Shown: one piece after another, positions 1-64,000 of the stretch | How positions within the stretch are numbered: the first letter of the stretch is position 1 | How the letters are laid out: each line of letters begins with the position of its first letter | Source: Planctomycetota bacterium | GTDB taxonomy: Bacteria; Planctomycetota; OFTM77 | Reading direction: 5' to 3' | Assembly: GCA_029260795.1 (NCBI GenBank) | Contig: JAJDCO010000128.1 | Coordinates: forward strand, 1 to 64,000 | Length of the DNA stretch: 64,000 bases | Translations under genes and position numbers: made by a program | The notes under the pieces: generated by a model | What the model was told of the DNA's origin: nothing | Database searches by the model: none | What the model saw: only the letters and a program-made list of their open reading frames with translations

Positions 1-430
1 GGCCGGGCGACAGCTTCGTTGCACTCGCGAGCGCACTCCTCGACACTTCCAGTGCCGGGCCGCCCACCGAATCACTCTTCACCGCTTACAGAACCAACCC
101 CGGGCCGCCCAACGAAGCACTCCTCACCGCTTACAGAAACAGCGGGCCGCCCGCGTTCCCAGGGGGGAGGAGCTCGAACTGCACCACGCGGCAAACTGAC
201 TCGGAGGCCGTCGCTGTGCGGACTGGCCGGGCGACAGCTTCGTTGCACTCGCGAGCGCACTCCTCGACACTTCCAGTGCCGGGCCGCCCACCGAATCACT
301 GCTCACCGCTTACAGAACCAGCACCGGGCCGCCCACCGAATCACTGCTCACCGCTTACCGAAACAGCGGGCCGCCCGCGCTCCCAGGGGGGAGGCACTCG
401 AACTGCACCACGCGGCGAATGACTCGGAGA
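1..430. repeat. Two direct copies of a ~208-base noncoding block
   Basis: Copy one (about 1-208) and copy two (about 225-430) are near identical with an offset of 223-224 bases, and copy one runs into the window edge, so the array may extend to the left. Each copy itself contains two or three shorter repeats built on the words CGGGCCGCCCA and CTCACCGCTTAC. The second word recurs once more at 1897-1908, just before the end of the kinase gene. Open frames cross the block but their codon use is unlike the neighbouring genes and no family is recognisable, so I treat it as noncoding. Confidence 0.75.
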
Positions 431-671
431 CCATCGCGCGATCTGCATCGGAAGCAAGGGAGGAGGATTCTCGGGCGCCTTCGCCTTGCCCCCGTCGATC
501 CTCGGAACGAGCCGCGGGTCGTGCTACGATCGCCCCGTCATCACGAAATGCCAAGACGCGTGCGTTTTCGAAAGCCTGCGCGGCAAGGCCCTGGAGGGAC
601 TCGATTCCGGTCGGCTCACCACGACGTCCTCGTCTGAGTCGACATCCCGCGAACGGAGAGGAACGCTGGCC

Positions 672-1091
672 ATGATTCAGGACGGAAGCCAAGTCTCGAT
701 CGAGTACACACTCAAGCTGGAAGACGGCAGCCTCGCCGACTCGAACGTGGGCCGCGAGCCGCTCACCTACGAGCACGGCTCGGGACAGATCCTGCCCGCG
801 CTCGAAGACGCGTTGACCGGACTGGCCCCCGAGGCCACCAAGTCGGTGACGTTGAAGCCGGAAGAGGGGTACGGCATCGTCGATCCGAGCGCTTTCCAAG
901 AGGTGCCGCCCGAGCACATCCCGGAAGAGGCGCGCCGCGTCAACGCACAGCTCGTCGCCCAGGATGCCTCCGGCGGTCAGCGCCCGGCGCGCGTCGATCA
1001 GGTCCACGACGACAAGATCGTCCTCGACCTGAACCATCCCCTCGCGGGCAAGACGCTCCATTTCGACATCAAGGTCCTCGCCGTCGATTGA
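672..1091 (+). CDS. FKBP-type peptidyl-prolyl cis-trans isomerase (SlyD-like)
   Basis: A 139-residue protein expected to catalyse proline cis-trans isomerisation and act as a folding chaperone, probably in the cytoplasm because no signal peptide is present. The N-terminal half has the FKBP core, including the GSGQILPALE segment; the C-terminal half has the flap and the closing strand typical of SlyD/FkpB (DLNHPLAGKTLHFD). The length matches short SlyD-type proteins without the His-rich metal tail. The reading frame is open further upstream, but the start at MIQDGS is chosen because the family alignment begins there and a GGAGAGGA Shine-Dalgarno element lies 9 bases before it. It is followed on the same strand by the GYD-domain gene. 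Confidence 0.93.
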   Translation: MIQDGSQVSIEYTLKLEDGSLADSNVGREPLTYEHGSGQILPALEDALTGLAPEATKSVTLKPEEGYGIVDPSAFQEVPPEHIPEEARRVNAQLVAQDASGGQRPARVDQVHDDKIVLDLNHPLAGKTLHFDIKVLAVD

Positions 1092-1167
1092 GTCGGTGAG
1101 GTGAGCCCGTGTGCGAGGGCGGCGCGCAGATTCTCAATGCCCGGCATCATTCTCGAAGGAGAAGACC

Positions 1168-1461
1168 ATGCAGACGTACGTCGCCCTCTTGAACTTCACT
1201 CCGAAGGGTCTCGAGACGATCCAGGACTCCCCGAAGCGGGCCGATGCGTTCACGCAACGTGCCGAGAAGCTGGGCGTGAAGATCAAGGAGCTCTACTGGA
1301 CCAGTGGCGCCCACGACGGCATCGTCGTCCTGGAGTCCCCGGACGAGGCCTCCGCTTCGGCGCTGCTCCTCTCGCTCTCGGGTCGAGGCTTCGTCCACAC
1401 CCAGACGCTGCGCGCCTACTCGCGCCAGGAGTTCGGCGAGATCCTCGCGAAGATCTCGTGA
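1168..1461 (+). CDS. GYD domain-containing protein
   Basis: A 97-residue protein beginning MQTYVALLNFTPKG, which matches the small GYD family (ferredoxin-like alpha/beta fold, usually 90-105 residues). The segment YWTSGAHDGIVVLESPDE holds the family position normally occupied by Gly-Tyr-Asp, here Ala-His-Asp. The biochemical role of the family is not established. An AAGGAGAAG ribosome site sits 4-5 bases before the start, which fixes it. It lies 76 bases after the isomerase gene on the same strand and could share its transcript. No membrane segment or signal peptide. Confidence 0.88.
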   Translation: MQTYVALLNFTPKGLETIQDSPKRADAFTQRAEKLGVKIKELYWTSGAHDGIVVLESPDEASASALLLSLSGRGFVHTQTLRAYSRQEFGEILAKIS

Positions 1462-1932
1462 GACGCTGACATGGGCCCAGGGATGCGGGCAGGTTGCCAG
1501 CGCTCCAGGGGGCGGTCGGGGGCTCGAGCCCCGTCTGGGTGCTCGAGCGCGTCTCGCCCAGAAGAATCCGGACTCGCTGCGCGTCGTCGGCGGGCGGCAT
1601 CGCTGCGCTCGCCGCATGGGCGGGAGCCGGCTTCGCCTCGGCTCCCGCCGGAGGGCCGGATCGGGACGAGCCCTCCCGGCCAAAAAACTCGTCGGCGGCC
1701 GCTCCGCAGGCCGCCCCTCGCTCGGTGTCTGGGCGGGCGCCCGTCCTCCCACCTCCGGCGGCCGCTCACCCGGCCCCGCCACAGGCTGCCCGCTCACTGC
1801 TGGCCGAACCCGCCGGCACTCCGGCTCCGGCTTCGCACGGAGCAGAGTGCCCAAGACAAGAACCACTTCTCCTGGGTCCCACACCGGCCACCAAACCTCC
1901 GCTCACCGCTTACCCGAAGTAAAGAGGTAAGG
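1462..1932. other. Intergenic region with a cluster of GC-rich hairpins
   Basis: No convincing gene. Three successive inverted repeats are visible: GGCGGGAGCC/GGCTCCCGCC (1619-1649, ten perfect pairs), GGAGGGC/GCCCTCC (1650-1676) and GGCGGCC/GGCCGCC (1694-1715). They sit between the end of the GYD gene and the end of the oppositely oriented kinase gene, so they may terminate transcription from both sides, although there is no clear T-run. A word shared with the repeat at the left edge of the window (GCTCACCGCTTAC) occurs near the right end. Confidence 0.55.
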
Positions 1933-4900
1933 TTACTCAGTGATGACCCTGGCGGGGCGGAAGCCGAGGTTGTTGTAGTGGGCGTCCGGCGTGCTGCTGT
2001 CGCGGTTCGCCGAACGGGCGGTCTCGGCGGTGCCGCCGAAGCTGCCCCCGCGGAACACGCGGTCGCGGGCGCCTTCTACTGAGCGCAGGCCATCGCCGGA
2101 TCGGGGGTCGATCTCGTAGTCGCCTTTCCAATCACCGCACCATTCCCAGACGTTCCCGTGCACGTCGTGCAGCCCGAAGCGGTTCGCGCCAAACGATCCG
2201 ACGGGCGCGTGGACCACGTACCCGTCGCTCCATGCGACCGGCCGCCCCCAGCGATCGCCCATGTTCCCGAAGGATGTCTGGTCGTGGACATTCGCCTTCC
2301 CTTCCAGGTCCTTCTCCTCGTTCCCCGGCCACCACACCGACGTCGTCCCCGCCCGCGCCCCATACTCCCACTGCGCTTCGGTGGGAAGCACGAGCCTCAG
2401 CCGCGGGAGCACCTCGTCGCAGTCCAGCCAGCTCACCTGCTCGACGGGATGACGCCGCCAGGCGGCTCTCGCCCAGTTCATATCGTAGTAGCTGGGCCGC
2501 GCCGCCCGGGCGCGCTCCCACTGGCCTTGCGTCATCTCGTACTTCGAAAGGAAGAACGGATCGAGCGCGATGCGTCGGACGGGACTCTCGTCCGATTGCG
2601 CCTGAGGATCGACGTTCGACGAGCCCTCGGCACGATCGGCGGTGGGAGGGATCGCCCCCATGTCGAACTCCCCGCCCGGGATCAGCACCAAGATCACCGC
2701 CATCTCGTCCGAGACGACGATCTTGCCTTCGGCGTCTCGCTCCGGAACGACTCCTGTCGAAAGCACCGCGAACTCCCACAAAGTGGAGTCCGGGTCCTTG
2801 CCGATCGGGATCAGGCCCTCCTGAATCGAGAGCTCGAAGCCGTACTCGGCGTGCTGCTCGATGTCGACGGTCGCCGCTGCCCAAAGGCTCTTTGCCTCGG
2901 CGCTCGCGACGGTCTCTGCCTGCAGGCGCCTCGCCAGATCGAGCCGCGCCCTCACCTCGGGGAGGCTGGTCCCGTCCGCCTCGCCGGCATAGCCGCGCAC
3001 CGCTCTGACTGCCTCTCCTGGCCCATCGACGAAGACGCGAAGATCGGCGAGGAGCGTGCTCAAAAGCCGGTGCCGCCACCGCTTCTCGCCCGCGTCCATC
3101 TTCTCATCACCTTCGAACTCGAAGGCCCGTCGTTCAGAGACGACCGCCTCGAGCCGCGCCACCTCGGCGCGCTGCGCCTCGAGTGCTTTCCCGAGCTGAG
3201 CGGCTTCCTCCTTGGACTTCTCGCCGCCGCCCGAGAGCAGGGCGGTCGGCCCGGTCGACTTCTTCTTGGCTGCCGCGAGCTGCTCTTCGAGCTCCAGCGC
3301 TTTCGCCTGCGCCTCGGCGAGCGCCGCCGCTTCGGGATGCGTCTCCCGGTCGCGCTCGGCCCGGTCTTCGGTATATGGCAACGCTTCGGCTTCGAGCTTC
3401 TCGAGCTGCGCCTCGAGCGGAGCGACGAGCGGCATGATGCTCGACTGCGCTTCCGCGATCCAAGCTTCGATCTTCGGCATCGTGGCGGCATCCGGCGGCC
3501 ACAGTTCCTCGTCGGCTCGCCGCCGCATGTCCGTCAGAATCTCGATGCTCGAGAGTTGGAGCAGCTCGTCGAGATTGCGTGTGGCTTCTTCGGCGTTGCG
3601 TGTGGCGCGCTCTTCGTTGCTCTGCGCGAGGCCAAGCGCCTCCTCTTTGGCCTCGAGCGCATCGGCCGTCTTCAGGCGCTCTCGCTCGGCTTCGGCCGCC
3701 TTCATCTTGGCCTTCGTTTCGGAGAGCTTCGCATCGTCGCGTGCATCGGTAATCTGCCGAAAGGCGATGATCGTGCCCACGACGATGATCAGCAGCGAGA
3801 TCGCGATCACCGCACTCAGCGCCTTGTGGCGCCTCACCGCCATCTTGAAGACGTAGCCCAGGCTAGGCGGTCGAGCGCTGATGGGGCGATTGTCGAGGAA
3901 GGCTTCGAGATCGTCGGCCAGCGCCTCAGCCGACTCGTAGCGCAGGCCCGGGTCCTTCTCGCTCGCCTTGCGAACGATCGTCGCCAGGTCCTTGGGCACC
4001 GAAGGATTCGCCTTCTCGATCGCGAGCGGCTGCTCGCGCAGCACCTGCTCGATGAGGCGCGCTTCGGTGTCGCCGTCGAAGAAGGGACGATCGGTGAGCA
4101 GCTCGTAGAGCGTGGCACCCAGGGCGTAGACGTCGGCGCGGTGATCCACCGAGAGCAGGTTGCGCTGCAGTTGCTCGGGCGGCATGTAGCGCAGCGTCCC
4201 CAGGATCTGGCTCTTGTCCAGGGTCAACGACACGCTCGCGTCCTCGACCGCCGCCAATCCCAGGTCCATCACCACCGCTCGCCGATCGCTGGCGGTGATC
4301 ATCAGGTTTCCGGGCTTCAAATCGCGGTGGACGATCCCGTGCTCGTGCAGATGCGCCACACCGCGCGCGGCGTCTCGGAAGTAGGTCGCCAGCTCCCGGA
4401 AGCGGCCGCGGCCCGAGCGGCTGGCCATCGGGGCCTTCTCGACGGGCGGTGCGTCCGCGAAGAGCTCCTTCTGCCGCCCACGCGCCGCCTCGCAGGCCGT
4501 CGACACTGCCGAGTCGAAGTCGCCCGTGTCCGAGAGCGCCTTCGCCACGTCGGACAGGTCCGCCCCGTCGACGTATTCCATCGCATAGTAGGGTACGCCC
4601 CTCGCCTCGCCGGACGTGAGCACCTTGACGACGTGAGGATGCTCGCAGCGAGACAGGGCCGCGATCTCGCGCCGGAAGCGTGCCAAGGAGACCGGCTCCT
4701 GCGCCGAGCGCTCGGGCAGGATCTTCAAGGCGACGCGGCGGTGCAGGGTCTCCTGCTCGGCCAGGTACACCTCGCCCATGCCGCCGACCCCGATGCGGCC
4801 CAGGATCTTGAACTCGCCGAAGCGATCGGCGGATTCGGTGTCCTCCTCTGGCTCCGGCCCGCTCGGTGCCGGGCTCGAGAAGAGGATGCGCAGCTCTTGC

Positions 4901-5661
4901 TCGAGGCCGGGGCGCACGGCTTCGAGCTCCTGGCCGCGCAGCAGATCGCCCGAGCCGTAGTCGAGGTACTCGGCTCGCCGGGCCAGCCCGTTGAAGCAGT
5001 AGAGGCGCTCGCCTTCCTCTTGGAAGATCAGCCAAGGATGCAGGTCGCGATACGTGTCCGCCTCGCGCCAATAGAGCCGGTGGCTGCGCGTGCCCGGAGG
5101 CAGCTCGCTGCCGCGCGGGTCGATGACGAGCGGCGTCTCGCCCGTCAGATCGAGCACGCGTCCGACGCGCTGGCCGTCGGCTCGCTCGACGATCGACTCC
5201 AGGAAGACCATCTTCCCCGAGCGCGGCAAGAACAGCTCGGCTTCCCACGCTGCATCGAGCGCCTCGAGGAGAAGCTCACTCGCCGACTCGTAGAACGAGC
5301 CCGGCCGCGGAGCGCCGTGACCGATGACTTTGTTGCGATAAGCGGGCAGAGCCGCGAGCAGCTCGGTGCCCGAGACCTTGGCCGGCCGCTTCTTCGCGCC
5401 CGCGCCCACCTCGCTCATCAGCGAGAACAGCTCGGTGACCGGCTTCTGGTCGAGCCGCGTCGCCGGCGCACCGAGAGCCTGCACCCACTCGCCGACCGAC
5501 GCGCGCCGCAAAGCCGCGACGTCCTTCGGCGGCGAAGCCGCAACGGCGAGCCGCACCGACACCTCCCACGCAAAGTAGGCCGTGTCGTGCCGGTCCTTCG
5601 AGCTCTTCGCATTGAATGCCCGCCGCCGCAAGTGAGCGACGGGAATAGGCAGCCAAGTCAT
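1933..5661 (-). CDS. HEPN-like / Ser-Thr protein kinase / FGE-like fusion protein
   Basis: A 1242-residue membrane-anchored kinase. Residues 1-265 form an N-terminal region with the motif R109-N-K-V-I-G-H115, which fits the HEPN RX4-6H signature (inference). Residues 283-590 are a Hanks-type kinase: glycine loop GVGGMG, Lys313, HRD at 445-447 and DLG (466-468) in place of DFG. A membrane segment follows at about 613-635, then long Ala/Glu/Lys-rich coiled coils (640-900), then an FGE-sulfatase-like domain (983-1242, with PTEAQWEYGARAG and HGNVWEW). The two catalytic cysteines of true formylglycine-generating enzymes are absent from the RGGSF segment, so this module is probably a binding or sensing domain. 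The start MTWLPIP is preceded by AAGGAG at good spacing. No adjacent gene on the same strand. Confidence 0.9.
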   Translation of the reverse strand: MTWLPIPVAHLRRRAFNAKSSKDRHDTAYFAWEVSVRLAVAASPPKDVAALRRASVGEWVQALGAPATRLDQKPVTELFSLMSEVGAGAKKRPAKVSGTELLAALPAYRNKVIGHGAPRPGSFYESASELLLEALDAAWEAELFLPRSGKMVFLESIVERADGQRVGRVLDLTGETPLVIDPRGSELPPGTRSHRLYWREADTYRDLHPWLIFQEEGERLYCFNGLARRAEYLDYGSGDLLRGQELEAVRPGLEQELRILFSSPAPSGPEPEEDTESADRFGEFKILGRIGVGGMGEVYLAEQETLHRRVALKILPERSAQEPVSLARFRREIAALSRCEHPHVVKVLTSGEARGVPYYAMEYVDGADLSDVAKALSDTGDFDSAVSTACEAARGRQKELFADAPPVEKAPMASRSGRGRFRELATYFRDAARGVAHLHEHGIVHRDLKPGNLMITASDRRAVVMDLGLAAVEDASVSLTLDKSQILGTLRYMPPEQLQRNLLSVDHRADVYALGATLYELLTDRPFFDGDTEARLIEQVLREQPLAIEKANPSVPKDLATIVRKASEKDPGLRYESAEALADDLEAFLDNRPISARPPSLGYVFKMAVRRHKALSAVIAISLLIIVVGTIIAFRQITDARDDAKLSETKAKMKAAEAERERLKTADALEAKEEALGLAQSNEERATRNAEEATRNLDELLQLSSIEILTDMRRRADEELWPPDAATMPKIEAWIAEAQSSIMPLVAPLEAQLEKLEAEALPYTEDRAERDRETHPEAAALAEAQAKALELEEQLAAAKKKSTGPTALLSGGGEKSKEEAAQLGKALEAQRAEVARLEAVVSERRAFEFEGDEKMDAGEKRWRHRLLSTLLADLRVFVDGPGEAVRAVRGYAGEADGTSLPEVRARLDLARRLQAETVASAEAKSLWAAATVDIEQHAEYGFELSIQEGLIPIGKDPDSTLWEFAVLSTGVVPERDAEGKIVVSDEMAVILVLIPGGEFDMGAIPPTADRAEGSSNVDPQAQSDESPVRRIALDPFFLSKYEMTQGQWERARAARPSYYDMNWARAAWRRHPVEQVSWLDCDEVLPRLRLVLPTEAQWEYGARAGTTSVWWPGNEEKDLEGKANVHDQTSFGNMGDRWGRPVAWSDGYVVHAPVGSFGANRFGLHDVHGNVWEWCGDWKGDYEIDPRSGDGLRSVEGARDRVFRGGSFGGTAETARSANRDSSTPDAHYNNLGFRPARVITE

Positions 5662-6056
5662 CGGACATCTCCTTCCCCGGTCGACATGATGCCCCAGGCC
5701 GACAAGCATGACCAGTGAGCGTCGACAGAACGCCCGGAGTGCATCGCGAGCGAAGCGAAGCTGATGCCGACAACCGTGTCACGAGGCCGCGCAGGGAAGA
5801 TGCGGGCGAGACGCCGGCGGTCCCAGGGGGGAAGCGCGGAGTGCGTCCGTGCAGCGGAGCCCGACGACGTCTCTCGGTCTTGCGACAATCGTCACGGCGA
5901 AGTGGAGCTGACGCACGGAACGGATGCCGGCAGGATGCCCGCGATCCCGGTTCGCGCTTCGGCGTCCTCCACGGGCAGGCTACTCGGCGGTCCGAGGAGG
6001 ACACGCCAGGCGCAAGCTTCGCTGCGCTCGCGGGCGCCCTCCATGAACCTCGGGCC
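5662..6056. other. Intergenic region, no gene seen
   Basis: About 395 bases between two divergently read genes. It contains words also found in the duplicated block at the left edge (TCCCAGGGGGGA and GCTTCGCTGCGCTCGCGGGCG-like sequence), which suggests decayed copies of the same intergenic repeat. No reading frame here has recognisable homology. The last part merges into the GntR promoter. Confidence 0.5.
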
Positions 6057-6093
6057 TTGACGACTGTATACGATCTGGTGTACAGTCGTCTCC
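6057..6093 (+). promoter_or_regulatory. GntR promoter with overlapping operator dyad
   Basis: A -35 box TTGACG (6057-6062) and a -10 box TACAGT (6081-6086) are 18 bases apart. An inverted repeat lies over both: CGACTGTATAC (6061-6071) and GTGTACAGTCG (6078-6088), matching at 10 of 11 positions with a 6-base spacer. The -10 box ends 7 bases before the ATG and there is no ribosome-binding site, so transcription should begin on the start codon itself (leaderless mRNA). The dyad covers the promoter, as expected for autorepression by the GntR protein encoded immediately downstream. Confidence 0.8.
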
Positions 6094-6495
6094 ATGCTCA
6101 CGCTGACGATCCAACGCGATGACGATGAGCCCGTCTACGAGCAGGTCGCACGTCAGGTGCGGCAGTTCGTCGCGTCGGGCTCGCTGGCTCCCGGGACGGC
6201 TCTGCCCTCCGTTCGGCAGCTCGCCCGGGACCTCGGGGTCGGCCTCAATACCATCGCTCGGGCGTACCGTGTCCTCGAGACCGAGGGCTTTCTCGTCATT
6301 CGCGACCGGGCGGGAGTCACGGTGGCCGCGCCTTCGCGAAAGATCGAAAAGTCGACGCGGTCCGATCTGCTCGACCAGCTCCGAACGATCGTCGCCAAGC
6401 TCCGGCAGGCAGGCATGCCGGCGGACGAGCTGCTCCGTGTCTTTCGGAACGAGGTCAATGCTTTGGGCGTTGACTCCAGAGGAGGTGGGAAATGA
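6094..6495 (+). CDS. GntR-family transcriptional regulator, YtrA subfamily
   Basis: A 133-residue DNA-binding protein. Residues 1-80 are the winged helix-turn-helix with the family pattern PVYEQVARQVRQFVASG, LPSVRQLARDLGVG and NTIARAYRVLETEGF. The remaining short helical C-terminus is the hallmark of YtrA-type members, which dimerise through it and carry no large effector domain. YtrA regulators usually repress their own operon, which encodes membrane transport proteins. Here the stop codon overlaps the start of a polytopic membrane protein by 4 bases (ATGA), and an 11-base inverted repeat covers the promoter, so self-regulation is very likely. The ligand or signal cannot be read from sequence. 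Confidence 0.94.
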   Translation: MLTLTIQRDDDEPVYEQVARQVRQFVASGSLAPGTALPSVRQLARDLGVGLNTIARAYRVLETEGFLVIRDRAGVTVAAPSRKIEKSTRSDLLDQLRTIVAKLRQAGMPADELLRVFRNEVNALGVDSRGGGK

Positions 6496-7619
6496 CCGAA
6501 GCCACTGTCGTGAATCTGTTCTTCACCTTCCGGGTGGCCCTGGTCGGAGGGATCCTCTTCGTCTACCCACGCATCGCCCGCAAGGGTCTGGTCTTCGGAA
6601 CCTACGTCGGTGAGGCCCAGGCGGAAGGCGACGAAGCTCGTCATCTTCTGAGAAGCTGGAACCGAGCGACGGGGATGCTGATGCTGTTCTCGCTCCTCGT
6701 CGGTTGGTGCATCAGCTTGGCGGGCTGGCCGGTGACCGGCAACCTCACGGGCACCGCGATCCTGCTTTCCTTGGCCCTGCTGCTCTACGTTTGGATGTAC
6801 CAGAAGGCCCGGGCGTTGGCATCCACCGACGGACCTCCAGTCCGGCAAGCCTCCGCCCCATTCGCCGTGGACGAGACGAGAGGAGAGGGATTCGCGAAGG
6901 TCGCATTGGGCCTCTGCGTTCTCGCCGGGCTGGCGGTGGTCTGCCATGCGACCGTACAGTATGGGACCCTCCCGGACCAGATCCCGACCTTCGCCCATCT
7001 CTTCGGCCTCGATGAGACCCTCGCCGACAAGTCGATCGTTCAAGTACTCTTCGTACCGAGCCTGAACCTGGTCTTGAGCTCGGGCTTTGCGCTGATCGCA
7101 CTGCTGGTCTCCCGGGCGAAACGATCGGTGCGGGGAGGCGACGGCGGACGCTCACCCGAAGCCCAGGACGCCTTTCGCGTCGTCATGTCGCAGACACTGG
7201 GTGGGATGGCGCTCTTCATCTGCCTGATCCTGAGCACCCTGTCGATTCAGACCATGCGTGTCGCCTCGTCTCGAGCAGCGTCCTTGAACGGTGTCCTCGT
7301 GTGGATGTGCGTCGCCATGATTCTCTTCGCGCTCGCTTGCCTGGTCCGGATGATGAAGGGATACGGGCAGGGAGGCGCGCTGCTCGAGAGCGGCTCCGTG
7401 GAAGCTCCCCTCACGGGTGGCCTGGCCGACAACAGCCACTGGTTCCTTTGGGGCACGCTCTACTTCGACCGCGAAGACTCGTCGATCCTGATGGAGAGCC
7501 GATTCGGCATCGGCTACACGTTCAACTTCGGCAACCGGACCGCCTTGTTGATCACGGCGCTCTTCCTGCTGCCCCTCGTCCTACTCGCCTTCCTCGTCCT
7601 GACAGGCGCCGTCTCCTGA
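6492..7619 (+). CDS. DUF1648/DUF5808-type polytopic membrane protein
   Basis: A 375-residue membrane protein with roughly seven or eight hydrophobic segments. A DUF1648-like element is visible near residues 155-175 (GTLPDQIPTFAHLFG), and the C-terminal end has the DUF5808 pattern DNSHWFLWGTLYFDRED followed by GIGYTFNFGN near residues 315-355. Proteins with this arrangement are usually encoded next to YtrA-type GntR regulators, as here, where the start codon overlaps the regulator stop by 4 bases. The role is unknown; SdpI-like immunity or envelope-stress functions have been suggested for DUF1648 relatives but nothing in this sequence proves it. Confidence 0.85.
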   Translation: MTEATVVNLFFTFRVALVGGILFVYPRIARKGLVFGTYVGEAQAEGDEARHLLRSWNRATGMLMLFSLLVGWCISLAGWPVTGNLTGTAILLSLALLLYVWMYQKARALASTDGPPVRQASAPFAVDETRGEGFAKVALGLCVLAGLAVVCHATVQYGTLPDQIPTFAHLFGLDETLADKSIVQVLFVPSLNLVLSSGFALIALLVSRAKRSVRGGDGGRSPEAQDAFRVVMSQTLGGMALFICLILSTLSIQTMRVASSRAASLNGVLVWMCVAMILFALACLVRMMKGYGQGGALLESGSVEAPLTGGLADNSHWFLWGTLYFDREDSSILMESRFGIGYTFNFGNRTALLITALFLLPLVLLAFLVLTGAVS

Positions 7620-7716
7620 GCCTTCCGACCCTCGGACTCGATTTCGGTCCTTGCACGCAGCGCGCGCGGTGAAACAATCTTGCCGGGAGGATCGTTGCAC
7701 CGTCTGAGGCACCCGC

Positions 7717-10700
7717 ATGCTCGTCGCGCTCTGGACTCTGCTGTCTGTGTTAGCTCCCCCGAACCTCGCCGAAGAGCCCGTCGACTATGGTCGTGACATC
7801 CGGCCCCTCTTGTCCGATCGGTGCTTTCGCTGCCACGGGCCGGATGAGAACGAGCGCAAGGCCAAGCTGCGGCTCGATCGGAGCGACGACGCCCTCGCCG
7901 AGCGGCGCCGCGGAGCCGCGATCGTTCCTGGGAATCGCTCCGCCAGTCAGCTCTATCTGCGCACGACCAGCGACAGCTCGCGCCGCCGCATGCCGCCTCG
8001 GAGCTCGGGGAAGTCTCTCACCTCGGACGAGATCGAGCTGCTCGGGCGCTGGATCGATGAGGGCGCCGAGTACCGCGATCATTGGGCCTTCGAGCCACCG
8101 TCGCGTCCACCGCTCCCGGCCGGTCACGCGCGCCATCCGATCGATCGATTCGTTCAGTCTCGACTCGCGGCGGAAGGGCTCGCAGCCTCGCCACTCGCCG
8201 ACCGCGAGACCTTGATCCGACGCGTCACGCTCGACCTCACCGGCCTGCCTCCGACCCTCGATGAGATCGACGCCTTCCTCGCCGACACGTCCCCGAGCGC
8301 TTACCAGCGCGTCGTCGACCGTCTCCTCGCCTCGCCGCACTATGGCGAGCACTTTGCGCGCGACTGGCTCGATGCCGCGCGCTATGCCGACACGAACGGC
8401 TACCAGTACGACACCGAGCGCACGATGTGGCCCTGGCGAGATTGGGTGATCCGCGCCCTGAATGACAACATGCCGTTCGATCAGTTCACGGTCGAGCAGC
8501 TCGCCGGGGACCTGCTCCCCGACGCGACCTTGGATCAACGCATCGCGACCGGCTTCAACCGTAACCATGGCATCACGATCGAAGGCGGCGTCATCCTCGA
8601 GGAGTACCGCACCGAGTACGTGATCGACCGCGTCAGCACCACCAGCACCGTCTGGCTAGGCCTGACCGCCGGCTGCGCGCGCTGTCACGACCACAAGTTC
8701 GATCCGCTCTCGCAGAAGGAGTTCTACGAGCTCTTCGCCTACTTCAACCAGGTCGACGAGCGTGGGATGGGGAACGACCCCGTAGTCCGCGCGCCGACCG
8801 TCGAGCAGCGCGAGCGATTGGCTGCGATCGAAGCCGAGCTCGAGGCAGCCGAAGGCGAAGTCCGTCGACTCGCGCCCGACCTCGCCGAGGCGCAGCACGA
8901 GTGGCAGGAGAGACTCTCCGCCTCCCCGTCCATTGCTTGGACCGCTCTCGAGCCCATCACGATGACGTCCTCCGGCGGCAGCCAGTTCACGCGCATCGAG
9001 GACCGATCGCTGCTCGTGGGAGGCGCGAACTCGGCGAAGGACGTCTACGACGTCACCTATCGGCGCCCGCCCGGTGAGGTCACCGCCCTACGCCTCGAGG
9101 CGCTCACGCATGACAGCCTGCCGCATCGAGGACCGGGTCGACATGCGAACGCGAACTTCGTGCTGAGCGAGATCGAGGTCTTCACATCGGCAGCCGAGGG
9201 CTCCCTCGAGCCGGTGCGGTTGGCGGAAGCGTCGGCCGATTACTCGCAGTCGGGCTACGAGATCGCCAAAGCGATCGATGGCACGACCGCCGGTAACAAT
9301 GGCTGGGCAGTCGATGGCCCGACGCGCCGCGAAGACCGCGTCGCCTGGTTCCTCTTGCGAAGGCCGTTGAGGCAAGCCGGCGACCTGCACGTCCGCCTCC
9401 GCCATGAGGCCGGCTTCGCGACGCACGGCATCGGTCGCTTTCGGATCTCGGTGGGATCGCGGAAGACGCCCTCGGCTGTCAGACTCGGGCCTTGGTGGAA
9501 CTTGGCGCTGATCCCCAGCGACGACTTCGAGACGGCCTGGTCGACCGTCTTTGCACCGGAGAGAGCCCTCGCCCAACCAAGAGAACTGGAATCGCTCGCC
9601 TGGGAGTCACGATCCACCCATTGGGCCGATGGCGAGGTGCATGCGCTCCCCGGCGGCATCGGAGCGACCTACCTTCGGCGTGCCATCGAGGCGCGCGAGC
9701 GGCGAGCCGTGACCTTGCTCCTCGGCAGCGACGATGCGTTGAAGGTCTGGCTCAATGGCCGCCTGATCCTCGAGCGCCAGGTTCAGCGCGGCGCGGCCCT
9801 GGCCCAGGACCGAGTGACGGTTCTTCTCGAGCCTGGGCTCAACGAGCTGCTCCTGAAAGTGGTCAATGCCGGCGGTGACCACGCGTTCGCGTTCGAACTG
9901 ATCGAACATCCCGGTCCGGCTCCTCTCGACGTCGGCGAGCTCGCGGCACTCGGCGGCCGCTCGCCGAACCCGCAGCGAGAGGCTCGCCTGAAGGACTTCT
10001 TCCTCGACCACGCGTCCCCGCCCGAGCTGCGACGACGCGTGCAGAAGCGGGATGCTCTCACTCACGAAAAGGGCGAGCTCGAGAAGCAGTTCCCGGCCAC
10101 GCTCGTCATGCGGGACCGCGCCTCGCCGCGGGAGACCTTCGTGCTCGAGCGCGGTCAGTACGACCACCCGGGAGAATCGGTGACGGCCGGCGTTCCCGAG
10201 CGCCTCGCCATCTGCGGCTTCGACGTCGCTCCGAATCGGCTGGGGCTCGCGCGCTGGCTCGTCCATCCGCGTCATCCGCTCACCGCACGCGTGACCGTGA
10301 ATCGATTCTGGCATCACTACTTCTCGACCGGCCTCGTCGAGACGCTCGAGGACTTCGGGCATCAGGGGAGCTGGCCGTCGCACTTGGACCTCCTCGACTG
10401 GCTCGCCCTCGAGCTCATCGAGAGCGGCTGGGACGTGAAGGCGCTGCAACGGCTCATCGTGACGTCGGAGACCTACCGCCAATCGTCGCGCGTGAGCCCG
10501 GAGCTCCGGGAGCGCGACCCGAAGAACCACCTGCTCGCACGCGGGCCGCGGCAGCGCCTACCCGCCGAGGTCATCCGCGACTCGGCGCTCGCCATCAGCG
10601 GGCTCCTCGTGCCCACGATCGGCGGACCCAGCGTCTATCCCTATCAGCCGCCCGGGCTCTGGATGGAGCTCAACAATCGTCCGGGCTACTCCCGCGCCTA

Positions 10701-11184
10701 CCCGGTCGCCAGCGGCCCGGATCTGTATCGCCGCAGCCTGTACACATTCTGGAAGCGCACGGTCCCTCACCCGGCGATGCGCACCTTCGATGCGCCCGAG
10801 CGGGAGACCTGCGTCGTCCGGCGATCGCGCACGAACACGCCACTCCAAGCCCTGGTGCTGCTGCACGACCCCCAGCTCGTCGAGGCGGCGCGGGGATTGG
10901 CGCAGCGCATCTTGAGGGAGGCGGGCGAGTCGACCGAGGAGCGCATCTCGCACGGGTTCCGCTTGGCGACGGGCCGGCCTGCGCGTCCGCGCGAGGTCGA
11001 GATCCTCACGAAGCTCCAGGCGGGGCGACGGCAGGGTTTTGCGAAGGACTCCGAGTCCGTGCACCGATTGCTCGGCGTCGGTCAGCTCCCGATCGACGAG
11101 AGCCTGAATCCGCTCGAGCTCGCGACTTGGACGGAGATCGCGCGCGCGATCTTGAACCTCGACGAGACGATCACCAAGGGTTGA
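7717..11184 (+). CDS. PSCyt1-DUF1549-DUF1553 planctomycete cytochrome-type protein
   Basis: A 1155-residue secreted protein. After a short hydrophobic N-terminus, residues 22-110 form the PSCyt1 domain with one c-type haem motif, CFRCH at 36-40. DUF1549 (PSCyt2) covers about 130-345 ([35 protein letters not shown] with a second CxxCH). DUF1553 (PSD1) covers about 815-1130 ([28 protein letters not shown] type sequence). Between them lie a discoidin-like stretch (about 490-590) and a PA14/jelly-roll-like stretch (about 625-730), suggesting carbohydrate or surface binding. The gene is 4 bases from the DUF1501 gene, the usual partner, so the two form an operon. Function in the family is still unproven; a role in polymer breakdown coupled to electron transfer is commonly proposed. 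Confidence 0.93.
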
Positions 11185-11188
11185 TGCC

Positions 11189-12628
11189 ATGAATCCGCTT
11201 CACGAAGCCCATCGTCTCATCAACCGTCGACATTTTCTCGGCCGGGCCGCGACGGGACTCGGCTCGATCGCCTTGGCCTCGATGCTGGGTCGAGCGCGAC
11301 CGCGATCGATCGACGGCTTGCCGGGGCTGCCCCACTTCACGCCCAAGGCGAAACGCGTCATCTACCTGTTCCAGTCGGGCGCGCCGTCCCAGATGGAGCT
11401 CTTCGACTACAAGCCGAGGCTGGCGGAGCTGCACGGTACCGAGCTGCCGGATTCCGTGCGCGGCGGTCAGCGCTTGACGGGCATGACCTCGGGTCAGAAG
11501 AGCTTTCCCATCGCGAACCCGATGTTCTCGTTCGCCCAGCACGGGCAGTCCGGCGCCTGGGTGAGCGAGCTCTTTCCGCACACGGCCGGAGTGGTGGACA
11601 AGCTCTGTCTCATCCACTCGATGCACACCGAGGCGATCAATCACGATCCGGCGATCACGTTCTTCCAGACCGGGCACCAGCAGCCGGGACGCCCGAGCAT
11701 GGGCGCCTGGCTCAGCTACGGCTTGGGCAGTGAGAATCGCGACTTGCCGGACTTCGTCGTACTGCTCTCGAAGAACACCTATGCCCAAGCGCAGCCGACC
11801 TACGCGCGGCTCTGGGGCAGCGGCTTCCTTCCCTCAAATCATCAGGGCGTGAAGTTCCGCTCGCAGGGCGATCCGGTTCTGTACCTCAACGACCCCGCCG
11901 GCGCGCCACCCGAATCGGAGCGACCGCTCCTCGACAGCATTGCCGAGCTGAATGCGCTGCGGGAGGCAGAGGTCGGCGACCCCGAGATCTCGACCCGCAT
12001 CCGCGCCTATGAGATGGCGTTCCGCATGCAGACCTCGGTGCCCGAGCTCACCGACCTCTCCGACGAGCCCGAGAGCACCTTCGAGCTGTATGGCGAGGAC
12101 GCGCGGACTCCAGGCACGCATGCGGCCAACTGCCTCCTCGCCCGGCGCCTGGCCGAGCGCGACGTGCGCTTCATCCAGCTCTACCATCGCGGCTGGGATC
12201 ATCACAGCAACCTGCCGAACGAGATCCGCCGCGTCGCGAAGGAGACCGATCAAGGCTCCGCGGCCTTGATCCAAGACCTCGATCAACGCGGCTTGCTCGA
12301 CGACACGCTCGTGATCTGGGGCGGCGAGTTCGGTCGCACGGTGTACTCCCAGGGGAGCTTGACGCACAACAACTACGGCCGCGACCATCACCCGCGCTGC
12401 TTCACGATGTGGCTGGCCGGCGGCGGCATCAAGCCCGGCATCCGGTACGGCGAGACGGACGACTTCTGCTACAACATCGTCCGCGACCCCGTGCACGTGC
12501 ACGATCTGCACGCCACGATCCTGCACTGCCTCGGCATCGACCACGAGCGCTTGACGTATCGCTTCCAGGGCCGCGACTATCGATTGACTGACGTCCACGG
12601 CAAGGTCGTGGAAGGCGTTCTGGCGTAG
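11189..12628 (+). CDS. DUF1501 domain-containing protein, Tat-exported
   Basis: A 479-residue protein of the planctomycete DUF1501 family, which adopts an alkaline-phosphatase/sulfatase-like fold. Residues 10-40 show a twin-arginine-type leader ([21 protein letters not shown]). The body has family landmarks: [18 protein letters not shown] near 50, [21 protein letters not shown] near 395-415, and GGEFGRT near 375. The gene starts 4 bases after the DUF1549/DUF1553 gene, and the two families are almost always paired, so the products probably act together in the periplasm. The substrate is unknown. Length and domain coverage look complete. Confidence 0.94.
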
Positions 12629-12652
12629 ATCGGAAGCCAGGTTCTTCGGAGG

Positions 12653-12668
12653 CCAGGCTTCAGCCTGG
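12653..12668. repeat. Dispersed hairpin repeat, CCAGGCT/AGCCTGG arms
   Basis: Perfect 7-base arms with a TC loop (GA on the other strand). Read on the minus strand, the 3-prime flank is CCTCCGA, as in the other copies listed here (12838, 12963, 30220, 30510, 32776, 35885, 54318). It lies just after the stop codon of the DUF1501 gene and could double as a terminator. Confidence 0.7.
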
Positions 12669-12748
12669 TGGGAGGTCAACGACTTCGCGGCGGACATCGG
12701 CACGTCGAAAGTCGATCGGAAAACTCATCGCGCGAAGATGGCCAACGA

Positions 12749-12987
12749 AATCGCATCACGCGCGTCGATCTTGCGCGTCGTTCGTGACTGAGTCAGTCGA
12801 CGTTCGAACGCACGACGCGTCGGCGATCGACCGTCCAGCGGACTGAAGTCCGCCCTCCGAAGTGAGTCCGCCCTCCGAGGCGAATGAATCGCATCACGCG
12901 CGTCGGTCGTGACGGAGTCAGTCAACGTTCGAACGTACTACGCGTCGGCGATCGACCGTCCAGCGGACTGAAGTCCGCCCTCCGAGG
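12749..12987. repeat. Two tandem ~110-base repeats, each ending in a dispersed hairpin
   Basis: Copy one (12749-12862) and copy two (12887-12987) share the start AATCGCATCACGCGCGTCG, a central CGTTCGAAC and the end CGATCGACCGTCCAGCGGACT; copy one has a small internal duplication of GCGTCG. Each copy ends in a hairpin with arms GCGGACT/AGTCCGC around a GA loop (12838-12853 and 12963-12978), followed by GCCCTCCGA. The element fills the space between the convergent DUF1501 and helicase genes. No coding potential was found in it. Confidence 0.8.
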
Positions 12988-13005
12988 CGTCGGAATCCTC
13001 CGACG

Positions 13006-16890
<3,885 letters not shown>

Positions 16891-17148
16891 GTTCGGTCGA
16901 CTTTCGTCCAGCGGGTCCCGCACCACGCTCGATTGTCGCAGGGTCGGAGTATGCTTCAAGGTTCGGTGCCGTGGTGCAGATCGCGCAGAAAGCGTAGATC
17001 GCGAGGCTGGAAAACCGAGAGTGGCTGGATTGCGGCGGCGATCCTGACAGAATCAGCTCGGGATCCATGAGAGGATTCGCCGACTCAGGAGACAGGGAGG
17101 AGATCGGGGAGACCGATCGTCTCCGATCCGGACTCAGGAACCGCCGAC

Positions 17149-17499
17149 ATGATCTACGACCCGAGCGAGCTACCCGTCCTGCGGCGCTACCGCTTCACGC
17201 ACGTCGTCCCAGCCGGGCTCGGCTGGCGAGCCGCCTTCGTCGACACGGAGACGATGGACATCGTCGAGAAACCGGTTACGCTCTGGGCCACTCCCGAGCC
17301 ACCGGTCGACGAGCTCCTGGTCCCCATCCTCGAGAAGAGTGTTGGTGTGGTCGGGATCGACATGACGCATCCCGGGAACATCATCGAGCTCGAGCATACG
17401 TTCCTGCGCTATCTATCGCCTGCCGAGACACTCGACGACGTGCTCGAGGCCCACTTGCGCAATGAATGGGTCCGGTTCCATCAGAAGAACCGCGCCTAA
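17149..17499 (+). CDS. Conserved-looking hypothetical protein, 116 residues
   Basis: I do not recognise the family. The protein is soluble, acidic to neutral, with no signal peptide, and starts MIYDPSELPVLRRYRF. Codon use is like that of neighbouring genes, with strong G/C preference at third positions, which supports real coding. An AGGA element precedes the start by about 9 bases. It is divergent from the helicase gene and lies 78 bases before the AstE/AspA-like gene on the same strand, so the two may be co-transcribed. Confidence 0.7.
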   Translation: MIYDPSELPVLRRYRFTHVVPAGLGWRAAFVDTETMDIVEKPVTLWATPEPPVDELLVPILEKSVGVVGIDMTHPGNIIELEHTFLRYLSPAETLDDVLEAHLRNEWVRFHQKNRA

Positions 17500-17577
17500 G
17501 CGTCCGATCGATGCCTCGTGACCGGTGACCGCGGCTGGCCCCACGCCACGACGCCTGCCTGAGAGCGAAAGCCATCG

Positions 17578-18681
17578 ATGACCAAGCCTCGCCGGAAGAA
17601 GAGCCCCGACTCCCCTCCCGCGTCCGCGCCTCACTCCAAGCGCCATCCGCCGTTCGAAATCGGTGGCCAGCGAATTCGGCCCGGAGAGCGACTGCGCTTC
17701 GACCTGCCGGTCGCTTGGCTGCCAACACGAACGCCACTCTCGCTGCCACTCACGGTCATGCACGGGCTTCGACCGGGCCCACGCCTTTGGGTATGCGCCG
17801 CCGTGCACGGGGACGAGCTGAACGGTGTCGAAGTCATTGCTCGGGTTCTCGACGCGCTCGAGGGCCCGCTTCGCAGCGGCACGTTGATCACGATTCCGAT
17901 CGTCAACGTCTTCGGCTTCATTCAGCAGTCCCGCTACTTGCCGGATCGACGAGACCTCAATCGCTCGTTTCCAGGCTCCAAGCGTGGCTCCTTGGCCGGT
18001 CGCATCGCCAATCTCTTCATGAACGAGATCGTCGCGCGCTGCACTCATGGAGTGGATCTCCACACCGGATCCCTCGAGAAGACCAACTATCCTCAGGTAC
18101 GTGGCAACTTCCACGATGACGAAGCGCTGCGACTCGCCCACGCCTTCCGGGCTCCGGTGATGCTGCACTCGATCATTCGGGACGGCTCACTTCGCGGAGC
18201 CGCGACGCGCCACGGCGTGCCGGTGATCGTCTTCGAAGGCGGCGAGGCGCTCCGGTTCAACGAGTACGCGATCGATGTGGGCGTGCGGGGAGTCCTCGGG
18301 GTCATGAAGGACCTCGGCCTCTTGGGCAAGACGCCGGCCTACAAGGGACGACGGCCGAAGCGACGCCCCTCATTCCTGGTCGAGAGCAGCGCCTGGATCC
18401 GAGCCCGGCGAGGAGGGCTGCTCAGCCTCCTCGTTCATGGCGGAGAGCTGGTGGAAGCCGAGCAGCCGATCGGGCGGATCACCGATCCATTCGGAGAAGA
18501 TCCCTTCACGCTGCGGGCGCCCTACCGCGGACTCGTGATCGGCCACACGAACAACCCCGTGGTGCATGGAGGGGACGCGGTCGTTCATCTCGGTCAGGTG
18601 AAAGAAGAGGAGGCGGCGCCTGGGGTCCGCCTGGTCGCGAGAGAGCCGCGGCCCGTTCCGGATGCCCCGCCCGAGCCGTAA
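17578..18681 (+). CDS. Succinylglutamate desuccinylase/aspartoacylase family protein
   Basis: A 367-residue zinc-dependent deacylase of the AstE/AspA (M14-like) family. The zinc ligands are visible as His78 and Glu80 in AAVHGDELNG and His162 in GVDLHTGS; the probable catalytic glutamate is in VIVFEGGEALRFNE (about residue 220). The C-terminal third (270-345) is the beta-rich domain typical of the family. The N-terminal 25 residues are Lys/Pro-rich and likely disordered. The family cleaves N-acyl bonds of amino acids or related compounds; the substrate is not evident here. A start at MTKPRRKK is the only in-frame Met near the beginning, though its ribosome site is weak. Confidence 0.92.
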   Translation: MTKPRRKKSPDSPPASAPHSKRHPPFEIGGQRIRPGERLRFDLPVAWLPTRTPLSLPLTVMHGLRPGPRLWVCAAVHGDELNGVEVIARVLDALEGPLRSGTLITIPIVNVFGFIQQSRYLPDRRDLNRSFPGSKRGSLAGRIANLFMNEIVARCTHGVDLHTGSLEKTNYPQVRGNFHDDEALRLAHAFRAPVMLHSIIRDGSLRGAATRHGVPVIVFEGGEALRFNEYAIDVGVRGVLGVMKDLGLLGKTPAYKGRRPKRRPSFLVESSAWIRARRGGLLSLLVHGGELVEAEQPIGRITDPFGEDPFTLRAPYRGLVIGHTNNPVVHGGDAVVHLGQVKEEEAAPGVRLVAREPRPVPDAPPEP

Positions 18682-18685
18682 CGAC

Positions 18686-19012
18686 TCAACGGCTCTTCAG
18701 CTGTCGGATCGCGGCCTCCAGCATCGCATCCGTGCCTCCCAGCACGAAGTCGGTCGGCCCGGGCAAGACGACGACGTCCGGAGCGATACCGACGCCGTCA
18801 TAGCTCGTGGGCCGGAATGAGGCCATCGAAGAGAGCCGCAACTCGACTCCGCCGTGCGCCAGGCGCTTCGATCGGGCGCGACCGCTCCCCCCTCCACTCG
18901 CGGTTCCCAACAGCGTGACCTGCGGCAGCTCGGCGAAGGCTCCCAGGAAGATGTCGGTCGAGCTGAAACACCCATCGTCCATGAGCACGACAACCTGGCG
19001 ATTCGACTCGCC
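18686..19012 (-). pseudogene. C-terminal fragment of an S41-family peptidase
   Basis: About 105 residues match only the C-terminal end of tail-specific (S41) peptidases: VVVLMDDGCFSSTDIFL, where the Ser of CFSS corresponds to the catalytic nucleophile, then TLLGTASGGGSGR and DGVGIAPDVVV. The PDZ and N-terminal regions are missing. The frame stays open upstream, but only because of high GC, and the sequence beyond about 19012 has no peptidase similarity and instead codes on the other strand. A fragment this short cannot form the peptidase fold, so it is called a pseudogene left by a deletion. Confidence 0.75.
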
Positions 19013-19441
19013 CGGCCTCCAACTCATCGATCTCGAGACCGGCGCTCGAATCGAAAGGCGAAGCCCATGGCGAAGCGGCGAGCCTGGGGTAGAGTGGATC
19101 GAGACCCCGACCGGCTCTCCCTTCGGCGAGCTGCGTTGGTCGAACGCGGACCTTCCCTCGGCGAAGCTCGACGGTGAGTGGATCCGTCTCGAGGAGATCT
19201 CTGATCGAGCGGTCTCCGAGATCGTGGCACGATGCCAACGAGACTTTGCAGACGAGTGGCCGCTGCGGTTCGAAGAAGATCTGGTCGCCGTGCTCAGACG
19301 CATGGGTTCCGAGACCGGACCCGACTCCGCATCGCCGGGCGGAACCCGGCGGGGACGAGGCGGGTCTTCGAGTCGGTCGAGGTCCGAGAAGAGAATCTCG
19401 CACGCCTGCGAGCGACCCGAGCGTCCGGAGACGACAGATGA
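18981..19441 (+). pseudogene. Unrecognised gene, frameshifted and possibly 5-prime truncated
   Basis: The plus strand is clearly coding here: codons from 19020 onward show G/C-rich third positions and a normal protein (LETGARIER, EWIRLEEISDRAVSEIVARC, RFEEDLVAVLRRMG). The frame then loses sense around 19300-19360, while a different frame continues as VFESVEVREENLARLRATR and ends at a TGA that overlaps the ECF sigma start codon as ATGA. This indicates one gene with a single-base frameshift, translationally coupled to the sigma factor. The start ATG at 18981 lies inside the S41 remnant on the other strand and has no ribosome site, so the true 5-prime end may be lost. I do not recognise the family. 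The shift could be a real mutation or a sequencing error. Confidence 0.55.
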
Positions 19442-19965
19442 GTGCACACGAGTGGCAGGAATCCTGGTGGGAGGCGCTGCAACGCGACGAGGCGAGCGCC
19501 CGGCAAGAATGGGAGCGATCAATTCGGGCTCCATTGGTCCGATTCTGTAGCGGCTATCTCGGCTCGACGGATCTCGCCGAAGACGCCGTTCAAGACGTGT
19601 TCTGCAAGCTTCTCTCCGCCAAGAAGCGCCCCCAAGAGCTCCGCCCCTGGGTCTACCGCGTCGCTCGGAATCACTGCCTGAATCTGCGGCGCTCCCAAGC
19701 CCGCCGACGCGATCAGCGTCGCCTCCCCACGGCCTTCGAGATTCCGGCCTCGTGGACGGGAGCTTTGACGCGGCTCGCTCGATCCGAGGATCATCGTGAC
19801 GTCGCCGCTCGCCTCGCCGAGGTCCCGACGGATCGCCGAGAGCCACTCTTGCTGCGGTACGTCGAAGGCCTCTCCCGAGCCGAGATCGCGGCCGTGCTCG
19901 ATCTGCCGGTGTCCGTCGTGAAGTCTCGACTCTACGAAGCGCTGGTGCTGCTCCGGCAAGAGTGA
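19438..19965 (+). CDS. ECF-type RNA polymerase sigma factor
   Basis: A 175-residue extracytoplasmic-function sigma factor. Region 2 spans about 28-95 (TDLAEDAVQDVFCKLLSAK, WVYRVARNHCLNLRR), and region 4 spans about 120-172 (LLLRYVEGLSRAEIAAVLDLPVSVVKSRLYEAL), the latter recognising the -35 promoter element. There is no C-terminal extension. The start overlaps the stop of the preceding frameshifted gene (ATGA), so the two were translationally coupled; that gene may be the regulator or partner of this sigma factor. No classical anti-sigma gene follows. Confidence 0.93.
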   Translation: MSAHEWQESWWEALQRDEASARQEWERSIRAPLVRFCSGYLGSTDLAEDAVQDVFCKLLSAKKRPQELRPWVYRVARNHCLNLRRSQARRRDQRRLPTAFEIPASWTGALTRLARSEDHRDVAARLAEVPTDRREPLLLRYVEGLSRAEIAAVLDLPVSVVKSRLYEALVLLRQE

Positions 19966-20175
19966 GATTCGTACCGCTGGCTCGATCCTCGATATCCTTG
20001 CGCAAGACGAGCGCGGGTTCGCTCTCGTCGCACTCTCGACTGCGCGACGAATGTCGGGCGCGGGGACGAGGTCGCCGATCGGACCGCATCGATGTCGGGC
20101 GCTTCGCGCGCAGCGATCGATCGTCGGTTCCGGTTAGACTGTGCGCCGACATCATGGCGCTCGTCGGAGAGAGAC

Positions 20176-21138
20176 ATGACGGATGAAGCGATACGACATC
20201 TTGGGATCGACATCGGTGGTACCAAGATCGGCGTCTGCGTCGGCGACGATCGAGGCACGATCTTGGCACGTGCTCAGATCGAGACGAATCCCGACAGTCG
20301 GCCGGAGGCGCTGCTGACGGAAGCCTGGCGGCTGCTCGAGCGTCAGCTCTCCGAGGTCGGTGGACGAGCGGCCGCAGTGGGAGTCCCTTGTCCCGGCCCG
20401 ATGTCGTCGCACGAGGGTCGCCTGCTCGACCCTCCCAACATGGCCGCTTGGCATGGATTCGAGGTGCGGCGATTCGTGGAGAAGCTCAGTGGGCTGCCGA
20501 CCGCGATCATGAACGATGCTAATGCCAGCGTGCTGGCGGAGGTTTGGCTCGGAGCCGCTCGCGGTGCCCAGAGCGCAGTCTTCCTGACGATGAGCACGGG
20601 CATGGGAGCCGGACTCTACTTGGGCAGCGACGTCTACGAAGGGCCGGATGACCTCGCCGGCGAGGTTGGGCATCTTCGCCTCGACACGACGGGTCCCGTC
20701 GGTTTCGGCAAGATCGGAAGCGTCGAAGGCACGTTGAGCGGTCCCGGCATGACGCAGGTCGTTCGCTCCGAGATCCTGGCCGCTCACCAACGAGGCGAGC
20801 CCAGCCCCTTGCTCGACGCGGTGACGGTCGGTCCGCGCGAGATGTGCGAAGCCGCTGTTCAGGGAGACTCTGTGGCTCTCCGAGCGATCGATCGCATCGG
20901 AGACGCACTCGGTCGATTGATCGCCATCTTGACCGACCTACTCAATCCCGAGGTGGTCGTGCTGGGTACGATCGGGGCCGCGCATCCCGACCTCTTCATC
21001 CCGCGCGCTCGAGCCGTAGTGGCACGAGAAGCAATTACTCGATCCGCCAGTCGGCTACGGATCGAGCCCTCGCCGCTGGGGATCGACCGCGGAGATCTGG
21101 CAGCTCTCGCGATTGCCCGTCGACTCCTGCGAAGCTGA
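20176..21138 (+). CDS. ROK-family protein (sugar kinase-like)
   Basis: A 320-residue protein of the ROK family, which phosphorylates hexoses or acts as a repressor; no DNA-binding N-terminus is present, so the kinase role is favoured. The ATP phosphate-binding loop is IDIGGTKIG (11-19), the catalytic aspartate lies in IMNDANASVLAE, and GEVGHLRLD carries the conserved metal-site histidine. The usual CxCGxxGCxE zinc motif is replaced by VGFGKIGSVE, so all three cysteines are absent. Start MTDEAIR is supported by a GGAGAGAG element 4 bases upstream. The gene ends before a strong hairpin facing the M56 gene. Confidence 0.9.
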   Translation: MTDEAIRHLGIDIGGTKIGVCVGDDRGTILARAQIETNPDSRPEALLTEAWRLLERQLSEVGGRAAAVGVPCPGPMSSHEGRLLDPPNMAAWHGFEVRRFVEKLSGLPTAIMNDANASVLAEVWLGAARGAQSAVFLTMSTGMGAGLYLGSDVYEGPDDLAGEVGHLRLDTTGPVGFGKIGSVEGTLSGPGMTQVVRSEILAAHQRGEPSPLLDAVTVGPREMCEAAVQGDSVALRAIDRIGDALGRLIAILTDLLNPEVVVLGTIGAAHPDLFIPRARAVVAREAITRSASRLRIEPSPLGIDRGDLAALAIARRLLRS

Positions 21139-21210
21139 AGATCGAGTCGACCCGTAGAGAGCCACTCCTTGCCGTGCACTCGACCCGGGCGCATCCTGGG
21201 GAAGGAAACG

Positions 21211-21272
21211 CACCAGCCGAAGGGAGGTTACCCCGACCCACGCGCTTTGCGAGGTTCCCCCTCCGGCTGGTG
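21211..21272. terminator. Bidirectional terminator-like hairpin
   Basis: Arms CACCAGCCG (21211-21219) and CGGCTGGTG (21264-21272) pair perfectly and extend with GGGAGG against CCCCCT. It lies between the convergent ROK and M56 genes. A 12-base direct repeat CGACCCGGGCGC stands on both sides (21181 and 21291). T-runs are short, as is usual at high GC. Confidence 0.65.
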
Positions 21273-21325
21273 TGATTCTCGTTTCGAGGCCGACCCGGGC
21301 GCGGTCTTCCTGTGATCCTGCCGAC

Positions 21326-24300
21326 TCAGTCTTCGCGAACGTTGCGATTCTGCCTGCGGATTCGGTCCCGCGCCTCGAGGCTCGCCGTCGAGCGGGCCGA
21401 GGAGGAAGCCCGTGCGGCACTCCTTGCGCGAGCCAAGCGACTCGTGTCGGTGGAGCGACGCTCAGCGCGACGTCCGATTTCCTTTCCGGGCTTCGGCTGC
21501 GCCTCATCCGCCTCTTCGACGCAGTCTTCCTCGACTTCCTCTTCGTCGTCGCAGCTCTCGTCGCGCTCTTCGCAATCGTCGTCGAGGAGCTCGAAGGCCT
21601 CAGACCAGGACTCATCGATCTCGAAGTCGTCCAGCAGGTTCTCGATCTCGATCTCGTGCCAATCGTGATCGCCGAGATCTTCGGGATGGCGGTCGAGGAT
21701 CTCCCGGATACCGGGCTGGTAAAGGGCGAGAGTTCGGTGCCAGGAAGCCATCAGGGCGTGCAGGTCTTCGGAGCGTTGGTCTCGGTAGGCTTCGAGCCAA
21801 TTGTCGTACTCGGCCACGTCCTCATCGAGGGCTTCCCGATACGAGTCGAAGTCGTCGAGAAGCTCACCCGAGAGCTCTTCGAAGGGCGGGATCAGTCGTT
21901 CGAACGCTCTCTGCCAGGCTTCCTGGAAGCGCGGCCCGGTGTCTAGCAGGTCGCCTTGCTCGAGCTGCTCGCGGAAGGAGTCACGGAGCGCCTCGAAGTC
22001 GTGGTCCAAGGCATCGAAGGAGTCTTCGAGGTCTCGCTCCAAGGAGTCGGCGAGGCGCTCGAAGGACTCGATCCAATCCTGTCGGTGGTCGTCGACATCT
22101 TCGAGCTGATCCTGCCAGTCACCGAGGCGCTCATCCCAATGATGATCGAATCGGTCCCAGGACTCTCTCAGAGAGCTCAGCTCCTCCTCGAGCCGACGGG
22201 CATTCTCCTCCTGCTGTGCGGACTGACCTTCGCCGTGCTCGTGACGAGCCTGAAACTCCTCAATGAGGCGATCCAGGTCACGGTGCTGCCGGGTCCACTC
22301 TCGCGAAAGCCGACGCTCTTCGAGACGCAGCTCGGCCTGTCGCTCACTCCAACGCCGCGCGAGCTGAGCTTGGCGACGCTGGAGATCCATCTGCTGACGC
22401 TGAGCGCGGCGCTGCGCTTCGCGCAGTCTCTGGTTCACGCGTCGCCAGGCGTCGCGCTGGAGCTTCGACAGGCGGCCGCGATCGAGCTCATGCGTGCCCA
22501 GATACCTGTCCAGGTTCGTGGCCGCCGTCAAGCCGACGACGGGCAACGGTGCCTCGAACCCCACCGAACCATCCTCGAGACGAACGATCACGCGGTTGGG
22601 CTTCAGCTCGACTCGGTTGTGAGCCACCGGTCGACCATCGATCGTCACCAAGAGCTCGCCCGATTGGATCGAGACCTTGAGCACCCCTTGAGGTGTCTCG
22701 ACGTGTACGAGCCACGGGAGCTTCTCGAGCGCGTCGACGGGACGCAGGCGAGAGGGCTCGTCATTCAGCAGCTTCTCGAGGCCCGCGAGCTGAATGGGCT
22801 CGTCCAGATCGGACCACGCCTCGCCGAGCTCCTCGAAGGGGAGGACGCCGGCCGGCGCATCGTCTCCGATCCTCATGGATGCCATTGCGGCTGTATTCGC
22901 CCAAGTGATGAGTCTCGACAGACTCGAGGTGGAAGCACGGACCGGGGCGGTCGAAGCTTCCGTCTCGGGTGCGTTGAGCTCGGGCGTGGTCTCGGTGGAC
23001 GCCTCGACTGCGCTCGGCGCCTTGCCCGGGATCATCGTCGCTGCCAGGGCGATCTGAGTCGCCCAGGCGCCGAGGAACGCACACGCGACCGCGAGCGCGC
23101 GGCCCCAGCGATGGCGGCGCGATGGAACGGATTCACGGTGAGCCAACATCTCGATCCTCCTGCGAAGCTGAGAAGGCGAACGCGACCACTGAAGGAGGCG
23201 GGGACCGAGGGCGCCGGTCGGCGTGGGCGCCGGACCATCGGCATAAGAGAGCAGCGCCAGGGCGTAGCTCCGGCGTCGTCCACTCTTCAACACGACGAGC
23301 AGATCGCACGAGAGCTCGCGGAGCCGGTCGAGCTGGCGCGAGATCCACCAAGAGACGGGGTGGAACCATGCGATGGTCGTCAGCACGGCCTGGAGAACGG
23401 CGATGCGGGCATCGCCTCGCTCGAGGTGCACGAGCTCATGGCGGAGAGCCCACTCGAGCGTCGCGGCATCCGAGACCGGGCCGGCCGGCACGAGCAGCAC
23501 CGGGCGCCGTACTCCACAGCACGCGGGCGACGTGATTCGATCGCCCGTGAGCAGAGACACTCGACGTCGCAGACGGGAGCCGCGGCTCACGCGACGCCAG
23601 ATGGCGAGTACCTCGGCGTCCGACACCGGGCGACACGATCGAACGAGGCGGCTCGTCCTCACCGTGCGAATCAAGTAGCCGACCGCCACCAGCGCGAGAC
23701 CGACGAGGTAAAGGATCGCGAACGGCCCGACCACCAGCGGCCCCCACTCACTCTCTCGAGCCCCTGCCTCCGAAGAGTCAGGTCGCTCCGGCCCGTGAGA
23801 GATCGATTCGGGACCCGCACTCGCAGTCGATGTGATCGGGCCATTCGCGTTCGAAAAAACGAGAGGCAGTTCGGCGACGAGCGCCGACCCCGTTTCTTGT
23901 GGAGCGATACGATCATCTTTCCGCATCGACTCGAATCGGCGGGAAACACGGTGGCGGCGGCTCGGCCGGGCCGCGCGCGACCTTTGCCCGGGATCGACGC
24001 GCCGTGACGTCTCGCGTGAGGCGCTCGGGGCCGCGGCCCCGACCACCGGACTCGACGCGAGTCGCTGCGCCTCGATCGGAGGCGCGATCGATTCCGTCAC
24101 CGGGATCGCTTCGGAGGTCGATTCCGGTTCGGCGAAAAGGCGAGGCGTCGACTCCGGCAGCCAGTGCGAGGCGCGCCCTTGAACGACGACCTGCGCGATC
24201 GGAAGGGCGAGACAACCCAGTAGGATCACGACCAGGAGCCGATAGCTCGCCAAGGGATCCCGACGCCAGGCGAGGCGCACGAGCCAGGCGAGGCCGCCGG

Positions 24301-24355
24301 CGGCCGTCAGTCCGACGATGGTGAGAAGGACCTGCCCGAGCAGTGCTCCGCTCAT
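21326..24355 (-). CDS. M56 (BlaR1-type) membrane metallopeptidase with long charged tail
   Basis: A 1009-residue integral membrane protein. Membrane segments lie near 5-28, 36-58, 207-230 and 418-440. The zinc peptidase motif HELVH is at 306-310, with a likely third ligand Glu347 in RELSCD. BlaR1-type proteins sense an outside signal and trigger loss of the paired BlaI repressor by proteolysis. Instead of a penicillin-binding sensor, this protein has a tail from 440 to the end: about 140 linker residues, then a beta-rich segment (about 505-640), then some 300 residues rich in Glu, Asp, Arg, Trp and Gln that should form long helices or coiled coil, ending in a Cys-containing acidic stretch. 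Its start overlaps the BlaI stop by 4 bases, so regulator and peptidase are coupled. Confidence 0.88.
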   Translation of the reverse strand: MSGALLGQVLLTIVGLTAAGGLAWLVRLAWRRDPLASYRLLVVILLGCLALPIAQVVVQGRASHWLPESTPRLFAEPESTSEAIPVTESIAPPIEAQRLASSPVVGAAAPSASRETSRRVDPGQRSRAARPSRRHRVSRRFESMRKDDRIAPQETGSALVAELPLVFSNANGPITSTASAGPESISHGPERPDSSEAGARESEWGPLVVGPFAILYLVGLALVAVGYLIRTVRTSRLVRSCRPVSDAEVLAIWRRVSRGSRLRRRVSLLTGDRITSPACCGVRRPVLLVPAGPVSDAATLEWALRHELVHLERGDARIAVLQAVLTTIAWFHPVSWWISRQLDRLRELSCDLLVVLKSGRRRSYALALLSYADGPAPTPTGALGPRLLQWSRSPSQLRRRIEMLAHRESVPSRRHRWGRALAVACAFLGAWATQIALAATMIPGKAPSAVEASTETTPELNAPETEASTAPVRASTSSLSRLITWANTAAMASMRIGDDAPAGVLPFEELGEAWSDLDEPIQLAGLEKLLNDEPSRLRPVDALEKLPWLVHVETPQGVLKVSIQSGELLVTIDGRPVAHNRVELKPNRVIVRLEDGSVGFEAPLPVVGLTAATNLDRYLGTHELDRGRLSKLQRDAWRRVNQRLREAQRRAQRQQMDLQRRQAQLARRWSERQAELRLEERRLSREWTRQHRDLDRLIEEFQARHEHGEGQSAQQEENARRLEEELSSLRESWDRFDHHWDERLGDWQDQLEDVDDHRQDWIESFERLADSLERDLEDSFDALDHDFEALRDSFREQLEQGDLLDTGPRFQEAWQRAFERLIPPFEELSGELLDDFDSYREALDEDVAEYDNWLEAYRDQRSEDLHALMASWHRTLALYQPGIREILDRHPEDLGDHDWHEIEIENLLDDFEIDESWSEAFELLDDDCEERDESCDDEEEVEEDCVEEADEAQPKPGKEIGRRAERRSTDTSRLARARSAARASSSARSTASLEARDRIRRQNRNVRED

Positions 24356-24768
24356 TGTTCCGCCTCCTCGTCGTCCAGCTGGTCTTCGATCAGGTCCTTG
24401 AGGCTGGCGAGCTCGTCCCGGCTGAGGCGTTCTTGCTCGACCAGATGAAGGAGCAACGGCTGAACGTGGCCGTCGAACAGCCGCTCGACCAGGTCACCGA
24501 CCATCGAGGTCGTGACCTCCTCCTGCGATCGAACGGATCGATAGTCGAAGGCTCGGCCTGTACCGCGGCGGCACTCGACGACGCCCTTGTCGCGGAGGAT
24601 GTTGAGCATCGTCTGGACGGTGTTGTAGGCGAGGGGCTTGCGCCGCCCCTCATTCAATCCGTCGACGACCGCCCGGACGGTGAGCGGCTCGGGGGCCGCC
24701 GCCCAGACGACGCGCATCACGGCGAGCTCCAGGTTGGTGAGCAGGGTCGTTCTTCTGCGCGTGGACAT
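24352..24768 (-). CDS. BlaI/MecI/CopY-family repressor
   Basis: A 138-residue winged-helix repressor starting MSTRRRTTLLTNLE. The DNA-binding domain covers residues 12-85 (LELAVMRVVWAAAP, LTVRAVVDGLN, AYNTVQTMLNILRDKGVV); the rest is the helical dimerisation tail, ending in an acidic DEEAEQ. Such repressors are inactivated when the partner M56 protease responds to its signal. The start is fixed by a GAGGAG element 5 bases upstream; six further residues are possible in the open frame but lack such a site. Two matching inverted repeats lie 45 and 88 bases upstream and are the probable operators. Confidence 0.93.
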   Translation of the reverse strand: MSTRRRTTLLTNLELAVMRVVWAAAPEPLTVRAVVDGLNEGRRKPLAYNTVQTMLNILRDKGVVECRRGTGRAFDYRSVRSQEEVTTSMVGDLVERLFDGHVQPLLLHLVEQERLSRDELASLKDLIEDQLDDEEAEQ

Positions 24769-24812
24769 CGAGACTCCTCGCGGCACGAGCCGTCAGTCGA
24801 GCAAGGGCGAAC

Positions 24813-24871
24813 TCCTAAAAGCCTAGGAACTCCTCCGCCGAGGTCCACAGCTTTTTCCTAAAAACTTAGGA
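24813..24871 (-). promoter_or_regulatory. Two BlaI-type operator dyads upstream of the BlaI/M56 operon
   Basis: Two 16-base dyads share the layout 6-4-6: TCCTAAAAGCCTAGGA (24813-24828) and TCCTAAAAACTTAGGA (24856-24871). The second has perfect arms (TCCTAA/TTAGGA), the first one mismatch. Their centres are 43 bases apart, about four helical turns, which would place two dimers on the same face of the DNA. Location directly before the repressor gene suggests autorepression. This is inferred from position and symmetry. Confidence 0.7.
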
Positions 24872-25112
24872 GTTGACGAATTCGCGAGCTCTCGGCCCGC
24901 GCGATGAGCCTTTGCGCATTTGCGTCCCACTTCATTTGAGCACTCGTTGCCGACCGTCGCCCCAGCAGGAAACGTCCGCCCGCACGCGCACGGTCCCCCT
25001 TGAATCCCGCCGCGTACGGAGGTACTCTGCGGAAGTTCCAGGAAACTACCCAAGTATCTCCACAACTCAGCACCTCTGTGATCCGTCTCGGTTCGACGAG
25101 GAGTCGGCGGCG

Positions 25113-26195
25113 ATGGTCCGTTTCAAGTCTGTGTGTGCGATCAGTGTCCTCACCGTTCTCCTGCTCGGTGGCGCGTGCGATCCGGCTGAAGAACTGCAAG
25201 CGCAGCTCGCCTACTACGAACGCGTGGCCGCCAAGCTGCAGCTCGAGGGGACTCCCGAGACCGGATTGCAGGATCCGATCGAAGAGGCCCGACGCCTGAT
25301 GCAACAGGAGCGTCCTCGCCTCGCCGCCGGTGTTCTGCTGGCTGTCCTGGCGACCGGTGCCGATCCCGAAACGGGTCTCTCGGATCTTTCCCAGGTACTC
25401 GAGAAGCTCCAGGAGCCTGCGCTGGCGGAGGAAGCTCTTCAGCTCGCCATCCGATCCTCCGTGGACCCCGGGCGTCACTGGTGCCAGCTCGCGGAGCTCC
25501 GGATTCGCCAACGAGACTACACCGGCGCACGGAACGCGCTGCGATCCTACGAGCAGCAGCGCCCCGACAAGACCGCGCACGCCAGCTTCTTGGCCGGCCT
25601 CTCCTTCCAGAGCGAGCTTCGGCTCGAGGAGGCTCTCGAATCCTACCTCCGCTGTGGTGAGCTCGAGCCAGACAACGACCAAGTTCAGCTCAAGGTCGCG
25701 CAGGTCCATTCGTTGCTCGGAAACGAGCCGCTGGCTGCGGAGCTCCTCGAGGAGCTGCTGGGTCGTAAACCCGACTACCTGCCGGCGCTCATGGAGGCCT
25801 CTCGGCTCTATCAACGGATGGAGCGCTTCGACCGCGCGCTCGAGACCGGGCTCGCAGTTCTCGAGCAGGAGCCCGATCATCGGCGCACGCTGTTCCTCGT
25901 CTCCCAATGCTATCGTCGCACCGGCGAGCGACAGAAGGCCGAGGAGGTCTTCGCTCGATTCACACGCGCCGAAGTGCGAGCCGACTCTCAACGCCGCCAG
26001 CAGTCTCGTGAAGAGGCGATCCCCATTCTGATCGACAAGGGACGGTTCGCCTTGACCAGTGGTCGTCCTGAGGAAGCTCGCCAGGCCCTCCAGCAGGCGT
26101 TGGAGCTCGATCCGGAGCACCGGATCGCGCGACAGCTGATCCAGGAGGCGAACACCGCGTTGCGCGCTGATACCGGATCCGGCTCGAGGCGATGA
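25113..26195 (+). CDS. TPR-repeat lipoprotein
   Basis: A 360-residue protein with a lipoprotein-type leader (residues 1-22, LLLGGACDP, cysteine at the cleavage site). The rest is helical and contains several tetratricopeptide repeats, clearest at about 125-300 (ALESYLRCGELEPDN, ALETGLAVLEQEPDH, ARQALQQALELDPEH). It should serve as a protein-binding scaffold outside the cytoplasm. Start MVRFKSV follows an AGGAG element by about 8 bases; an earlier in-frame start would remove the leader from the N-terminus. The stop overlaps the next start by 4 bases (ATGA), so it is an operon with the CRTAC1-like protein, a pairing often seen in planctomycetes. Confidence 0.88.
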   Translation: MVRFKSVCAISVLTVLLLGGACDPAEELQAQLAYYERVAAKLQLEGTPETGLQDPIEEARRLMQQERPRLAAGVLLAVLATGADPETGLSDLSQVLEKLQEPALAEEALQLAIRSSVDPGRHWCQLAELRIRQRDYTGARNALRSYEQQRPDKTAHASFLAGLSFQSELRLEEALESYLRCGELEPDNDQVQLKVAQVHSLLGNEPLAAELLEELLGRKPDYLPALMEASRLYQRMERFDRALETGLAVLEQEPDHRRTLFLVSQCYRRTGERQKAEEVFARFTRAEVRADSQRRQQSREEAIPILIDKGRFALTSGRPEEARQALQQALELDPEHRIARQLIQEANTALRADTGSGSRR

Positions 26196-27937
26196 ATCGA
26201 GGCGACGGCTCTTCGCGGGACCGGCTCAGAGCCTTGCTCTTGGCAGCGACGGCTCTCGTCGCTTGTGAGAAGAAGGACGACGTCGACGAATCGGCGGAGA
26301 AGCGCTCGTCCTCCCCGACCGTCGAGGCTCCGGTCCGCTTCGTGGACGTGGCTTCCGAGGCGGGCGTGGACTTCGTACATGTGACCGGTGCGACCGGCGA
26401 GCGGATCTTGATCGAGACCATGGGCAGCGGAGCCGTCTGGTTCGATTACGACCAGGATGGAGATGCCGACCTCTACCTCGTGCAGAGCGGGCCGATACCG
26501 GGGGCACCGGCATCGCCGGCGTCGAATCGGCTCTATCGCAATGATGGCGACTGGAAGCTCGTCGACGTCACGAAGAGTGCCGGCGTGGGAGACACGGGCT
26601 ACGGCATGGGAGCGGCGGCGGCAGACTGTGACAACGACGGCGATCTCGATCTGATCGTGACGAACTTCGGACCCAACGTCTTCTTCCGCAATCGTGGCGA
26701 CGGGACCTTCGAGGATGCGACCGAGGCGGCCGGGCTCGGTGATGCGGGCTGGGGCACGAGCTGTGCCTTCCTCGACTTCGATCTCGACGGTCACCTCGAC
26801 CTGTGGGTGGTCAACTACTTGGCGCTCACGATCGAGACCCATCGGCGCTGCTTCTTCGGAAAGCATCACGTGTACTGCAGCCCCGACGAGTTTTCGGGTC
26901 AGGTCGATCGGCTGTACCGGAACCTCGGTGATGGCACGTTCGAGGACGTCACGGCCGCGGCCGGGCTCCGCATGGACGATCAAGGCAAGGGCTTGGGAGT
27001 CGTCGTCACGGACATCGATCTCGACGGCTGGCCTGACGTCTACGTTGCCAACGACCGCACACCGAACACGCTCTATCACAATCAGCAGGACGGCACGTTC
27101 CAGGAGATCGGTGAGATCTCGGGCGTCGCACGCGAGGAGGGCGGCCGCTCCGAGTCGGGCATGGGCGTCGATGCCGGCGACTTCGACGGAGACGGTGACT
27201 TCGATTTGGTCGTCACCAACTACCAGAACGAGACGAACACGCTCTATCGTACGAGCTCCGACCTGTACTTCGTGGACGTGACGACCTCGACGCGGCTGAC
27301 GGCCGCGACCTTCTACTCGCTCGGGTTCGGCGTCGACTTCTTCGACATGGACAACGACGGCTGGCTCGACCTGATGTTCGCGAACGGACATGTACTCGAC
27401 AACGCGGCGGAGACCGACGTGCGAGCCCGCTTCGCTCAAGCCGACACGTTGGTGTGGAATCGTCCCGGCCCGGGAGAGGCGCGCATCTTCATCGACGTGA
27501 CCCCGGGTGCGGGCCCCGGGCTCCAGCTCGAGCGCGTCTCGCGCGGCCTGGCGACTGCCGATGCCGATCGGGACGGGGACCTCGACCTCGTCGTGACCAA
27601 CAACGGCGGCCCGGTCACGCTCCTCCGGAACGATGGCGGATCCCGCGGGGGCTGGATCGCGATCGAACCTTGGCACCCCGAGTGGAAGCGGGTCGCGGTC
27701 GGTGCTCGTGTGGAGGTGCTCGCCGAAGGCCGCGTGCAGGTCGAAGAGCTGCGAGCCGGCTCGAGCTACCTCTGCCAGAACGAGCTACGGCTCCACTTTG
27801 GCCTGGGACAGGCCGCGGTGGTGGAGCGAGTCACGGTCCATTGGCCGGGCGGTGAATCGGTCACGACCCGGGGCCTGACGGCGGGCCGCGCCTATCGACT
27901 CACGCCCGACGGCAAGGCGAGCGCGCTCCCTCGCTGA
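26192..27937 (+). CDS. CRTAC1-like protein (FG-GAP/VCBS repeats plus ASPIC/UnbV)
   Basis: A 581-residue exported protein with a lipoprotein-like leader (ALVACEKKD near residue 28). Residues 45-480 hold repeated calcium-binding blades with the pattern D-x-D-x-DGxxD (for example DQDGDADLYLV, DNDGDLDLIVTN, DLDGHLDLWVVN, DFDGDGDFDLVVTN), giving an integrin-alpha-like propeller. The C-terminal 70 residues are the ASPIC/UnbV domain (GEARVEVLA-like, VTVHWPGGES). Such proteins are cell-surface or periplasmic binding proteins of unknown ligand. Translation is coupled to the TPR lipoprotein gene upstream, and the two products probably interact. Confidence 0.93.
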   Translation: MNRGDGSSRDRLRALLLAATALVACEKKDDVDESAEKRSSSPTVEAPVRFVDVASEAGVDFVHVTGATGERILIETMGSGAVWFDYDQDGDADLYLVQSGPIPGAPASPASNRLYRNDGDWKLVDVTKSAGVGDTGYGMGAAAADCDNDGDLDLIVTNFGPNVFFRNRGDGTFEDATEAAGLGDAGWGTSCAFLDFDLDGHLDLWVVNYLALTIETHRRCFFGKHHVYCSPDEFSGQVDRLYRNLGDGTFEDVTAAAGLRMDDQGKGLGVVVTDIDLDGWPDVYVANDRTPNTLYHNQQDGTFQEIGEISGVAREEGGRSESGMGVDAGDFDGDGDFDLVVTNYQNETNTLYRTSSDLYFVDVTTSTRLTAATFYSLGFGVDFFDMDNDGWLDLMFANGHVLDNAAETDVRARFAQADTLVWNRPGPGEARIFIDVTPGAGPGLQLERVSRGLATADADRDGDLDLVVTNNGGPVTLLRNDGGSRGGWIAIEPWHPEWKRVAVGARVEVLAEGRVQVEELRAGSSYLCQNELRLHFGLGQAAVVERVTVHWPGGESVTTRGLTAGRAYRLTPDGKASALPR

Positions 27938-27955
27938 TTCAGGCTCGGTCGTGCG

Positions 27956-28237
27956 TCAGTCCCAACGGATTCCGGCGTCCCCGAGGAATCCGTCGTCAAA
28001 GTCCTCACTCGGAGGCGGAGACGACTCGCCGACGACCGGAGTACCCTTCGTCTCCTCGAGGAGGCGGTGATACTCGAACATCGAACGATGCGAGACGCTC
28101 GGATCCACGAAGCCGCTCAGGAGGGCCCGGTCGAGCTCCACGTCGCGGAGCTCGAGGAGCAGCACGCCTTCGGGCCCCAGCAGCCGCCATGATCGCGGGG
28201 ACTGCTCGAGCTGGGTCTGATCGAACGAGGGTCTCAT
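27956..28237 (-). CDS. Hypothetical protein, 93 residues
   Basis: I do not recognise this protein. It begins MRPSFDQTQLEQ and ends with an acidic stretch and GIRWD. Third codon positions are almost all G or C and the length is typical of real small genes, so I judge it coding. A purine-rich GGAAG element precedes the start. It is convergent with the CRTAC1 gene, only 18 bases away, and divergent from the beta-helix gene. No signal peptide or membrane segment; probably cytoplasmic. Confidence 0.6.
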   Translation of the reverse strand: MRPSFDQTQLEQSPRSWRLLGPEGVLLLELRDVELDRALLSGFVDPSVSHRSMFEYHRLLEETKGTPVVGESSPPPSEDFDDGFLGDAGIRWD

Positions 28238-28493
28238 GCGCTTCCACTTCTTTCAGGACCGGGAGGCTCGCGCTCTCGATATCGTCTCGGAGCGCGGCGA
28301 GGCTTGAATCGGGCCGGGCCGGCAGCCAGCCGATGGCTTCAGGCGGAAGGCTCATAGCACGCGGTGTCGGTGAGCCCTCGAGGCACGACGGAGTGATTCG
28401 GTGGACGGGCGAAGTCGGTTTCGGTACACCTGGAGGATGCGGCTCGCCGCGGCGAGCCGAGAGAGCCCCCCCACTCCTACAACGAGCCCCCCG

Positions 28494-30203
28494 ATGCGAC
28501 TTTGCCCGGCCCTCTGGCTAGGTGTGCTCCTCGTCTGTGCGAGCACGACTCAGGCGGAAACCTGGTACGTCGACGTGAGCTCGGCCTGTCCGGGACAGGG
28601 CACTGCCGCATCGCCATTCTGCTCCATCCAGCTGGCCATTGCGGCCGCGCAGCCCGACGACGGGGTGGAGGTCGCCCCTGGGACGTACCTCGAGAACATT
28701 GACTTCCTCGGCAAGCGCATTGTGGTCCGTGCCACGACTGGCCCGAGCGGGACCCACCTCGACGGTCGACAGATCACGAGCTGCGCGACGTTCCGAAACG
28801 GTGAAGGCCCGGGCAGCGTCCTCGAGGGCTTCACGATCACCAACGGCTCGGCGCCGATGGGAGGCGGGATCTTGATCGAGAACGCCTCACCGACGATTCG
28901 GGGCAACGTCATCGCGGCCAACCGTGGCTTCGACGGAGCCGGTATCGGCGTGCAGGGCGGCGCGCCGCTGATCGACGGCAATCGGATCGAGGACAACTGG
29001 GCGATCACGGGCTCGGGCGGAGGGATCTTCAGCCGTAGCGATGCGACGGTGCGGAACAACGAGGTGCTGCGCAATCGAGCGAGCGGTTTCAGCGGCGGCG
29101 GCGGGATCGCATGTCGCGATACGGGCGCTCCGACGATCGAAGGGAATCGCATCGAGAGCAACACCGCCACCGTCGGTGCCGGTGTGCTGCTCGATCGGTG
29201 CCAGGGCGCGCTGTTCTCCAACGCGATCGCTCTCAACGTCGCCGAGATCGAAGGCGGCGGGCTCTTCATGGTCGACAACGACACCCGCGTCGTGCTGAAC
29301 ACCGTTCGCGCGAATCAGGCGGTCCGCGGAGCGGGCATCAACTGTGGCTTGGCCTGTCGCTCGATCCTGGCCGGCAACCTGATCATCCGCAACGGCAACG
29401 CGATCACCACGACTCAAGGTGGCGGCCTGCGCTCGGTCTCCGACTCGACGCCGCTCGTGCTCAACGGCACCTTCGCAAACAATGCAGCCGCCGGTGGCGG
29501 CGGCCTTTGGTCCAGCGGTGATCTCATCGTCGTGAACACGATCGTTTGGGGCAATGTGGGCGGCGAGATCCTGGTGGTCGGTGGACAGCTCTCGGTCGGC
29601 ACCTCGATCGTCGCAGGTGGCTGGCCCGGACCGAGCAACCTCGCCGCCAATCCTCGCTTCCTCGCGCCCCAACGCGACGACTACCGAATCTCTTGCAGCT
29701 CTCCGGCGCGCGAAGCCGGGGCCATCAACGCCCTGCTGCCCCCCACCGATCTCGAGGGTGACCCTCGCCTGGTCGATGGGGACTCGAACGGTGTCCCGGC
29801 CGTCGACATCGGAGCGGACGAGTTCGACTTCCTCTGGGAGCCTCTCGGGACCTTGACCGGCGGCAGCTTGCTCGCGTTCCGTACCCAAGCGCCACCTCTC
29901 GAAGTGGGCCGAGTGGCGCTCGTGTTCCTGAGCTTCGGCGATGGCACGGCCAGCGGAGGCATTCCGCTTCCAGGCGGCAAGACGCTCGGGCTCGATCCGG
30001 ACGCCCTCTTCCTGCTCGCACTCGGAGCTCCGATCAGCACTCGCTCGGCTTCGATCAAGGCCTGCCCCGGTTCGATCACCCAACCGGTGCCGATCCCGGC
30101 CAACGCTCCGGCCGGTCTTCGCCTCTACCTGGCCGGCATCCTCCTCGGCCCGAACGGCTCCGTGAGGGACGTCACGCCGACTGTGCCGGTGGTGCTGCAG
30201 TAG
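28494..30203 (+). CDS. Secreted right-handed parallel beta-helix protein
   Basis: A 569-residue protein with a Sec signal peptide (about residues 1-20, ending TTQA). From 22 to about 430 it has the repeated pattern of parallel beta-helix proteins (GGGILIENASPTIRGNVI, GAGIGVQGGAPLIDGNRI, GGGIFSRSDATVRNNEV and further turns), beginning with the WYVDVSSACPGQGTAASPF motif common in DUF1565/polymorphic outer-membrane-type helices. Residues 440-569 form a separate beta-rich C-terminal domain, which could be a cell-surface or sorting module. No catalytic residues of pectate lyase type are obvious. Likely a surface adhesin or polysaccharide-binding protein; the function is inferred from fold only. 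Confidence 0.88.
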   Translation: MRLCPALWLGVLLVCASTTQAETWYVDVSSACPGQGTAASPFCSIQLAIAAAQPDDGVEVAPGTYLENIDFLGKRIVVRATTGPSGTHLDGRQITSCATFRNGEGPGSVLEGFTITNGSAPMGGGILIENASPTIRGNVIAANRGFDGAGIGVQGGAPLIDGNRIEDNWAITGSGGGIFSRSDATVRNNEVLRNRASGFSGGGGIACRDTGAPTIEGNRIESNTATVGAGVLLDRCQGALFSNAIALNVAEIEGGGLFMVDNDTRVVLNTVRANQAVRGAGINCGLACRSILAGNLIIRNGNAITTTQGGGLRSVSDSTPLVLNGTFANNAAAGGGGLWSSGDLIVVNTIVWGNVGGEILVVGGQLSVGTSIVAGGWPGPSNLAANPRFLAPQRDDYRISCSSPAREAGAINALLPPTDLEGDPRLVDGDSNGVPAVDIGADEFDFLWEPLGTLTGGSLLAFRTQAPPLEVGRVALVFLSFGDGTASGGIPLPGGKTLGLDPDALFLLALGAPISTRSASIKACPGSITQPVPIPANAPAGLRLYLAGILLGPNGSVRDVTPTVPVVLQ

Positions 30204-30583
30204 CCGACGGCCTCGGAGGCCAGGCTTTGGCCTGGTGGGAGGTCGAACGCGTCGCCCGGTCGGGAAGCGAGGCCTGCAAGGAGCCCGGTCGGTGCGGCGC
30301 GAGAAGTGGCCACTCTCTCAGTTTGGTCGTCCGATGGCGCCTCGGCCCGACGTAGCGCGATGACAGAGACGGAGCGACGTGACGGACTCCGTTCGCGTCT
30401 CTGTCGGTTGCTTGCGGCGACCGCCGGAATTCGAGTCGTCGAAACGAGCCGCGTCCCGGACGCGCGGGCCGTCGTCCAGACGAACCGACTCGAGGCGTGC
30501 GACCTCACCCCCGAATGAATTCGGGCCTTCGAGGGGACGGTCTGGAGGCACATCGTATTGCAGCAATAGGGTAGAATCGCGCC
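30204..30583. other. Intergenic region carrying two dispersed hairpins
   Basis: No gene recognised in 380 bases. Hairpin one is at 30220-30235 (CCAGGCT/GGCCTGG arms, one mismatch), with CCTCGGAGG on its 5-prime side and GGTGGGAGGTCG on its 3-prime side. Hairpin two is at 30510-30525 (CCCGAAT/ATTCGGG around GA). The stretch before hairpin two (GTCGTCCAGACG and CGTGCGACCTC) matches the region at 35850-35884, so a longer element of at least 60 bases is shared between the two places. Confidence 0.65.
30510..30525 (+). repeat. Dispersed hairpin repeat, CCCGAAT/ATTCGGG arms
   Basis: Perfect 7-base arms, GA loop and the 3-prime flank CCTTCGAGG. It is the same hairpin as the copy at 35885-35900, including upstream sequence, and belongs with the copies at 12653, 12838, 12963, 30220, 32776 and 54318 by loop and flank. 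Confidence 0.75.
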
Positions 30584-31192
30584 ATGGATCTTCAACCCGT
30601 CGACCTCGGTCCCCCGTCGGATCGACCGCTGCCGGAAGACGTGCAGCGATTGCTGACCGAGGCCGACCTTCGCATTCGAGCCTTCTTGTCGAGTGCGCCG
30701 GCCAACTCGGTTCCGGCATTTCATCCTTCGGACCATGCGGCGGCCTATCGGGCGATCTGCCGCCTCGACGAGCTGGGCTACTCGGTCGAGCCGCTCTGCG
30801 AGTGGGGCTGTGGCTTTGGAGTGGTGACCGCCTTGGCAGCCCAGCTCGGACTCGATGCGTACGGCGTCGAGATCGAGCCGACGCTGGTGAATGAAGCGCA
30901 GCGCCTGCTCGACGACTTCGACATCGGCGCGGAGATCATCGAAGGGAGCTTCATTCCTCGCAGCTACACCGAGCTCGAGAGCTGGGTCGATCCCGACTTC
31001 GAGACGATTCGCGAAGGATCGGACGCCTACGACGAGCTCGGCCTCGAGATCCGCGACTTCGACCTGATCTACGCCTATCCGTGGCCGGGTGAAGAGGAGC
31101 TCTACTTCGAGATCTTCGAGCGCTACGCCGCTCCCGGCGCCACCTTGATGATGTATCACGGCGTCGAGGAGATCCTCGCCTTTCGGCACTAG
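30584..31192 (+). CDS. Class I SAM-dependent methyltransferase-like protein
   Basis: A 202-residue soluble protein with a Rossmann-type SAM-binding fold: motif I LCEWGCGFGVVTALAAQLG near residues 70-90, followed by the acidic residue of motif II in YGVEIEPTLVNEAQ. Motif IV-like DLIYAYPWPGEEE lies near 165-180. There is no signal peptide. The N-terminal 65 residues are helical. The methyl acceptor cannot be told from sequence. Loss of catalytic motifs is not evident, but no close family was recognised, so the call is to superfamily level. Start ATG at 30584 has only a weak ribosome site (TAGGGTAG). Confidence 0.75.
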   Translation: MDLQPVDLGPPSDRPLPEDVQRLLTEADLRIRAFLSSAPANSVPAFHPSDHAAAYRAICRLDELGYSVEPLCEWGCGFGVVTALAAQLGLDAYGVEIEPTLVNEAQRLLDDFDIGAEIIEGSFIPRSYTELESWVDPDFETIREGSDAYDELGLEIRDFDLIYAYPWPGEEELYFEIFERYAAPGATLMMYHGVEEILAFRH

Positions 31193-31204
31193 CCGAAGAT
31201 CCGC

Positions 31205-31429
31205 TCAGTCGTCTTGCGCGGAGATCGGGGTCTCGTTCTCGATCACGGCGACGGGATAGCCCTGGAACTCGTTCGGAAGCTCCTGCGGCAGATCGGCTCG
31301 GGCGCCGAGCACTCGGACCTCGAGGCAGGGCTTGCCGCCGAGCTCGCCTTCAGCGACCGACAGGACGCCCTCGATATCGAGCCAGACGGCAGCGGCGTCG
31401 ATCGCATCCAGAATCTCGGGATCACTCAT
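31205..31429 (-). CDS. Small protein resembling the N-terminal module of NAL1-like proteases
   Basis: A 74-residue soluble protein (MSDPEILDAIDAA). The pattern of an N-terminal helix, then GVLSVAEGELGGKPCLEVRVLG, then LPNEFQGYPVAVIENETPI resembles the small alpha/beta lead domain found before trypsin-like proteases such as the gene that precedes it by 133 bases on the same strand (inference). A GGAGG element 5 bases upstream supports this ATG rather than the GTG one codon earlier. It may be a free-standing inhibitor or cofactor module; this is untested. Confidence 0.7.
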   Translation of the reverse strand: MSDPEILDAIDAAAVWLDIEGVLSVAEGELGGKPCLEVRVLGARADLPQELPNEFQGYPVAVIENETPISAQDD

Positions 31430-31562
31430 CACGGGTCCTCCATTGGACGAACATCATAGCGCACGGCATCGGTGAAGGAGACCCCGCGGGGAGTGCGAGC
31501 TTTCCCGGTCGACCGAGGTCGAACACGAGGCTCTCCCCGCGAGGTCCGTTCTCTCGAGAGAC

Positions 31563-32531
31563 TCAGCCGATGCGAATGCCCAGGAGCGACTGCACGTAGC
31601 GAATGTCGTTGTGAATCGTGACCGTGCTCGAGCCGGCGAACAGCAGCCCGACCGCGCGCCCCTCCAGGTCGAGGAGCAAGCTCCCGGAGTCGCCGCCCGC
31701 CGACATGTTCGACGTCATGATCTGGCGCACGAATCGAGCCACGCGGCCGCCGCCGTAATTGACGTTGACCGTGGCATTCATCGCGGTAACACGGCCAGTC
31801 GTGTAGTTGGTCGTGCGGCCCGTCTTCTGAACGTAGGTGCCGACCCTCAAGGAAGAGGTCCCAATGCCTCGCGGGTGCCCGATCCAGTAGATCTCCCGGT
31901 CGAGCTCGTGGAAGTTGCCCTCGGCAATCGCGGCGTCGACGTAGTTGTTGCCGCCCCGGAAGTTGATCGACACGAATCGCGAGAGCCGTGCGATCGTGTC
32001 GGTCTTCACTTGCCCACCGTCATAGGGTCCCGGTTGCAGGATCGGATCACCGATGCGCGCGTCATTCGAGTTGGCGAGCACGTGGTTGTTGCTGAGGATG
32101 TAGTAACGCCTGGGAATGCCCGGGAAGGCGCTGGCGTCATAGACCGCCGTGCCAAACGTACCGGCCGTGATCCGATAGTGACCGACGCTGTAGCCGCCCT
32201 GCGCCGGTCTCACCCGGTTTCGCAGCAGCTCGATGTCGACCGACTGTTCCGTCTCGACCTGTTGGCCGGCTTGGATCACGCCCGTCTCGATGACATCCGT
32301 CTTGATGCCGTCGATCGAGCCCGGAATCTTGTCGTCCTTGCTCAAGGCCTCGCCGGGCAGCTTCTGCTCGACGAACGTCGTGAGGCACAGCTGATCGGAC
32401 TCCTGACCTCCCTTGGACTTGAAGCCGATGCCGACCGCCACCACGTTCGCGCGCGACAGCAAGTCGTCCTGCTTCTTCTCTTGGATCTGCTGAATCGAGT
32501 CGAAGAGCTCTTGGTTCGGATCTTTCGTCAT
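31563..32531 (-). CDS. Trypsin-like serine protease (NAL1-like), cytoplasmic
   Basis: A 322-residue protein with a chymotrypsin-fold protease domain. The catalytic His is in ILSNNHVLA (about residue 150), Asp in NYVDAAIAE (about 200) and Ser in SAGGDSGSLLLD (about 288). The first 100 residues form an alpha/beta lead domain with VVAVGIGFKSKGG and a DIELLRNRVRPAQGG linker, an arrangement seen in NAL1-type proteases. Unusually for a trypsin-like enzyme there is no signal peptide, so it probably works in the cytoplasm. The neighbouring 74-residue gene encodes a similar lead module on its own. Start MTKDPNQE is preceded by GGAGAG. Confidence 0.86.
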   Translation of the reverse strand: MTKDPNQELFDSIQQIQEKKQDDLLSRANVVAVGIGFKSKGGQESDQLCLTTFVEQKLPGEALSKDDKIPGSIDGIKTDVIETGVIQAGQQVETEQSVDIELLRNRVRPAQGGYSVGHYRITAGTFGTAVYDASAFPGIPRRYYILSNNHVLANSNDARIGDPILQPGPYDGGQVKTDTIARLSRFVSINFRGGNNYVDAAIAEGNFHELDREIYWIGHPRGIGTSSLRVGTYVQKTGRTTNYTTGRVTAMNATVNVNYGGGRVARFVRQIMTSNMSAGGDSGSLLLDLEGRAVGLLFAGSSTVTIHNDIRYVQSLLGIRIG

Positions 32532-32825
32532 CTCACTCTCCTTCGAATGGGTGAGCTGTACCCTCGGTTCCCGATCCGAAGGCGAGCGAAACGTCGTGGG
32601 GGAGCCCCCCGACCGGTCGCCACCGGTCTCTCGCTCCCGTCCGATGTCGTCGGACAGGAAGCAGGAACGCCGGGTCTCCCTCGAGTCCGCCAGTTTCCCG
32701 GTGTGGTTCTCGGGTCAGCCCGGTGGGAGGTCGTTCGCCCTTCCGAAGCCGTCGTGATCGCCGACGGCGTATCCAGCGGACTGAAGTCCGCCCTCCGGTT
32801 TTCGCCATCGTGTCAGTCGGCGAGC
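32532..32825. other. Intergenic region with a dispersed hairpin at 32776-32791
   Basis: About 294 bases without a gene. It contains GCGGACT/AGTCCGC around a GA loop followed by GCCCTCCGG, nearly identical to the two copies at 12838 and 12963, including the preceding word TCCAGCGGACT. A GGTGGGAGGTCG word at 32719 matches the flank of the hairpins at 12653 and 30220. The left part is the promoter region of the protease gene. Confidence 0.7.
32776..32791 (+). repeat. Dispersed hairpin repeat, GCGGACT/AGTCCGC arms
   Basis: Perfect 7-base arms around a GA loop, 3-prime flank GCCCTCCGG, upstream word TCCA. It is a near copy of the hairpins at 12838 and 12963. Confidence 0.75.
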
Positions 32826-35558
32826 TCAGCGGGTCGCGCGAAGGTCCAGCGAGCGGGGGGATTGGCGAGCGTCGAATGACTGGCGAGAGTCCGGATCCCC
32901 GGCGATCTCGATCCGATACTGATCGGAGTACAGTCGGCCGATCTCGAAGCGGCCGTCGGCTCCGGTCGTGGCCGATCGCTTGCCTTGACCGTCCGGCTCG
33001 ACCTCGGCCACGATCGTGACACCCACCAAGGGTCGACCCGCCCGGTCCATGGCTCGCCCCGTGACCGTCCGGGCCGGCTCGAGCGGAACGAGGACGTCCG
33101 AGTAAGACTGTCCCGGTCGAATCTCGAGATCCATCCGTGCCATGAAGGCGTAGTCGAGCGTACGCGCGAAGACCCGGCACTTGCCGGATGGCAGACTGTC
33201 GATTCGAAAGCTGCCCGTTGCGAGATCCGCAATCGCCGCCCGATTGCTGGTGCCGTACATCACCATCACGTAGACACGCTGGTCGGACGGACGACCGTTG
33301 TGCAGCACTTGCCCCGCGAAGGTGGCTGCCGGCTCCAGCTCCCAATGGACGCGCCGTTCTTCCTGAGGGCCGAGCGTCAGCGTCTTCTGCTGCGCGAGGT
33401 ACTTTTGCTCCGAGCCGGGCACGTTGAAGCTTGAGACCTCGAGCTGGTATGTCCCCGCCCAGAGATTGTCGAAGACGTACTCGCCCGAGTCGTCGGTGGC
33501 CTCCCGAAACCGCCGGGATGCTTCGTCGTAAGCGGTCAGCTTCAGCTCCACTCCAGCGAGAGCTTCTCCCGTGATGGAGTCGACGTGCCCTCGAATCTGG
33601 GACGATTCGATCAGAAAGATGTCTCGATCCGGGTGGTCGACCGCCGGTGCCAGCTCGAGATCGATTCCTGAAACGACGCCTCCAAGATCCGAGCTGGCGA
33701 AGAGCCGGTATTGGCCGCCGTAGACTTCGTCGAATCGATACTCTCCGTTCTCGGCGACCTGAGCTCGCTGCTCCTCGGACTCCCGCATCAGCCAAAGAGT
33801 CGCACCCGTGCTGAGCTCTCCCGAGCTCTCGAAGACACGGCCGGACAGTGTGGCCCCCCGCCGGAGCGCGAAGTCCTGCGTCTGTTCATCTCCGGCTGGA
33901 GTGAGATCGATCGCCGGGGCGTTCGCCGTCAGGTAGGGCTTGGCGCTCGCGGAACAGGCATACCGACCCGGCCTCAAGCCGAGCACCGCGTAGCGCCCCT
34001 CCTCGTCGGTCTCGACGCGGCGCTCGTCACGGAAGAGGCGAGAAGTCAGCTGCTCGGACTTCAACTTCGCCTCGGCCAGGGCCTGATCGACCGCTTGCTG
34101 GACGGCCGCGAGTCGCTCCTGGGCCCGGGCCAGCTCGAGCTCCGAATGTTCGGTCGTGCTCGCGTCCCGGCGTTGGATCATCTCTTGGGTTCGGGCACGA
34201 AGCGCCTCCTTCAGAGTCAACTGGCGAGCTTGCAGCGCGGAGTGCCGGGCTGCCTGGAGCACCTCCAGCAATTGGACTTGCTCACTCTCTCGTTGCAAGA
34301 GCAGCTTTTGGCGAACGGCTGTGCGAAGCTCGGCCGGCTCGCGGGGGGGCTCACTCTCCGCGATGTAGCCCAAGCTCTCCAGCTGTCGCATCATTGCCGG
34401 ATCCGGCGGACCTTTCGAGCGGCGCACCGTCACCTCGGCACCTCGGATCGGCGTGCCATCTCGGGTCGTCACGCGGCCCACGATGCGGGTCGAGCGCGCC
34501 AAGTGAAGCTCAACGTCCTCGCGGCGCTCGCCCGGACCGAGTGCAACCTCGAGCCGTCCGATGAGATCGAGATCCTCGGTCGCGCCAAGCAGCTCGAATG
34601 GCTCTTCGAGTCGCCCCGCGAGCTCGAATCGAAAGCGTCCTTCCTCGTCGGACTCGATCTCATCGCCGTTGACGATCGCGACGAGGGCTCCGGCCACGAG
34701 CTCCCCGAACGGATCGCGGACATAACCGGCGAGCATCGCGAGGCGCGTCAGGAAAACGTCCACCGTGCGATCGGCACGAATCGTCAACCGACTCGGCAGC
34801 TCACTCGCGGCAGTGTAGCCGTCGGCTTTGATCTCCAGGTCGTGCTCGGTCCCGTCACGGATTCCAACGATGCGGAATCGTCCTTCGGCATCAGTCGTCA
34901 CGCGCCGCTCATCGAGCGGGTCCTCCAGCGGCGACTCGGCATCGAGCACGATGAGGACTCCGGCGACTCCGCCGCCGCCCGTTTGCTCACGCACGACGCC
35001 GTTCAAGGCATGACCGGCCACGAGTCGCAGCTCGACGTCCTCGAGCGGTTGGTCCTCGTCGACGACGATCTTCGTACGCTCGCTCGGGCAGTAGGTGTCG
35101 TCGTGCGCATCGAGCCAGTAGGCGGCAGCTTTGAGGTCCGTGAACTCGAAGCGCCCCTCGGCATCGGTGCGAGTCTTCCTCCGCGAAGCGCGGAGGATCG
35201 CCTCGAGCATCGCCAGCTGGAAGTCGTCGGAATCCTTCGGCGAAGAACCGGGAACGAGCTGCACCACGGCCTCCGAAGCCGGCTTCCCCTCGAGCCCGAG
35301 AACGCGTCCACGAAGAACGCCCGGGCCGCTCCACATGGCCTTCCAGCGCTCGGACGCGTCGTCTTTTTCGATCGACGAAGGGACGGCGAGTGACTCCAAG
35401 GCCGGAGCCGCTACGGAGGAGCGCGGTGATTCCTCGTCACCTAACGGAGCGAATGACTCGCTCGTGGGAGACTCCGCTTCGTGAAGCACGAACCAGATCC
35501 CGGCGCCGAGCAAGGCGATGAAGATCACGAGGAACGAGATCGATCGGAGAGCGGACAT
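32826..35558 (-). CDS. Membrane-anchored carboxypeptidase-regulatory-like repeat protein
   Basis: A 910-residue protein with one N-terminal membrane segment (residues 7-27) and the rest outside the cytoplasm. At least seven CarboxypepD_reg/TTR-52-like beta-sandwich repeats are visible by the recurring G-x-V-x-D-x-x-G-x-P and T-D-x-x-G-x-[FY]-x-[FIV] words (TDAEGRFEFTDL, TDAEGRFRIVGI, SDEEGRFRFELA, TDEEGRYAVLGL, TGADGRFEIGRL). Within the fourth repeat, about residues 390-515, there is an insertion rich in Leu, Gln, Arg and Glu that should form a helical hairpin or coiled coil. Proteins of this type act as surface binding or structural proteins. The gene stands alone between two intergenic repeat regions. 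Confidence 0.87.
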   Translation of the reverse strand: MSALRSISFLVIFIALLGAGIWFVLHEAESPTSESFAPLGDEESPRSSVAAPALESLAVPSSIEKDDASERWKAMWSGPGVLRGRVLGLEGKPASEAVVQLVPGSSPKDSDDFQLAMLEAILRASRRKTRTDAEGRFEFTDLKAAAYWLDAHDDTYCPSERTKIVVDEDQPLEDVELRLVAGHALNGVVREQTGGGGVAGVLIVLDAESPLEDPLDERRVTTDAEGRFRIVGIRDGTEHDLEIKADGYTAASELPSRLTIRADRTVDVFLTRLAMLAGYVRDPFGELVAGALVAIVNGDEIESDEEGRFRFELAGRLEEPFELLGATEDLDLIGRLEVALGPGERREDVELHLARSTRIVGRVTTRDGTPIRGAEVTVRRSKGPPDPAMMRQLESLGYIAESEPPREPAELRTAVRQKLLLQRESEQVQLLEVLQAARHSALQARQLTLKEALRARTQEMIQRRDASTTEHSELELARAQERLAAVQQAVDQALAEAKLKSEQLTSRLFRDERRVETDEEGRYAVLGLRPGRYACSASAKPYLTANAPAIDLTPAGDEQTQDFALRRGATLSGRVFESSGELSTGATLWLMRESEEQRAQVAENGEYRFDEVYGGQYRLFASSDLGGVVSGIDLELAPAVDHPDRDIFLIESSQIRGHVDSITGEALAGVELKLTAYDEASRRFREATDDSGEYVFDNLWAGTYQLEVSSFNVPGSEQKYLAQQKTLTLGPQEERRVHWELEPAATFAGQVLHNGRPSDQRVYVMVMYGTSNRAAIADLATGSFRIDSLPSGKCRVFARTLDYAFMARMDLEIRPGQSYSDVLVPLEPARTVTGRAMDRAGRPLVGVTIVAEVEPDGQGKRSATTGADGRFEIGRLYSDQYRIEIAGDPDSRQSFDARQSPRSLDLRATR

Positions 35559-35658
35559 GGAGGTCTCCGAGAGGCGAGAAGGGCTGAGCCCGGCGTCAGG
35601 CAGCTCGGGATGCCCCTCGATTCTCGAAGATCCGACGTCGGCGGCAAGAACGGATTGC

Positions 35659-35723
35659 GGAGAACAGAGACGCGAACGGAGGGGAACAGAGCGCGAATGG
35701 AGGGGAACAGAGACGCGAACGGA
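35659..35723 (+). repeat. Three tandem copies of a 21-22-base unit
   Basis: Units at 35659-35680, 35681-35701 and 35702-35723 share GGAACAGAG(AC)GCGAA(C/T)GGA. The second copy lacks two bases. There are no spacers between units, so this is a simple tandem repeat and not a CRISPR-type array. Confidence 0.75.
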
Positions 35724-35884
35724 GTTCGGGGCGTCGAACGGGCTTCGCTGATGGCACGCCGGCGAGCCTTGGGACCGCGGTCAGACGAGGACGAGAGAGC
35801 GGACGCGAGGGACACGAGACGAACCCAGTATCGGAGGCGCGGCCGACGTCCAGACGGTCCGAATCGAGAGCGCACGACCTCCCA

Positions 35885-35900
35885 CCCGAATGAATTCGGG
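35885..35900 (+). repeat. Dispersed hairpin repeat, CCCGAAT/ATTCGGG arms
   Basis: Perfect arms around GA, 5-prime flank ACGACCTCCCA, 3-prime flank CCTCCGAGG. Same element as at 30510, including about 35 bases of upstream sequence (GTCCAGACGG and GCACGACCTC). Confidence 0.75.
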
Positions 35901-35947
35901 CCTCCGAGGGGGCAATGCCGGGCGCTGACGAATCAATCAACAAGCGA

Positions 35948-37387
35948 TTACAGCTCACGGAGAAGCCGACTCACGACGTCCGGATGCCTCTGAGCAACAT
36001 TCCTCGTCTCGCCGGGATCCACGCGGTGGTCGTAGAGCTCGATCTGCTCAGTCTCGCTCCCGCGCTTCCATTCGACGAGGCGATAGGCCGGCGTACGGAC
36101 GGTGCGCCCGCGCAGGCCACCTTTGCGCCAGAACCCGAGCGCACGGCCCCGAGCCTCCGCGCGTGGATCCCGAATCACGTCCGCGATGCTCACCCCATCC
36201 AGCTCCGCTGGAATCGGCAAGCCACAGAGCTCGGCGAGGGTGGGATACAGATCCACCGACTCGACGATCGCGCGCGTCGCGATGCCCGGCTCGGACTGGC
36301 CTGGCACGCGCACGATCAACGTGCTGCGCAGTGACCACTCGAAGAGCGTGTGCTTGCCCCAGATCGCGAGATCGCCGAGATGCCAACCGTGATCGCCCCA
36401 CACGACGACGATCGTGTCATCGGCCAGCCCTTGATCCTCGAGCTCCTGCAGCACGCGCCCGATCTGTCGATCGACGTAGCTCACGGCCGCGAAGTACCCA
36501 TGCCGGAGCTGCCGCGCATACGCCTCCCCCAATCGGTCCGCGGGATGGCTGCCATAGTTGCCGAAGAGCTCACCGCCGCCGTGTCCGCTGATCCGCCGCT
36601 CGGTGCCGATCGGGAAGCTGGGAGCTCCGCTGAGAGGCAACGCCGTGGCGTCGTATCGGTCCCAATCTCGCTTCGGAGCATTGAACGGGAGGTGCGGCTT
36701 GTAGAAGCCCACCGCCAAGAAGAATGGCTGCCCCTTCAACCGCGCCAGCGCTGAGATTGCCGCGTCGGCCAAGTGGGCATCGGGATAGCCGTGATCGTCG
36801 ACGTCGGCGCTCTCGATGGGCGGCGACTGACCGCGCGTCCGACCGTCCCCGCTCGCGTATCCAAAGAATGCGTCCCAGGATCTCCCCCACTGACCGGCCG
36901 GCGCGCCAACCTCGTCCCAGCTCCCCGGCATCTCGGGCTCGCCGTCTCCCTGGCCCGCTTGGTTGACCCTTCGCCCATCCGGGGTGTGGCTCACCTTGCC
37001 GATCGAGACCGTTCGATAGCCCTGCTGCCGAAAGTGGGCGGCCAAAGATGCGGGCTGACGCGGCCGATCCTGCATGAGCTGGAAGGCGCCGTTGTCGTGT
37101 GCCACCGGCAGGTCCGGGTACCGCCCTGTCCAGAGCGAGTAGCGCGACGCACCGCAGGTCGGCACTTGAACGTAGTGTCGCAGGAAGAGCCGTCCGGTCG
37201 CCGCCAGCTGATCGAGGTGCGGCGTGTCCATGAAGCCCTCCCCCGCCGCTCGAAGCTGCGGACGGAGATCATCGACGCAAACGAACAAGACGTTCGGCGG
37301 CTTGCGATCCGAGCCGCTCTGCGCGGCGACCGACGGTGCCAACACGCTGGCCAGCAGCAAGACTCCGAGCCGGGCGAATCCCCTCAT
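35948..37387 (-). CDS. Sulfatase, iduronate-2-sulfatase-like
   Basis: A 479-residue secreted sulfatase with a Sec signal peptide (residues 1-22, ending SVAAQ). The N-terminal metal site is NVLFVCVDDLRP (33-44). The catalytic position is in PTCGASRYSLWTGR, where the cysteine must be converted to formylglycine; the family normally shows CxPSR or CxASR, and this is CxASR. Further landmarks are VVVWGDHGWHLGD and KHTLFEWSLRST near 325-350. It should remove sulfate esters from polysaccharides in the periplasm. Translation is coupled to the small upstream gene by a 4-base overlap. No canonical formylglycine-generating enzyme is present in the window. Confidence 0.93.
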   Translation of the reverse strand: MRGFARLGVLLLASVLAPSVAAQSGSDRKPPNVLFVCVDDLRPQLRAAGEGFMDTPHLDQLAATGRLFLRHYVQVPTCGASRYSLWTGRYPDLPVAHDNGAFQLMQDRPRQPASLAAHFRQQGYRTVSIGKVSHTPDGRRVNQAGQGDGEPEMPGSWDEVGAPAGQWGRSWDAFFGYASGDGRTRGQSPPIESADVDDHGYPDAHLADAAISALARLKGQPFFLAVGFYKPHLPFNAPKRDWDRYDATALPLSGAPSFPIGTERRISGHGGGELFGNYGSHPADRLGEAYARQLRHGYFAAVSYVDRQIGRVLQELEDQGLADDTIVVVWGDHGWHLGDLAIWGKHTLFEWSLRSTLIVRVPGQSEPGIATRAIVESVDLYPTLAELCGLPIPAELDGVSIADVIRDPRAEARGRALGFWRKGGLRGRTVRTPAYRLVEWKRGSETEQIELYDHRVDPGETRNVAQRHPDVVSRLLREL

Positions 37388-37629
37388 CGCAGCGCGATCG
37401 GGCGCAGGGCGAAGCCGGCCGTCGTTCCGGCGAGCTTGTTGGTCGTGGCCATGTAGCAGAACTCCCAGACCTGGTCGCGGGCGAGGGCTTCGAGGTCGTG
37501 CAGCTCGAGGATGTGGACGCCATTCTTCCAGCCCGGCTTCGGCTCGGCATCGGCCTCTTGGGCGGTGCCGGCACCGGAGAGCCCACCGAGCGCGAGCAAC
37601 AGCCCTATGAGCGTGACCCGTCCTGTCAT
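37384..37629 (-). CDS. Small secreted protein, 81 residues
   Basis: A Sec signal peptide (residues 1-23, GLSGAGTAQ) is followed by about 58 residues (PGWKNGVHILELHDLEALARDQVWEFCY and onwards) that I do not recognise. Its stop overlaps the sulfatase start (ATGA), so the two are translated together. It could be a sulfatase partner in the periplasm, or the remnant of a larger protein. Codon use supports coding. Confidence 0.6.
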   Translation of the reverse strand: MTGRVTLIGLLLALGGLSGAGTAQEADAEPKPGWKNGVHILELHDLEALARDQVWEFCYMATTNKLAGTTAGFALRPIALR

Positions 37630-37660
37630 TTCATTCTCCAGAAAGAAGAGCCCAGCTCGT

Positions 37661-38111
37661 TCACGACGCGAGGAGCGCGCCGGCGATCGGAGGAAGCGTG
37701 AGCGCTTGACCGACGGCCCCCACCGTCACGAGAAGCACCGGCCGATCCGGCCAGAAGGCAGCCAACGCCCAGAATGCGATCGGCAGCACGACGGCCCCCA
37801 CCGAGATCCAAGACTGATCGAGCCGCGTGTCCGGCGCCTGCGAGGTGCCGACGCGACGCAGATCCGTCAGCACGCGCGCCAACGACGCGGTGCTCACGAA
37901 GCAGGTCGAGTACAGCACGAAGAACGCGCCGACGAAGACCTTGACCTTTTCGATCAGTCCGTAGCGGCCGCGTACCAAGATCAACGCCACACTCAGGGCC
38001 GACGATGGCCCCGGCGATGATGAGGCCGTGGCCGATCGGTTTCAGGATGGGGACGAAGCCGTGGGGTGCCTCGCGGACACTCGAAGACGCTTCGCGGACG
38101 GGCTCAATCAC
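37661..38111 (-). pseudogene. Internally deleted Nramp-family metal transporter
   Basis: Two pieces of one transporter can be read on this strand in different frames. The first, from 38111, has an N-terminus like Nramp proteins (PILKPIGHGLIIAGAIVG). At about 37998 the frame changes, and from 37990 the protein resumes as GRYGLIEKVKVFVGAFFVLYS through VGAVGQALTLPPIAGALL, which matches the last two or three membrane helices. Some 250 or more central residues, including the DPGN and MPH metal motifs, are missing. This is best explained by an internal deletion. The fragment lies between the cytochrome and the small secreted protein genes on the same strand. Confidence 0.75.
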
Positions 38112-38129
38112 TTCAGCGTCGGATTCGGA

Positions 38130-38588
38130 TCAACCGTCACCTTCGGTGAACTTCTCGTGGCCCGGGTCCTCCATGTCGGCGATCTTCTTGTACAGCTCTT
38201 GCGCCTTCTCGAGGTCCCCGTCGAGCACGGCGGTCTCCAGATCGAGAGTCGCCCGCGCGACGTCGAGCATCATCTTGCGATAGGCGGTGACGAAGGCGGC
38301 CTTCTCGGCCTCGGGCACCTTCTCGATCATCGGGGGAGCGAGCAGGCGGCTGGCCAAGGTCACCTTGAGGAGCTGATCGGTGAGCTCGAGGGACTCGTCG
38401 CGCTTGTCCTCTTTGCGCACGCTGCGTCGCAGCTTCTTGAGGGTGCCTTGGGCTTCGAGCATGAGATCGGCGAGGGGCGTGTCGTCCTCGGCGGCCCGTA
38501 CGATCTCGGAGCGAGGGGTCGGGACGAGCATCAGCATGAAGACGCCCGAAAGGACGAGGAACGCGCCGAGAAGGGTGATCGGCTTCAC
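38130..38588 (-). CDS. Cytochrome b562-like secreted four-helix protein
   Basis: A 152-residue protein with an N-terminal hydrophobic leader (residues 3-25) and a helical body (about 35-150). The pattern fits the planctomycete cytochrome b562-like family: LMLEAQGTLKKLRRSVRKED near the N-terminal haem-ligand region and KIADMEDPGHEKFTE at the C-terminus, where His of PGHEKF is the likely ligand; no CxxCH is present, so any haem would be non-covalent. The start is taken as GTG (VKPITLL), which has GGAG 9 bases upstream and puts the leader at the terminus. It probably shares a transcript with the Gfo/Idh gene 78 bases upstream. Confidence 0.72.
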   Translation of the reverse strand: MKPITLLGAFLVLSGVFMLMLVPTPRSEIVRAAEDDTPLADLMLEAQGTLKKLRRSVRKEDKRDESLELTDQLLKVTLASRLLAPPMIEKVPEAEKAAFVTAYRKMMLDVARATLDLETAVLDGDLEKAQELYKKIADMEDPGHEKFTEGDG

Positions 38589-38666
38589 TTCGAGATTCTC
38601 CGGTCTGGGGATTCCGCGCCGAGGGGCCCAGAGGACACCTCGGCGCATCGGTTTTCGTCGATCGGC

Positions 38667-39977
38667 TCAGAGGACCTGGGTCGTGCCGGGCATCGGAATC
38701 GGGTAGCGACCGTCCGCATCCGGTAGGGTGGGCGGCTTGGCATCCCAGGCGTAGTGGGCGGGTGCCAGGCTGAGCTCGGAGGCGATCGCCTCGTCCCATT
38801 GGATCATCTGGCCCGAGTAGGTGGCCATGCGTCCGAGGATCGAGGTCATGGTGCTCTTGGCACCGTACTCGGCCTCGTTGTGGGGTCGGTTCTGTCGAAT
38901 GGCGGCGAAGAGCTTGTCGTGCTCGACCTGGTAGTGGTCGGGATCCTCACCGCGGAAGCGCCACTTGTCGCCGCTGGCCGGCGCGATCTGGCCGGCCCCG
39001 ACGTTCGAGGTTCCCTGGGTCCCGTGGGCGTGCTCGGAGACGCTGTTCCAGCACTGGGGGATGTGGCGGCACTGGCTGAGCATCTTGGTGCCGTTGGCAT
39101 AGGTGAACTCGACCATGTGGTGATCATAGATCTCGCCATGATCGATGCCGTTCCGCACCTGACGCCCGCCTTGGCCTTGGGCGCTGACGGGGAAGCCCTT
39201 CATCAGCCAGTTGCCGACGTCGAGGTTGTGGATGTGCTGCTCGGTGATGTGGTCGCCACACAGCCAGTTGAAGTAGTACCAATTCTTCATTTGATACTGC
39301 ATCTCGGTCTCGCCGGCTTCCCGAGCGCGCACCCAGACTCCACCGCTGTTCCAGTAGACGCGCAGCAGGACCAGGTCTCCGATCGCCCCGTCGTGGATGC
39401 GGCGGATGGTCTCTTGGTACTTCGCCGAGTGGTGCCGCTGCAGGCCGACGCCGACCTTGAGGTTCTTCTCCTTGGCCTTCTTACCGGCGGCGAGGACCTG
39501 GCGAATGCCCGGCGCATCGACGGCGACCGGCTTCTCCATGAAGACGTGCTTGCCTTGATCGATCGCGTACTGGAAGTGGATCGGTCGGAAGCCGGGCGGT
39601 GTCGCCATCACGACCACATCGACGTCACTGTCGATCGCCTTCTTGTAGGCATCGAAGCCGACGAACTGGCGCTCGGCCGGGACCTTGACCCGACCCGGGT
39701 GCTGCTTCCGAAGATGCTCGAGAGTGCCCTTCAGGCGATTCTCGAACGCGTCGGCCATCGCCACCAGCTCCACCGGCCCTTGGTTGTGGGTCGAGAGAGC
39801 CTGATTGGCCGCACCGGCACCGCGTCCGCCGCAACCGATCAGCGCGATGCGCAGCGTCTCCTGTGAGCCGGCATGCGCGCCGAGGGCCGCAGCTTGCGCC
39901 AGCACCGACGAGCCGATCAGCGTGGCCGAGGAGTGCTTGAGGAAGGTGCGACGGGTCGTGTTGTTGTTCTTGCTCAT
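38667..39977 (-). CDS. Gfo/Idh/MocA-family oxidoreductase, Tat-exported
   Basis: A 436-residue NAD(P)-dependent oxidoreductase. A twin-arginine leader is visible (RR at 9-10, RRTFLKHSS, then a hydrophobic stretch to about 35). The Rossmann nucleotide loop is IALIGCGGRGAGAAN near 44, and the conserved EKP is in FMEKPVAVDAPG near 145. The C-terminal alpha/beta domain contains GDHITEQHIHNLD, the family histidine-rich motif. Planctomycetes have many such exported members, which are thought to process sugars or cyclitols in the periplasm. The substrate is unknown. Strikingly similar in layout to the other Gfo/Idh gene at 42466, so these two may be paralogues. Confidence 0.93.
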   Translation of the reverse strand: MSKNNNTTRRTFLKHSSATLIGSSVLAQAAALGAHAGSQETLRIALIGCGGRGAGAANQALSTHNQGPVELVAMADAFENRLKGTLEHLRKQHPGRVKVPAERQFVGFDAYKKAIDSDVDVVVMATPPGFRPIHFQYAIDQGKHVFMEKPVAVDAPGIRQVLAAGKKAKEKNLKVGVGLQRHHSAKYQETIRRIHDGAIGDLVLLRVYWNSGGVWVRAREAGETEMQYQMKNWYYFNWLCGDHITEQHIHNLDVGNWLMKGFPVSAQGQGGRQVRNGIDHGEIYDHHMVEFTYANGTKMLSQCRHIPQCWNSVSEHAHGTQGTSNVGAGQIAPASGDKWRFRGEDPDHYQVEHDKLFAAIRQNRPHNEAEYGAKSTMTSILGRMATYSGQMIQWDEAIASELSLAPAHYAWDAKPPTLPDADGRYPIPMPGTTQVL

Positions 39978-40032
39978 GAATCTCTCTCGAAAGATGGCTT
40001 CGTTCAGTGTGCCTGCCTGCGATCCGCTGCCG

Positions 40033-41208
40033 TCAGCGACCGCCCTTCCTCTGCCTCTCCTGGATCTCCAAGACGCTGTCCACGTCCGCTTCCCAGTAGC
40101 GCCGCTGCTCCTCGACGCTGGGCACCTTCCAGGGACGCACCAGGCGGAATCCGAGGAATCGTGCATCGGTGTGATACCAGATGCTCTTGGGAAGCTGCGG
40201 GTCTTGCACCTTCCAGCCAGGCTTCGACGCCCGCCGGGCGGCGGAGCGGAGAAGCTCGGGGTCGTCGTCCCAAGAGCCGCCTCGCGCCACGCGCGGATAC
40301 AGCTCCTTCGGCCAGTGGATGGGGTCGCGCAGCACCTCCCCCTTGGCCTTCTGAGCCGCATAGAAGCTCGGATCGAATGCATCGAGCACCCACTCGGCCA
40401 CGTTGCCGTGCATGTCGAAGAGGCCCCAAGCGTTCGGCTTCTTCTGACCCGGCTTCTGATACTGGTCGTCGGCGTTGTCGAAGTACCAGCCGTAGTCGTC
40501 GAGCGCGTCGGGATCGTCGCCGAAAAAGTAGGCCGTCGTGGTACCGGCACGGCACGCGTACTCCCACTCCGCCTCCGTCGGCAGTCGGTAGAAGCGGCCC
40601 GTCTTCATGCTCAGCCACTTCGTGTACTGCCTCGCCGCAAACTGCGTCATGCAGATCGCCGGGTAGCCGGCGACCCCCATCTCGAAGTCCATGGGCACGT
40701 ACGGAGGAGTGGGTCGACTGACCGCATCCGCCCAGGCATCTTGCGGGATCGCTTTGGCCTGACCCTGCGTGCGCTGCTGGATGTCGAGCTTGTACATGAA
40801 CTGCTGGTACTCGTCCCAGGTCACCTCGTGCTGCCCCATCCAGAACGGCGAGATCTCGACCTCGATCTGTGGCCCCTCGTCCGCCTCACGATCGTCCTCG
40901 TCCTCCGGGCTGCCCATCGAGAACTTCCCGCCAGGAATCGGCTTCATCCGGAAGGTGACCTCGGTGCCTCCGATGGGCTCGACATACTCCTTCATGTCTG
41001 CCGCCGTCTCGGCCTCAGCGCTCTCGACGACCGCGACGGGCGGAGCCCCTTCCGGCATGTCCGGATAGACCGAGGGAGACTCCTGCTTCTTGTCATCGTC
41101 GTCTCGGGCCGCTTCGGCCCCGAACGCGAGCAAGAGGACGCACGCCGACAGACGGGCGAGCGACAGCGTTCCACGCTTTCGAACGCGTGTTTCGCGGAGG
41201 ATCGACAC
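40033..41208 (-). CDS. FGE-sulfatase-like (SUMF1) domain protein, secreted
   Basis: A 391-residue protein with an N-terminal signal peptide (about residues 12-33, [14 protein letters not shown]), an acidic linker, then an FGE-sulfatase domain (about 85-355: [49 protein letters not shown]). The active-site cysteine pair of genuine formylglycine-generating enzymes is not present after RGGSW, so it is probably a non-catalytic or differently catalytic member. The C-terminal 40 residues are helical. Start is placed at GTG (VSILRETR), which has GAGG 6 bases upstream; the upstream frame has no leader. It is 55 bases upstream of the Gfo/Idh gene in the same operon. Confidence 0.88.
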
Positions 41209-41321
41209 GGATGGCCTCGATTCGAAGAACGGTGATGGGTCGTCGGTCGCCAGAGCCGGCGACCGTAGGGTGCGTGCATTATGCCTTTGCGACCAGGAGC
41301 CGTGAAACCGAGAATCGCGCC

Positions 41322-42437
41322 ATGACCATCCGCCTTTGCCCGACGTCGCGCCTCTCGACCCTGCTCGGACTGGGGTTGAGCGTGCTCGGCGCACTCGTCC
41401 AGCCCAGTTGCGGCGGCCCACCGCTCCAGCGCTTCGAGCGGACCGAGCCCTCGATGGGCACCTCGTTCCGCATCGTCGCCTACGCCTCGGACCCGGTGCG
41501 GGCGGAGAGCTTGATCGCGGATGCCTTCGAGCGAATTGCGGCCATCGAGCACACGCTCACCGATTGGAATCCCGACAGCGAGCTCTCGCGCCTCTCCCGA
41601 CAGAGTGACGTCGGGGCACCGACGGCTCGAATACCGGTCAGCGACGATCTGTTCGCGGTGCTGTGGGAGGCCCGGCGTCTCGCGTCGAGGACCTCGGGGG
41701 CCTTCGACCCGACGATCGGCCCCTTCGTCCGCTTGTGGCGGCGAGCCCGGCGACAGGGGGAGCTCCCCTCCCTCGCCCGGATCGCCGAAGCGCGCCGAGC
41801 CGTGGGGTGGCAGCACCTCGCGCTCGATCCCGAGACGAGCACGGTGCGACTCCATGCCGAGAGAATGCGGCTCGATCTGGGCGGGATCGCCAAGGGCTGG
41901 GCGCTCGACGAGGCGCTCGCCGTCCTCCGCCGAGGGGGGATCGATCACGCGCTCGTCGATGGCGGCGGCGATGTCGCGGTGCGGGGGGCGCCGCCCGGTC
42001 GGAGCCAGTGGCGCATCGCGTTGCGTCCGTTCGGAGACGAGGGACCCGAGTGCTTCGTGAGCCTCACGGATGCGGCGGTCGCGACCTCGGGGGACCGATA
42101 TCGCTTCGTCGAGATCGACGGCGAGCGCTACTCGCACCTGATCGACCCACAGACCGGATTGGGAACGACGGTGCCCCGAGCGGTATCGGTGATCGCGCCC
42201 ACCGGGGCCGAAGCGGACGCCCTCGCCACGGCGCTGGTGGTCGGTGGTGAGGAGCTCGCGGGCACCCTGGGCGAGGTGCCGGGAATCCGTGTGTTTCTCT
42301 GGACGGTCGAAAACGACGGATCACTCCCTTGCGACGAGGCCGAGCTTTCCCGTTTGATAGAGGGCTCGCAGGCTGCCGACGGGACCGCCCGGCTCGAGCG
42401 GCCCCGTCCCGAGAACCGCACCGGCTCGCCGAACTGA
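41322..42437 (+). CDS. apbE: FAD:protein FMN transferase (ApbE family)
   Basis: A 371-residue flavin transferase that attaches FMN to threonines of exported redox proteins. An N-terminal export signal ends near residue 28 (VQPSCGG), possibly a lipoprotein. The family hallmarks are [10 protein letters not shown] near 46, [15 protein letters not shown] near 125, [15 protein letters not shown] near 185, [12 protein letters not shown] near 208, and the metal-binding DPQTGLGTT near 275. It is divergent from the FGE-like gene. Start MTIRLCPTS is selected because it places the export signal first; the frame is open upstream. Confidence 0.92.
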
Positions 42438-42465
42438 TCCCATCGCTGCAGGAGGCCACGCTGTC

Positions 42466-43767
42466 ATGCCCGATTCCCACCAGACTCCCCAAGTTCCCGG
42501 TAGCGGCTCGACGCGCCGGGAGTTTCTTCGCACCGGCTCGGCGACGACCCTCGCCGCCGTCGCCGCGCCGTACGCAGTGGCCGGCGTCCACATCGCCGGA
42601 ACCGAGACGCTCAAGGTCGGCCTGGTCGGTTGCGGTGGTCGGGGAACCGGCGCGGCAAAGAACGCGCTCGACGCCGACCCGAACGTCGAGCTGGTCGCGG
42701 TCGGCGACGCCTTTGCCGATCATCTCGACAACAGCCTGAACAGCCTTCGCAGCCAAGGCAGCATCGCGGACCGCGTCCAGGTCGACGACGATCACAAGTT
42801 CGTGGGCTGGGATGCCTATCAGCACGTGATCGACGCGTCCGACGTCGTGCTCCTGGCGACCTCGCCCCACTTCCGGCCGATGCACGTGCGGTATGCGGTC
42901 GAGAAGGGGAAGCACCTCTTCGTCGAGAAGCCCGTCGCGACCGATGCTCCCGGGCTGCGCTCCGTGATCGAGTCGTGCCGCATGGCTCGCCAGAAGAACC
43001 TGAACGTCGTCTCTGGGCTTTGCTACCGATACCACAAGCCGAAGATCGAGACGATGAAGCGCCTGCACGACGGCGCGATCGGCGACATCGTCAGCCTCGA
43101 GTGTACCTACAACACCGGAGGCCTCTGGCACCGTGGACGCAACCCCGAGTGGTCGGAGATGGAGTACCAGATGCGCAACTGGCTCTACTTCACCTGGCTG
43201 AGCGGTGACCACACGGCCGAGCAGCACATCCACAGCCTGGACAAGATCGCGTGGGCGATGAAGGACGAGTACCCGACGAAGTGCACGGCCAGCGGCGGGC
43301 GGATTCAGCGGACGGATGAGAAGTACGGCAACGTCTACGACCACTTCAACACCGTCTTCGAGTGGAAGAGCGGCATCAAGGCATTCAGCTCCTGCCGACA
43401 GTGGAACGGCGCCAAGGCCAACGTCTCCGACTTCGCGTTCGGCACCAAGGGCATCGCCGGCTTGCAGGCTCATCGCATCAAGGCCGAGGAGAACTGGCGC
43501 TACCGTGGCGAAGGCGGCGACATGTACCTCGACGAGCACATCGCCCTCTTCAAGGCCATCCGCGCCAATCAACCGATCGACAACAGCGAGTACATGTGCA
43601 ACAGCACGCTGATGGCGATCATGGCGCGCATGTCGGCATACACCGGGCAGGAGATCACTCGCGAGCAGGCACTCAACTCCGAGGAGAATCTCGCGCCGCG
43701 TGCCTACGAGTGGGGTCCGGTCGAGATGCGCCCTGTCTCGATCCCCGGCATCACGAAGTTCCTCTAG
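42466..43767 (+). CDS. Gfo/Idh/MocA-family oxidoreductase, Tat-exported
   Basis: A 433-residue protein with a twin-arginine leader (STRREFLRTGS, RR at 17-18), Rossmann loop VGLVGCGGRGTGAAK near 51, EKP motif in FVEKPVATDAPG near 147 and the histidine motif GDHTAEQHIHSLD near 247. The C-terminal domain is complete. It is 28 bases after the ApbE gene and shares the strand, so they may be co-transcribed. Very similar in architecture to the gene at 38667; these families often come as paralogous sets in planctomycetes. The substrate is unknown. A strong hairpin terminates the gene. Confidence 0.93.
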   Translation: MPDSHQTPQVPGSGSTRREFLRTGSATTLAAVAAPYAVAGVHIAGTETLKVGLVGCGGRGTGAAKNALDADPNVELVAVGDAFADHLDNSLNSLRSQGSIADRVQVDDDHKFVGWDAYQHVIDASDVVLLATSPHFRPMHVRYAVEKGKHLFVEKPVATDAPGLRSVIESCRMARQKNLNVVSGLCYRYHKPKIETMKRLHDGAIGDIVSLECTYNTGGLWHRGRNPEWSEMEYQMRNWLYFTWLSGDHTAEQHIHSLDKIAWAMKDEYPTKCTASGGRIQRTDEKYGNVYDHFNTVFEWKSGIKAFSSCRQWNGAKANVSDFAFGTKGIAGLQAHRIKAEENWRYRGEGGDMYLDEHIALFKAIRANQPIDNSEYMCNSTLMAIMARMSAYTGQEITREQALNSEENLAPRAYEWGPVEMRPVSIPGITKFL

Positions 43768-43777
43768 AAGCCTCGCC

Positions 43778-43804
43778 GCCGCGGCTCGCCAGGCGAGCCG
43801 CGGC
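43778..43804. terminator. Perfect 13-bp hairpin between convergent genes
   Basis: GCCGCGGCTCGCC (43778-43790) and GGCGAGCCGCGGC (43792-43804) are exact complements around one base. It lies 11 bases after the Gfo/Idh stop and 12 bases from the stop of the membrane-protein gene on the other strand, so it can terminate both. Confidence 0.85.
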
Positions 43805-43816
43805 TCTCCGCGACGC

Positions 43817-44689
43817 TCAGATCGCGATGCTCAGCGTCTTCACGAGACCGATGGCGACTCCGGTCCCGATGACGAGGGCGCCCGCGATCATCAGCAGCCT
43901 GCCGACCCGAGCCGCGCAATTCGGCCGACCGGGTGAGAAGGTGATCGCGAACCATCGCGGACGCCAGCGAGCGATGCCACCCAGCACGAGCCACCAGGCT
44001 CCGAGTGGGAGGAGAAGCCATGGCCCTCCATGAAGGAGCGCCGAGCGGATCCAACCCCAAGACACCGGGCGCTCGAAGACGGCCACCAGTCGTTGGGAGA
44101 TGTGATACACGCTCGGAAACTGGAGGCGCAGCGTGTCGATCTCGACCAGCTCTCGAGACACGAGCGCCATGGCCGGAAGAACCGAGAGCAGCACCGCACC
44201 GCCCAAGACCAGCGCCGCGGTGGCCAGCGCCGGCTCGGTGAGCCAACGCTTGGAACGGTCGCTCTGGTCCAGCTCTCCCCCGAACGCGCGCGCGGCCCGC
44301 GCCGTCACGAACGAGCCCAGGAGAGCACCGAGAGCGATCGGCTCGTAGGCCGCGAGCAAGGCGACGACTGCGAGCATCCACAGGGCGAAGGACGCATAGG
44401 CCAGCCGCCAATCCTCGGGCCCGATGCGAAGCCGGAGCAGGAGCTGCTTCCAGGAGGGGAGGTCGTGCTCGGGAACCCACATCAGCGGGCTGCCGAGTCG
44501 ATCGAGAACGATCTGGAGCCGTGCCCAGGCGATCGGCTCACGACATTCCGAGAGCTCCTGCTCGATGTGACCGAGCACGTCGTGCTCCACCTCGTGGGCA
44601 TCGATGGCGTTCGAGCCGGTCAGGCAAGTCCGCAGAGTGTGAAGGTATCGGTCGAGAGCCCGTTGGGCACTGCGCGTGAGTCTTTTCAC
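43817..44689 (-). CDS. Polytopic membrane protein paired with PadR (HAAS-like)
   Basis: A 290-residue protein. The first 75 residues are helical with the pattern ALDRYLHTLRTCL, HEVEHDVLGHIEQELSE, LGSPLMWVPE, like the HAAS signalling domain found in membrane proteins controlled by PadR regulators. Then come about six membrane segments (clear ones at about 100-120, 155-175, 210-235, 255-280). The GTG start overlaps the PadR stop by 4 bases (GTGA), which fixes it. It is likely a sensor or an effector regulated by PadR; the function is otherwise unknown. Confidence 0.82.
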   Translation of the reverse strand: MKRLTRSAQRALDRYLHTLRTCLTGSNAIDAHEVEHDVLGHIEQELSECREPIAWARLQIVLDRLGSPLMWVPEHDLPSWKQLLLRLRIGPEDWRLAYASFALWMLAVVALLAAYEPIALGALLGSFVTARAARAFGGELDQSDRSKRWLTEPALATAALVLGGAVLLSVLPAMALVSRELVEIDTLRLQFPSVYHISQRLVAVFERPVSWGWIRSALLHGGPWLLLPLGAWWLVLGGIARWRPRWFAITFSPGRPNCAARVGRLLMIAGALVIGTGVAIGLVKTLSIAI

Positions 44690-45042
44690 GGCGCCGTCCT
44701 CCGACGCAAGGTTTTGAGGTTGTCGTCGAGAAGATCCCAAGCCGCGTTCATGTGGCGCAGGCGTCGTCGGCCGTGCGCGGTCAATGCGAAGTACTTGCGA
44801 GGCGGCCCTTCCGAGGACGCCTCGATCGTCGCTTCGAGCAAGCCCTCCTGCTTCAACCGACTCAGGATGGGATACACGGTCCCTTCCCGCACCGTCGGCT
44901 CGGAGAGCGCGCTGAGCCGCTTGGCGATCTCATATCCATACAGTCGCCCCGTAGCGATCACGTTCAGAACGCAGAGCTCCAGGACTCCCTTTCGGAGCTG
45001 AGTGGTCCACTTCTCAGGGCGGAGGTCTTTCCGTGGCTTCAT
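44686..45042 (-). CDS. PadR-family transcriptional regulator
   Basis: A 118-residue winged-helix regulator: LRKGVLELCVLNVIATGRLYGYEIAKRL and EGTVYPILSRLKQEGLLEA (helix-turn-helix and wing, residues 16-70), then GPPRKYFALTAHGRRRL. It is of the short PadR type with one C-terminal helix for dimerisation. It overlaps the next gene by 4 bases. Its promoter has an inverted repeat over the -35 box and a -10 box 6 bases from the ATG with no ribosome site, so a leaderless, autorepressed transcript is predicted. Confidence 0.94.
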   Translation of the reverse strand: MKPRKDLRPEKWTTQLRKGVLELCVLNVIATGRLYGYEIAKRLSALSEPTVREGTVYPILSRLKQEGLLEATIEASSEGPPRKYFALTAHGRRRLRHMNAAWDLLDDNLKTLRRRTAP

Positions 45043-45048
45043 GGGGTC

Positions 45049-45088
45049 ACTATTCCACGAGACCAGGTACTAGTCAATACTGAGTACC
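45049..45088 (-). promoter_or_regulatory. PadR promoter with operator dyad; leaderless start
   Basis: On the minus strand, -35 TTGACT (45077-45072) and -10 AATAGT (45054-45049) are exactly 17 bases apart. The dyad GGTACT (45066-45071) and AGTACC (45083-45088) brackets the -35 box. Only 6 bases separate the -10 box from the ATG, so transcription should start at or within a base or two of the start codon. Confidence 0.82.
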
Positions 45089-45217
45089 GGAGCCTTCTGG
45101 GCAGCGCCTCGCCCGCCGACCGCTCGTTGGAGTGAGCGCGGCCGGTGTGATACGGTCGAGGCTCAGGGGGGTCTGAGTCCACGAGCATCCAGGAGGAATG
45201 CTCGCGAGAAGAGCGAC

Positions 45218-45778
45218 ATGAACGAACGACACGACCGGGATGCCGGCCAGGCGTTCTCCGATGACGGCGACCCGGCCAAGCTGTTCGGGCATTTTCAACA
45301 CGAGCTACGTCGCTTGGCCGCGCACTGCATGCGGGACCAGCCGAATGGGCACACGCTTCAGCCGACGGCGCTCGTGAACGAGGTCTTCGTCAAGATCGTG
45401 GGAGGCCGGCAGCCCGGCTGGAACGACCAGCAGCACTTCCTGCTCGTGGCGGCGCGTGCGATGCGCTCGATCCTGGTCGATCATGCCCGTTCGAAGAACC
45501 GTCAGAAGCGCAAGGCTCCCGGCGAACGCGTACCCCTCGACAGCCTGCTGGCTGCCTACGAGGAGCGAGGTCAGGACATCCTCGCGCTGAATGAGATCCT
45601 GGAGAAGCTGAGGGCATTCGACCCCGTCATGGCCGATGCGGTCGATCTGCACTTCATCGCCGGACGCACGCTCGCCGAGACAGCCCAAGTGCTCGACATC
45701 CCCATGCGCACCTTCGAAAGACATTGGGCAACGACGAAAGCGTGGCTCCTCCACGAGCTCGAGGACGCCGAGCCCTAG
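45218..45778 (+). CDS. ECF-type sigma factor (Sig-70_X6-like)
   Basis: A 186-residue sigma factor. Region 2 lies at about 20-90 (GHFQHELRRLAAHCMRDQ, LQPTALVNEVFVKIV, FLLVAARAMRSILVDHAR), and region 4 at about 130-180 (RAFDPVMADAVDLHFIAGRTLAETAQVLDI, RTFERHWATTKAWL). The layout matches the X6-type planctomycete ECF group, in which the partner is often a Ser/Thr kinase with a large extracytoplasmic part. No such kinase directly follows; instead a small Cys-rich secreted-protein gene and a repeat protein lie downstream. Start is supported by AAGAG 4 bases upstream. Confidence 0.92.
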   Translation: MNERHDRDAGQAFSDDGDPAKLFGHFQHELRRLAAHCMRDQPNGHTLQPTALVNEVFVKIVGGRQPGWNDQQHFLLVAARAMRSILVDHARSKNRQKRKAPGERVPLDSLLAAYEERGQDILALNEILEKLRAFDPVMADAVDLHFIAGRTLAETAQVLDIPMRTFERHWATTKAWLLHELEDAEP

Positions 45779-46100
45779 TCGCGGTGCGTCCCACGGCCGC
45801 GAGTAGGGTTCAGGCTCCGTGGGACTCGTTCCGTTGCCTGTTCAACGTTTCAACAGCGCCTCGAACGCGGCCGCGCGCTCGGGCTGGGGCCAGCTCGACC
45901 CGTTGCGAGTCGGACCGGACGACGATGTCAGAGCGACGACGATGAGAGAGCGGGCACAGCGGCGCACCGCGGATTCGTCGATCGAGAGACTTCGGGAAAT
46001 CGTGTCGGGCGCCGAACGCCGTTTTCGTCCAGGCGGCCAACGGGAGACGCGAGACGTTCGCGACCCTCCCTCCAGGACGAGAACAATGAGGAGTCCTCCC
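45779..46100. other. Intergenic region, no gene seen
   Basis: 322 bases between the sigma factor and the Cys-rich protein gene. Frames here have no family match and their codon use differs from neighbours. A weak inverted repeat TCCCACGG...CCGTGGGA (45788-45822) could terminate the sigma-factor transcript. A GAGGAG ribosome site for the next gene is at its right end. Confidence 0.5.
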
Positions 46101-46581
46101 ATGAAGAAGACGATCTTTGGCTGGGTGTTGGTCGTCAGCCTGCTGCACTTGAGCTCGGACGTAGCCACGGCCCAGCTCTGCTTTGGCCCCGACGGGCTCA
46201 GCGGCCCGCGGTGGCGCGATGCGCACGGCCTCCGGCCCCGGCTCACCGTGCCAGACCGAAGAGCCCTTGGAGAAGGGCGACATCTCGGCTCTCCTCCAGG
46301 GCTGCCTCTGCGCTCCGGCTCTGCTGCCGGCTCAGCATGCCGCGCAGAAGCTCAGCGTCGTCGCGAGCTGCGTGAACCCGGCCGGTCAAGTCAGCCAGGC
46401 CGACTCGATCGCCACCCCGCTTGTCGCCATCGCCTCAGATCGCCGAGCGGACGGGGGTGGATGCTCTGCGGGCTCCAAAATCTGCATCAATTCTTGCGCA
46501 CTCTGTACACAACTCGCGTTCTCCCCCAGTGGAGGCGAGCAGTCGCCCCCCGGAGCGATCGAGGCACGATCGACCGGTTGA
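46101..46581 (+). pseudogene. Frameshifted small Cys-rich secreted protein
   Basis: From the ATG at 46101, preceded by GAGGAG at good spacing, a Sec signal peptide is read (MKKTIFGWVLVVSLL through VATAQ), followed by LCFGPDGLSGP. After about 46215 this frame loses sense, while the next frame continues as a plausible mature protein (PCQTEEPLEKGDISALLQGC, then KLSVVASC, GGGCSAGSKICINSCALC) and ends at 46581. The join requires a single-base shift in 46180-46240. At least eight cysteines would be present in the whole protein. The family is not recognised. It may be a true frameshift, a programmed one or a sequencing error. Confidence 0.6.
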
Positions 46582-46606
46582 TCCAGCACACCGAAGGGAG
46601 ACTGAC

Positions 46607-47422
46607 ATGTTTACCGCGACCGCACTTTCCTTGGCTCTGTCGACTGTTCCGATGTGGGGTGATGAAGACGTCCGAGTGCTTCCGGTGATCATCACTGAGG
46701 GCCAAGAAGCCGGCCATGCCGACCGGGGCGATCTCGAGTTCAACGACTCCGACGTGTACGTGATCTCGATCGAGAGAGGCGACCTCGCCTTCGTAGAGAT
46801 CGAAGGTCCAAACGTCAGACGCTTGAAGCTCGAAGTGTTCGACGCCCAAGGAAAAGAGATCGCTGCCGCCACTGCGAATGCCAACGGCGCATACGCCAAA
46901 TGGCTCGCTCGAGAGGACGCCGTCTTCTACGTGAGAGTCCGAAACGGTGGCCTGTTCTCGAAGCAGTACGCCTTCTTCTTTCAAATCCTCAATGGCGATC
47001 AGCCTCGACTGGGACGCGAACAGTCCGAGCGAGGACGCTTGAATCGTGGCGACGCCGACTTTGTTTACTCTGGACCCTCTATCGGCGATGACGATGCCGA
47101 GCCGGGCAGCGCCTCTCGGGAGCGTCAAGCCAACAACGACCGCTTGAATCGTAGCGACGTCGACTTCGTGGAATCCGGTCCCTCCATCGGTGACGACGAT
47201 GCCGAGCCGGGCAGCACCACTCGGGAGCGTCAGTCCAAGGCCGGCCGACTCGACCGCAGCGCCTTGATGATGTACTCGCAGCCCTCGAATGACGGCGGCG
47301 ACGCCGACCTCGGCCGACTCCAGTCCGACAAGGCCCGCAAGGGACGCCTCGACAAGCGCGACACCGAGCAGGTCCACACCGGCCCGAAGGACGACGGCGG
47401 CGACATCGGACACGGTCGCTGA
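46607..47422 (+). CDS. Acidic protein with four degenerate ~35-residue C-terminal repeats
   Basis: A 271-residue protein with a short N-terminal export-type segment (MFTATALSLALSTVPMWG). Residues 20-140 form a beta-rich domain (SDVYVISIERGDLAFVEI, AVFYVRVRNG) resembling pre-peptidase or bacterial Ig-like domains. From about 145 to the end there are four degenerate repeats beginning RLNR, RLNR, RLDR and RLDK with the conserved core SGPSIGDDDAEPG in the first two; the first two repeats are 35 residues and nearly identical, so recent duplication is likely. The acidic GDDD segments might bind calcium. I do not know the function. A good AGGGAGA ribosome site precedes the start. Confidence 0.75.
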   Translation: MFTATALSLALSTVPMWGDEDVRVLPVIITEGQEAGHADRGDLEFNDSDVYVISIERGDLAFVEIEGPNVRRLKLEVFDAQGKEIAAATANANGAYAKWLAREDAVFYVRVRNGGLFSKQYAFFFQILNGDQPRLGREQSERGRLNRGDADFVYSGPSIGDDDAEPGSASRERQANNDRLNRSDVDFVESGPSIGDDDAEPGSTTRERQSKAGRLDRSALMMYSQPSNDGGDADLGRLQSDKARKGRLDKRDTEQVHTGPKDDGGDIGHGR

Positions 47423-47654
47423 GATCCGACGGGACGTAAGCTAGAGCAAGAAGGAGACACTGGATGACGACGCCCACGAACTGAAGACGAGTAACCCATG
47501 ATCTCAACCCCATGACGCGCGCGCCGAACACGGCGTGCGCGTTTCTCTTGGTTGGCCGCCGCCCCTGGGGGGGGGCGCCAATGATCCGAGGTGAGAACTC
47601 GCCGCGAACGACGAAGGCGACCCGTCTGGGCGAGCCGCAGCAGCAGAGTGCACG
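47423..47654. other. Intergenic region containing a terminator, no gene seen
   Basis: About 230 bases. A Shine-Dalgarno-like AAGGAG at 47452 precedes a six-codon frame MTTPTN (47464-47484), too short to judge. The only clear signal is the hairpin at 47516-47541. Confidence 0.4.
47516..47548 (+). terminator. Rho-independent terminator
   Basis: Arms CGCGCGCGCCG (47516-47526) and CGGCGTGCGCG (47531-47541) pair at 10 of 11 positions around a 4-base loop and are followed by TTTCTCTT. It lies 94 bases after the repeat-protein gene. Confidence 0.8.
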
Positions 47655-47942
47655 TCAGTGACTGGGTGATGCTCCCGATTCCAAGCTGTGAGCGGGGTTC
47701 ATGGACTTATTGGGCTCGGCGTCCACCCAGCCCAGCGCCTTGCGCCAAACGACGTCGCCCTTCCAGGCCACGGCGAAAGAGAGGCCGGGCACATGACCTC
47801 GAAGCTGCAAGTGCTCGAGCTGCTCTCGTGCGGGAGCGAAGACCGGATCGAAGTCCAGGCGAGCCGCTTCCAGGGTGAGGCCGGCCGAGCTGAACACGAG
47901 CAGGCCGAAGACGACCGTGACAATGCGGGCTGTCGGAGACAT
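47655..47942 (-). pseudogene. N-terminal fragment of a beta-lactamase-family serine hydrolase
   Basis: A 95-residue frame with a signal peptide (residues 1-26) followed by VFAPAREQLEHLQLRGHVPGLSFAVAWKGDVVWRKALGWVDAE, the start of class C beta-lactamase/penicillin-binding-like hydrolases. Similarity ends at about residue 80, before the SxxK active-site motif that lies about 40 residues further on. The rest of the enzyme (usually 300 or more residues) is missing, so this is a truncated remnant. It is divergent from the beta-propeller gene. Confidence 0.72.
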
Positions 47943-48181
47943 GTCTCTCTCGCTCGAATGAAGGTGGTGCAGAGCGAGTCCGGCAGAACCCTGCGAGGCC
48001 GGTCGTTGACGACTCGACCCACCGCTCGCCTATAATGACGATTCGTCGGTCCTCGGACCATTCGCTTCGAAGCCGTCGCGATCGGAGTAGCTGCCGGGCT
48101 CCTCGTGAACCGCGCACTGCGTGGTTCCTGCCCGCGAGATCGGTCTTCGCGAGACCTATCCCTCTTGAGGAGCCTCTGCTC

Positions 48182-49372
48182 ATGCGCCTCTCCGTCTTCG
48201 TCGCCGCCGTGCTCTCGCTCTCGCCGGCCGCCCGCGCCGACGAGCTGCTCGTTTCCGGGTTCAACAACAATGACGTGCTCCGCTTCGATGGCGTCACGGC
48301 GACTCCGGTCGGCACGCTCGGCGGCGTGCCCGGCGCTCAGGCGATCCGCTTCGGGCCCGACGGCTTGCTCTACGTGTGTGCCGAGGGCGCCGACGAGATC
48401 GTGCGCTTCGATCCGGGTACCGGCGCGGCGCTCGGCGCCTTCGTCTTCGACGATCCGAACACGCCCGCCGATGAGACGGGTGGCTTGGACAACCCGACCG
48501 CGCTCGATTGGGCACCGGATGGCAGCCTCCTCGTGGCGAGCTTCGAGACGGACGCGGTGCTGCGGTATGACGGGACGACCGGCGCGTTTCTCGGGGTGTT
48601 CATCGCGAGCGGCCTCGCCGGGCTCGATGGCCCCGACAACGGGATGCAGCTCGGTGCCGATGGCTTCTTGTGGGTGCCGAGCTTCTGGAACGATCAGGTG
48701 ATGCGATTCGACGCGACGACGGGTGCGTTCGTGGATACGGCGATGACGGCCGCCGACGGCCTGAGTCGTCCGCGCGACTTCATCTTCCACACCGACGGAT
48801 TCGTCTATGTCAGCAGCGAAGGCAACGGTCGGGTCTTTCGGCGCCCGATGGCCGGCGGTGCGTGGACCCTCTTCGCGAGCTCGCCGTCGGCGGCCGGGAT
48901 TGCCTTCGGACCGGATGGGAATCTCTACGTCGCCAACTCCAACCGCGACACGGTGCGTCGACATGCGACCGATGGCACGTTCCTCGATGCCTTCATCCCT
49001 CGCGCCGCGGGATTGCAGGCGCCGGTGTATATCCGATTCGTGCCGGAATTCGGCTATCGACTCGCACCGATCACACCGGGCACTGCAGGCACTCCGAACA
49101 CCTTGACAGCCGAGCGCGCAACACCCGGGAGCACGGAGTACTTCGTCTTTGGGCTCCAAACCGGCTCCCTCACCGTTCCCGGCTGCGGAGGGGGATTCCC
49201 CCTCGAGCTCGGTCAGCCATTCCTACTCGGTGCCGCCGTCACGGCAAATGACGGCAAGGCATCGTGGACCCAGATGGTGCCGGCGAGCGCCGCGGGCGCG
49301 ACGGTCTTCTTCCAGGCCGTGGAGCTGTCGAGCTGCCAAGTGACGCGCGTGCAACGGCACACGTTCCAGTAG
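48182..49372 (+). CDS. Secreted NHL/SMP-30-like beta-propeller protein
   Basis: A 396-residue protein with a signal peptide (MRLSVFVAAVLSLSPAARA). Residues 20-285 consist of repeated propeller blades with the motif F-G-P-D-G-x-L-Y-V and similar (IRFGPDGLLYVCAE, LDWAPDGSLLVASFETD, MQLGADGFLWVPSFWND, FIFHTDGFVYVSS, IAFGPDGNLYVANSN), about six blades. The last 105 residues form a distinct beta-rich domain with three cysteines, similar in position and general style to the C-terminal domain of the beta-helix protein at 28494. GAGGAG precedes the start by 8 bases. Probably a surface or periplasmic binding protein. Confidence 0.87.
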   Translation: MRLSVFVAAVLSLSPAARADELLVSGFNNNDVLRFDGVTATPVGTLGGVPGAQAIRFGPDGLLYVCAEGADEIVRFDPGTGAALGAFVFDDPNTPADETGGLDNPTALDWAPDGSLLVASFETDAVLRYDGTTGAFLGVFIASGLAGLDGPDNGMQLGADGFLWVPSFWNDQVMRFDATTGAFVDTAMTAADGLSRPRDFIFHTDGFVYVSSEGNGRVFRRPMAGGAWTLFASSPSAAGIAFGPDGNLYVANSNRDTVRRHATDGTFLDAFIPRAAGLQAPVYIRFVPEFGYRLAPITPGTAGTPNTLTAERATPGSTEYFVFGLQTGSLTVPGCGGGFPLELGQPFLLGAAVTANDGKASWTQMVPASAAGATVFFQAVELSSCQVTRVQRHTFQ

Positions 49373-49440
49373 GCGTTTGACGCCCTTCCGGGAGCGGCGT
49401 TGGAGGCGGTTGCCCCAATGGACACCGAACGGTCATTCGA

Positions 49441-49581
49441 GGTTCCGCCCCTCCAGGGCGGCCGCGTCGGGTATCGAACGTCGACGGGTTGTTCGCTGCC
49501 CATCGCGGACCCCAGGCACCACCGGCGCGTCGACGTTTGGGTTCCGCCCCTCCAGGGCGTCCGGGCCGGGTATCGAACGTC
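49441..49581 (+). repeat. Two 42-base direct repeats with internal hairpin
   Basis: Copies at 49441-49482 and 49540-49581 start GGTTCCGCCCCTCCAGGGCG and end GGGTATCGAACGTC; they differ at four positions. Each contains a hairpin CGCCC...GGGCG around CTCCA. The element lies in a 250-base gap between convergent genes (beta-propeller on + and methyltransferase on -) that otherwise holds no gene. Confidence 0.8.
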
Positions 49582-49622
49582 CAACCATCCACCGGGCCAC
49601 GCGCCTGAAGGGGCGCTATCGG

Positions 49623-50477
49623 CTACGGCGCCTGTCCGACGATGTAGGCGATCCACGCCTCGTCGGCTTCGCCGTGCTTGGCACGGCGGTAGACGCCGCT
49701 GCCTTCGCCGGTTCCCCGGTCGGTGGTCTCCCAGAGCACGTGGACGTCTTCGAACCCGGCCTCGGTCAGGAGCTCATGGAGCTCGGGGAGGGTCCAGAGG
49801 CGCCAGTCGTAGACGAAGGCGTTCTTCATCTCGCTGCCGTCTTCGAAGAGGAAGTGAATCTTGCACTTCACGTGGTAGGTGACCGGATCGAAGGAGTCCT
49901 GATCCCAGACGTAGGTGAAGTCGTCGTACTCGGTCTCCTCCTCCTGCTCCTCTTGGGAACCGCTTCCCCCATAGAGATCGAGCACGAGCAGGCCACCTTT
50001 CACCAACGACGATCGCGCGACCTCGAAGTACTGGCGCAAGGAGTCGCGCGTCTTGAAGACGCAGTAGCTGAAGTTCATGGCCGCGATGACCTCGACCTTC
50101 GGCTCGGTCACCTCGAGCACGTTCTCCTGAACCAGCGTCAAGCGCTCGCGCTGCTCGTCGCTGAGCTGGCTGAGGTTGTTCTGTCGGCCCCATTCCAGGG
50201 TCGGTCCGTGGAGGTCGATACCGATCGCACGATTGTCGCGGTGCATCTTGACGAACTCACACGACAGGAGAGCGGTGCCGCAGAAGTCCTCGCGTAGGAT
50301 TCGCAGCGGTCGATCGTTCGCCTTCTTGAATCGCTTGGCGAGGAACTCAGCGTCGAAGTCCGGCGCTTGGACGCTCCGCTGATAGAGAATGTGCCGATCG
50401 GCCGCCTCGGCTGTCAGAACGCCCTTTCGGGAGCGACCGCGCTTCTTCTTCTTTCCGTCCTTCTTTCGCTTCCCCAC
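49623..50477 (-). CDS. Class I SAM-dependent methyltransferase with Lys-rich N-terminus
   Basis: A 284-residue protein. The first 20 residues are a strongly basic stretch (KKDGKKKKRGRSRKG), perhaps for nucleic-acid or ribosome binding. Motif I is LREDFCGTALLSCEFVK near 62-78, motif II is GIDLHGPTLEW near 86, and motif IV is AMNFSYCVFKTRD near 133. The C-terminal 100 residues include a Glu-rich loop (EEQEEETEYDD) and the typical substrate-side strands. A member of the DxCGT-type methyltransferases widespread in planctomycetes; the substrate is unknown. Convergent with the beta-propeller gene; it is preceded on its strand by the ALDH gene, 96 bases away. Confidence 0.87.
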   Translation of the reverse strand: MGKRKKDGKKKKRGRSRKGVLTAEAADRHILYQRSVQAPDFDAEFLAKRFKKANDRPLRILREDFCGTALLSCEFVKMHRDNRAIGIDLHGPTLEWGRQNNLSQLSDEQRERLTLVQENVLEVTEPKVEVIAAMNFSYCVFKTRDSLRQYFEVARSSLVKGGLLVLDLYGGSGSQEEQEEETEYDDFTYVWDQDSFDPVTYHVKCKIHFLFEDGSEMKNAFVYDWRLWTLPELHELLTEAGFEDVHVLWETTDRGTGEGSGVYRRAKHGEADEAWIAYIVGQAP

Positions 50478-50573
50478 TCTCGATTCCCTCCCGACTCGGC
50501 TCCCGCTCTCGATCCCGTCCTGGTCGATCCGGCCCGGCGCTCGTCGCGGGACGGGCGCCGGAGGATCCCCTCG

Positions 50574-52103
50574 TCAATCGACGTCGAACTTCACGCCCTG
50601 GGCCAATGGCAGCTCGTTGGACCAGTTGATGGTGTTCGTCTGGCGGCGCATGTAGGCCTTCCAAGCATCACTCCCCGACTCGCGCCCTCCGCCGGTCTCC
50701 TTCTCGCCGCCGAAGGCACCGCCGATCTCGGCGCCCGAGGTGCCGATGTTGACGTTGGCGATGCCGCAGTCGGAGCCGGCCGCGCACAGGAATCGCTCGG
50801 CGTAGCGCATGTTGAGCGTGAAGATCGAGGACGACAGCCCCTGGGGTACCGCGTTGTGCTTCTCGATCGCGTCCTCGACATCCTTGATCGGGATGAGGTA
50901 GAGGATCGGCGCGAAGGTCTCCTTCTGCACGGTCTCGAAGTGATTCTCCGCCTTCACGATCGCCGGCTTGACGAAGTTGCCACCGCTCAGCTTTCCGTCG
51001 AGCTTCAGCACCTCGCCTCCGAAGATCACCTCACCGCCTTCCTTCTTCACACTCGCCAGCGCGTCCTGCATCTCCTCGACCGAGCCATTCTCGATGAGTG
51101 GGCCACACAGCGTGCTTTCCTCGAGCGGGTCGCCGATGCGCACGCTCTGGTAGGCCGCGAGAAGCCGCTTCGTCACCGTCTCCATCAGGCTCTCGTGACA
51201 GAGCACCCGGCGAGTGCTGGTACAGCGCTGACCCGCGGTTCCGACGGCCCCGAATACGATGGACGGGATGGCGATGCTCAGGTCCGCGTCCTCCATCAAG
51301 ATCACGGCGTTGTTTCCGCCGAGCTCGAGGATGGTCTTGCCGAATCGACCCGAGACCGTTTCGCCCACACGGCGTCCGACCGCGGTCGAGCCGGTGAAGG
51401 AGATCAGAGGCAGCCGATGATCCTCGAGCATCTTTTGTCCGACCTCGCGCCCCGAGCCGATGCAGAGCGTGGCGAGGGCGCCGAGGCCCTCGGCCTCGAG
51501 GACGGGGCGGCAGACGTTGACGAGACCGATGCCGCAGAGCGGTACGGAGCTGGCCGGCTTCCAGACACAGGGGTCGCCGCAGATCCAAGCGATCATCGAG
51601 TTCCAGGCCCAGACGGCCATCGGAAAGTTGAAGGCCGTGATGACACCAACGACTCCGAGCGGCTGCCACTGCTCGCGCATCGCGTGGGCCGGTCGCTCGG
51701 AGTGCATCGAGAGCCCGTAGAGCTGGCGCGCCTGGCCGACGGCGAAGTCGGCGATGTCGATGGCCTCCTGGACCTCCCCCCAGCCCTCTTGAAGGATCTT
51801 GCCATTCTCGAGCGCGATCAGTCGGCCGAGCGCATCTTTCTTCTCGCGCATCGCGTTGCCAACCTGGCGGACGATCTCGCCGCGGTGCGGCGCCGGCATC
51901 ATCCGAAAGCGCTCGAAGGCCTCCTGGGCACCCAACACACAACGATCGTACTCGTCGCCGGTTGCCTGGCGCACCTTGGCAATCACCTCGCCAGTCGCCG
52001 GGCTCTTGCTCTCGAGCCAGCTTCCGCTGGTCTTCAGCCACTCATTGCAGTAAGCGCCGGAGTTCTCGGCTCCGATGCCCAGCTCCTTGAGAAAGTCCAT
52101 CAT
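50574..52103 (-). CDS. Aldehyde dehydrogenase, ALDH7 (alpha-aminoadipic semialdehyde dehydrogenase) type
   Basis: A 509-residue NAD-dependent dehydrogenase. Close to the ALDH7A1/antiquitin group by the segments ENGKILQEGWGEVQEAIDIA, QWQPLGVVGVITAFNFPMAV and NVNIGTSGAEIGGAFGGEK. The nucleotide-site SFTGSTAVGR is near 245, the catalytic Glu in LELGGNNA near 268, and the catalytic Cys in GTAGQRCTS near 302. In known members it oxidises alpha-aminoadipic semialdehyde in lysine breakdown or betaine aldehyde; which one applies here is not decided by sequence alone. The start at MMDFLKEL is preceded by GAGGGCG; the frame is open 22 codons further upstream without homology. Confidence 0.94.
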   Translation of the reverse strand: MMDFLKELGIGAENSGAYCNEWLKTSGSWLESKSPATGEVIAKVRQATGDEYDRCVLGAQEAFERFRMMPAPHRGEIVRQVGNAMREKKDALGRLIALENGKILQEGWGEVQEAIDIADFAVGQARQLYGLSMHSERPAHAMREQWQPLGVVGVITAFNFPMAVWAWNSMIAWICGDPCVWKPASSVPLCGIGLVNVCRPVLEAEGLGALATLCIGSGREVGQKMLEDHRLPLISFTGSTAVGRRVGETVSGRFGKTILELGGNNAVILMEDADLSIAIPSIVFGAVGTAGQRCTSTRRVLCHESLMETVTKRLLAAYQSVRIGDPLEESTLCGPLIENGSVEEMQDALASVKKEGGEVIFGGEVLKLDGKLSGGNFVKPAIVKAENHFETVQKETFAPILYLIPIKDVEDAIEKHNAVPQGLSSSIFTLNMRYAERFLCAAGSDCGIANVNIGTSGAEIGGAFGGEKETGGGRESGSDAWKAYMRRQTNTINWSNELPLAQGVKFDVD

Positions 52104-52322
52104 CTCGCCCTCTTGTATTCGGTTCGGAGACCGCCTCGGCCTTCGCTGTGAACGCGTGAAAGGCGGCATGATACGCCAAGCAGGCGGTCAACGGAACCAG
52201 GCTCGACGACTCCGCTCCGGCCTCGGTTCTCGGAAATCGACCTGCCTCCCGGGGTGTTCGCGCCGTAGTCTGTGGGGCCGACCTGGCTCGTTCTCTCACG
52301 CAACTCCCGGAGGATCTCCGCC

Positions 52323-53138
52323 ATGAAGACCATCCCGACCGTCTTCTGCGCCCTCTTGGCCCTCGCCCCCTTGGCTATGGGTCAGAAGGCGAAAGCTCAA
52401 AAGGTGCAGCTCGTCAAATCGGCCGACATTCGAGTGGCCGACCCGATTCAGAAAGCCGTGGCAGCCGCGGATCGACCGGATCGCGACCAGGCGCGCGACG
52501 CCCATCGCAAGCCCGCCGAGGTCCTCTCGTTCTACGGGTTGAAGCCGGGCATGACAGTCGTCGAGCTGATGGCGGGCGACGGCTATTACGTCGAGATCCT
52601 CTCACGCGCCGTGGGTGAGAAGGGCAAGGTCATCGCCCACAACAGCGAGTACGTCCTGAAGCGATTCGCCGAGGGACCGCTGTCCCAGCGCTTGGCCGGC
52701 GACCGTCTGCCGAACGTCGAGCGCGCGACCAGTGAGGTCGACGCGCTTCCTTTCGCGAAGAACAGCCTCGACATGGTGATCCTCAACCGCTTCTACCACG
52801 ACCTCTATTGGCAGAAGCACCCGGACGGCTCCGAGATCGACCGCGCCCAGATGAACCGCCAGATCCTGGCCGCGCTCAAGCCGGGCGGTGTCTATGCCAT
52901 CGTCGATCATCATGCCGAGAAGGGCAGCGGTGCCCGCGACGTGCTCTCTTTGCACCGAGTCGATGCCGAGATGATCCGCAAGGAGATCCTGGCGGCCGGC
53001 TTCCAGCTCGAAGCCGAGACCGACCTGCTCACCGATCCCACGGACACGCGCGACTGGAACATCTTCGCGGATCAGGCGGCGCGCCGAGACCAAACCGACC
53101 GATTCGTGTGGCGATTCCGCAAGCCCAGCGACGGCTGA
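52323..53138 (+). CDS. Exported class I SAM-dependent methyltransferase-like protein
   Basis: A 271-residue protein with a Sec signal peptide (residues 1-20, ALLALAPLAMGQ) followed by a methyltransferase domain: motif I VVELMAGDGYYVEILSRAVG near 79-98, motif IV NSLDMVILNRFYHDLYW near 147, and a GGVYAIVDHHAEKGSG segment near 195. SAM is not known in the periplasm, so an exported member is odd, yet such leader-bearing relatives are found in many proteobacteria and planctomycetes. It might be anchored inside or use another ligand. The start is supported by GGAGGA 6-7 bases upstream. Confidence 0.85.
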   Translation: MKTIPTVFCALLALAPLAMGQKAKAQKVQLVKSADIRVADPIQKAVAAADRPDRDQARDAHRKPAEVLSFYGLKPGMTVVELMAGDGYYVEILSRAVGEKGKVIAHNSEYVLKRFAEGPLSQRLAGDRLPNVERATSEVDALPFAKNSLDMVILNRFYHDLYWQKHPDGSEIDRAQMNRQILAALKPGGVYAIVDHHAEKGSGARDVLSLHRVDAEMIRKEILAAGFQLEAETDLLTDPTDTRDWNIFADQAARRDQTDRFVWRFRKPSDG

Positions 53139-53267
53139 GCGAGCGCTGCCCATCGAAGCTCGAGCACGGAAGGTGAGCGGGATCTCGAAGCGTGAGCTCT
53201 GAGCTCCAATACGAACGAGCACCCGCGATTGGGATTGCATCCACGATCGGATGCCGGGAATAGCAAT

Positions 53268-53302
53268 GAAGCAAGCCCGCGGCGACGCCGCGGGCTCGCT
53301 TC
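53268..53302 (+). terminator. Strong terminator hairpin
   Basis: AGCCCGCGGC (53274-53283) and GCCGCGGGCT (53287-53296) form ten exact pairs around a GAC loop, extended by GAAGC/GCTTC outside with a small mismatch, followed by GTTTGG. It lies 130 bases after the methyltransferase stop. Confidence 0.8.
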
Positions 53303-53428
53303 GTTTGGAAGCACGGAGGGGTCGGCGGAAAGCACGCAATCGTTGTTCATTCGTGATAGGCTCGTGCACTCATCAAGGGAAACCAGCACTCGACAGCCTG
53401 GCCGGCCATACTCGCAATGGAGTCTCCC

Positions 53429-54217
53429 ATGCTCCTCTGGAGATGCCCCTCGGTCAGCCTGGCAGTCGGGATCGTCCTCGCCACGATCGGATGCTCGACC
53501 ACAGTGGATGTCGACGGTGAGGATGCCGGCACCTTCTTCGGAGTCGTTCGCGGGAGCCTCGCGATACCCGTGGAGCCTCGAGTCGAGGGCCGTGACGAGA
53601 CGGAGGACCCCACTCCACCAGAGCGGGGTCCGGCCCACTCCGATGTGACGGAGAGCGACCAGGAGGCCACAGCGGTCCTCTTCGCGGTCGAGCTCGAGCT
53701 CTCTCGCGCGGAGCCTCGAGACGATCAATTCGTCGGAGCAGGAACTCAGCTCGACATCGACGATCACGTGTTTCCGGGTCCGACGCGGGTGGAGCACGAC
53801 TTCGAGGTCACGGACTACTTGGCCTATGCCCGAGTCGGAGCCCGCTTCGAGGACCGTCTTCAAGTCGAGGGCCTGTTTGGGCTCGATGCGGGCACCGTGC
53901 ATCTTCGCACGCGGAGCCTGGGTCGCTCGACATCGGAAGGCACCTTCACCATTGGCCCGTTGGTCGGCTTGAAGACCACCGTCGATCTCTTCGATTGGTG
54001 GTCGATCTATGGAATGGCCCATGCCAGCTTCGGCTTCGGCCGGGAAGGCGCGACGTCTTCCAAGAAGCTCGTCGAGCTAGGAGCCCAATTCAGCCCCATC
54101 GACTCGGTCGGCGTATTCGCGGGCTGGAGAAAGCGCGTCTTGGACATCTCGAGGCGCGGTAGCGACTTCGACCTCGACTTCTCAGGGCCACTGGTCGGGA
54201 TTCAGCTCAACTTCTGA
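53429..54217 (+). CDS. Outer-membrane beta-barrel-type lipoprotein
   Basis: A 262-residue protein. The leader ends with a lipobox LATIGC (cysteine at about residue 22). After an acidic low-complexity linker (residues 35-75), the rest has alternating hydrophobic patterns (LAYARVGARFEDRLQVEGLFGLD, TFTIGPLVGLKTTVDLFDWW, VGVFAGWRKRVLDI) and ends in Phe (VGIQLNF), typical of outer-membrane barrel proteins. The start at the second Met (MLLWRC) is preferred over the ATG 12 bases earlier because GGAG stands 6 bases before it. The function is unknown. Confidence 0.78.
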   Translation: MLLWRCPSVSLAVGIVLATIGCSTTVDVDGEDAGTFFGVVRGSLAIPVEPRVEGRDETEDPTPPERGPAHSDVTESDQEATAVLFAVELELSRAEPRDDQFVGAGTQLDIDDHVFPGPTRVEHDFEVTDYLAYARVGARFEDRLQVEGLFGLDAGTVHLRTRSLGRSTSEGTFTIGPLVGLKTTVDLFDWWSIYGMAHASFGFGREGATSSKKLVELGAQFSPIDSVGVFAGWRKRVLDISRRGSDFDLDFSGPLVGIQLNF

Positions 54218-54273
54218 TCACACGGAACGGCTCGTAAGCTGCTCTTCGGAATGCGGCCTGTGCCTTCCGAACG

Positions 54274-54314
54274 ACACGAGCCCCCGGCCGACGGCCGGGG
54301 GCTCGTGTGGTTTT
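54274..54314. terminator. 16-bp perfect terminator stem-loop
   Basis: The arms ACACGAGCCCCCGGCC (54274-54289) and GGCCGGGGGCTCGTGT (54293-54308) match at all 16 positions around a GAC loop and are followed by GGTTTT. It lies between the convergent lipoprotein and ABC-permease genes and is the strongest terminator in the window. Confidence 0.9.
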
Positions 54315-54317
54315 GTT

Positions 54318-54333
54318 GCCGGCTAAAGCCGGC
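54318..54333 (+). repeat. Dispersed hairpin repeat, GCCGGCT/AGCCGGC arms
   Basis: Perfect 7-base arms around an AA loop and 3-prime flank GCTCCGAGC. Same architecture as the copies at 12653, 12838, 12963, 30220, 30510, 32776 and 35885. It directly follows the terminator at 54274. Confidence 0.7.
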
Positions 54334-54361
54334 GCTCCGAGCTCCGCTCCGAGCTCCGAAG

Positions 54362-55954
54362 CTACCTCGAGCGCATCCATCGGAAGAGCTCTTTGATCTT
54401 CGGAGGTTGGCCGGTGCGCAGGATGCCGATTCGGAAGACCTTGCTCGTCAGATAGAGCACCAGAAGAGTGAAGGCGACCATCAGAACGCCGGTGCCGACG
54501 ACGTCGAAGAGAGGCGGATCGGCGGCGGCCCGGTTCATCATGATGAAGGGCGTATAGATCGGCACCCAAGAGAGCACGGTCGCCAACGTTCCGTTCGGGT
54601 CCTTGGGAATGAACATCATGGTGAAGACCGGCACGATCATAATGAGCATGACCGGACCCATGAGGTTCTGAGCTTCCTTGAGGGTATTGCACACACTCCC
54701 GATGGCGAGGAACATGCCGGCGTACATCAAGTAGCCGAAGAAGAAGTAGATGGCGAATGCGGGGAGCAAGCCACTGGTGGTGAGCACCTCGAGCATGGCG
54801 TTGGCCAGCTCGGCCTCGGGGCCAGCCTTTGCCATTACGACGATGATGAGCGTCCCGACCCAGGTGCCGAGCATCGTGAGCCCGACGCAAGCGATTCCGA
54901 TCAGCTTGCCCATCATGAGCTCTCGCGCCGTGACGGACGAGAGCAGCACCTCGATGATGCGATTCGACTTCTCTTCGATCGTGTTGTTCAGCAGCATCTG
55001 CGAGATGGTGAAGATGCCGATCCACAAGAGATAGACGAAGCCGACCGGCGCCCACTGACGGATCTGGTCCGCCATGCTGACCTCTTCTTCACCGACGTCC
55101 TTTTTCGCATTGAGGCTCACGAAGGGGACGTAGGTCTTCTCGACCTGCTGTACCTGAGAGACATCGACGCCCCGGTCGACGTACTCGGCTCGCCGCAGCT
55201 CCTCGTTGATCGCGCGCTCGACCACCTCTTTGGCGTCGGTGTCGGCGAGGTTGGTCGACCAGTACTCGACCCCGCGACGCTCCTCACCGATCGACATCTT
55301 GGGCTGATTCGGTCGCACCACCTGCTCGGCCACGTCGACCGGGATCTGAATGAACGCGAAGAGCTCCTTCTCCTTGCCGTCGACCGTGATCATCTCGTCG
55401 CCCTTCAAGAAGGGCTTCATGTCCTGGGCAGTCTGCTTCATATCGGAGGCATCCCCGACCTGAGGCATGGGGACCAGGTGGTATCGATGCTTGGGCTCTT
55501 CGAAATCGGGACGGTCCGCGACCAGCATCGGCTTCATCATCTCCAGCGAGGCCTCGACGCCGCCGCTGTCGAAGAACTGCTGAACCACCTCACGGTTGGA
55601 GTCTGTGAACTGGTTCATCATGGCCTCAGGGTCGATGGCCGGGATCTTCTCGAAGTTGATCTTCTTCTTGCCCTCGCCCTCCGTCTTGTTGGCGTACTTC
55701 TTCGCGTAATCGCCGAAGGCCCTGAAGATGTCCCGCTTGTGGAGCCACTCGAGCTCCTTGTCGATCGCGTCTCCGTAGTTGCCCGACTGATCGTTGATCG
55801 CAACGTAGCGCGTCGGGGTGGCCTTGTTCAGCAGGGTTTGGATCTCGAAGCTCATGTAAATGATGACGGGAAAGATGAAGAGCCCGATCCAGAAGCCCTT
55901 CGTCTTTGCGTTCTCGGCGTACTCCCGCAACGCCACCAGCAGCGCATACTTCAT
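54362..55954 (-). CDS. ABC-2 type exporter permease (NatB-like)
   Basis: A 530-residue membrane protein. One membrane helix lies at 22-40 (FWIGLFIFPVIIYMSF), then a large extracytoplasmic domain of about 265 residues, then five helices between 305 and 515, with the ABC-2 family element EEKSNRIIEVLLSSVTARELMMGKLIG near 335-360. This matches the NatB/YhaP subfamily with the large loop between helices 1 and 2. It pairs with the ATPase encoded just upstream on the same strand (4-base overlap), making a sodium- or drug-export type transporter; the substrate is not certain. Confidence 0.92.
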   Translation of the reverse strand: MKYALLVALREYAENAKTKGFWIGLFIFPVIIYMSFEIQTLLNKATPTRYVAINDQSGNYGDAIDKELEWLHKRDIFRAFGDYAKKYANKTEGEGKKKINFEKIPAIDPEAMMNQFTDSNREVVQQFFDSGGVEASLEMMKPMLVADRPDFEEPKHRYHLVPMPQVGDASDMKQTAQDMKPFLKGDEMITVDGKEKELFAFIQIPVDVAEQVVRPNQPKMSIGEERRGVEYWSTNLADTDAKEVVERAINEELRRAEYVDRGVDVSQVQQVEKTYVPFVSLNAKKDVGEEEVSMADQIRQWAPVGFVYLLWIGIFTISQMLLNNTIEEKSNRIIEVLLSSVTARELMMGKLIGIACVGLTMLGTWVGTLIIVVMAKAGPEAELANAMLEVLTTSGLLPAFAIYFFFGYLMYAGMFLAIGSVCNTLKEAQNLMGPVMLIMIVPVFTMMFIPKDPNGTLATVLSWVPIYTPFIMMNRAAADPPLFDVVGTGVLMVAFTLLVLYLTSKVFRIGILRTGQPPKIKELFRWMRSR

Positions 55955-56910
55955 CGGTAGCTCGCCTCCCGCGCACTCTCACCGACCAGATTGACGAAGA
56001 CCTCGTGCAAGCTCGGATCCGAGTGATCGAATCGCCGAAGCCGGATGCCGTTGTCGAAGCAGGATTGAAGGATCACGTCCGGATCCGCGTTGTCGGCAAT
56101 CTGCAGATCCCAGTGGGGACCGCCGATCTGCTCCGCTCCGAGGGGAACCCCCTCCAGGTCGACCGCCGTCACGGCCACGACCTCCGGGAGAGAGCGCAAG
56201 GGACCGATGTCGCTGTCGGTCTCGAGTCGCACTCGACGAGGAATGGTACGTTTCGCCTCCGAGATGCTCCCGTCGAAGATCTTCTCGCCGCGGGCGATCA
56301 AGAGAATGCTATTGCAGATGCGCTCGGCGTGCTGCATGACGTGCGTCGAGAAGAGGATCGTCTTCCCGCGCGCCGCCATGTCGCGAATCACCTCTTCCAT
56401 GACCTGCTGGTTCACCGGATCGAGACCCGAGAACGGCTCGTCGAGGATGACGAGGTCGGGGTCGTGGGCGATGGCGGCCAGGACCTGAACCTTCTGCCCC
56501 ATGCCCTTCGACAAGGCCTCGGTCTTCTTATCGGAGAAGTCCTTCAGACCGTACTTCTCGAGAAGCTCGTAGGCGCGCTTCTTCGCCTCCTTGCGACTCA
56601 GACCCTTCAGCGTGGCGAAGTAGGCGATGATCGACCACGCCTTCATCTTCTTGTACAGGCCCTTCTCTTCGGGCAGGTACCCGATCCGGTCGCGGACCTC
56701 CAAGGCCGAGGAATGCCCGAACACCGAGATCGTGCCCGAGGTCGGCTGGATGATCTCGAGGATCATCCGAATCGCCGTGGTCTTGCCCGCTCCATTGGGA
56801 CCCAGGAAGCCGTAGATCGCGCCCTCGGGAATGCTCAGGTCCAGCTCTTTCACGGCAGTGAACTCGCCGTACATCTTCTTGACCTGACGGAGCTCCAGTA
56901 CGCTCGTCAC
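55951..56910 (-). CDS. ABC transporter ATP-binding protein (NatA-like)
   Basis: A 319-residue ATPase. Walker A GPNGAGKT is near 38-45, the signature LSKGMGQKVQ near 138, Walker B LVILDEPFSGLDP near 158, and the H-loop FSTHVMQH near 190. The C-terminal 100 residues form the accessory domain often seen in NatA/CcmA relatives. Its stop overlaps the permease start by 4 bases (ATGA), so the two subunits are translationally coupled. Start MTSVLELRQV is preceded by GAGAGGG. Confidence 0.94.
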   Translation of the reverse strand: MTSVLELRQVKKMYGEFTAVKELDLSIPEGAIYGFLGPNGAGKTTAIRMILEIIQPTSGTISVFGHSSALEVRDRIGYLPEEKGLYKKMKAWSIIAYFATLKGLSRKEAKKRAYELLEKYGLKDFSDKKTEALSKGMGQKVQVLAAIAHDPDLVILDEPFSGLDPVNQQVMEEVIRDMAARGKTILFSTHVMQHAERICNSILLIARGEKIFDGSISEAKRTIPRRVRLETDSDIGPLRSLPEVVAVTAVDLEGVPLGAEQIGGPHWDLQIADNADPDVILQSCFDNGIRLRRFDHSDPSLHEVFVNLVGESAREASYR

Positions 56911-57030
56911 TCTCTACCCTCTCTCTCGAATTCGTCGGTCCTGATCGGCTTGCGGCCCCGAAGCACGAATTGACGGGCACCACCGAATACCGGCGGCAAG
57001 TCAACTCGATTCGTGCCGCTCGTGCCACCT

Positions 57031-57771
57031 CTACTTTCCGACCCCCGGTTTCTTTCCTGGCCGCATTCGACGACGCGCCAACACCGGGATCGCGGCCCGT
57101 TTCTCGTCCTCCAGATGCTCCCACAAGATGCCGTCCGGTCGAGCAAACGCACGCCGACAGCGGATCAATCGCTCCGGCGTCGCAATCAAGTCCACCGACT
57201 GGTCGTGCGGCTCCATCGGGATCGTCCCCGCTCGAACCAGCTGACACTCGTGCACCAGCGTCACGACCGGTGTCTCCGCCTCGACCTTACCTGCTTCCCG
57301 CAGCAGCGCGAACTCGAGGTCGCTGTATCCACCGCCCTTGCCGAGTCGCGCTCCTCGGCGATCGACTCCCACGCAACCCGTCACGACCAGATCGATCGGC
57401 GCGACCTCGTCGAGAGTCACCGGTCTTCCCAGCTCGGCCGCACCCTGGATCGACGACGCCTTCCAAAGGGATCCTCTCGGCAGCCACTCCGGGTCGAGCT
57501 CCCAGAACGGGTGCTCATCGGCCAGCCGAGGAACGGCGACGTACACCCGCTTACCAGCTTCCAAAGCGGCTCGCCGGAGAGACCGCTGAGGGGAGTCCGG
57601 GTTGCACTTCAGAGTGCGCGCCGCGCCGAACTCGCGAGTGCGTACCAGGCGCTCGGCAGCGCGCTCGGCTCCGACGAAGTTGGGGATGCGCCCGACGATG
57701 CCGGGAAAGCGACCCGCGCCGGCCTCCCGTAGCCGGTCCCAGCAACGCTTTCTCAAAGTGCTCTTGTCCAT
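57031..57771 (-). CDS. 5-formyltetrahydrofolate cyclo-ligase-like protein (MTHFSD-type)
   Basis: A 246-residue cytoplasmic protein of the cyclo-ligase fold. Landmarks: KSTLRKRCWDRL near the N-terminus, VDLVVTGCVGVDRRGARLGKGGGYSDLEFALL (the conserved GKGGGYSD ATP/folate motif) near 130-155, and TLVHECQLV near 172. The GYSDLE rather than GYYDR form places it with the MTHFSD-like branch, whose activity on folate is less certain than for the short enzyme. The gene is divergent from the second BlaI/M56 operon, and the BlaI operator lies in its own promoter region, so it might share that control. Confidence 0.85.
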   Translation of the reverse strand: MDKSTLRKRCWDRLREAGAGRFPGIVGRIPNFVGAERAAERLVRTREFGAARTLKCNPDSPQRSLRRAALEAGKRVYVAVPRLADEHPFWELDPEWLPRGSLWKASSIQGAAELGRPVTLDEVAPIDLVVTGCVGVDRRGARLGKGGGYSDLEFALLREAGKVEAETPVVTLVHECQLVRAGTIPMEPHDQSVDLIATPERLIRCRRAFARPDGILWEHLEDEKRAAIPVLARRRMRPGKKPGVGK

Positions 57772-57833
57772 CGCCTCGAGTCCCGGCCAGCCACGGGATG
57801 ACCCGGAAAAAAGAGTCGAGCCAGCGCTTGCGA

Positions 57834-57876
57834 TTACCTACAGCTGTCGGCAACATATACCGACAGTTGTAGGTAA
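57834..57876 (+). promoter_or_regulatory. Large BlaI-type operator: 17-base arms
   Basis: TTACCTACAGCTGTCGG (57834-57850) and CCGACAGTTGTAGGTAA (57860-57876) match at 16 of 17 positions around a 9-base spacer. Each arm is itself a near-palindrome containing TACA-GCTGT or ACAGT-TGTA, the TACA/TGTA word of known BlaI/MecI boxes, so two repressor dimers could bind side by side. It ends 6 bases before the BlaI start codon, and lies 62-105 bases upstream of the divergent cyclo-ligase gene. BlaI as the binder is inferred from position. Confidence 0.85.
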
Positions 57877-57882
57877 AAAGAG

Positions 57883-58293
57883 ATGGCCATGGTTCCTTCC
57901 CAGAGACCGACCGCCTCGCTCACCGAGACCCAGCTCGAGATCCTCGATCTCGTCTGGTCCAACCCGGGCTGCACGATCTCGTTTCTTTGGAAGCAGCTTC
58001 AAGAGCGTCGGACGGTCGCCCGCAACACGATTCTCACCCAAGTGGGCCGGCTCGAGCAGTACGGCTGGCTCGAGCGGGAGCGCGTGGGTCGGTCCGACAC
58101 CTACCGCTGCACGGTACCGCGGCGTCGCGCCCAGAGCGAGCGGCTGGCCGGGCTGGTGGACGGGTTGTTCGAAGGCTCGCCGGCCCAGCTCGTCCAAACG
58201 CTGCTGGGCTCCCGCTCAGTCGGCGCCCAGGAGCTTGCTCGAGTGCGCGCCCTGGTCGAAGATGCGGAGCGGCGACTGAAGGAGAATGAGTGA
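57883..58293 (+). CDS. BlaI/MecI-family repressor
   Basis: A 136-residue repressor. The winged helix covers residues 13-85 (LTETQLEILDLVWSNPG, SFLWKQLQ, ARNTILTQVGRLEQYGWLER); the tail is helical (LAGLVDGLFEGSPAQLVQTLL). It regulates the M56/GATase1-like fusion encoded next, with which it overlaps by 4 bases (ATGA). A start two codons later (MVPSQ) is also possible. AAAAAGAG lies just upstream. The operator with 17-base arms sits immediately before the gene. Confidence 0.93.
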   Translation: MAMVPSQRPTASLTETQLEILDLVWSNPGCTISFLWKQLQERRTVARNTILTQVGRLEQYGWLERERVGRSDTYRCTVPRRRAQSERLAGLVDGLFEGSPAQLVQTLLGSRSVGAQELARVRALVEDAERRLKENE

Positions 58294-60254
58294 TGATGAC
58301 TCTCGAACGACTCGCCTTCGATCTCCTGATCCAGTCGACGCTGGTCGGCCTGGTCATCTTCCTGCTCGCTCGGGCACTTCCGCTCCGACGAGCGGCTCGC
58401 AGGCGCTGCTTGCTCTTGACCGGGCTCGTATCGTTCGCCCTTCTCCCGCTGCTCGCCGCGCTCCCGGACGCGTGGCGCATTCGTTGGACCGCCCCGACGC
58501 CGTGGCTCCAGCGCGGCGTTCTGGAGAGCCCTTCGGAATCGACGAGCACGGCGAGGACGTTCGTCGTCGACACCGCTCGAGGGCCGCGCGAGGAGAGGCC
58601 GACTGCTCGATCGACGATGGCGTCTTCACAGGATGTCGGGCCAGCTTTGGCCAAGACCGAATCGACGTCTCCCGCGGCCGTGCCGGTAGTGGCCGACTCC
58701 TTCACCTCGTTTACGGAGGTGCTGACGGTCGTCTGGATCTTGGGCAGCAGTTGGCTGCTGCTCCGCCTCGGCGCCGAAGCGCTCGCCTTGCGACGGCTGC
58801 AGGGAAGCGGCGATCCGGCGAGCGCTGAGGAGAGGGCCGCGCTCGCACGGGCGGCACGAAGCCTGGGTGTCCTGCGTCTTCCCGAGCTGCGGACGAGCGA
58901 GACGATCTCGCAGCCGATGGTGCTCGACATTCGACGCCCAATGATTCTCATCCCCACCGATCTGGCCGACGAGCTCCCAGCCGAAGGACTGCAGGACATC
59001 CTCGTCCACGAGCTGGCGCACCTTCGCCGCGGAGACCTCCTGACGGGTTGGCTTCAACGCCTCGTGTCCGCGATCTTGTGGCCGCAGCCGTTCGTGCATT
59101 GGCTCTCGCGAGAGATCGAGATCGCCCGCGAGGTCGTCTGCGACGACGACGTGATCCGGACCGGTGGCTCGCCGAGCCGCTACGCCCGAGCCTTGTTGAC
59201 GGTGGCCGAGCGCTTGCGCGGACCCCGGCTCTCCTCGCTGGTCGCGCTCGCGCTTCGTGGCGCCGGAGACCTCGAGCGCCGGACGCAATTGACGCTCGAC
59301 CCGGCCCGCGAGCGGCCGGAGCGCGTTGATCGCCGGGCTCGCCTGCTGGTCGGCTTCCCGTTGGTGCTGGCGGTCGGGCTCAGCTCGCTCTTCTGCAGCC
59401 GTCCTGATGAACCGCGATCCTCGGCCGAGAATGTCGGTGTTTTCAGAACCGAGAAGCGCGCGGAGACGGACGACGGTCTTCCGAAGCTGATGGAGACAGT
59501 CCGCCGGCGAGCGCTCTTCGTACAGCACGCGCCGGGTTGGGAGTACCGCTACCTCAAGAACCTCTTGCTGAGAGACTTCACTTGGGAGCATCCGGCCGGG
59601 ACGAAGAACGTGCTGTCGCTGCAGACGTGGCTGACGTCGGCCGACATCGGCTGGTCGCACGAGCACAGCGAAGACCTCGCGCCCCTGACCGATCTCCCCG
59701 AGGACTTGTCTTCTTTCGACCTGATCATTCTGGGAGACGTCGACGTTCCGACGCTGGGGTGGGAGTGGGAGAACGGTCTCGAGACGGTCGTCCGCTGGGT
59801 GCAATCGGGCGGCTCGCTGCTCATCCTCCCGGGTGCCCGCGACGGCCTCGCCGTCTACTCCGAAACTCCTCTCGCCCGCGCGCTGCCCATCGACCCGCTC
59901 GAGCGTCTGCCAGAGGACGGCACGCCGATCGAGGCCGCTCGCTGGACCGATGCAGGGCGAAAGAGCTCCTTGTATCCCGTCTGGGAACCGGAGGAAGACC
60001 GCTCGGTGCTGAAGACCTCCGACCTGGCTCGAGCGCCGACCGGCGTGGCAGGAAGACAGGCCGAGGTCCTCATCACCCAGAAGGTCCGCCCGGGCGACTC
60101 CCCCGAGCATGCGATCGTTGCGAGACGCCGCTGTGGAGGCGGCTCGATCGCCGTGATTGGTTTGGCCGAGACCTGGCGCCTGCGACACCCCAAGTCCCCG
60201 ATCCGCCACGACGACTTCTGGCACGCGACCATCGCCTGGGCGATGGGCGACTGA
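58290..60254 (+). CDS. M56 metallopeptidase fused to a GATase1-like domain
   Basis: A 654-residue membrane protein. Membrane segments near 12-30, 39-58, 143-163 and 351-369. The zinc motif is HELAH at 240-244, with third-ligand candidate Glu281 in AREVVCDDDV. The region outside after residue 375 is not a penicillin-binding sensor. Instead, residues 405-654 resemble the GATase1-like domains found in planctomycete VWA/GATase membrane proteins: ALFVQHAPGWEYRYLKNLLLRDF, SFDLIILGDVD, WVQSGGSLLILPGARD, TPLARALPI. No catalytic Cys of glutamine amidotransferases is visible at the GATase nucleophile elbow, so it is likely a ligand-binding sensor. It overlaps the BlaI gene by 4 bases. Confidence 0.88.
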   Translation: MMMTLERLAFDLLIQSTLVGLVIFLLARALPLRRAARRRCLLLTGLVSFALLPLLAALPDAWRIRWTAPTPWLQRGVLESPSESTSTARTFVVDTARGPREERPTARSTMASSQDVGPALAKTESTSPAAVPVVADSFTSFTEVLTVVWILGSSWLLLRLGAEALALRRLQGSGDPASAEERAALARAARSLGVLRLPELRTSETISQPMVLDIRRPMILIPTDLADELPAEGLQDILVHELAHLRRGDLLTGWLQRLVSAILWPQPFVHWLSREIEIAREVVCDDDVIRTGGSPSRYARALLTVAERLRGPRLSSLVALALRGAGDLERRTQLTLDPARERPERVDRRARLLVGFPLVLAVGLSSLFCSRPDEPRSSAENVGVFRTEKRAETDDGLPKLMETVRRRALFVQHAPGWEYRYLKNLLLRDFTWEHPAGTKNVLSLQTWLTSADIGWSHEHSEDLAPLTDLPEDLSSFDLIILGDVDVPTLGWEWENGLETVVRWVQSGGSLLILPGARDGLAVYSETPLARALPIDPLERLPEDGTPIEAARWTDAGRKSSLYPVWEPEEDRSVLKTSDLARAPTGVAGRQAEVLITQKVRPGDSPEHAIVARRRCGGGSIAVIGLAETWRLRHPKSPIRHDDFWHATIAWAMGD

Positions 60255-60501
60255 CAAGCGACGATCGAGACCCGAAGAACGCAGCGAAGCCGCTTGACGG
60301 CATTCGTCACGTCACCCACGCGCCGAGTCGTGCGCCTCGAGGGGCCGTCCAGTCATCGAGGGACATCGGTGAGTCCGCGGTGCGAGAGCGCGCCGCCCTT
60401 CCGGACGCGAGCGGTTTCTGGTTTCGCGACGCGGCCTCCCTTAGTCTCGCTAGCGGCCGAAATGCCGGTATTCGACTTCAAGCGCGAAACGGGGTGCTCT
60501 C

Positions 60502-61698
60502 ATGTTGATGATTCTGACCCTCATTCTGACGTCGCTGACCGAGACGTCGACGATGTCCGAGCTTCAATTGAAGCTCACGTCGGGGCCGGTCGCACGCGAC
60601 TACAGCCCGGTTCGCGTCGTCGTCCCTCGCGAGATGTTGAAGGACGTTGCGCCGAATGGCCCCTGGTTCCTCGAGAGTGATCATGGGGTCCGTGAAGCTC
60701 AGGTCCTGTCGATGCCCGGTAGCGCACAGGTCGAGATCGTGTGGATCGAGACGGCGCTGCCCGCCAATGCCTCGCGTCAGTACACGCTCCGTTCGAGCAA
60801 GACAATCCACCCGACTCGCTTCCGCTTCGCCGAAGGACCCGGCTACCGATCTCTGCTCCATGGTGATCGACCCATCTATCGGCATGAGATCCGCTTCGAC
60901 CCGGCTGATCTCGAAACGACCAAGAAGACCTATCAGCATCTGTTCGGCATGAACGGTGAAGGCTTCATCACAAAGGGCGCCGGCGGCCAGCATCCGCATC
61001 ATCGAGGCGTGTTCGCCGGCTGGACGACCAAGGTCGGAGACCAGGCCTCCAACTTCTGGGTCTGCAACAACGGCGCCACGATCCGGCATCGTGAGGCACC
61101 GGCCGACGCTCGAAGCGCCGGTCCCGTCGTCGCCCGCGACGTCAGCCTCGAAGACTGGGTCGATGCCCAGGGTGAAACGGTCGTCCGAGAGCGCCGTGTG
61201 ACTGAGACCTGGAGGCCGGAGAGCGGACAACGCCTGCTCGACTTCAGCCTGACGCTCGAAGCTGCCGGCGGCCAGCCCGTGCTCCTCACGGGCGACCCCC
61301 ATCACGGTGGCTTCCAGGTCCGCGCCGTGCAGTCGATCGCCGAAGGAGGAGGCTCCGCCAAGTACCTCCGCCCCACCTCGGCGGCCGGTGGCAAGAACGA
61401 CATCTGGAGCGACTGCCCTTGGGTGGCAATGGACATCGAGGTACGAGGACACGGCTACCGCATCCTGCACCTCGATCACGCCCAGAACCCGCGACCCATG
61501 GTCTACTCGACGCGACCTTACGGGCGCTTCGGGTCCTACTTCGAAACGACCCTCGAGCCGGGCCGCCCGGTGGTCTTGCAGTACAGGCTCCTGCTCGTCG
61601 ATCACGCCACGGGGCCACGGCTCGAAGCCGCGCAGCTCGAAGCTCGTCATCGCGACTATCAGGATCCGGTGACCGTCGAGATTCTCGGATCCCGCTGA
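60502..61698 (+). CDS. DUF6807 (PmoA-like) protein
   Basis: A 398-residue secreted protein with a short N-terminal hydrophobic stretch (MLMILTLILTSL). The body matches the PmoA/DUF6807 family by SLLHGDRPIYRHEIRF, KGAGGQHPHHRGVFAGW near 170-185 (histidine-rich conserved motif), DPHHGGFQVRAVQ near 272 and SYFETTLEPGRPVVLQYRLLLVD near 355. Despite the PmoA name, most members are not methane monooxygenase subunits; they look like periplasmic proteins of unknown, probably sugar-related, function. Start at ATG 60502 is weakly supported by GGGTG; the next Met is two codons later. Confidence 0.88.
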   Translation: MLMILTLILTSLTETSTMSELQLKLTSGPVARDYSPVRVVVPREMLKDVAPNGPWFLESDHGVREAQVLSMPGSAQVEIVWIETALPANASRQYTLRSSKTIHPTRFRFAEGPGYRSLLHGDRPIYRHEIRFDPADLETTKKTYQHLFGMNGEGFITKGAGGQHPHHRGVFAGWTTKVGDQASNFWVCNNGATIRHREAPADARSAGPVVARDVSLEDWVDAQGETVVRERRVTETWRPESGQRLLDFSLTLEAAGGQPVLLTGDPHHGGFQVRAVQSIAEGGGSAKYLRPTSAAGGKNDIWSDCPWVAMDIEVRGHGYRILHLDHAQNPRPMVYSTRPYGRFGSYFETTLEPGRPVVLQYRLLLVDHATGPRLEAAQLEARHRDYQDPVTVEILGSR

Positions 61699-61699
61699 C

Positions 61700-62599
61700 T
61701 CAGCGTGCCACGAAGGGCAACGTCCGGCTCGGCTGCTTGCCGAAGCCCCGCAGCTCCAGACGATCTGGCCAGACGTCCACGATCCCGAAGGCGTTCTTCT
61801 CAGGCGCCTCGACCATTCCATGCACCGTGACGTAGTGGATGCCTTCCCGTACGGCGTATCCGCCGGCGTGGTCGTGCCCACAGAAGACGGCCGCCACCAC
61901 GCCCGACGCCTCGAGCCGCGCCACGACCTCCGCATGGTTCCACAAGAGGTGCCATTCGCTGCTGGCCTCCGTCAACAGCGTCAGGTGGCTGAACACCACG
62001 ACCCGCTCGCCGCGACCGCGCGCTCCGGCCAGGACGCCTTCGAGCCAGGCGAGCTGCCGGGCCGATGCGCCGCCGTTCCAGGTCTGGGCGTTCTTTGCTC
62101 CGGTCTCGCGGAGCTCGGCCAGTCGCGTCTGGGCCTCTTCGACGCGCGGATGATCCGCCGGCCAACCGCCACTCAAGCTGACCTCGACCGAGTCGAGCAC
62201 GACGAATCGCCAGCGCCCGACGCGGAAGTCGTAGTCGCCTGAGGTAAGCCCGAGTCGACGGAGCACCTCGGCGCGATCGCCGGCCGGATGAGGTCCGAAC
62301 TCGTGATTGCCGACCACATGACGGAGCGGAAACCGCAGCGGCTGCCAGGCGGTGAGCACACGTCCGAGGTTGTCGTCTCCGGGCACGTCGATGAGATCCC
62401 CGAGCTGGACGACGAAGTCGAGCTCGTGCCGATTGAGCTCCGTCACGCAGGACTCGAGGCGACCGAGCGACGTCCGATAGTGACGCGCTCCCGCGGTGTC
62501 CTTGTCGGCGTACTGGACATCCGCGACGACACCGAACCGAAGCTCGGGCTCGTCCAGCGCTCCCAGCGAGAGCCCGATCCAGCAGGCGATCCACAACAT
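61700..62599 (-). CDS. Exported calcineurin-like metallophosphoesterase
   Basis: A 299-residue phosphoesterase with a signal peptide (MLWIACWIGLSLGALDE). The metal-binding motifs are DVQYADKD (D-x-x), QLGDLID (GDLID), VVGNHEFG (GNHE), and VFCGHDHAGGY (GHxH variant). The order and the ADVQYAD word fit the ADP-ribose/CDP-alcohol-type phosphohydrolases. It acts outside the cytoplasm on phosphoesters. The start at the second of two candidate Met residues is preferred, since GGAG stands 6 bases before it. Convergent with the DUF6807 gene: only one base separates their stop codons. Confidence 0.9.
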   Translation of the reverse strand: MLWIACWIGLSLGALDEPELRFGVVADVQYADKDTAGARHYRTSLGRLESCVTELNRHELDFVVQLGDLIDVPGDDNLGRVLTAWQPLRFPLRHVVGNHEFGPHPAGDRAEVLRRLGLTSGDYDFRVGRWRFVVLDSVEVSLSGGWPADHPRVEEAQTRLAELRETGAKNAQTWNGGASARQLAWLEGVLAGARGRGERVVVFSHLTLLTEASSEWHLLWNHAEVVARLEASGVVAAVFCGHDHAGGYAVREGIHYVTVHGMVEAPEKNAFGIVDVWPDRLELRGFGKQPSRTLPFVAR

Positions 62600-62998
62600 G
62601 ATCCGCTCCATGACCTCGACGTTGGATCCTCGACAGACAGGCCATCTTCCTCGCTGAGCTCGGGACTGACAACGACCGGCCCCCGACACGATCGAGAAAC
62701 TCTTCCAGAATCCGTGCAACGCACACGACGGGCTTCTCGCTCACTGGGGCGAGGCCTCCTCGGCATCCCGATCTGTCCCATCCGGCGTTCAGCTCGGGAG
62801 CGAGTCGACCCATTCGGGAGGTGCTCCACCCATCGAGCGTCCAATCGGGCCAAACCCAGCTTCATCATGACGTTGGAAGCCGGCAGGAGTTGCGATAAGG
62901 TGGAGGGCCCTGCCCGCCGTCGGCGAGCCCTGCCTCCGGCCGAGATCGGCTCGGCTGAACACTCCTTTCCCGTTCCCGCACATGAAGTCGCGACTGCC
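62600..62998. other. Divergent intergenic region, no gene seen
   Basis: About 400 bases between the metallophosphoesterase and the kinase. No frame has a recognisable protein or typical codon use. A six-codon frame (MKSRLP, 62982-63002) overlaps the kinase start as ATGA but has no strong ribosome site and may be chance. Promoters for both flanking genes should lie here. Confidence 0.5.
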
Positions 62999-64000
62999 AT
63001 GAGCCCGAAAGACGATCGACCCGAGCCTCGCGAGGAAGAGCAGACCCATTTGGACGCGTCGAGCGACGAGTCGCTCGACCAAACGCTCCGCCTCGACGGC
63101 TCCGATCCGAGCCAGGTGCCGGCGGCTCCCGTGCCGAGCCCGTCGCCCGAATCCTCGAGCGAGGACGTCGACGACGAGATGGAACGGACGCTGATCGAAG
63201 GTGGCGGGGCGAGTGCCTCCGACGGCGAGCTCGAAGCCGCGACGCGCCTCGAACAGACGGTTCCTCATGAGCGGAGCGAGGATGAAGACGAGGCGGCAAC
63301 TCTCGCCGAGAAGCCGTCAGACGACGGCGCCGAGGACGGCGAGGACGCGACTCTGATCGAAGGTCGCGCCGCCGACGCGTTCGACACGAATCTCGAGCGC
63401 GCGACGAATGTCGACCGCGATCTCGACACGGGCGAGACCGAGCGAGGGACGGTCGTCGGCGATGCGACGGCGGCCACGGTGCCGGGGCAGACCGCTCGTC
63501 GCCGACACCGCGACGAAGATCTGGTGGGAACGACGCTCGGTGGCTGCGAGCTGTCCTCGCTACTCGGCAAGGGAGCGATGGGTGCCGTCTACAAGGCGGA
63601 GCAGCTCAGCTTGCAGCGTACGGTCGCGGTGAAGACGATTCGACCGGAGTACTGCGAGGAGGAGAACTTCCTCAAGCGCTTCCGGCAGGAAGCGTTGGTG
63701 GTCGGTCGCTTCAACACGCCGTATGTCGTGCAGATCTACGACGTCGGGCTGGAGGAAGGCTTCCACTACATCCTGATGGAGTACGTGGCGGCCGGTAGCT
63801 TGCTCGATCGGCTGAAGCGTCTTCCCGATAACCGCCTCGACGTCCCGTCGGCGCTCCGTTGGATTCGGCAGACGGCCGAAGGCCTGCTCGAGGCCGAGCG
63901 CCTCAGTGTCGTCCATCGCGACATCAAGCCCGCCAACCTCCTGATCGACGACAACGATCGCGTCAAGATCGCCGACTTCGGCGTCGCCAAGAGCCTCGAG
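62999..64000 (+). CDS. Ser/Thr protein kinase, N-terminal part (cut by window end)
   Basis: The first 334 residues are visible and the frame is open at the edge. Residues 1-178 are acidic, low-complexity and probably disordered, with a recurring threonine word: TLIEGG, TLAEK, TLIEGR, TVVGD, also THLD and TLRLD. The kinase domain begins near 185 (GCELSSLLGKGAMGAVYKAEQ), with Lys in AVKTIRPE, HRDIKPANL (catalytic loop) and DFGVAKS, so it has all catalytic residues and the normal DFG, unlike the DLG of the kinase at 1933. The threonine words could be phosphorylation sites, as in FHA-recruiting motifs (inference). The C-terminal half, with any sensor or membrane segment, lies outside the window. 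Confidence 0.92.
   Translation, partial: MSPKDDRPEPREEEQTHLDASSDESLDQTLRLDGSDPSQVPAAPVPSPSPESSSEDVDDEMERTLIEGGGASASDGELEAATRLEQTVPHERSEDEDEAATLAEKPSDDGAEDGEDATLIEGRAADAFDTNLERATNVDRDLDTGETERGTVVGDATAATVPGQTARRRHRDEDLVGTTLGGCELSSLLGKGAMGAVYKAEQLSLQRTVAVKTIRPEYCEEENFLKRFRQEALVVGRFNTPYVVQIYDVGLEEGFHYILMEYVAAGSLLDRLKRLPDNRLDVPSALRWIRQTAEGLLEAERLSVVHRDIKPANLLIDDNDRVKIADFGVAKSLE

Follow-up and report, generated by a model that had tools for sequence, protein, structure and literature searches.

The BlaI-M56 gene pair described here is probably an autoregulated proteolytic switch, in which a BlaR1-type membrane metalloprotease acts on a BlaI-family repressor and the signal is read by a GATase1-like domain at the C-terminus of the protease. 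The pair lies in a 64,000-nucleotide stretch of DNA (the window) from a planctomycete genome of 8.1 Mb, which is the sole member of its class among the genomes compared, and a second fusion of the same kind, G057:C111, occurs in a different class of the phylum. The blaI gene, the overlap and the HELAH motif of the protease had been noticed in a sequence-only reading, and the open reading frames and Pfam matches agree with it. The two genes overlap by 4 bases (GTGA) and the M56 gene starts with GTG. Against the curated cut-offs, BlaI reaches 77.4 bits for PF03965 (cut-off 22.6), and the M56 protein reaches 120.8 bits for PF05569 (cut-off 31), with residues 106-331 covered; a sequence search of BlaI against the PDB gave no match.

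Table 1. Features of the BlaI-M56 locus (window coordinates)
Feature	Position	Strand	Basis and remarks
5-Formyltetrahydrofolate cyclo-ligase family gene, divergent	57031..57771	-	PF01812, E 8.3e-30
blaI-M56 operon promoter (putative, sigma-70-type), TTGCGA-17 bp-CAACAT	57828..57856	+	sequence and related promoters; weak consensus match
BlaI-type operator box 1, CCTACAGCTGTCGG	57837..57850		sequence; homologous boxes in G057
BlaI-type operator box 2, CCGACAGTTGTAGG	57860..57873		centre 23 bp from box 1; ends 9 bp 5' of blaI start codon
BlaI/MecI-family winged-helix repressor, 136 aa	57883..58293	+	PF03965, E 1.4e-21; 50% identity to BlaI of the G057 fusion, sister in tree (support 100/97)
Membrane metalloprotease of the M56 family (BlaR1-type), 654 aa, ending in a GATase1-like domain	58290..60254	+	PF05569, E 8.5e-35; BlaR1 structures 8exp/8exs by sequence
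TM1, residues 8-26	58311..58367	+	hydropathy
TM2, residues 40-58	58407..58463	+	hydropathy
TM3, residues 133-151	58686..58742	+	hydropathy
Zinc-protease core: HELAH (residues 240-244), Asp249, Glu281, Asp285	59007..59144	+	ungapped alignment to S. aureus BlaR1
TM4, residues 352-370, leads into presumably extracytoplasmic domain	59343..59399	+	hydropathy
GATase1-like, non-catalytic C-terminal domain, presumed sensor (residues 400-654)	59487..60251	+	homology, profiles, predicted structure

The protease part carries the complete catalytic set of BlaR1. In an ungapped phmmer alignment to Staphylococcus aureus BlaR1 (8exp, E 3e-5), His240, His244, Asp249, Glu281 and Asp285 correspond to His201, His205, Asp210, Glu242 and Asp246, which in the staphylococcal protein bind zinc or act as accessory residues (PMC9834060). 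All of these protease-core residues are invariant in the G057 fusion. Hydropathy analysis placed four transmembrane helices at matching positions in both fusions, and the protease lies between the third and the fourth of them. The loop between TM1 and TM2 contains six Arg among 13 residues, which by the positive-inside rule indicates an N-out orientation and agrees with BlaR1, whose N- and C-termini both lie outside. The full-length structure model has a mean pLDDT of 62 overall and is poor across the M56 part, and the membrane topology therefore rests on hydropathy and analogy. By this analogy, the catalytic site would face the cytoplasm and the GATase1-like domain would be located outside the cell.

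The identity of the C-terminal domain was not evident from family searches with the single protein: no Pfam family covers residues 400-654 in a scan of the whole M56 protein, and the domain alone scores 12.8 bits against PF07090, below the cut-off of 27. Among its aligned homologues, 57 of 65 match PF07090 at a loose threshold (best E 1.3e-8), and their joint profile detects 2gk3 (E 2e-12), 3soz (E 6e-12) and 3rht (E 5e-10) in the PDB. The AlphaFold model of the domain is confident (pLDDT 86.7, pTM 0.88), and its best structural matches are the same three proteins (Z 18.5-19.1, about 200 residues), led by 3rht with a Z of 19.1 over 211 residues and an rmsd of 3.3. ThuA-like proteins score lower (13-15), and Foldseek agrees on the GATase1-like matches. 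The GATase1-like fold that had been suspected for residues 400-654 is thus borne out by profiles and by structure prediction.

Related domains are widespread in the phylum. The window domain shares 33% identity with homologous VWA/GATase1-like proteins of planctomycetes (E 4e-18), and matches were found in 46 of the 59 genomes searched, including the source genome, and in 302 of 392 planctomycete genomes at E<=1e-9. Most of these relatives are GATase1-like regions of VWA-type membrane proteins of 750-900 aa. A stand-alone GATase1-like domain of 364 aa with a lipoprotein-type signal (LLVLLGCSAPP) and no M56 fusion is encoded at L110 1127-2221 (-). The family shares the motifs PRWEYRYLKN (PxWEYRYLKN), GD, GG and DETWRWR (WRxR), each of which directly follows a strand in the model. 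The strand-end side of GATase1-type folds is their usual ligand-binding edge. The window domain retains most of the motif residues, and deviates from conserved positions by Arg416 to Gly in PRWEY and by Asp626 to Ala in DETWRWR.

An enzymatic class I glutamine amidotransferase was considered and rejected because the nucleophile elbow lacks a cysteine. None of the positions in the 65 aligned sequences has a conserved Cys, the nucleophile position included, and the sole Cys of the window domain (residue 615) lies in a late strand. Judged from the model, the domain looks like a GATase1 fold relative without enzyme chemistry that is suited to binding, and its location after TM4 suggests that it is the sensor. 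What it binds could also be a protein. A rather unlikely alternative holds that it serves as a docking module for an envelope partner and does not sense a small molecule, as in the VWA/GATase1 proteins from which it apparently derives, and that the switch reports the state of an envelope complex. The abundance of the same domain in VWA-type membrane proteins and the missing catalytic Cys would fit such a role, as would structural relatives among non-enzymatic assembly subunits, including an oligosaccharyltransferase subunit and IFT52; yet the conserved motifs lie together along the edge of the fold's pocket, and no conserved partner gene accompanies the two fusions.

The second fusion was found by a full-length search of 392 genomes of the phylum. 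It aligns over residues 4-651 with 28% identity, contains HECAH in place of HELAH, and has its own BlaI gene upstream. The C-termini of the two fusions are about 30% identical and keep the motifs, and their repressors are closely related (Table 1). An assembly artefact, or a mis-called fusion of neighbouring genes, might be suspected from the finding of just two fusions among 392 planctomycete genomes at high score, but the M56 gene is one uninterrupted frame in the interior of a 197-kb contig, and the diverged second fusion with its own BlaI in another class makes an artefact scarcely credible; this explanation was therefore rejected and the fusion is regarded as genuine.

The history of the two fusions is reflected differently in their parts. 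Whereas the repressors are sisters with strong support, the C-terminal domains group weakly and on long branches (77/85), and the two fusions stay apart in the M56 tree, where a single clade is nonetheless not rejected (p-AU 0.198). A single old origin of the fusion is the simplest reading. The window C-terminal domain evolves fast, with a branch length of 2.66 compared to a median of 0.24. Together with the two changed positions, Arg416 and Asp626, this could suggest that the domain is structural or vestigial and that the signal enters elsewhere, e.g., through the TM2-TM3 loop. Such a non-sensory role is quite improbable, since the domain retains a confident fold together with most of the motif residues and both fusions have kept the motifs at this low C-terminal identity. 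The sensory role of the GATase1-like domain thus remains the preferred reading.

The search for other such M56 proteins and their neighbours, which had been proposed along with the domain, yielded this one additional fusion and no shared neighbour beyond blaI, the sole gene common to both loci. No further fusion was detected when the 392 genomes of the phylum were searched at high score, nor among 398 genomes from another class and 23 from a third at E<=1e-42, nor among the contigs of 80 relatives; a first contig scan with the single protein as query had given no match. Likewise, no fusion was seen beside 15 related BlaI genes, of which at least those at L211, L212 and L224 have downstream sequences that end before the C-terminus. 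Because these thresholds are high and diverged fusions could be missed, two fusions are a lower bound. L211 (1511-2479), from the class of the second fusion, encodes a BlaI 50% identical to that of the window behind a double CCTAC...GTAGG box; its downstream gene ends with the contig, and another frame there resembles a prenyltransferase/squalene-cyclase repeat (AIAWLVENQREDGSW).

Upstream of blaI, an inverted repeat (57834-57850/57860-57876) pairs 16 of 17 bases around a 9-nt loop. Arms of this strength occur at two places in the 64-kb window and in none of 20 block shuffles; the other place (54270-54312, also 16/17 paired) adjoins the 3' end of an ABC-2 permease gene and is possibly a terminator. 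The repeat had been interpreted as a very long operator. The length and pairing of its arms stand, but it consists of two 14-bp near-palindromes, CCTACAGCTGTCGG and CCGACAGTTGTAGG, each a BlaI-type box of ordinary size, and an unusually long operator was therefore rejected in favour of a double box as in related loci. The two palindromic ACA-N2-TGT boxes at the blaI promoter are conserved in relatives: at the G057 locus they read CCTACAACCGTAGG and CCTACACCTGTAGG, with 22 bp from one to the other, and a CTAC...GTAG-type pair with a spacing of 20-24 bp is common to related BlaI-M56 loci.

Box 1 occupies the spacer between the -35 and -10 elements of the putative blaI-M56 promoter, as it does in L046 (TTGACA-17-CATTAT) and L052 (TTGACA-17-CACCAT). 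The same placement was read by eye for G057 (TTGCAT-17-AATAAT) and L051 (TTGGAT-17-TATGAT) by using the TTG just upstream of the nearer one that automated promoter placement chose, and the statement applies to loci in which hexamers resembling -35 (TTG) and -10 can be fitted with 17 bp between them. Read from the sequence, a double box in the spacer is a classical repressor placement, which explains the inverted repeat without anything unusual. Throughout the genome, the exact operator pattern matches the two window boxes and one further site, about the level expected by chance, and no remote regulon is thus visible. This site (L066 1501-1514) is a perfect palindrome, CCGACACGTGTCGG, and is followed 18 bp later by the start codon of a flagellin gene. 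A genome scan allowing up to one mismatch (<=1) returned 34 sites versus 56 for the reversed control and hence no enrichment.

These features suggest how the switch may operate. When no signal is present, BlaI dimers on the two boxes would cover both the start region of their own promoter and the spacer between its -35 and -10 elements. By analogy with BlaR1, the M56 protein would act as a four-helix membrane zinc protease with its active site towards the cytoplasm, and the GATase1-like domain would lie outside the cell. A ligand or a protein partner that binds to this non-catalytic domain would activate the protease, which would then cleave BlaI and derepress the operon, and perhaps the divergent folate gene as well. 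BlaI control of the folate cyclo-ligase gene is possible; the gene is absent beside the G057 fusion, and so its control is a possibility and not an established part of the switch. Downstream of the M56 gene, after a gap of 247 bp, a DUF6807 gene (PF14100, E 5.9e-37; 60502-61698, +) is found, which is likewise not conserved beside the second fusion.

The source genome contains 12 M56 and 12 BlaI genes, which are adjacent one to one by coordinates. A penicillin-binding domain was not detected on any of the 12 M56 proteins. The Pfam scan of ten of the eleven other proteins revealed LysM plus secretin-N on one, TPR on another and no convincing C-terminal domain on the rest, while the eleventh is a 384-aa frame with a protease match to about residue 307 and is too short for a penicillin-binding domain. 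In relatives of the window BlaI clade, the C-termini appear by eye to be carboxypeptidase-regulatory-like, PDZ-like or beta-propeller-like. This variety indicates that planctomycete M56 proteins have commonly exchanged their C-terminal domains. The view that the sensor had been replaced as an exception therefore does not hold, as C-termini other than penicillin-binding domains are the rule, and the GATase1-like domain appears to be one rare choice, with two cases in the sampled genomes. The window itself carries a second BlaI-M56 pair (21329-24741, -); its M56 frame has 1055 aa, Pfam recognises no C-terminal domain on it, and a palindrome of the CCTA...TTTTTAGG type is repeated upstream of its BlaI gene.

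The twelve pairs with their differing C-termini possibly form an array of protease switches with multiple inputs. It is a speculative extension, and an unlikely one as a whole, that the window switch uses its VWA/GATase1-derived domain to monitor envelope machinery or the ligand of this machinery, and that the pairs are a plug-in array of paralogous sensors comparable to two-component systems. As one of twelve BlaI/protease pairs in its genome, the locus is a real but modest variation on the known BlaI/BlaR1 switch. It nevertheless suggests that the BlaR1 protease is a signalling module of general use whose sensors can be exchanged, beyond its role in resistance, and provides a concrete candidate sensor; the fold is known, and its ligand can be looked for. 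Such a ligand, if found, would also hint at what the common, uncharacterised VWA/GATase1-like proteins of planctomycetes bind.

An incomplete literature search retrieved structure and review papers on BlaR1 and none on GATase1-like M56 proteins. The stand-alone GATase1-like proteins 3rht (from Planctomyces limnophilus), 2gk3 and 3soz have the same fold as the window domain, but are single-domain proteins with 17-20% identity to it. The planctomycete VWA/GATase1-like membrane proteins share the homologous domain (PF07090/DUF7408 region) and its WEYRYLKN motif, but have an N-terminal TM/VWA part and no protease. The other planctomycete BlaI-M56 pairs (the eleven of the source genome, L046, L047, L048, L051 and others) show the same gene order, and in a related subset the double operator likewise lies in the spacer of the promoter, whereas their C-termini are of other kinds.

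The closest functional model is provided by BlaI-BlaR1 and MecI-MecR1 of Staphylococcus and Bacillus. They share with the window system the BlaI-family repressor, the M56 zinc protease with its catalytic and accessory residues, its four transmembrane helices and its C-terminal domain after TM4, and BlaI boxes at the promoter. In the beta-lactam sensors BlaR1 and MecR1, the C-terminal domain is a penicillin-binding (class-D-like) domain; in the window protein, a GATase1-like domain takes its place, and Pfam transpeptidase has no match there. The NCBIfam blaR1 model gives a score of 65 against a cut-off of 400 and matches residues 123-306 alone, and no beta-lactamase or PBP gene accompanies the pair. 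The fold, the genuine fusion and the BlaR1 catalytic set make a BlaR1-style switch with a non-beta-lactam input, as originally proposed, the best reading, with ligand binding as its presumed trigger. The window system would thus work like BlaI-BlaR1, yet it is not a BlaR1 beta-lactam sensor, because the sensor domain that defines the latter is absent.
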